DNA of 20,528 nt from a virus. The first letter of the stretch is position 1; each line of letters opens with the position of its first letter. The DNA lies in the IMG/VR virus record IMGVR_UViG_3300046794_000330, positions 1-20,528 of that record, one strand, 5' to 3'. Positions 1 through 20,528 of the stretch are shown piece by piece. The position numbers and the translations under genes were made by a program. Below the pieces are notes generated by a model. The model was given only the letters and a program-made list of their open reading frames with translations. It ran no database searches and had not been told where the DNA came from.

Positions 1-450
1 TTCGAGGCCACGCAGCTGACGCGCAACCGAAGCGGTTCCGGTAACGGTCGTCGAGTTCTGCGTGAGCGCCGTTTCCATGTCGCGCTTGAGTTCGAGACCC
101 TTGAGCGACAGTTGGTACGCGAGTTCGTTCTTGCGACCGGCCGGGTCCATGCCCGATTGCTGCGTGCCAGACACGATGATCGTCTTCGTGCTGATCTGCG
201 TGCGGTTGTTTAGGCGCACGGTCGGCGTCACAGCGGCAGCGGCGGCGTCGTCACCTTCGACGGCTGCGTTGTTCGCGGCCGATGCGAGGTCTTGGGTCTG
301 CCACTCGTGCAGCGTGTTCGTCGCCTTGCCCTTGCCGATTCCGGACATGAAGGGCGTATCGGTCGGGGCGATACGGTAGATGACGTCCGTGAGGTCTTCA
401 CGGTTGCCGATGGCTTGGTACGTCTGGAAGGTATTCGAGGGTACGGTCAT
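1..450 (-). CDS. Major capsid protein, N-terminal part (cut by window edge)
   Basis: This gene encodes the shell-forming head protein. Only the first 150 codons are present; the reading frame is open to the window edge. The N-terminus (MTVPSNTFQTYQAIGNREDL, then a TDVIYRIAPTDTPF stretch and a TLHEWQTQDL stretch) is what I associate with the DUF5309 / SU10-type major capsid family of podoviruses. This is a family recollection, not a search. The ATG is preceded by AAGGATCAGAA, a good ribosome-binding site. The scaffold gene lies directly upstream with only 9 bp between them, the usual scaffold-capsid order. Like the scaffold, it lies downstream of a terminator, so its expression probably depends on readthrough or antitermination. 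Confidence 0.88.
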   Translation of the reverse strand, partial: MTVPSNTFQTYQAIGNREDLTDVIYRIAPTDTPFMSGIGKGKATNTLHEWQTQDLASAANNAAVEGDDAAAAAVTPTVRLNNRTQISTKTIIVSGTQQSGMDPAGRKNELAYQLSLKGLELKRDMETALTQNSTTVTGTASVARQLRGLE

Positions 451-459
451 TTCTGATCC

Positions 460-1389
460 TTAGAGGAATTGCATTAGCGCAGCCGCGCCTGCATCCACGC
501 TTCCGGTCTGCTTCAGTCGCCTCATGGCTTCTGTGCGCCCGTCGCCCGGTTTCACGCCCGTACCGGGCTTCTCCACCTTCGCGGGCAGCTTGCCGACCTT
601 CTGCGCAGCTTGCGCTTGCTGCTTCATGAGTTCGTCGTACCGGCGCGCCTTGTCCGCGACCACCAACAGGCGGTGATCGTTGATGCCGTTGAGTTCGCTA
701 GCATCGAAGCCCGACGTTTTCGTCAGGTATTCGGTGATAGCCTTCGCCCCTTCGGCGGCCTTTGCCGGGTCTTTCCAATCCGGGAGAGCGTCGCGCAACT
801 TGCGACCTTCCTCGTCGATGCGCACCTGTGCTTGTTGCGCCGCCTCGGTCTGCTGCTGCTGCGTCAGGTAGGCTTGCGCCGCCTGCGCTTGCTGCAACTG
901 CACCGCGCGTTGCTCGAACACGTGTCGCTGACGCATGTATTCATGCGGATCGTTTGCAAGCAGATGCTCCCAATTGGGCTGCTCTGCCTGCATGAGCGCT
1001 TGCATTTGCGGTACGAAAGTGTCCAGAACCTGCTTGAGCTGCGCCCTTTCCTGTTGGAGTGGGGCGCGCTCCGCTTCAGCCTGCTTTCGTAGCGCTGCCG
1101 CCTCTTCGAAGCGCTTGTTTGCCGCGGCAGACTTCTGTGCCTCCGCGATCAACTCAGCCTTCGTGAGAGTGCGCTCTTCGCCGTCGACCTTGATGACGTA
1201 CTTTTCTTCTTCCGGCGTTTCCGGTTGGGCTTCTTCGGGTTGGGCTTCAACTTCCTCGCCGCCCTCATCGCCGCCTTCCTCGCTCGTTTCCGAACCGTCG
1301 ACCATCTCAGACAGACGACTCAAAATGTCATCGTCAAAACCGCCTTCGTTGCCCTGGGTGTCAGCGCCCGATTGGGTAGCTTCGTCCAT
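460..1389 (-). CDS. Capsid scaffold / assembly protein
   Basis: This 309-aa protein probably guides prohead assembly and then leaves the shell. It has the typical layout of podoviral scaffolds. Residues about 1-65 are strongly acidic (runs of D and E, several Q/P). A long Ala/Gln/Glu-rich coiled-coil region follows at about 75-210, and the C-terminus is basic and Gly/Lys/Arg-containing (about 270-309), the part that usually contacts the capsid. The start is an ATG behind GAGG with a 6-nt gap. It lies between the portal-side genes and the capsid gene. A rho-independent terminator ends only about a dozen bases before its start codon. The sequence is low-complexity, so the assignment rests on composition and position more than on motifs. 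Confidence 0.85.
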   Translation of the reverse strand: MDEATQSGADTQGNEGGFDDDILSRLSEMVDGSETSEEGGDEGGEEVEAQPEEAQPETPEEEKYVIKVDGEERTLTKAELIAEAQKSAAANKRFEEAAALRKQAEAERAPLQQERAQLKQVLDTFVPQMQALMQAEQPNWEHLLANDPHEYMRQRHVFEQRAVQLQQAQAAQAYLTQQQQTEAAQQAQVRIDEEGRKLRDALPDWKDPAKAAEGAKAITEYLTKTSGFDASELNGINDHRLLVVADKARRYDELMKQQAQAAQKVGKLPAKVEKPGTGVKPGDGRTEAMRRLKQTGSVDAGAAALMQFL

Positions 1390-1400
1390 GCGTTACCTCA

Positions 1401-1435
1401 AAGAAAAAGCCCGCTGGATCGCTCCTAGCGGGCTT
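1401..1435 (-). terminator. Rho-independent terminator in front of the scaffold gene
   Basis: Read leftward, the 9-bp stem AAGCCCGCT/AGCGGGCTT (1427-1435 with 1407-1415) has an 11-nt loop and is followed by TTTTTCTT. It lies between the 39-aa membrane peptide and the scaffold start codon, so it should reduce transcription into scaffold and capsid unless an antitermination factor acts. Confidence 0.85.
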
Positions 1436-1453
1436 GGTTGAAATGGGTTGGTG

Positions 1454-1573
1454 TTACTTGTCTCTGAGTTCGAGGAACAGAGAAACCCCTGCTGCGACGA
1501 CTGCAAAGCACGGAATCATCATTGCGACGCAGAGGAATACCTTTTCGCCTGTGCTAAAGGCCCATGCGCTCAT
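1454..1573 (-). CDS. Small single-span membrane protein (39 aa)
   Basis: The 39-aa product starts MSAWAFSTGEKVF and has one hydrophobic segment at about residues 13-33, followed by a short charged tail ending LELRDK. The ATG overlaps the stop codon of the upstream 97-aa gene as ATGA, which indicates translational coupling and supports both genes. It lies in the head operon between the portal-side genes and the scaffold. The function is unknown. A holin-like or membrane-anchoring role would be speculation. A terminator follows directly after the stop codon, so this is the last gene of the upstream transcription segment. Confidence 0.6.
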   Translation of the reverse strand: MSAWAFSTGEKVFLCVAMMIPCFAVVAAGVSLFLELRDK

Positions 1574-1863
1574 TCGCAAATCTCCCCGTTGCTCCACTGG
1601 TACGCGACGTATCCGACCTCGACAGGCGCGCTGCCGTACGTTCCATGCCACAGGTCCACATAGGCGTTCGGATGCCACACGCGAGCAATCCGGCGCTTCT
1701 TGTCCGACTGCTCGATGGCGCTCAGCCGAAGCGCGAAAGCACTCCACGACTCAGGCTCTTTATCTTCGAGTCCTGCTCGACCTGAATCCGCGCCAGCTTG
1801 CCCGTCTCCACCACCGTCTTTAGGTGGCCTTCCACGGCGTTTAGCGACTTCAGCAGTCTCCAT
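1570..1863 (-). CDS. Hypothetical 97-aa protein overlapping the 98-aa gene in another frame
   Basis: From ATG at 1863 the protein begins METAEVAKRRGRPPK, an AT-hook-like RGRP motif, then runs through a Gly/Asp-rich linker. It ends in an aromatic-rich C-terminal part (VWHPNAYVDLWHGTYG, then VAYQWSNGEICE) that looks like real folded protein. GAGG lies 4 nt upstream of the ATG. The first 142 bp overlap the upstream 98-aa gene in a different frame, which is unusually long for this phage. The stop overlaps the next ATG as ATGA, which argues that the frame is translated. A longer GTG-start version would extend upstream but looks less natural. Function is unknown. Confidence 0.55.
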   Translation of the reverse strand: METAEVAKRRGRPPKDGGGDGQAGADSGRAGLEDKEPESWSAFALRLSAIEQSDKKRRIARVWHPNAYVDLWHGTYGSAPVEVGYVAYQWSNGEICE

Positions 1864-2018
1864 AGTTCCTCGCGTCCTTGTGCGTCGCGCGCGGGGGATG
1901 ACTCCCACGCAGACTGGTATTGACCCTTCAGCATCGAAAAGGCTTCAGCAAGCAGCGGATGCTCTAGCAACTCCGCCGCCTGCTGGCCCCTGCTGATTTC
2001 CTTCGCCGTGTCGCTCAT
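1722..2018 (-). CDS. Conserved head-module protein (98 aa), function unknown
   Basis: The 98-aa, mainly helical protein contains the stretch SSPARDAQGREELW followed by a helical segment with HLKTVVETGKLA. I recognise this as a small protein regularly found next to the portal gene in podophages. Its biochemical role is not known to me. Its ATG overlaps the portal stop codon as ATGA, so the two are probably translationally coupled. The last 142 bp also code, in another frame, for the 97-aa protein downstream. It is likely a minor head or assembly factor, by context only. Confidence 0.8.
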   Translation of the reverse strand: MSDTAKEISRGQQAAELLEHPLLAEAFSMLKGQYQSAWESSPARDAQGREELWRLLKSLNAVEGHLKTVVETGKLARIQVEQDSKIKSLSRGVLSRFG

Positions 2019-4318
2019 TCCGCCTCACTGGTATCTGATGCCGCGGCATTGGCTGCCGAGATTTGCGCGCTCTGCAACGTCGTCGCCGCGGACATTTCAG
2101 CCACTTCGAGCTTGTTCGCTGCGTTGATCTGTGCGATCTGCACCGAGACAGACTGCTTGATCTGCTCCATCTGCGCGTCGAACTCCATCTGCATGCGCTG
2201 CGTCTCCTGCTCAAGCTGTGCCCGCACCAGATCGCGTTGCGCCTCAAGACGGTTCTCTTGATCCGCCTGCATCGCCTGGAATTGCTGCTCGCGCAATGCC
2301 GTCTGCTGCTCAAGATGCGCTTTGAACGCCTCGACCTGCTGTTGGCTCTGCGTGCGCTCAAGTTCCTGCTGATGGCGCTGCTGCTCAAGCTGTGCGTCCG
2401 CCTGCGACTGCGCTTGGATCTTCTGCAACTCGATCGGCGGCTGCTCTGGCTTCGGCGGCTGCTTGCTCGGGTCCGTCCAGAACGCTTCCGCATTCTTCTC
2501 GCCGAGTGCCTTCGTTGCCTTCACCGCGTTCGCGTAGATGTTCTGCGGCGTGGCGATTCCGATCTGCAAGCCCTGCGCCTGCATCGTGCCGATCGTCATG
2601 TGCTTTTGGACAACCTGCGTCTTGTCGCCAGTGCCGAGACCGACATTGACCGTCATGTCGTACCGATTGCGCCACGCGCGCGGGTCAACATCGACCCATT
2701 CGTCGCGCAGCTTGATCGTCATGGCCTTGTCTTGGTACTGGCTCAGAAGCTTCTGAATCAGCCTGAACAAGTCCTTCATGCCGGTTTCAGCGAAGCGACG
2801 CGCGATCAGCTTGACGCGCATGTCTGCGCGCTGCGTGATGTTTTCCAGCCCGCCCTTCGTCTTGTTCAGCGTGTCGGCGTCGCTACCCTGCGTGTACTTC
2901 GTGACGCCGGTCGCGTCCTGCTTCATCGCGTCGACGTATTCCAGCAGTTGATAGGCGCCGGCAGAATCTGCCATGCCCTGTTGAAGCGGGCCGACAGCCT
3001 GCGGATTCTTCACGCGCACGACGCCGCCCGGGCGATTCGTCAGCAGATCGTCTAGATTGACCTGATCGGTAACAGCCCACGTGCGGCCGTTGATCTGCAA
3101 GTACATGTTGTCCAGCAGACCACGGATCAGCGCCGTTCTGGTCCTCTGCGAAGGCATCGACAGATCAGCCAGCGAGCGACCAAAGAAGCGGTGAGGCAGA
3201 CGAACAGGCGTGATGCTGACGAACGGCGGCCCGTCGCATTCCTCGTTAGCCAGAGTAACGCCGCCACCGCGCACCACCTTGCGCCATTCCGCAATGCCGT
3301 CGCCGTCATAGTCGCACTGCAAGTAGCATTCCGTGATCCACACGATGCGCTGTGACGGATCGTTGCTGATCTCGCCACCCTCGCCCGTATAGGCCATGTC
3401 GTCGTCATACGACCAGCGTTCCAGCCGCTCGCCGTTCAGGTCGCCATTCCAGTCGGAACTGATGTCGTCGACGTTCTCATAGCCCTGTGCGCGCAGCTGT
3501 GACAGCGTGCGCGGCAGGTGATGACCACAGAACGGCGTATCGGCAATCGACTTGCCGCGGCGCGACATGATGAATTCTTCGGGCGGCACGTTCTCGATGC
3601 ACACGCGCCCCTTCTTCTTCGAGCGCTTGCACGTCACGTCGTGCAGCGTCGGCACTTGCGACGGGTCCGGCTGCTGCGGAGGCGGCACGCCTTGCTTCAG
3701 CTGGCCGGACTGCGCCGCTTCCTGATACTGCTGCATCTGCGCTTGGTATTGCACCAGCATGGATTGCAGCGCATCCTGATCCGGGTATTCCTTGTGCTCG
3801 ATCGGCTCGACTTCGGGATCTTGAAGCAGCGTCGTCACCTGGGCCATCGTTAGGCCGGTGTACTCCTCGCGCACTTCCTCGATACTGTCATCCCACCACA
3901 CTTTCAGTATGCCGTTCTTCTGCAACAGCGCGTCCATGAACCAGCTTTCGAGGATTTCCCATCCCGGATTTTGCTGATAGAACACGTAGTTGCAGACGTC
4001 CGTCATCTGCTCAGCTTCGGCGCAATGCTGCGGGTTCGTCTCGCAGAACTCGACCACATCGTCGCCAGCCGTGAAGATCTCCATCAGCGCCGGCAGCGTC
4101 CAAAGCACCGTATCCGACACATCCGTCGACACGACAGCCGAGCGCCCCTCGATCGCAGGCGGGGCTAAGTCGCCCTTTGCCTCGCCGAGAAAGTAATACT
4201 CAGCCTTGCGGCGCATTTCAGACAGCGTCCCGCCCATGTAGGCGATCGACTGGCGAATCTCGGTGTCGACGATGGTTCCGAGTTCGTCATCGTCGATCTT
4301 GCGGGGTTTGTCAGTCAT
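2015..4318 (-). CDS. Portal protein (podovirus type)
   Basis: At 767 aa this has the length and layout expected of a P22-like/podoviral portal, the dodecameric ring at the capsid vertex through which DNA is packaged and ejected. Visible features are an N-terminal region with WTLPALMEIFTAGDDVVEF and a clip/stem region with KDATGVTKYTQGSDADTLNK and ITQRADMRVKLIARRFAETG. From about residue 615 onward there is a long Gln/Glu/Ala-rich coiled-coil tail, which can form the barrel extension. It starts immediately after the large terminase stop (TAA then ATG), the usual terminase-portal order. The Pfam-level family is inferred from memory; the portal assignment itself is firm from size, motifs and neighbours. 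Confidence 0.9.
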   Translation of the reverse strand: MTDKPRKIDDDELGTIVDTEIRQSIAYMGGTLSEMRRKAEYYFLGEAKGDLAPPAIEGRSAVVSTDVSDTVLWTLPALMEIFTAGDDVVEFCETNPQHCAEAEQMTDVCNYVFYQQNPGWEILESWFMDALLQKNGILKVWWDDSIEEVREEYTGLTMAQVTTLLQDPEVEPIEHKEYPDQDALQSMLVQYQAQMQQYQEAAQSGQLKQGVPPPQQPDPSQVPTLHDVTCKRSKKKGRVCIENVPPEEFIMSRRGKSIADTPFCGHHLPRTLSQLRAQGYENVDDISSDWNGDLNGERLERWSYDDDMAYTGEGGEISNDPSQRIVWITECYLQCDYDGDGIAEWRKVVRGGGVTLANEECDGPPFVSITPVRLPHRFFGRSLADLSMPSQRTRTALIRGLLDNMYLQINGRTWAVTDQVNLDDLLTNRPGGVVRVKNPQAVGPLQQGMADSAGAYQLLEYVDAMKQDATGVTKYTQGSDADTLNKTKGGLENITQRADMRVKLIARRFAETGMKDLFRLIQKLLSQYQDKAMTIKLRDEWVDVDPRAWRNRYDMTVNVGLGTGDKTQVVQKHMTIGTMQAQGLQIGIATPQNIYANAVKATKALGEKNAEAFWTDPSKQPPKPEQPPIELQKIQAQSQADAQLEQQRHQQELERTQSQQQVEAFKAHLEQQTALREQQFQAMQADQENRLEAQRDLVRAQLEQETQRMQMEFDAQMEQIKQSVSVQIAQINAANKLEVAEMSAATTLQSAQISAANAAASDTSEAE

Positions 4319-5566
4319 TTATGCATAGTTCAGTTGCGGATAAGAGAGCGAACCGCCCCAATCCTCGTTGGACATTGCCTCGGCATTGACTGCGATGTAT
4401 CGCAGGTTGTCAGCGCCGTGGCTCCACTCGTCGTGAAGCGGAGCGCCGGGCTCCTGTGTCTGCTGGTTGATGCTGCGCCGGTAACGCTTCGCGCACTGGA
4501 TCAGGCGTTCGCAGCCCGTCTTGTCGAAGTACATGCGCGGGAACGTCATGCGAGTAAGGCGGATTCCGTCCTCGATGCTCATGTTCGGCGTGATGGCAAC
4601 GTCCCACCCGAACGCCTGCATGATTTCCTCTGCGCTCTTGCCGGTCTTGAAGTCCTTGTTGCGCCCGTCATGCGGCAAATAGACCTTGCCCCAATTCAGC
4701 CGCTTGTCCTTCAGCACGGTCGAGTAGTGGTCGAGCGTCTTGTGACTGTCTTCGATGTACTCGATCACGCGCAGCTCGGCCGCGTTCTTCTGGATCAGGC
4801 TGATAGCCATTGCGTCGTTCCAGCCGAGGTCGAACACGATATGAACCTTCAGCATCGGGTCGTACGGCACGTTGCAGAGCCTGCCCGCGGCTTCAGCGTT
4901 CGCAACCTCGTCGTAATAGATCGCGCCGGCGACAGCGGGCTTGCACTTGCCGAGCCAAATGTTCTCGTAGTCCCTCGGCTGATCGCGCATGCAGTCAAGC
5001 CGCTCTTGCTCAAGCTTGTCGGTGAACCAAGGGTTGTCCGTGTAATTCACCTGACGCACAATCGCGCCGGTCGGCGGGTTGACGACGAACATCTGATACG
5101 TGACGTCCGTTTCCAACTCCGGGTTGAAGCTGATCCAGATTTCCGATCCCGGCTTACGAATGGTCGGGCGCAGCACATCCCACGATCGCTTACTGACCGC
5201 CTGCCCCTCTTCCACCCAGCAGACGTCGCAGCCCTCAAATGACTTGATAGTCATGATCGTGTGCTGCGCCAAGCCTGAATAGACGAACGATGTGCCGTTC
5301 TTGCCGCGGATCTCATCGCGCAGCACCTGATAGAAGTCGCCGAGCCCTAGCGCCTGGATCTGGTCTTTCAGCAGCATGTGCACAGAGTCGTCGATCGACT
5401 TCTGCACTTCACGCGCGCACAAGATGCGCATCGGCTTCTGCGTGCCGAGCAGCAACAGAGCCCGGGCGAATGACCAACTCTTTGCGCTTCCCCGTCCGCC
5501 ATGCGCGATCTTGTACGGCGCGTTGTCGAACAGGAACGACAGCGCTTCGGGGAATTTGATCGTCAT
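4319..5566 (-). CDS. terL: Terminase large subunit
   Basis: This is the packaging motor ATPase and nuclease that cuts concatemeric DNA and drives it through the portal. The 415-aa protein shows Walker A GGRGSAKS at residues 23-30, Walker B VCWVEE at 115-120 with the catalytic Glu, and the SFNP coupling motif at 146-149. The C-terminal RNase H-like nuclease has Asp246 and Asp251 (in FDLGWND) and Asp386 (in SHGADNLRY). This matches the PBSX/Terminase_3 type of TerL. The start codon overlaps the stop of the small subunit by 4 bp (ATGA), and the portal follows at once. Confidence 0.95.
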   Translation of the reverse strand: MTIKFPEALSFLFDNAPYKIAHGGRGSAKSWSFARALLLLGTQKPMRILCAREVQKSIDDSVHMLLKDQIQALGLGDFYQVLRDEIRGKNGTSFVYSGLAQHTIMTIKSFEGCDVCWVEEGQAVSKRSWDVLRPTIRKPGSEIWISFNPELETDVTYQMFVVNPPTGAIVRQVNYTDNPWFTDKLEQERLDCMRDQPRDYENIWLGKCKPAVAGAIYYDEVANAEAAGRLCNVPYDPMLKVHIVFDLGWNDAMAISLIQKNAAELRVIEYIEDSHKTLDHYSTVLKDKRLNWGKVYLPHDGRNKDFKTGKSAEEIMQAFGWDVAITPNMSIEDGIRLTRMTFPRMYFDKTGCERLIQCAKRYRRSINQQTQEPGAPLHDEWSHGADNLRYIAVNAEAMSNEDWGGSLSYPQLNYA

Positions 5567-5997
5567 GGCTTCACGAACTCAATCGTGTGGTTGTGGCTGA
5601 TCGGCCCACCGTCTGCGCCCGTCACTTCCTGCTCGATCTTGTCCCGCCACTTGCCGCGCTGCCTGTTCTTCAGCCAGAAGATCGCAGCCACCGTATCGGG
5701 CGCGTATATCTTCGTGATGGGCGTCTCAACGATCTCGCCACCTACTACGCGCAGATCGATCTCAGGGTGCTCGTATCCACATGCTCGGCGATACAGCTTG
5801 TCCGCGACTTCTGAATCCGCTTGACTCTTGCCCTTTTTTATGGACTCAAGAAATTCAGCGTGCGCTGACTTCCAAGCGTTCACCGTCTGCTCGCTCACCT
5901 CGAAGAAATCGGCGAGTTCCTTGTCTGTCGCGCCGAGCAGACACAGCTTCCGCGCTTGTTCGGCGTACTCTGCCTTGTAACTGCTCGGTCGTGCCAT
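5563..5997 (-). CDS. terS: Terminase small subunit
   Basis: The 144-aa protein is the DNA-recognition partner of the large terminase. A helix-turn-helix lies at about residues 21-45 (GATDKELADFFEVSEQTVNAW). The C-terminal part has the YAPDTVAAIFWLKNRQ and KWRDK segments typical of this terminase small subunit type. It starts with an ATG at MARPSSYKAEY and its stop overlaps the start of the large subunit, so the two are coupled. No strong ribosome-binding site precedes the ATG; only a weak CGG lies close by. The region upstream contains about 270 bp without a convincing gene. Confidence 0.88.
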   Translation of the reverse strand: MARPSSYKAEYAEQARKLCLLGATDKELADFFEVSEQTVNAWKSAHAEFLESIKKGKSQADSEVADKLYRRACGYEHPEIDLRVVGGEIVETPITKIYAPDTVAAIFWLKNRQRGKWRDKIEQEVTGADGGPISHNHTIEFVKP

Positions 5998-6265
5998 CCG
6001 ATACTTGCCACGCCCTTATCGGGTAGCGGCCCTCTGTTGGTTATTGGGATGCTCTGTAGAAATGCTTCTCGCGCGGATTGCAGCAGCGCTCGCCGTCTTG
6101 CAACTCGCGAGCGCACCACCAGCACCTGTACATGTCGAAATCCAGAATTAGGGTTGTCGTGGCCCGCGCTCAGTCGAGTTCCTGCCGAAGCAGGCGGAGG
6201 TCCGAGCTTCCATTTCGTCCACGACTGACGCTGTTTTCCCACCTGCGCCTGGGGTGATGAAGTCT
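5998..6265. other. Gap between terS and the phosphoesterase: hairpin and a possible Cys-rich mini-ORF
   Basis: No firm gene is seen in this 268-bp stretch. On the leftward strand it contains a perfect hairpin with a UUCG tetraloop (CCTGC-TTCG-GCAGG, 6181-6194) without a U-tract. It also holds a 30-codon frame starting at 6133 (MYRCWWCARELQDGERCC...), which has a CxxC and a CC pair but no ribosome-binding site. Packaging recognition sites often lie near terS, so a cos or pac element is possible but not shown. Confidence 0.4.
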
Positions 6266-7162
6266 TTACGCCATGCGTTGACCGCGGAAGTACGCGCGGC
6301 CATCGTCCCGCACCGAGCAGAACTCGGGGTGCAGCAGCTCACCGTCGCGCCACGTCAGCACGGCAAAGCCGCTTTGCCAGTTCGCGTTGCGGCCGGTCAG
6401 GTAGTGGAATTCGTCTTGCTCGGGATCGGCGAGCATTCCGGTTTCGATGCCATAGCGAAGACGGCCGAAACCGCGGAACTGAACACACTGAAGCCTGTGG
6501 GTGTGCCCTGTAACCACGTGATAACCTGCGCCCTTGACAACGTTGTTGTACGCAGCGTGCATGCCGTTGGCCACGCTGTGGATGATGACGGTATCTTCAT
6601 TGACGTCGATCCTGTAGCTGTCTTTCCATGCCGGCAGATGGTCAGCCAGCGCAAAGCCTGCGACGCCCTCGTATTCCGGCGCGGCGTGAGCTAGGCGGCT
6701 GTCAAAGCGGATGTCGTGGTTGCCAATCGTGCGCAACAGCTTCATGCCTCGCGCGGCTTCTTCGATCTCGCCTAAGCGGTCCTGGACGGCCTGGAGTTCG
6801 TCCCTGACGCTGTACGTCTTCTGCCAACCGATGCGCGCGTGCTTGCTGATCCGGGCGCCGTCGAGCAGATCGCCGTTCAGGATGACGGCCTTCATGTCTG
6901 AGGCGTGCTCGGCAATGACGTTGCAGAACGCCTTGTGCGCGGTCGTGATGAGCTTGGGCGAGTAGTGGGCGTCCGAGCCGATCGCGATCGAACCGTTACG
7001 GATCGCCAGCCGATTAGTCAGCTTCTTGTCGGTCAGCGTCAGTTGCACGTCGTCCGTGCGCTTCATGCGGTCGCGAAACGTGCTCTCCGCGATGCCTAGT
7101 GCGCGAGCTGCGCCCTTGATGCTGCCGTGCGTGTCGATCGCCTTCTGGTAATCGGCTTTCAT
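6266..7162 (-). CDS. Metallophosphoesterase with N-terminal helix-turn-helix
   Basis: The 298-aa protein combines a Fis/Hin-like helix-turn-helix (about residues 9-35, GSIKGAARALGIAESTFRDR) with a calcineurin-like phosphoesterase domain. The metal-binding motifs are present in order: GSDAH at 62-66, GDLLD at 97-101, GNHD at 147-150, His195 and GHTH at 219-222. It should therefore hydrolyse a phosphoester, possibly at DNA ends or in nucleotides; the substrate is unknown. The ATG at 7162 is preferred over a TTG one codon upstream because GAGG lies 5 nt before it. It sits between two small leftward genes and the terminase genes, which suggests a role linked to packaging or DNA processing. Confidence 0.88.
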   Translation of the reverse strand: MKADYQKAIDTHGSIKGAARALGIAESTFRDRMKRTDDVQLTLTDKKLTNRLAIRNGSIAIGSDAHYSPKLITTAHKAFCNVIAEHASDMKAVILNGDLLDGARISKHARIGWQKTYSVRDELQAVQDRLGEIEEAARGMKLLRTIGNHDIRFDSRLAHAAPEYEGVAGFALADHLPAWKDSYRIDVNEDTVIIHSVANGMHAAYNNVVKGAGYHVVTGHTHRLQCVQFRGFGRLRYGIETGMLADPEQDEFHYLTGRNANWQSGFAVLTWRDGELLHPEFCSVRDDGRAYFRGQRMA

Positions 7163-7169
7163 CAAGTCC

Positions 7170-7382
7170 TCATGAGTTCAGGTACGGCGCGAAGCCTGCA
7201 CACCAGTCTTCAACAGATACGAGCGGAAGAACGAAGATGATTCCCCCGTCTGACAGGTCGACGACCGGCTGCGGGGGATCGCGATGGCATCTGATCGCCT
7301 CTTTCCCGAACTCCGCCCACCGGCAGTTCTTGCAGGTCGACGTGCGCTCGACTTCCTCAACGACTTTCGGTTTGCGCGCCAT
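7170..7382 (-). CDS. Small Cys-rich protein, possible zinc binding (70 aa)
   Basis: The product begins MARKPKVVEEVERTSTC. It has a CKNC pair near residue 17, a further Cys in IRCHRDP and a last Cys in EDWCAGF. This four-Cys pattern is common in small phage proteins that bind one zinc ion. AAGGAAG lies just upstream of the chosen ATG; a longer frame without a site is ignored. It overlaps the upstream membrane protein gene by 26 bp and ends 7 bp before the phosphoesterase start codon, so it belongs to the same operon. Function unknown. Confidence 0.75.
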   Translation of the reverse strand: MARKPKVVEEVERTSTCKNCRWAEFGKEAIRCHRDPPQPVVDLSDGGIIFVLPLVSVEDWCAGFAPYLNS

Positions 7383-7575
7383 TTGCTTCCTTGCGGATCT
7401 GGATGTCGTCGAGCATCGCGCCATGCGCCTGCACCAGATACAAGCTGCGATCTTTCGGCGGCTCCGCCTCGTCGAATGCGCTGTCGTCAGCAGAGCCAAC
7501 GCTCACCATCAGCACGGCCACAAACGAGAACACGAATAACGCCAGCACCAACACAGGTATCACGTACGCGCTCAT
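7357..7575 (-). CDS. Small membrane protein at the head of the leftward operon (72 aa)
   Basis: The product starts MSAYVIPVLVLALFVFSFVA: one long hydrophobic segment at about residues 4-28, then an acidic, soluble C-terminal tail of about 45 residues. The ATG at 7575 is chosen because a very strong GGGGGAGG lies 4 nt upstream. A second ATG at 7614 would add 13 residues but has no site. It is the first gene of the leftward group, in front of the zinc-type protein, phosphoesterase and terminase genes. The topology is compatible with a single-span inner-membrane protein, but there is no motif to assign a role. Confidence 0.68.
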   Translation of the reverse strand: MSAYVIPVLVLALFVFSFVAVLMVSVGSADDSAFDEAEPPKDRSLYLVQAHGAMLDDIQIRKEANGAQTESR

Positions 7576-7680
7576 AATCCCTCCCCCGAGAAATAATCCG
7601 ATCAACGTATCCATTGTAGGCGCACGTAACGCTTCTGAGCGCGACATGTGTCCACGAACTCACTTTTCTTCCGAAAGTCC

Positions 7681-7709
7681 TTGCGGAACCGATACTCCTA
7701 TCGTATCCT
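7681..7709 (+). promoter_or_regulatory. Promoter P1 with 17-bp palindromic operator
   Basis: A -35 box TTGCGG (7681-7686), a 17-bp spacer and a -10 box TATCCT (7704-7709) precede the small rightward genes. The palindrome GATAC-TCCTATC-GTATC (7691-7707) fills most of the spacer and overlaps the -10 box, a repressor-like position. The same arrangement recurs at 14067 and 20416. Confidence 0.7.
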
Positions 7710-7754
7710 ACAGTCATGCGCTCAACGAAGCGCGAAACCAACCGGAGAACAGAC

Positions 7755-7916
7755 ATGCGCGAATACCAGTTCAAGACGATCAGCAGCGACAACGGCGTTT
7801 ATCTGGTGTGCAAGTTCTACCGCAGCACGAACCTTGGCGTATGCCACGTCGGATACATGAAGATATCCGCGCGCAGCGAAGCAGCCGCTCTCGACATCGC
7901 AAAGCAAGCAATCTAA
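7755..7916 (+). CDS. Hypothetical small protein (53 aa)
   Basis: The 53-aa product starts MREYQFKTISSDNGVYLVCK and appears to be a small alpha/beta protein ending in a helix (ARSEAAALDIAKQAI). CGGAG lies 8 nt before the ATG; a GTG/ATG further upstream in the same frame has no site. It is the first gene behind promoter P1 and is followed after 35 bp by the 119-aa gene. I do not recognise the family. Its position in the control region suggests an early regulatory or host-takeover function. Confidence 0.65.
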   Translation: MREYQFKTISSDNGVYLVCKFYRSTNLGVCHVGYMKISARSEAAALDIAKQAI

Positions 7917-7923
7917 CTCACGC

Positions 7924-7939
7924 GCCCGCTACGGCGGGC
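7924..7939 (+). promoter_or_regulatory. UACG-tetraloop hairpin just before a ribosome-binding site
   Basis: The perfect stem GCCCGC/GCGGGC closes a TACG loop (UNCG class, very stable). The AAGGAG site of the 119-aa gene begins 1 nt after it. No U-tract follows, so it is not a terminator. It may stabilise or insulate the downstream message. Confidence 0.6.
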
Positions 7940-7951
7940 AAGGAGACCAAC

Positions 7952-8311
7952 ATGAGCAGCGTTACCCCGATCAACGTCACGCAGTCCGGCGAATTCATGT
8001 TCGACCGCGCTCTGTCCCGCCGCGACGAAGCGGTCTATCAAGACGAGCTGCGCGACGAGATGATCGCCGACAAGCAAGCAGCACTGATCGCGTCGCGTAT
8101 GGCCGCGCTGTCCGACGAGGATCTCGTCTGCGCCCTTCAGAGCGCGTCCGGCACTACGCTGTGCAAGAACGTGCGCGACGCCATCCAGAAGCGCGATCCG
8201 TACTCAGCGTTCGGCGTACTGAGCGCCCTTGTCTCCTGCTGGATCACCGAAGACAGCGAGACGGAAGCGATCAAGTACATCGAGCGCCTGGAGCGCGATT
8301 CAGAACACTGA
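7952..8311 (+). CDS. Hypothetical acidic helical protein (119 aa)
   Basis: The product starts MSSVTPINVTQSGEFMFDRA and is rich in Asp, Glu and Ala with predicted long helices, for example DEAVYQDELRDEMIADKQAA. I recognise no domain. The ATG is preceded by AAGGAG with a good gap, and a stable UNCG hairpin lies directly before this site. A much longer open frame runs in from upstream, but it crosses the promoter and the 53-aa gene and has no site of its own. A strong terminator follows 21 bp after the stop codon, so the 53-aa and 119-aa genes form a short, closed transcription unit under promoter P1. Confidence 0.75.
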   Translation: MSSVTPINVTQSGEFMFDRALSRRDEAVYQDELRDEMIADKQAALIASRMAALSDEDLVCALQSASGTTLCKNVRDAIQKRDPYSAFGVLSALVSCWITEDSETEAIKYIERLERDSEH

Positions 8312-8332
8312 GGCAATGTGTCGCACGATACG

Positions 8333-8356
8333 GCCCGCCATCGAGCGGGCTTTTTT
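8333..8356 (+). terminator. Rho-independent terminator of the two-gene rightward unit
   Basis: A perfect 6-bp GC stem GCCCGC/GCGGGC with a 6-nt loop is followed by TTTTTT. It closes the unit holding the 53-aa and 119-aa genes. Confidence 0.9.
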
Positions 8357-8409
8357 GTTGGTGCCGAAACTTCTCGGCGGCCAGGAGCGGGGGACTCCAG
8401 CGGCAGTAC

Positions 8410-8478
8410 AAGGGAGTGGCCCGGGAGTCGAACCCGCTGTACCCGACGAATCGAACGTCGATCCCCGCTGAGCGGAGT
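8410..8478 (-). other. tRNA-like relic with two T-arm-like hairpins
   Basis: Read leftward, CGACG-TTCGATT-CGTCG (8444-8460) and GCGGG-TTCGACT-CCCGG (8421-8437) both match the tRNA T-loop pattern TTCRANN on a stem. If the first is read as an anticodon arm (loop with U33 and CGA) and the second as the T arm, a weak D-like arm (CTCC/GGGG) precedes them. The acceptor pairing is poor and there is no CCA. It could be a decayed tRNA gene, a tRNA-derived attachment-site fragment or chance. Confidence 0.35.
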
Positions 8479-8503
8479 GAGCACCAGCCAGCCACACATA
8501 AGC

Positions 8504-8536
8504 AAAAAGCCGCCGCACGATCTAACGGGCGACGGC
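8504..8536 (-). terminator. Second leftward rho-independent terminator
   Basis: Read leftward, the 8-bp stem GCCGTCGC/GCGGCGGC (one G-U pair) has a 12-nt loop and is followed by TTTTT. It lies about 10 bp beyond the first leftward terminator and would stop transcripts that read through it. Confidence 0.75.
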
Positions 8537-8544
8537 CTTAGAAT

Positions 8545-8572
8545 AAAAAACGCTCAAGCCTTGCGGCGAGCG
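8545..8572 (-). terminator. Leftward rho-independent terminator with GCAA tetraloop
   Basis: Read leftward, CGCTC-GCC-GCAA-GGC-TT-GAGCG forms a stem with a two-base bulge and a GNRA loop, followed by TTTTTT. It is the 3' end of the small RNA candidate. Confidence 0.88.
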
Positions 8573-8626
8573 AAAGTGATCGCTAGATCACTGGAAGGAA
8601 CCGTTGAGTCACACGAACTCTACGAT
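8545..8626 (-). ncRNA. Candidate small regulatory RNA (about 82 nt)
   Basis: No protein is encoded here, but the strand has all parts of a bacterial sRNA. A near-consensus promoter (TTGACG, 17 bp, GATAAT) predicts a start at about 8626. Hairpin 1 is GAGT/ACTC with a 7-nt loop. A single-stranded stretch CGGUUCCUUCC (8593-8603) follows, then a perfect 7-bp hairpin AGTGATC-TAGC-GATCACT, then a terminator hairpin with a U6 tail. The open stretch is complementary to ribosome-binding sites of this phage: 9 nt at 16917-16925, 8 nt at the repressor gene (9456-9463), and 8 nt at 14126-14133 and 20482-20489. Architecture is seen directly; the regulatory role and targets are inference. I know no named RNA family that fits. 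Confidence 0.62.
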
Positions 8627-8632
8627 AGACAA

Positions 8633-8661
8633 ATTATCGCAAACTATAACAGGATCGTCAA
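8633..8661 (-). promoter_or_regulatory. Leftward promoter of the small RNA candidate
   Basis: The -35 box TTGACG (8656-8661), a 17-bp spacer and the -10 box GATAAT (8633-8638) give one of the best sigma-70 matches in the window. The -35 box overlaps the stop codon of the 70-aa gene. An inverted repeat CGATA-N7-TATCG (8623-8639) covers the -10 box and start region, so it may also be repressor-controlled. Confidence 0.7.
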
Positions 8662-8870
8662 GCGTTGAAGGCGACATTGACAGTATCATTTGTGCAGATG
8701 CCAAGTTCAGCCCGAACTTCGGCCAAAACCTCCCGCCGCCTGGCCGGAGAAAGCGCCCGCACGACGGCTCTCAGAACGTCGCTATCGGACCACTCCGACG
8801 ATAAGTCCCCCGCCAGCGGAGCAGGCAGAGTAATGCCATTCTCGCTGGACGACTCTTGAATACCGGTCAT
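8658..8870 (-). CDS. Hypothetical protein next to the repressor (70 aa)
   Basis: The product starts MTGIQESSSENGITLPAPLA, with a disordered N-terminus and a helical C-terminal half (SDVLRAVVRALSPARRREVL). GGG lies 6 nt before the ATG. It is transcribed leftward, in the same direction as the repressor gene upstream, with 136 bp between them that include a possible promoter. The promoter of the small RNA candidate overlaps its stop codon. I do not recognise the family. Its place between repressor and sRNA suggests a role in lysogeny control, such as a modulator or antirepressor, but nothing in the sequence proves it. Confidence 0.7.
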   Translation of the reverse strand: MTGIQESSSENGITLPAPLAGDLSSEWSDSDVLRAVVRALSPARRREVLAEVRAELGICTNDTVNVAFNA

Positions 8871-8927
8871 TTTTACCCTGCCTTTTTCGCTTGTTTGTGG
8901 GCTCGCTTACATGGAAGCGATACCGTC

Positions 8928-8956
8928 ACATTACGTCTTATCGTATTCGTCAGCAA
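8928..8956 (-). promoter_or_regulatory. Possible promoter of the 70-aa leftward gene
   Basis: A TTGCTG box (8951-8956), 17-bp spacer and TAATGT (8928-8933) lie about 60 bp before the start codon. The match is moderate. Confidence 0.45.
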
Positions 8957-9006
8957 CAGGTTTTTGTATCGAAATGTTGCATTTTTGTCGTGCAGTGCAG
9001 CACAAA

Positions 9007-9453
9007 TTACCTTGCGTTTTTGGCTTCGGTAACTTTTTCATCCTTCTTTTCGACGATGCTTTCTATCGGCTTTCCGGTGACGATGGCGCCCATGACCTTA
9101 ACGAGCGCGGCGCGCGTCGCTTCGGGCGAGTGCTCATACATGCCACGGAACGCGTCCATAGCCGCTGCAAGGTCTTCGTCTTCAGCCGGGATGGACTTGG
9201 TGTGGTCCGTGTCGAGCCAGCCGTCCTGAAGGCCGAGAGCCTTCTCTATCTTGTCTGCCAGAGCTGTCCCGATCACCTTCCCATTCTTGATCTGCGACGT
9301 GTAGATGGGGCTGATCCCCAGGCGCTGCGCAAAGCGTCTGACCATGCCTCGGTCGGGTTCACCGGGCCAATCATTGCGCACCTCTTCCTTGAAGCGCTCG
9401 AATAGCCAGAGGAAGTTGCGGGTCCGTACTTGCTCGATGGTCTCAACAGACAT
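9007..9453 (-). CDS. CI-like phage repressor without peptidase domain
   Basis: The 148-aa protein has an XRE-type helix-turn-helix at about residues 37-74 (MVRRFAQRLGISPIYTSQIKNG, then ALADKIEKALGL), followed by a short acidic and helical tail ending in a Lys/Glu-rich segment. It is divergent from a Cro-like gene across a 287-bp control region, the classic immunity layout, so it probably maintains lysogeny by repressing early promoters. The C-terminal half is too short for a LexA/S24 peptidase, and no Ser-Lys catalytic arrangement is seen, so RecA-driven self-cleavage is unlikely. AGGAACCGAA precedes the ATG; this site is complementary to the small RNA candidate. Confidence 0.82.
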   Translation of the reverse strand: MSVETIEQVRTRNFLWLFERFKEEVRNDWPGEPDRGMVRRFAQRLGISPIYTSQIKNGKVIGTALADKIEKALGLQDGWLDTDHTKSIPAEDEDLAAAMDAFRGMYEHSPEATRAALVKVMGAIVTGKPIESIVEKKDEKVTEAKNAR

Positions 9454-9740
9454 TTCGGTTCCTATGTTTTCGCGGGTCAGAGATATGGCCGGCGTGTGCT
9501 TTGCGCACTTTCTGTGTATCAGCGACTTCCTGCGTGTCTCGTCCGCCCCTGCGGCGCCTCGCGGTATCGCTTAATCGAATACTGATACATCGCCCATAAA
9601 AACGCAACTGCTACTAGGAAAGTGTTAAGTGTTTTCACGTAGTTAGATTACATTTATCGGATCTTTTCAGGGCACAGGATTGATATTACTCTCGTGAAAT
9701 GATACAATGATTTCATTGCTTCTTTCACGACGGAGTCCCC
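9454..9740. promoter_or_regulatory. Immunity control region between repressor and Cro-like gene
   Basis: This divergent intergenic region carries the Cro-side promoter and several repeats. TCGTGAAA (9692-9699) and TTTCACGA (9723-9730) form an inverted pair around the -10 box, TGAAAT/ATTTCA (9695-9700 and 9710-9715) forms an overlapping one, and a further TTTCACG lies at 9633-9639. GATAC half-sites occur at 9583-9587 and 9701-9705. These are operator candidates. I could not pick out a convincing leftward promoter for the repressor gene. Confidence 0.6.
9680..9708 (+). promoter_or_regulatory. Rightward early promoter (PR-like)
   Basis: TTGATA (9680-9685), an exact 17-bp spacer and TACAAT (9703-9708) form a near-consensus sigma-70 promoter in front of the Cro-like gene. 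Inverted repeats overlap the -10 box, as expected for repressor control. Confidence 0.8.
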
Positions 9741-9992
9741 ATGACGGCAGACGAATTTTCCAAGAAGTACGGCAAGAAGGCTGTTCGCGACGTGTGCGAG
9801 AAGGTCGGCATCAGCCTGATCTACTGGCGCAACATCAAGAACATGCATTGCACGGTCAGCTCTTACCGTGCGCTCGAACTGGCGAAAGCCAGCGCCGAAG
9901 TGATTAGCGAGAGCGATGAGCCGATGACCGTCGTCGACTTGCTGCGCATGGGCGACGTCCCTGCGCACATCACAGGCACGGGGCGGGGATAA
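9741..9992 (+). CDS. Cro-like DNA-binding protein (83 aa)
   Basis: The 83-aa product starts MTADEFSKKYGKKAVRDVCE. Its N-terminal half resembles a helix-turn-helix (KAVRDVCEKVGISLIYWRNI), and the rest is acidic. It is the first gene of the rightward early operon, behind a strong promoter and divergent from the repressor. It should therefore act as the Cro-like switch protein, or alternatively as a CII-like activator. CGGAGT lies 5 nt upstream of the ATG. Its stop codon is 2 bp before the start of the replication gene, so the two are co-transcribed. The family assignment is from position and the short motif only. Confidence 0.68.
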   Translation: MTADEFSKKYGKKAVRDVCEKVGISLIYWRNIKNMHCTVSSYRALELAKASAEVISESDEPMTVVDLLRMGDVPAHITGTGRG

Positions 9993-9994
9993 CA

Positions 9995-10726
9995 ATGAAG
10001 CGGCCATCCTTTCAATTCTACCCAGGAGACTGGATGAACGATGCCGCTCTCCGGATGGTGTCTGTTGGCGCTCGCGGGCTTTGGATAGACATGATGTGCA
10101 TCATGCACCAAGGTTCAGAGTATGGGCACCTTAAGGTTAATGGGAAGGTTATCCTTACCGCCAACCTTTCTCGTATGACAGGGTCAACCATCCAAGAAAC
10201 TGAAGGATATTTGGATGAGCTTGAGTCTGCCGGCGTGTTCTCTCGCGACGAATCCGGATGCATCTTTTCTCGCCGCATGATTCGCGATGAACAGGTCCGA
10301 GAGGCCCGTGCTGCGGGCGGTTCGAAGGGTGGCAACCCTGCTTTGATGAAGGATAGGAAGGTTAACCTTCATCCCAACCTTGAGCCAACCCCTTCATCTT
10401 CATCTTCATCTTCATCTTCAAAGGATATAAAAACACGCGCTCCGCGCTTCGATGCGCAGGCGCATCTTGAATCTCTTTCTGTCGACGCTTCGATTGCTCG
10501 GGACTGGCTTGAACTCCGCAAGGCCAAAAAGCTACCCGTCACCGAAACCGCCCTGGAAGGCGTTATTCGCGAATCCGGGAAAGCAGAGATGTCTCTTGAC
10601 GACGCCTTACGGACCTGCTGTGAACGGGGGTGGGCTGGATTCAAAGCCCAATGGCTCGAAGAACCATCGGCATTCGCCGGGCGCGCTGGCAAGACGCCCA
10701 CGTACACACAGGAGAAATACCTGTGA
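9995..10726 (+). CDS. Replication initiator-like protein (DUF1376-type N-terminus)
   Basis: The 243-aa protein starts MKRPSFQFYPGDWMNDAALR, like phage replication organiser proteins with a DUF1376-type winged-helix domain (about residues 1-105). A nine-residue serine run follows at about 134-142. A separate C-terminal helical domain (about 165-230, DWLELRKAKKLPVTETALEG) resembles those of phage helicase loaders. It is followed by a helicase gene, so it likely binds the origin and loads the helicase, like lambda O/P. The first half is richer in A/T and uses other codons than its neighbours. The serine linker is coded by TTCATC repeats next to a perfect palindrome, so the origin may lie inside the gene. 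Confidence 0.78.
   Translation: MKRPSFQFYPGDWMNDAALRMVSVGARGLWIDMMCIMHQGSEYGHLKVNGKVILTANLSRMTGSTIQETEGYLDELESAGVFSRDESGCIFSRRMIRDEQVREARAAGGSKGGNPALMKDRKVNLHPNLEPTPSSSSSSSSSKDIKTRAPRFDAQAHLESLSVDASIARDWLELRKAKKLPVTETALEGVIRESGKAEMSLDDALRTCCERGWAGFKAQWLEEPSAFAGRAGKTPTYTQEKYL
10357..10370. repeat. 14-bp perfect palindrome inside the initiator gene
   Basis: GAAGGTTAACCTTC is self-complementary. Its core AAGGTTA occurs twice more in the same gene, at 10133-10139 and 10145-10151, as iteron-like copies. Confidence 0.7.
10393..10420 (+). repeat. Short tandem repeat TTCATC, 4.7 copies
   Basis: The hexamer TTCATC is repeated in frame and codes for the serine linker of the initiator protein. An AT-rich run, AAGGATATAAAAA, follows. 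Copy number could vary by slippage without a frameshift. Confidence 0.9.
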
Positions 10727-11133
10727 TCGCCGCGAACGCTACTCAAATCGTCGAAATGCGCAAGCACGGCAGACAGCCTGGATCTTGGGTTCTGGTGTCA
10801 TTTGTCGGAAAGATCGACAAGCAGGACGACGGTTTCACCGTGTACGCCTCGCCTGAAAGCGAATACGACTGGCGCTGGATCGTCGGTCTCGACCTGATCG
10901 TGTTCGCCCGGAAAGGTCAAGGCATCGCGCACCAACTCAAGGCGATGCGCAACGATCAGCCGAAAACCCTGTCGCTGTGGGACGTCGATGCCAAGACCGG
11001 CGCCGAAGTTCACTTCGACTACCCGGCCGTGCACGCTGAAGCGCACCGCAAGGCGAAGTCCAAGACGGTGAGCATCGAGCTAGACCCGTGGGCGCACTGG
11101 CAGATCAAAGAATTATCCGGAATGGGGTACTGA
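10723..11133 (+). CDS. Hypothetical early protein (136 aa)
   Basis: The start is a GTG that overlaps the stop codon of the initiator gene (GTGA) and has AGGAG 8 nt upstream. The longer ATG version inside the initiator gene is rejected. The product contains KHGRQPGSWVLVSFVGKI, a Tyr/Trp-rich middle (ESEYDWRWIVGLDLIVF) and a C-terminal ELDPWAHWQIKEL. I recognise no family. It lies between the initiator and helicase genes, which suggests an accessory role in replication. The beta-rich middle could form an OB-like or similar small fold, but this is a guess. Confidence 0.78.
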   Translation: MIAANATQIVEMRKHGRQPGSWVLVSFVGKIDKQDDGFTVYASPESEYDWRWIVGLDLIVFARKGQGIAHQLKAMRNDQPKTLSLWDVDAKTGAEVHFDYPAVHAEAHRKAKSKTVSIELDPWAHWQIKELSGMGY

Positions 11134-11134
11134 C

Positions 11135-12094
11135 ATGCGAATCATTGCAGGCGAAAAGATCAATCTCGACGACTACATGTCGGAGCCTGAAGAGGCTCAC
11201 AAGATCCGCCCGGCGAACGATTGGGCTCAGGGCGTTATCGATGCGCTGTACACGAGGTCCACAGAGCCAGATGTGCAGCTCGGCTGGCAGAAATGCGAAG
11301 GCCGCTTCACGTTACGCCCCGGTGAACTGACGATTTGGGGTGGCATTAACGGCCACGGGAAATCGATGCTGACGAGCCAAGTCGCGCTTGACCTGTGCGT
11401 GCAGCGTCAGCGGGTGTGCATCGCATCGATGGAAATGAAGCCGGAAAAGACGATGGTCCGGATGGTGAAGCAGGCCGCCGGCGATGCGCGTCCTGATCGT
11501 GAATTCATCCGCGCAATGCACAGTTGGAGCGACGAGCGACTTTGGCTCTACGACCATACCGGCAGCGTGAAGCCGCAAACCATGCTCGCCGTCGTGCGCT
11601 ATGCCGTCGAGAAGTTCGGAATTCAGCATTTCTTTATCGACAACCTCATGAAGTGCGTTCCTGGCGATGACGACTACAACGGCCAGAAGGATTTCGTGAA
11701 CTCGCTGACGGCGATCGCACAGGACACGGGCGTGCACATCCACCTTGTCGCGCACGTCAAAAAGGGCGGCAGCGAGTACGACCGGCCGGGCAAGTTCGAC
11801 ATTAAGGGCAGCGGATCGATTACCGATCTAGCGGACAACCTTTTCATCGTCTGGCGCAACAAGCGCAAAGAGGCTGTCGGCAGCGACAAGCTGAAGCTGA
11901 AAGCAGCCGAAGCGGATCTCGCGCTCGGCGAGCCCGATTGCTACCTGTCGCTTGAGAAGCAGCGCAACGGCGATTGGGAGGGCGCGTTCGGGTTCTGGTT
12001 CGATGTCCCCTCCATGCAGTACGTCGAGAATCGTGGGCAGCTGCCGCGTCGTTATCACGTCGACGGCGCGGCCGTCTCACTGGATGAATTCTGA
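11135..12094 (+). CDS. Replicative DNA helicase (DnaB/RecA-like core)
   Basis: This 319-aa protein holds a RecA-like ATPase core related to the C-terminal domain of DnaB and Twinkle-type helicases. It should unwind DNA at the phage fork. Walker A is GGINGHGKS at residues 69-77. The Walker B-like FFIDNL lies at about 166-171, followed by a sensor-type VHIHLVAHVKKGG and the GSGSITDLADNLFIVWRNK segment typical of the family. It lacks the N-terminal DnaB collar domain, so it is shorter than cellular DnaB (about 450-470 aa). It follows the initiator-like gene, which fits a lambda-like initiator plus own helicase system. Confidence 0.88.
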   Translation: MRIIAGEKINLDDYMSEPEEAHKIRPANDWAQGVIDALYTRSTEPDVQLGWQKCEGRFTLRPGELTIWGGINGHGKSMLTSQVALDLCVQRQRVCIASMEMKPEKTMVRMVKQAAGDARPDREFIRAMHSWSDERLWLYDHTGSVKPQTMLAVVRYAVEKFGIQHFFIDNLMKCVPGDDDYNGQKDFVNSLTAIAQDTGVHIHLVAHVKKGGSEYDRPGKFDIKGSGSITDLADNLFIVWRNKRKEAVGSDKLKLKAAEADLALGEPDCYLSLEKQRNGDWEGAFGFWFDVPSMQYVENRGQLPRRYHVDGAAVSLDEF

Positions 12095-12348
12095 TGAAAG
12101 TTTCCCCTGAGTTTATCGCCGATTTGAAGTATCTCGCCTGGTATTACGAGTGGACGCAGAACGTAAAGGACCACGTGAAGAGGGCTGTCGCTGAGTCGCC
12201 GCGCGAATTCATTCATTTCCTAGCGTCTCTCGCTGAGGCTCATCGCCGCGGCTACAACGAAAGCAACGGGCGCGGTCTGGCCGTCTGGTGCGCGCAGAAC
12301 GGCGTCGCACATCCCTACGTTGGCGAACTCGAAGAGACGGAAGACTGA
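12094..12348 (+). CDS. Hypothetical helical protein (84 aa)
   Basis: The ATG overlaps the helicase stop codon (TGATG). The 84-aa product starts MKVSPEFIADLKYLAWYYEW and is rich in aromatic residues and helices; a further segment is SPREFIHFLASLAEAHRRGY. I recognise no domain. As the last gene of the replication unit it may be a helicase partner, but only the coupling supports this. About 160 bp of non-coding sequence follow. Confidence 0.75.
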   Translation: MKVSPEFIADLKYLAWYYEWTQNVKDHVKRAVAESPREFIHFLASLAEAHRRGYNESNGRGLAVWCAQNGVAHPYVGELEETED

Positions 12349-12400
12349 TAAAAAAGGTCTCGTTTTGCCTGATAAAACACACAAAGTCACGCCCACTTAG

Positions 12401-12417
12401 GATACACTGATCGTATC
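12401..12417 (+). promoter_or_regulatory. Palindromic operator GATAC-N7-GTATC, promoter unclear
   Basis: The site GATAC-ACTGATC-GTATC matches those in promoters at 7681, 14067 and 20416. A -10-like TATCTC overlaps its right arm, but the -35 position reads GCCCAC. If a promoter is here it may need an activator. Confidence 0.6.
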
Positions 12418-12509
12418 TCTAAACGATAGTTGAGTTTGAGCGGATCTTTTAGAGAGCGCGGTCAAAAAATATTGGTCGCGTTGTAAATATACAAACACGG
12501 GAGCCTTAA

Positions 12510-12551
12510 ATGAGCACACAAAACACGGCGTTACGCAGGAGGTCCGCATGA
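12510..12551 (+). CDS. Possible 13-aa leader peptide
   Basis: A short frame, MSTQNTALRRRSA, has GGGAG 8 nt upstream. Its stop codon overlaps the start of the winged-helix gene as ATGA. A strong AGGAGG for that gene lies inside the mini-frame. The arrangement suggests translational coupling or leader control. It may also be a chance frame. Confidence 0.42.
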   Translation: MSTQNTALRRRSA

Positions 12552-12841
12552 GCATGCCAGAAGTCCTCGCCTACCTCGAAGCGAATCCCGAAGGCGCGAC
12601 GCCGGATGAAATCGCCCGAGCCATCGACGGAAACAAGTTCAGCGTATGCGATTCGCTCGGCCGACTTCATACGCGCGGCAAGGTCGAGAAGATGACTCCC
12701 GGTCGCTCGCGATTACACGTTGTGTGGCGCCACAAGCATGTCGAGCGTGTGAGCGTGTTCCGCGGAGCAGAAACGCTGGCAGCGATGCAGGCGGCATGCC
12801 GGGCGCGCCTTCTCGGACAAACCGTGCTGGAGGCAGCATGA
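12548..12841 (+). CDS. Winged-helix DNA-binding protein (97 aa)
   Basis: The 97-aa product has a winged-helix pattern at about residues 2-60. MSMPEVLAYLEANPEGATPD and EIARAIDGNKFSVCDSLGRL form the helices, and the RGKVEKMTPGRSRLHVVW segment forms the wing. It probably binds DNA as an early regulator. AGGAGG lies 6 nt before the ATG. The same domain type recurs in the 119-aa and 121-aa genes near the right end, so several such proteins act in this phage. The stop overlaps the next start codon as ATGA. Confidence 0.75.
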   Translation: MSMPEVLAYLEANPEGATPDEIARAIDGNKFSVCDSLGRLHTRGKVEKMTPGRSRLHVVWRHKHVERVSVFRGAETLAAMQAACRARLLGQTVLEAA

Positions 12842-13098
12842 ACTTCTGCAAGGACTGCAAGCACGCCGATCCCCGCGAATACCCTCACGGCCCGGATTAC
12901 TGGACGTGCAGCTCGCCGAAAGCATTCGACATCACCGACCCGGTGACAGGAGAGCATCGCCGATCGTTCAAGTTTTGCGACATTCTCAGGAACGGATCGG
13001 ACTCCACCGTTTCGTTCCTGTGGTGGAAAAAGACATTCCCACCGCACCGACGCTGCGGGAAAGAAGGCCACTGGTTTGAGCCCAAGGAGCAAGCATGA
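12838..13098 (+). CDS. Cys-rich small protein, possible zinc binding (86 aa)
   Basis: The 86-aa product starts MNFCKDCKHADPREYPHGPD. Cys pairs at the start (CKDC), then WTCSSP, KFCDIL and a late RRCGKEG suggest a zinc-binding fold, common in small phage proteins. GGAGG lies a few nt before the ATG, which overlaps the previous stop codon. The C-terminal part (VSFLWWKKTFPPHRRCG) is aromatic and basic. The function is unknown. It belongs to a run of very small genes joined by stop-start overlaps. Confidence 0.72.
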   Translation: MNFCKDCKHADPREYPHGPDYWTCSSPKAFDITDPVTGEHRRSFKFCDILRNGSDSTVSFLWWKKTFPPHRRCGKEGHWFEPKEQA

Positions 13099-13265
13099 AC
13101 GAACTGATCGGCATCACCCCGCAGGAAGCCGCGCGTCGTGCGTGCGATCTGAACATCAGCGGCCGAGTCGAGAGCCTGGTCGAGCTGGTCAGGTGGGCGC
13201 AGAACGCGATTCTGTCGGCGCATGGCCCGGCTGTTGAGATCCGCGTGATAGAGGAGACGAAATGA
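13095..13265 (+). CDS. Hypothetical helical protein (56 aa)
   Basis: The 56-aa product MNELIGITPQEAARRACDLN... is a short helical protein containing ISGRVESLVELVRWAQNAIL. AAGGAG lies close upstream, and the ATG overlaps the stop of the Cys-rich gene as ATGA. Its own stop overlaps the next start codon. No family is recognised. Confidence 0.65.
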   Translation: MNELIGITPQEAARRACDLNISGRVESLVELVRWAQNAILSAHGPAVEIRVIEETK

Positions 13266-13360
13266 ACCCTCTACTCGCCCTATGGATGTTCTTTTCCGTC
13301 ATGTCGCGCGCTTGGACTATCCCGGCGCCGAAGCCAGAGCCGAAACGGGACGACGTGTGA
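13262..13360 (+). CDS. Tiny membrane or exported peptide (32 aa)
   Basis: The 32-aa product starts MNPLLALWMFFSVMSRAWTI, a hydrophobic segment of about 20 residues, and continues with a short Pro/Lys-rich tail. It could sit in the inner membrane or carry a signal-like segment. GAGGAGA lies 4-5 nt upstream, and both ends overlap neighbouring genes (ATGA before, GTGA after), which supports translation. Function unknown. Confidence 0.5.
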   Translation: MNPLLALWMFFSVMSRAWTIPAPKPEPKRDDV

Positions 13361-13599
13361 AGTTTCCTACGCCGTTACGACAGCATGAATACCGGGACCC
13401 ATTAGAGGTTTTGATAACAAACGAGGAACGGACATGTCGGGGATGCGTGTGGTCAGTCGGGAAGATTTCGCTCTGCGGCACAACCTTACTTTGTGCTCAA
13501 CTTCGCTCGATGACGAAGCGGTGCGAAAGGTATGCCTGTTTAGAGACATGGAAGGAGTCTTGTCGTTTGCGTACCACTGGAGATCCACAGCAGGAGTGA
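13357..13599 (+). CDS. Cys-rich small protein, possible zinc finger (80 aa)
   Basis: A GTG overlaps the previous stop codon (GTGA) and gives an 80-aa protein beginning MKFPTPLRQHEYRDPLEVL. Cys residues occur as CRGC, then SLCGTT, LLCAQL, KRCERYAC and ESCRL. The KRCERY ending is one I associate with small phage zinc-binding proteins. An upstream ATG frame exists but crosses the neighbouring gene without a site. Overlap with the following regulator is only 4 bp if the GTG start chosen for that gene is right. Function unknown. Confidence 0.68.
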   Translation: MKFPTPLRQHEYRDPLEVLITNEERTCRGCVWSVGKISLCGTTLLCAQLRSMTKRCERYACLETWKESCRLRTTGDPQQE

Positions 13600-14036
13600 A
13601 GGCGAGCGAGATCAAGGAATACACCGGCAAGGTCGGGGGGATGATCCTGTCCGCGAGCGAGAAACGGGCGCAGGCTGGCCTGATCCTCGATGTCATATCC
13701 AGTCACACCAGCGCGGACCAGCAAGCCGTCCTAGACGCTTCCTATGGCGGCGAGCATGGCGAGCGACACAAGGCGATCGAGCGCCTGACGTGCAAGTTCG
13801 AACACGTCAACCGGAACCGCTCGCTAGTCCGCATGTTGCTGATGCGCGAATTCGTCTTCGGTGAACGGTACGCGCCGAGCCAGGCGCAGATCGCACGCGA
13901 GTGTGGCGTCAACCCGATGACCGCCTCGCGCGTGGCGGCGAAGATCGCGCCGGTGATCGCCGAGTTACGCGAGTCGACCATCACGAAGTTACGGCCGGCG
14001 TTCGAACGTCGCGGATACGTCGCCCGCGAAGTGTGA
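13596..14036 (+). CDS. Helix-turn-helix regulator (about 146 aa)
   Basis: The chosen GTG overlaps the stop codon of the Cys-rich gene, in line with the other overlaps here. An ATG at 13641 would remove 15 residues, and a longer frame from 13434 would overlap that gene by 166 bp and is less likely. The product has a helical N-terminal half and, near residues 98-125, a clear helix-turn-helix (APSQAQIARECGVNPMTASR). It is the last gene before a terminal gap with an operator-promoter, so it may be an early transcription regulator or antiterminator. The family is not recognised. Confidence 0.7.
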   Translation: MKASEIKEYTGKVGGMILSASEKRAQAGLILDVISSHTSADQQAVLDASYGGEHGERHKAIERLTCKFEHVNRNRSLVRMLLMREFVFGERYAPSQAQIARECGVNPMTASRVAAKIAPVIAELRESTITKLRPAFERRGYVAREV

Positions 14037-14066
14037 GCACGCGCACAAAAAACTTACGCTCACTGC

Positions 14067-14095
14067 TTGCGTTTACGATACCGTTGTCGTATCCT
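14067..14095 (+). promoter_or_regulatory. Promoter P2 with 17-bp palindromic operator
   Basis: TTGCGT (14067-14072), a 17-bp spacer and TATCCT (14090-14095) match promoter P1 closely, and the downstream CAGTCAT is also shared. The operator GATAC-CGTTGTC-GTATC (14077-14093) sits at the identical position. Confidence 0.75.
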
Positions 14096-14139
14096 TCAGT
14101 CATCGCAACACACAACCACAACGAAGGAAGGAAAACACG

Positions 14140-14529
14140 ATGAACCCGCAAACCCTAGCCCGCATTGGCTTATTACGCTTCACCGCAGGTTTTCGCCCGC
14201 AACAGGCCCCTGTTGCGCGTAAAAATTTGCCTGTGAGTGATCCTATGATTGTAAGCATTCCCCAGTCGGTTTTCATGACCGAACTTCGCAAGGCTGGCGA
14301 CGAGCACCTGTGCCCCGTCGTCGAGCTGGTCGAGATCCACAAGCAGATGCGGATCGCCGAAAAGACCGCGGACATGTACGCCCTTCTGATGAACCTTGAT
14401 CTTGAGTGGAACGTGTTCGCGGCCAAGTTCCCCGAAGCCGCCGCCGATGGCTGGCTTGCCCTTCTGGTCAACCGTGCGCGAGTCCTACGCGACGAAATCG
14501 ACGAGATCAGCCATGAAAACCGTAATTGA
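14140..14529 (+). CDS. Hypothetical protein with leader-like N-terminus (129 aa)
   Basis: The 129-aa frame has an excellent site (GGAAGGAA, about 6 nt before the ATG). The first 35 residues (MNPQTLARIGLLRFTAGFRP...) are basic and unlike the rest, and a strong 8-bp hairpin, CGCAACAG-GCCC-CTGTTGCG (14198-14217), lies within them. The remaining part from about residue 45 (MTELRKAGDEHLCPVVELVE) is an ordinary acidic, helical protein. The N-terminal stretch may thus act as a translated leader with a regulatory hairpin. The gene cut off at the right window edge begins in a similar way (…FALLR). Function unknown. Confidence 0.72.
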   Translation: MNPQTLARIGLLRFTAGFRPQQAPVARKNLPVSDPMIVSIPQSVFMTELRKAGDEHLCPVVELVEIHKQMRIAEKTADMYALLMNLDLEWNVFAAKFPEAAADGWLALLVNRARVLRDEIDEISHENRN

Positions 14530-14605
14530 TTGGTGCGTCGCCGCCGTGATCTGCTTCGGCGCGAGTGCCTGGGCCGCCTACGAGAACGTGAGGCTGCTGT
14601 CATGA
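14513..14605 (+). CDS. Tiny membrane peptide (30 aa)
   Basis: The 30-aa product MKTVIDWCVAAVICFGASAW... is mostly one hydrophobic segment of about 20 residues. The ATG overlaps the end of the upstream gene by 17 bp, and the stop codon overlaps a following ATG. No strong ribosome-binding site is seen, so it may depend on coupling. Function unknown. Confidence 0.45.
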   Translation: MKTVIDWCVAAVICFGASAWAAYENVRLLS

Positions 14606-14811
14606 GCGGCGCCGAGTGGATTCAACAGCAGCATGAAGACGAGCAACAGCAGTACGAACTTGACCAACGGGAGAAGCACCATGGAAATCCGGAAAGCGCA
14701 GCGCAAGAAGGCGAAACTCAGGCTCGGCATCGCAGCACCGAGCGGAGCGGGCAAGACGTATTCCGCACTGCTCTTGGCCTTCGGGATTGGCGGGAAGGTC
14801 GGCGTCATTGA
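14602..14811 (+). CDS. Doubtful Gln/Glu-rich frame (69 aa)
   Basis: This frame starts at an ATG overlapping the previous stop codon (ATGA) and begins MSGAEWIQQQHEDEQQQYEL. Its first 26 codons lie in otherwise free sequence and look like a protein. The rest overlaps the ATPase gene by 131 bp in another frame and looks like a shadow. Either a short leader is translated here or the frame is not used. Confidence 0.3.
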   Translation: MSGAEWIQQQHEDEQQQYELDQREKHHGNPESAAQEGETQARHRSTERSGQDVFRTALGLRDWREGRRH

Positions 14812-15598
14812 CACCGAACACGGCTCTGCTGATCTGTACGCGGACCTCGGCGACTACGACATCATCGCAATCGAGGCGCCGTACACCGTGCCGAAGTACC
14901 TGCAAGCCATCAAGGCATTCGAGGCCGCAGGATACACGACGATCATCATCGACAGCCTGACGCACGCATGGGCCGGCGACGGCGGCCTGCTCGACAAGCA
15001 AGGCAAGATCGCCGACAGCGGCAAGGCGAACGGGTTCGCGGCGTGGCGCACCATCACGCCCGAGCACAACTCGCTCGTCGAGGCGATGCTCAAGAGCCCC
15101 TGCCACATCATCGCGACGATGCGCGCCAAGCAGGAATACGTGCTCGAAACGAACGACCGCGGCAAGCAGACGCCGAAGAAGGTCGGGCTCGCACCGGTTC
15201 AGCGCGACGGCATGGAATACGAATTCACTGTGATGCTCGACATCGACATGGCGCACGTCGCCAGCGCAAGCAAAGACCGCACTTCCCTGTTCGACGGACG
15301 CTACTTCAAGGTCAGCCAGGAAACCGGCGCCGAGTTGCTGGCGTGGCTCGAATCGGGCGAGGAACAGCCGCAGAAGGTATCGACCGCAGAGCGCGACGAC
15401 TTGCTGTCGACGATGGCCGAGGCGGGGCTTCCCGCTCAGAAGTTCTGCGAGAAGTTCGCCATCGCCAGTGTCGGCGATCTGCTGCGCAGCAAGGTCGAAG
15501 AAGCAAACCAATCCATCGAGGCGTACAAGGCAGCGCGCGAAGCAGCGCGCGCGGCAAAACTCGCCGAGCAAAAAGCACCCGAAACCGCAGGAGCATAA
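14681..15598 (+). CDS. Sak4-like single-strand annealing ATPase (AAA_24 type)
   Basis: This 305-aa RecA-core ATPase shows Walker A APSGAGKT at residues 19-26 and Walker B TTIIIDS at about 85-91. The family pattern matches AAA_24 proteins such as Sak4 of phage HK620. It is followed directly by an SSB gene. For Sak4 proteins a cognate SSB is known to be needed for efficient annealing, so the pair likely forms the phage homologous-recombination system. The ATG at 14681 has GGGAG 8 nt upstream; a longer ATG at 14633 lacks one. Residues beyond 230 are a helical tail rich in Glu, Ala and Lys. The exact family needs a profile search. Confidence 0.78.
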   Translation: MEIRKAQRKKAKLRLGIAAPSGAGKTYSALLLAFGIGGKVGVIDTEHGSADLYADLGDYDIIAIEAPYTVPKYLQAIKAFEAAGYTTIIIDSLTHAWAGDGGLLDKQGKIADSGKANGFAAWRTITPEHNSLVEAMLKSPCHIIATMRAKQEYVLETNDRGKQTPKKVGLAPVQRDGMEYEFTVMLDIDMAHVASASKDRTSLFDGRYFKVSQETGAELLAWLESGEEQPQKVSTAERDDLLSTMAEAGLPAQKFCEKFAIASVGDLLRSKVEEANQSIEAYKAAREAARAAKLAEQKAPETAGA

Positions 15599-15601
15599 CT
15601 A

Positions 15602-16051
15602 ATGGCATCCGTCAACAAACTCACCATCATCGGCAACCTTGGCGCCGATCCCGAAGTGCGCTACCTGCCGAGCGGCGATGCCGTTGCAAACCTGCGCGTC
15701 GCCACCACCGAAAAGTGGAAGGACAAGGCGTCCGGCGAGGTGAAGGAGCACACCGAATGGCACCGCTGCAACCTGTTCGGACGTCTCGCACAGGTCGCGG
15801 CCGACTACCTCAAGAAAGGATCTTCGGTCTACATCGAGGGACGCATCCGAACGCGCAAGTGGACGGACCAGGCCGGCGCCGACAAGTATTCCGTCGAGGT
15901 GAACGTCGACCAGTTGCAGATGCTCGGCGGCCGGGCAGAAGGATCGCAACAAGCGAAGCCGGAAAAGAAGCAGCAAGCCCCTGCGCCGGCAGGCGATCAG
16001 TACGGCGGTAGCAAAGGCTTCGACGAAATGGACGACGACATTCCGTTCTAG
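15602..16051 (+). CDS. ssb: Single-stranded DNA-binding protein
   Basis: The 149-aa protein starts [20 protein letters not shown] and carries the full OB-fold of bacterial SSB (about residues 1-108, with [20 protein letters not shown]). A Gln/Pro-rich linker follows, and the acidic DDDIPF tip recruits partner proteins. It coats ssDNA during replication and recombination. It starts 3 bp after the Sak4-like gene, which suggests that the two work together and are expressed together. Confidence 0.95.
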
Positions 16052-16060
16052 ACCACACAT

Positions 16061-16087
16061 GCGCCGCCTGCCACGCGCGGGCGGCGC
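16061..16087 (+). promoter_or_regulatory. GC-rich hairpin after ssb, before a ribosome-binding site
   Basis: The 8-bp stem GCGCCGCC/GGCGGCGC with an 11-nt loop lies between the ssb stop codon and the GGAG of the next gene. No U-tract follows, so it is more likely an mRNA-processing or stability element than a terminator. Confidence 0.55.
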
Positions 16088-16099
16088 CAGGAGAAAAGC

Positions 16100-16339
16100 A
16101 TGGGGGAGCTAACAGAGTGGTTTCCACGGGCTATCACGCCTGTTCACATCGGCGTGTACGAAGTCCGCATCAAGCCTAACGGCAAGCTGAGCAAGTGGTT
16201 CAGTTGGTGGAATGGCTGGTACTGGTGCCTGTCGGCGCAAACGCCAGGTGAAGCGGAACATTGGAAAGGAACTCGCAGCGATGCAGCAGAGCATGCAGGC
16301 GGGTTCGAATGGCGCGGCATCGTACGGAGTGAATCATGA
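16100..16339 (+). CDS. Hypothetical Trp-rich protein (79 aa)
   Basis: The 79-aa product starts MGELTEWFPRAITPVHIGVY. It has an unusually high number of Trp residues (KWFSWWNGWYWCLSA), ending with a WRGIVRSES tail. Proteins of this shape occur in many phages as short beta-rich hypothetical proteins. GGAG lies 6 nt before the ATG, and a stable hairpin precedes it. The stop overlaps the next gene. Function unknown. Confidence 0.75.
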   Translation: MGELTEWFPRAITPVHIGVYEVRIKPNGKLSKWFSWWNGWYWCLSAQTPGEAEHWKGTRSDAAEHAGGFEWRGIVRSES

Positions 16340-16617
16340 CTAGCGAGTATCGACTGAACACGGTGAAAGACTTCCTAGCCGTGCCCGCCGAATCAATCGA
16401 CGCATGCCTGTCGGACTTCAAGACATGGCTTGAAATCGCTCGGAATAGCAGCGAATTCAATTCGGATATGAACGAATTGCTTGGGATACCCGGTGCGGTT
16501 GCGTTTAGCAATGACGGATTCACATGGCTAGACGATGGCATCAGCGGAATCAGCCTTCTTGACATCATGCAAGGTGATCAGCCAATCGCGAGAATTTCTA
16601 TCCAGGATCTGAAATGA
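16336..16617 (+). CDS. Hypothetical protein (93 aa)
   Basis: The ATG overlaps the previous stop codon as ATGA. The product starts MTSEYRLNTVKDFLAVPAES and is acidic, with a C-terminal part (DDGISGISLLDIMQGDQP, then ARISIQDLK). It is slightly more AT-rich than neighbours. I recognise no family; it overlaps the next gene by 4 bp, so it is part of the same operon. Confidence 0.72.
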   Translation: MTSEYRLNTVKDFLAVPAESIDACLSDFKTWLEIARNSSEFNSDMNELLGIPGAVAFSNDGFTWLDDGISGISLLDIMQGDQPIARISIQDLK

Positions 16618-16853
16618 ACAAGACGACCAACTTATTCGCCGACATCGACAGCGCCGCAGATCGGGCGCAAGCATTCGAGCACATGCCGGTAACTGAAGTG
16701 CCAATGTCCGTGATCCGCGAGCAACTGCGCCAAGCCGAGATCGACGTCGGGGAGAGCCAGATCCGACGCGACACGCTGCGCACGATCCTCAAGCTGCGCG
16801 AGCAGGACGAGCTTAATCGGACCCGCGCGATCATAGCGAAAATTTATCCATAA
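16614..16853 (+). CDS. Hypothetical helical protein (79 aa)
   Basis: The product starts MNKTTNLFADIDSAADRAQA and is almost all charged helix (VIREQLRQAEIDVGESQIRR, then ILKLREQDELNRTRAIIAKI). The ATG overlaps the stop of the gene before. The gene ends in front of a 74-bp gap with repeat elements, so it closes this operon segment. Function unknown. Confidence 0.72.
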   Translation: MNKTTNLFADIDSAADRAQAFEHMPVTEVPMSVIREQLRQAEIDVGESQIRRDTLRTILKLREQDELNRTRAIIAKIYP

Positions 16854-16856
16854 CGG

Positions 16857-16916
16857 ATACTATGGCAGGAGTATTTCGCGCTATTATTTGATAACCGATA
16901 CGACAATCGGAACACA
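16857..16916 (+). promoter_or_regulatory. Gap with degenerate operator and possible weak promoter
   Basis: TTGATA (16888-16893) with a 17-bp spacer leads to AACACA, a poor -10 box. A degenerate operator GATAC-GACAATC-GGAAC (16897-16913) lies in nearly the same position as in the other promoters. GATAC also occurs at 16857. Confidence 0.35.
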
Positions 16917-16927
16917 AAGGAACCGAC

Positions 16928-17422
16928 ATGAACCTGTTTCAAGTAGCCGCCGAGTACCGCGCAGACGCGGCGAAGCTCGAAGACCTGGAATTGGACGATC
17001 AGACGTTCTGCGACACGCTGGAAGCGATCAGCGGCGATCTGGAAACGAAGGCGATGAACACGGCATTCGTCGCGCGCAACCTCGAAGCGACGGCCGAGCA
17101 GATCAAGGCGCACGCAAAGGCCATGGTCGAGCGCGCGAAGGCGATGGAAAACCGGGCTGAGCGTATCCGCAAGTACCTGATGGACGGGCTCACCTTGGCC
17201 GGCCGCGACAAGATCGAAACGCCGTTCTTCAAGATCAAGATCGCGCTGAACCCGCCTAGCGTTGCAATCGACGACGAGTCGATGATCCCGGCCGCATACA
17301 AGACGGAGCCGCTTCCGCCCGCCCCTGCGCCCGACAAGAAGCTGATCGCCGCCGCCCTGAAAGACGGCTTCGAAGTGCCCGGCTGCCGCCTAGTGCGCGG
17401 CCAACGACTCGACATCCGCTAG
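16928..17422 (+). CDS. Gp157-like phage protein (164 aa)
   Basis: The 164-aa protein matches the pattern of the Siphovirus Gp157 family. It has an N-terminal helical region, a long coiled coil (about 50-95, with KAMVERAKAMENRAERIRKY), the segment GRDKIETPFFKIKIALNPPS, and the end PDKKLIAAALKDGFEVPGCR. Members are linked by older work to phage resistance in streptococci and are common next to recombination genes; the molecular function is not established. AAAGGAACCG lies before the ATG, the site with the best complementarity (9 nt) to the small RNA candidate. Confidence 0.85.
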   Translation: MNLFQVAAEYRADAAKLEDLELDDQTFCDTLEAISGDLETKAMNTAFVARNLEATAEQIKAHAKAMVERAKAMENRAERIRKYLMDGLTLAGRDKIETPFFKIKIALNPPSVAIDDESMIPAAYKTEPLPPAPAPDKKLIAAALKDGFEVPGCRLVRGQRLDIR

Positions 17423-17431
17423 GAGCCCGCC

Positions 17432-17542
17432 ATGCACACCCTGATTGTTCCTCACTTATCCGCATACAGCGAGTACGGAAGCACAAACGGATGTTGGTTC
17501 ATGCGCAGGACAGTGAACTACGCGCAGGTGTGCTGGTGCTGA
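17432..17542 (+). CDS. Possible 36-aa peptide overlapping the next gene
   Basis: A frame starting MHTLIVPHLSAYSEYGSTNG has a good AGGAG 6 nt before the ATG, right after the Gp157-like stop codon. It is rich in Tyr, Cys and Trp at the end. It overlaps the following 75-aa gene by 52 bp in another frame, so it could be a short coupled peptide or a leader. The good site argues for it, the overlap against it. Confidence 0.4.
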   Translation: MHTLIVPHLSAYSEYGSTNGCWFMRRTVNYAQVCWC

Positions 17543-17718
17543 CCGCCGCCGAATGCCTCCGAAGCTTTATGGCCGCGGTGAATGACGGGCGCCGCGGTGA
17601 CTTTGGACGCGCAAAGGAACTCGTCGAGCGCGTGAGAGGCAAGCATGGGGATGACGCGGCCGATCGGGCGAAGACAGAGATTTGGAAGTACGTTAAATCA
17701 GACAAGAAAGCACAATGA
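17491..17718 (+). CDS. Hypothetical protein (75 aa)
   Basis: The 75-aa product starts MLVHAQDSELRAGVLVLTAA and continues as a charged helical protein (AKELVERVRGKHGDDAADRA). GGAAG lies 9 nt before the ATG. It overlaps the methyltransferase start codon by 4 bp as ATGA, so it is expressed together with that gene. No family is recognised; a partner role for the methyltransferase is possible. Confidence 0.68.
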   Translation: MLVHAQDSELRAGVLVLTAAECLRSFMAAVNDGRRGDFGRAKELVERVRGKHGDDAADRAKTEIWKYVKSDKKAQ

Positions 17719-18674
17719 AAAAAGAAATCATCGGCGAGGCCACGCTGTATTTAGGTGATTGCCGCGAGATCCTGCCGACGCTCGATCGCGTGGATGCGGT
17801 TATCACCGATCCGCCGTATGGCGTTCTAGACGAAGCGTGGGATGACATGGACGCGCGAGTACTCACCCGATTCACGATGGCATGGGCATCGCAATGCGCA
17901 ATGCTGGCTGATTCCGCGGTGATCTTCTTCGGAGAAAAGACGCGCCGCATAGTGTCTCCGATTCTAGAGGCGCTTTACGAAGACGTGCGGCAGATCATAT
18001 GGAGCAAGGGCGGCGGCCAGATTGCTGAGGACCGCCTGTTCTATTCCTTCGAATCTGCGTTCTACTGCCACGAGAACAAGACGCAAGAGTTCGCGGTACC
18101 GAAGTCTATGGCGTTCTCCAATCTTCTGACGTCTGCTCGTGAGTCCGCTGGCATGTCGAAGGGCGCAGTCGATATGGCGCTGCGCGGAAAGAAGACCGGC
18201 CTTTGCTACCGGTGGGAAGAAGGCGCATGCCTGCCCACGATCGAGCAAGAGGCGAAGCTGCGCGACCTTCTCGGGTTTGGTACCGAGATCTCAGTTGCTC
18301 TTTCGGAAGCCCGTGCTGAACGCGACAAGGTTCTGTCTGAGATGCGTGGAGCGGCGAAGGCTAATGGCGCGATAGCGACTGACGTGCTGACGTTCCCGGT
18401 TCCGACCTCCAAGAACCACCCAACAGAGAAGCCGGTGCCGCTGATGGAGACTGTTATCAACATTTCTCCAGCACAAACGATCCTCGATCCCTTCATGGGT
18501 TCTGGAACAACCGGCGTAGCCGCCGCCCGCCTCGGTCGTTCGTTCATCGGTATTGAGCGCGAGCCGAAATACTTTGATATTGCCTGCCGCCGCATCGACG
18601 AGGCGCAGCGCCAAGTGTCGTTATTCGAGCCGCCGCCCGCAGTCAAGCAAGAGCAAATGGGGCTGCTGGCATGA
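17715..18674 (+). CDS. DNA methyltransferase with inserted XRE-like domain
   Basis: This 319-aa enzyme is an N4-cytosine/N6-adenine DNA methyltransferase of the beta order, with the catalytic motif DPPY at residues 32-35 and the AdoMet-binding motif DPFMGSGTTG at about 258-267. It likely protects phage DNA from restriction or marks it. Between them, at about 136-186, lies a stretch (TSARESAGMSKGAVDMALRG, then YRWEEGACLPTIEQEAKL) that reads like an XRE-type helix-turn-helix inserted in the target-recognition region. This may set target choice or allow autoregulation. No restriction partner is seen nearby, so it is an orphan enzyme. The ATG overlaps the stop codon of the 75-aa gene. Confidence 0.9.
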   Translation: MKKEIIGEATLYLGDCREILPTLDRVDAVITDPPYGVLDEAWDDMDARVLTRFTMAWASQCAMLADSAVIFFGEKTRRIVSPILEALYEDVRQIIWSKGGGQIAEDRLFYSFESAFYCHENKTQEFAVPKSMAFSNLLTSARESAGMSKGAVDMALRGKKTGLCYRWEEGACLPTIEQEAKLRDLLGFGTEISVALSEARAERDKVLSEMRGAAKANGAIATDVLTFPVPTSKNHPTEKPVPLMETVINISPAQTILDPFMGSGTTGVAAARLGRSFIGIEREPKYFDIACRRIDEAQRQVSLFEPPPAVKQEQMGLLA

Positions 18675-19120
18675 GCGACAAGCAGCTTTATCGACTCGTA
18701 CATTCCACGGCCCGCCAGCTTGCCAGCCGCGCATGCATCCAAGCCCCTGACGGTTGGCTGGTCGAACTGAAGCCGCCGACGAAATCGAGCGACCAGCAGG
18801 CGAAGTATCACGCCATGTTCGCCGACGTAGCGAGGCAAGTGCCGTTCATGGGCTCGATGCGTGATCTGGAGACGTGGAAGCGCCTGCTAGTCGATGCGTT
18901 CAGCAGGATTAAGGCCGCTGAAGGCGATCCAGTACAGGGAGTCGGTGCGATCGTACCGAATCTCGACGGGACCGGCTTCGTGCAGCTCGGCGTGCAGACG
19001 CGCAAGTTCAGCAAGCGCCATGCGTCGGAGTTCATCGAGTTTCTGTACGCGTGGGGAGCAGAGAACAACGTTCAATGGAAAGACCCGGCGCCGGCCGGCA
19101 TGGGAGAGTTGGCAGCATGA
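18671..19120 (+). CDS. ninB: NinB recombination mediator
   Basis: The 149-aa protein matches lambda NinB (Orf), a recombination mediator that binds ssDNA and SSB and can replace RecFOR functions. Visible family features are DQQAKYHAMFADVARQVPF, WKRLLVDAFSRIKAAEGD, and the segment VPNLDGTGFVQLGVQTRKFS followed by SEFIEFLYAWGAENNV. It overlaps the methyltransferase stop by 4 bp and precedes a winged-helix protein and NinG, similar to the lambda nin region. The presence of NinB beside a Sak4-like protein and SSB gives the phage a full recombination set. Confidence 0.93.
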   Translation: MSDKQLYRLVHSTARQLASRACIQAPDGWLVELKPPTKSSDQQAKYHAMFADVARQVPFMGSMRDLETWKRLLVDAFSRIKAAEGDPVQGVGAIVPNLDGTGFVQLGVQTRKFSKRHASEFIEFLYAWGAENNVQWKDPAPAGMGELAA

Positions 19121-19476
19121 AATTATCGATCCGCGAAACCGTTCTGTCGGTTCTCGAACACGACGACTACACGCGAAAAGAGATCGAGGATCTGGTCGGC
19201 TGCTCGCATTCCGGGCTGCACAAGGCGATCCACAAGATGCACGCCGAGAAGCTGATCCACATCTGCAAGTGGGAGCGCCCGATGGGCCGCGGCAACTTCG
19301 AAGCCGTATGGCGCCTTGGTGACAAGCCCGACGCTAGGCAGCCGAAGCCGTACACGCACAAAGAGATCCAGCGCCGCCACTACGAGCGCAACGCGAGGCG
19401 CATCAATGCGCGGCGTGCGGCGAGGAAGGGTCGGCCGATCAATCCGTTTGCGCAGCTCCTGTGGGCGGCGTCATGA
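19117..19476 (+). CDS. Winged-helix protein (119 aa)
   Basis: The 119-aa protein starts MKLSIRETVLSVLEHDDYTR and shows a winged-helix fold (about residues 5-66), with recognition helix CSHSGLHKAIHKMHAEKL and wing segment GRGNFEAVWRL. A very basic tail with many Arg follows (RRHYERNARRINARRAARKG), which probably binds DNA or RNA. The ATG overlaps the ninB stop codon. It sits between ninB and ninG, so it belongs to the nin-like cluster. Function unknown; a regulator of late gene expression is possible. Confidence 0.75.
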   Translation: MKLSIRETVLSVLEHDDYTRKEIEDLVGCSHSGLHKAIHKMHAEKLIHICKWERPMGRGNFEAVWRLGDKPDARQPKPYTHKEIQRRHYERNARRINARRAARKGRPINPFAQLLWAAS

Positions 19477-20045
19477 AAAATGCGCCGAACCCTAAAAAGT
19501 GCAGGTCATGCCGCGGCACTTTCACTCCAGTCCGCAGCATGCAAGTCGTATGTTCGCCGCTGTGCGCCCAATCCTATGCCGCAAAGGTCGCCGCACAAAA
19601 AGCAGCACGCGCCAATCGCGCCGAACGCAAGTCAATGCGCGAAGCAATCGAGAAGGCGAAGACGCGCGGAACGCATCTGAATGAATTGCAGACTGCGTTC
19701 AACGCGTGGATTCGCGTTCGGGATGCGGGGCTGCCCTGTATATCGTGCGGCCGTCCCGCGTCGTGGCAGGGACAGTGGGATGCGGGCCATTACAGGTCAA
19801 GAGGATCTAGCCCTGCCCTCCGCTTCGATCCGTCCAATGTGCATAAGCAATGCGGACCATGCAACGTGCACTTATCCGGCAACTTGATCCCCTATCGAGT
19901 GAACCTGCTAAAAAAGGTCGGACTGCCCGAGGTTGAGCGGTTGGAAGGACCACACGAACCGATGAAATACACCATCGCGGAGATATTGGAAATGAAGGCG
20001 TTCTATCGCGCTGAAGTGCGCAGGATCAAGAAGGAAGCAGCATGA
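19473..20045 (+). CDS. ninG: NinG / Rap recombination endonuclease
   Basis: The 190-aa protein is NinG (Rap), a structure-specific endonuclease that cuts branched DNA during phage recombination. It has the N-terminal Cys pattern CRSC...CSPLC (about residues 11-28), a basic helical middle, then CISCGRP. The HNH-like part GHYRSRGSSPALRFDPSNVH with CGPCN and LSGN carries the metal-binding His and Cys residues. A second ATG four codons earlier exists, but the start overlapping the stop of the winged-helix gene (ATGA) is preferred. Placement after ninB repeats the lambda nin order. Confidence 0.92.
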   Translation: MKNAPNPKKCRSCRGTFTPVRSMQVVCSPLCAQSYAAKVAAQKAARANRAERKSMREAIEKAKTRGTHLNELQTAFNAWIRVRDAGLPCISCGRPASWQGQWDAGHYRSRGSSPALRFDPSNVHKQCGPCNVHLSGNLIPYRVNLLKKVGLPEVERLEGPHEPMKYTIAEILEMKAFYRAEVRRIKKEAA

Positions 20046-20407
20046 AAAACATCGCCTTCGTTGCACATCGCCAGTCCGAAACCGTCGCGCATCAGGATCT
20101 GATCGACGTCATGACGCATGGGACCGCGTACACCCAAGACGACGTGATGGCCCTACTCCACGATCGCCCGCGAGCTGCTGTGCGCGACACGCTCCACGCG
20201 CTCGTCGACAAGGGCGTCGTATGGCGTCACGCCGTGAAGAACTCGCGCGTCACGTACTCGTTACTCCAAGGTGAGCGCTTACAGGAAGCGATCGAGCGCA
20301 AGACGACGCGCGGCGAAACGCCAGCCTGGATGAAGACAGACCTCGCCGGATTCGACGCGAACAACGCGCGCTTCCGTGAACTTTGCATGGCAACGCGGAA
20401 AGCATGA
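20042..20407 (+). CDS. Winged-helix protein (121 aa)
   Basis: The product starts MKNIAFVAHRQSETVAHQDL. Its winged-helix pattern (YTQDDVMALLHDRPRAAVRD, then ALVDKGVVWRHAVKNSRVTY) is followed by a charged tail. It is the third protein of this type in the window, after those at 12548 and 19117. The ATG overlaps the ninG stop codon, and an operator-promoter region follows 8 bp after its own stop, so it closes the operon. In lambda the late regulator Q lies near this place, but this protein does not show a recognisable Q motif. Confidence 0.75.
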   Translation: MKNIAFVAHRQSETVAHQDLIDVMTHGTAYTQDDVMALLHDRPRAAVRDTLHALVDKGVVWRHAVKNSRVTYSLLQGERLQEAIERKTTRGETPAWMKTDLAGFDANNARFRELCMATRKA

Positions 20408-20415
20408 TTTTTTGC

Positions 20416-20444
20416 TTGCGGGATAGATACGATTACGGTATCTT
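20416..20444 (+). promoter_or_regulatory. Promoter P3 with 17-bp palindromic operator
   Basis: TTGCGG (20416-20421), a 17-bp spacer and TATCTT (20439-20444) repeat the P1/P2 layout. The operator GATAC-GATTACG-GTATC (20426-20442) has the same offset. It precedes a gene cut by the window edge. Confidence 0.75.
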
Positions 20445-20495
20445 TAATCCCGTAACAGGATCATCCACTAAAACAACGAACGGAAGGAAACCAGC

Positions 20496-20528
20496 ATGAC
20501 CAACTACACGATATTCGCGTTATTACGC
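20496..20528 (+). CDS. Start of a gene cut by the window edge
   Basis: Only 11 codons are visible: MTNYTIFALLR. GGAAGGAAA lies 6-7 nt before the ATG. The LLR and the DNA string TTATTACGC recur in the beginning of the 129-aa gene at 14140, which is also behind a matching promoter, so the two may share a leader-type N-terminus. Nothing can be said about function. Confidence 0.6.
   Translation, partial: MTNYTIFALLR

Follow-up and report, generated by a model that had tools for sequence, protein, structure and literature searches.

A small RNA gene of a temperate phage lineage, about 82 nt in length and located behind the phage repressor gene, probably encodes a base-pairing, trans-acting regulator that lowers the translation of early phage genes. 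The gene was analysed in a DNA stretch of 20,528 nt (the window), which corresponds to positions 1-20,528 of the viral record IMGVR_UViG_3300046794_000330. A preliminary description of this window had proposed such a gene, and, judging from sequence and covariation, the gene is real and belongs to a family, as supported by the position of its promoter, hairpins with compensatory changes and a motif kept in divergent phages.

Promoter and predicted structure of the small RNA

The predicted RNA is transcribed leftward from its 5′ end at 8626 to 8545 (− strand), terminating in a U6 tail at 8550-8545. Folding of 8626-8545 (−) gave the three hairpins and U6 tail that had been read by inspection, with a free energy of −28.0 kcal/mol and a z score of −3.33 (0 of 200 shuffled sequences folded as well). 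No ATG is present in the 82 nt and the longest GTG frame spans 9 codons, in line with the earlier statement that the RNA holds no protein frame. A promoter scan recovered the described leftward TTGACG-17-GATAAT promoter at 8661-8633 (−), with the −35 box at 8661-8656 and the −10 box at 8638-8633, fitting the consensus at 10 of 12 positions. Since three promoter-like sites were found in the scanned 2.6 kb, compared to 1.3 expected from shuffles, this promoter on its own is weak proof.

Hairpin 1 (8600-8626 (−)) has CGGU at its 3′ base and differs in sequence between homologues, while a stem ending in CGG was predicted in all seven folded RNAs. The adjoining element CGGUUCCUUCC (8593-8603 (−)) is strongly conserved among homologues. 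It had been described as unpaired over its full length, which was rejected, because its CGG is predicted to pair as the closing base of hairpin 1 in the seven folded RNAs, with partial exceptions in L199 (first C, 0.75 unpaired) and L234 (third G, 0.37). The part of the description that held is the free UUCCUUCC (8600-8593 (−)), read as UUCCUCCU in L220, with a mean unpaired probability of 0.85-0.99 across the seven RNAs, of which the window, L011, L170 and L220 show a partly paired first U in the fold prediction. This segment is complementary to ribosome-binding sites of the type AAGGAA/GGAAGGAA. Hairpin 2 (8575-8592 (−), AGUGAUC/GAUCACU) shows changes on both sides in 6/6 modelled pairs, and hairpin 3 (8551-8572 (−)), the terminator stem ahead of U6, in 2/9 pairs, the other 7 being invariant. 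A second, tandem terminator-like hairpin follows at 8506-8539 (−), with z scores of −3.74 in the window and −3.76 in L011.

Homologues and covariation

Diverged homologues of the RNA gene were detected in 14 other IMG/VR records, giving a family of 15 records and, by our own count, 8 types when the window's record is included. Two other IMG/VR contigs are the window's phage itself (99.8%). Terminase-related loci were gathered from viral records (80) and genomes (71). Among 80 sources, made up of the window itself plus 79 viral loci related by terminase, many of which are short so that the immunity region may fall outside, a clear match was obtained in the window and L011 only. L011, whose terminase is 80% identical, carries a diverged copy of the RNA in the same place (nhmmer E 4.8e-14), with a TTGACG-17-TATACT promoter, an intact CGGTTCCTTCC and a hairpin 1 that is still a hairpin despite its other sequence.

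A motif search returned 18 loci, 7 of which carry the RNA (L002, L004, L163, L165, L166, L170 and L172, representing four phage types), and the remaining 11 were rejected as chance matches, judged by context. A terminator pattern search, in which the motif was not part of the pattern, gave 88 stretches, of which the motif or GCTC-stem matches among the matches listed were read. Members obtained through the motif and terminator searches are L163, L165, L172, L170, L199, L211, L220 and L234; they were identified from their hairpin 2, terminator and ATTC, and those from the terminator pattern read CGGTTCCTTCC or CGGTTCCTCCT. A promoter pattern search, again without the motif in its pattern, gave 116 stretches, and a covariance model was run on 72 new loci among the matches listed. 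This search added L328, L338 and L392, the last of which was picked up by regular expression and then confirmed by the covariance model.

The covariance model was built from seven members including the window, with L011, L328 and L338 outside it, and these three scored 62.6, 66.6 and 63.5 bits, respectively. The window, one of the model's own sequences, scored 64.2 bits on the 3′ part of the RNA. TTGACG is kept in all homologues compared save L234, where TTTACT-17-TAAGAT can be read, and the −10 spacing in homologues is 17 or 18 by eye. In the alignment of 8 distinct sequences, which was fitted to the model and is biased towards it, 117/117 cells are paired and two hairpins covary, with both-side changes in 8/15 pairs, a value reached by 0/500 shuffles; slid versions of the structure left at most 38% of the cells paired. 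An unfitted RNAalifold run gave both-side changes in 7/15 pairs, with the window misaligned by one base in hairpin 2. The conservation of hairpins and promoter in related phages that the preliminary description had called for was thus borne out by the covariance model, together with promoter position and motif.

Several candidates were discarded. Matches of 19-22 bits in L032, L025 and L162 were taken as chance, as CGGUUCC is absent at that place in L032 and L025 and as score and context indicated for L162. The sole match in 398 Cupriavidus-family genomes (L265, 36 bits) likewise lacks CGGUUCC at that place, and under stricter filters no credible RNA copy was found in these genomes. Two of the 398 contain a related repressor, with no credible adjoining RNA (best 19 bits). 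A blastn search of 50,697 phage records with the locus as query gave no match, close or remote; the L163 core gave a 21-base chance match in the phage records and short chance matches in plasmids. Rfam 15 at the gathering cut-off gave 0 matches in the window and, on 7 related loci, nothing but a separate tRNA in L211; with E up to 5, weak matches only were returned for the window, including a tRNA-Sec model at 8497-8414 (−). As a separate observation, the contig end of L170 (4882-5036) resembles the window through CGGTTCCTTCC and diverges right after, suggesting recombination or an assembly joint near the motif end.

Genomic neighbourhood

The RNA gene follows a putative HTH repressor gene (9007-9453 (−)), which matches transcriptional regulators/repressors in PHROG and scores below the Pfam cut-off for HTH_3, and a small ORF of 70 aa (8658-8870 (−)) between repressor and RNA, for which no match was found in Pfam or PHROG. 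The TGA stop of this small ORF overlaps the −35 box of the small RNA promoter, and its C-terminal end overlaps an operator-like site. The order Cro-like gene, repressor, small ORF and RNA was observed in the window, L011, L163, L199, L234, L220, L328 and L338, with the small ORFs of L163 and L199 being 30 and 29% identical to that of the window. Partial flanks include the small ORF in L211 and L392 and the end of the repressor in L165.

IMG/VR queries with the repressor, the Cro-like protein and the small ORF recovered the window's phage only, and the repressor query gave no match in genome contigs. Relatives of the repressor or of the protein encoded at 14140 were absent from the collection of 50,697 phage records at E 1e-5. 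The terminase of the window has relatives in cultured phages (52% identity). As far as seen, the phage lineage is uncultured.

A tRNA-like sequence lies after the small RNA in the window (8414-8497 (−)), scoring 21.3 bits with the tRNA-Sec model (gathering cut-off 47) and readable by eye with a UCA anticodon; ARAGORN reported no tRNA in the window. In L211 (588-658), the general tRNA model exceeds its cut-off with 30.6 bits, and in L286 (6045-6120) a tRNA-Gln predicted by ARAGORN only lies behind a related repressor. ARAGORN found no tRNA directly behind the RNA in 8 other member loci, with a tRNA-Trp 1.9 kb beyond in L199. L011 has a strong fold (6106-6180 (+), z −3.0) after its second terminator, where the window has the tRNA-like sequence.

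Complementarity to ribosome-binding sites

The preliminary description had listed complementary sites before the repressor, the Gp157 gene and two further genes, and all of them are present. In the window, AGGAACCG lies ahead of the repressor start (9456-9463 (−), 8-nt complement), GGAAGGAA ahead of the gene at 14140 (14126-14133 (+)), AAGGAACCG ahead of the Gp157 gene at 16928-17422 (16917-16925 (+), 9-nt complement) and GGAAGGAA again ahead of an ORF at 20499 that runs off the window (20482-20489 (+)), so that the candidate sites are scattered over about 0.9-12 kb from the RNA gene.

To place these sites in a wider context, genes were called with a home-made greedy script, in which the choice of starts favours purine-rich sites alike in all groups. 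Six contigs were covered, namely 40,000 of 42,459 bases of the window's phage, 39,000 of 39,962 of L011, 40,000 of 41,366 of L234, and L199, L163 and L220 as a whole. As controls served 30 terminase-related loci, chosen by us from 150, with no copy detected by the model in the stretches examined. At least 8 nt complementary to CGGUUCCUUCC were found at the start region of 16 of the 340 genes in the six contigs, a count in which orthologous leaders are not independent. Permutations of the motif averaged 1.16 genes and never exceeded 12 (0/3000 reaching 16), and permutations with AGGA fixed gave a mean of 2.6, with 0/209 reaching 16. The control loci yielded 2/706 genes, close to the permutation level. 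With at least 9 nt, the count was 9/340 genes vs 0/706 in the controls. The excess is weaker at the 7-nt level, where the 20 genes found were matched by 14/3000 and 14/209 permutations.

The excess goes along with the motif that the phage carries. In the five phages with the canonical motif, 16/326 genes have a site vs 2/706 in the controls (Fisher 5.9e-7), whereas phages with a changed motif (CGGUUCCUCCUC or CGGUUCCACUCCUC) have such a site at 1/173 genes (Fisher p 0.0065 against 16/326) and show no enrichment for sites of their own motif either (1/173). Along the RNA, complementary start regions in the six contigs are most numerous precisely at the motif (16 genes), dropping to 3-4 genes at a distance of five or six bases, and the best-matching part of the RNA includes the motif in each of the five canonical contigs. 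AGGA occurs in 107/326 start regions of canonical phages, 42/173 of changed-motif phages and 180/706 of controls; the AGGA richness of the canonical contigs is accounted for by the AGGA-fixed permutations. The commonest tetramer after AGGA is ACCG, in 8/107 cases (one of them from a spurious ORF that runs antisense to the RNA), followed by 4 for the next. Spurious ORFs antisense to the RNA were dropped from the six-contig count (one each from L163 and L220) and from the motif comparison (L338, L392, L211 and L328). Sites present at starts missed by the gene caller, namely 14140 and 20499 in the window, the 14140 orthologue of L234 and a 391-aa ORF of L199, are outside the 16. Taken together, complementarity to ribosome-binding sites in excess of chance is supported statistically, and a conserved unpaired seed with predicted targets beyond chance was found in the canonical-motif phages only. 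The pairing proposed in the preliminary description gained this statistical support with permutations, no-copy loci and changed-motif phages as controls, except for the repressor as a general target.

The most regular predicted target is the gene at 14140-14529 (+), an early gene in several of these phages with promoter and leader alike, for which no match was found in Pfam or PHROG and no homologue in the 50,697 phage records at E 1e-5. Its site is kept in four phages (window, L011, L234 and L199); in L328, the 14140 orthologue is the second gene of an operon whose leader reads CCGGAGATCGAC, without the site. The L163 gene at 43288-43563 (record G007, 91 aa) has a leader with a 9-nt match. 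It was rejected as a full 14140 orthologue, as the agreement, consisting of the leader and 42% identity over the first 36 residues, ends after residue 36; the leader of its L338 homologue reads GAGGAAAC. The Gp157 site is present in the window and L163 and missing in L338, the protein of which is 85% identical to that of the window, in L199 and in L234 (one G-U compatible change). An 8-nt repressor site occurs in only three of seven phage types (window, L163 and L234), and the match is shorter in L220 and L338 (7 nt), L199 (6), L011 (4) and L328 (below 7), which speaks against the repressor as a target throughout the family. A DnaC-like loader has a site in L011 and L234 and none in its L163 and L199 homologues. 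Further sites precede an integrase gene (L163) and ParA-like and exonuclease-like genes (L011).

An operator-like palindrome at targets and at the RNA promoter

The palindrome GATAC-N7-GTATC was first read from the leaders of target genes. The window has 4 exact copies (7691-7707, 12401-12417, 14077-14093 and 20426-20442) vs a mean of 0.0 in 15 shuffles. Three of the four copies lie, by eye, inside TTGCG-17-TATC(C/T)T promoters, including those at 14077-14093 (+) and 20426-20442 (+), which fall within the promoters of the 14140 gene and the 20499 ORF, respectively. The promoters P2 and P3, to which the preliminary description had assigned these two genes, were missed by the consensus scan, but TTGCGT-17-TATCCT and TTGCGG-17-TATCTT are readable there. 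Counting sites with no more than 1 mismatch in eight contigs of the family (325 kb) gave 50 at spacer 7 vs 3-8 at the other spacers from 3 to 12, and in the control loci (497 kb) 12 vs 4-8. This spacer-7 excess, with many operator-like copies at phage promoters, fits a dispersed operator. The copies are unevenly distributed, with 13 in L163, 1 in L234 and 2 in L199.

The small RNA promoter itself contains decayed operator-like half-sites in the window (8640-8656 (−), 3 mismatches by hand count), and a palindrome with 1 mismatch lies between its −35 and −10 boxes in L011, L211, L220, L338 and L392. A second operator-like site (8671-8687 (−), 2 mismatches) is located upstream of the −35 box, within the small ORF, and in several phages such a site is found inside the end of this ORF. 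In L163, L011 and L220, palindromes lie between the repressor and the Cro-like gene (positions compared by hand), which makes the repressor or the Cro-like protein the likely binder. In this lineage, the palindrome is probably the site of one of these two proteins.

With at most 2 mismatches allowed, the palindrome occurs within 200 bases upstream of 11/16 targets vs 28/310 other genes (p 5e-8), an association that is post hoc given that the motif came from target-gene promoters. It persists without the 14140-type genes (8/13, p 9.6e-6) and when the window's own genes are left out too (7/11, p 2.5e-5). A spacer of 10 also gives 6/16 targets vs 16/310 others, which is unexplained.

Proposed mechanism and alternative explanations

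Own promoter and intrinsic terminator are present as sequence features, and the RNA would be transcribed leftward from this sigma-70-type promoter behind the repressor and small ORF, the transcript ending at the terminator. The free UUCCUUCC may then dock on purine-rich ribosome-binding sites of phage mRNAs; at AAGGAACCG sites, the pairing could extend into CGG and open the base of hairpin 1, as inferred from the ACCG excess after AGGA. A covered site would be hidden from ribosomes, resulting in less translation of early, replication and recombination genes; in some phages, translation of the repressor would be lowered as well. The small RNA thus probably turns down translation of the genes it matches, as far as can be read from sequence.

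The RNA and many of its targets share GATAC-N7-GTATC, suggesting that one DNA-binding regulator probably sets both, in which case the RNA would act as an additional brake, at the level of translation, on operator-controlled genes. Should the repressor be the protein that binds the operator, induction or infection would raise the RNA along with its targets, with the RNA limiting early functions and, in three phages, repressor resynthesis. If the decayed operator of the window means constitutive expression, the RNA may guard lysogeny against leaky early transcripts. A two-layer regulon, in which the GATAC-N7-GTATC regulator controls the RNA and scattered early genes while the anti-RBS motif of the RNA sets their translation (and that of the repressor in some phages), with sites present where the motif is canonical and gone where it has changed, is put forward tentatively, as a plausible extension that we stop short of favouring. 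As phages with a changed motif have almost no sites for their own motif (1/173), another function of their RNA, a past loss of its targets or an action on the host has to be assumed.

This last result also bears on the possibility that the RNA mainly targets host mRNAs or is a general anti-Shine-Dalgarno RNA, with the phage sites as side effects. UUCCUUCC can pair with many SD sequences and the changed-motif phages hardly have sites of their own, but the sites in the phages reach as far as ACCG or GGAAGG, their enrichment being confined to phages with that motif, and we consider this explanation unlikely. The sites might instead belong to a promoter-leader cassette (operator, leader and GGAAGGAA) that was spread by recombination with the small RNA uninvolved. 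Such a cassette would fit the similar leaders of the 14140 orthologues, the operator common to many targets and the L163 gene that has the 14140-family leader and first 36 residues only, as a moved cassette would look. However, the leaders of the repressor, Gp157, DnaC-like, integrase and ParA-like genes are otherwise dissimilar, ribosome pairing fails to explain the extra ACCG, and the changed-motif phages retain the operator yet lose the sites, leaving this proposal quite improbable.

The remaining explanations give the stretch no pairing role or a different product. Two terminator-like hairpins in tandem are able to stop a repressor/small-ORF transcript, and terminators covary as well, so the stretch could be no more than the place where the leftward immunity operon ends in tandem terminators; we regard this as very unlikely, as it leaves unexplained the conserved unpaired UUCCUUCC, the covarying hairpin 2, the fixed place of the promoter and the target excess. 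A role as the leader of a transcript for a phage tRNA, with the hairpins as processing or attenuation signals, is hardly credible: the tRNA-like sequence is downstream on the same strand (21.3 bits) and its L211 counterpart passes the cut-off (30.6 bits), but two terminator-like hairpins intervene in the window, ARAGORN placed no tRNA directly after the RNA in any of the 8 other loci of the family that were scanned, and Rfam at the gathering level on 6 member loci gave the L211 match only. A trans-acting RNA that pairs with phage ribosome-binding sites is the reading we prefer.

Relation to known systems and significance

Named phage immunity RNAs mostly act on one gene or operon; the P1 c4 RNA arises by processing of its target operon's transcript and is aimed at this one operon, and the P4 CI RNA is akin to it. 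Unlike P1 c4, the RNA described here has its own promoter-like sequence, many unlinked candidate sites and no Rfam match. P1 C1 represents a dispersed-operator repressor system. Mycobacteriophage stoperators are many genome-wide copies of one repressor site (PMC9283540); unlike these, the present palindrome lies inside promoters, is also found at the small RNA gene and has a binder that is only predicted.

The lambda OOP and P22 sar RNAs are short phage antisense RNAs tuning lysis-lysogeny genes (PMC12197685). Each is antisense to one gene, whereas the present RNA has no cis-antisense overlap and its short sites are scattered about 0.9-12 kb away. The same review presents VpdS (phage VP882) and PreS (lambda) as Hfq-dependent, trans-acting phage small RNAs, the target of PreS being host dnaN and those of VpdS host and phage RNAs. 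The present RNA resembles them as a predicted trans-acting phage small RNA and differs, as far as they are described there, in its conserved anti-RBS motif and predicted phage targets. The alpha-r14 / cuckoo RNAs of rhizobia (NfeR1 and kin) carry CCUCCUCCC in unpaired regions of three hairpins and share with the phage RNA an unpaired conserved anti-Shine-Dalgarno motif and strongly divergent stems (PMC10746234); unlike these bacterial RNAs with three motifs, the phage RNA has a single UUCCUUCC (or UUCCUCCU, UUCCACUCC) between hairpins. Further prior literature includes PMC12803456 and PMC8546580. A literature search by title and start of abstract, with subscription papers mostly outside its coverage, returned no such RNA.

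With an RNA beside the repressor, one motif matching many unlinked ribosome-binding sites and an operator common to both, the proposed mechanism would, if true, give the lysis-lysogeny decision a further layer of control, acting on translation across the genome. The proposal can be tested directly, with the motif variants found in nature serving as ready-made mutants.
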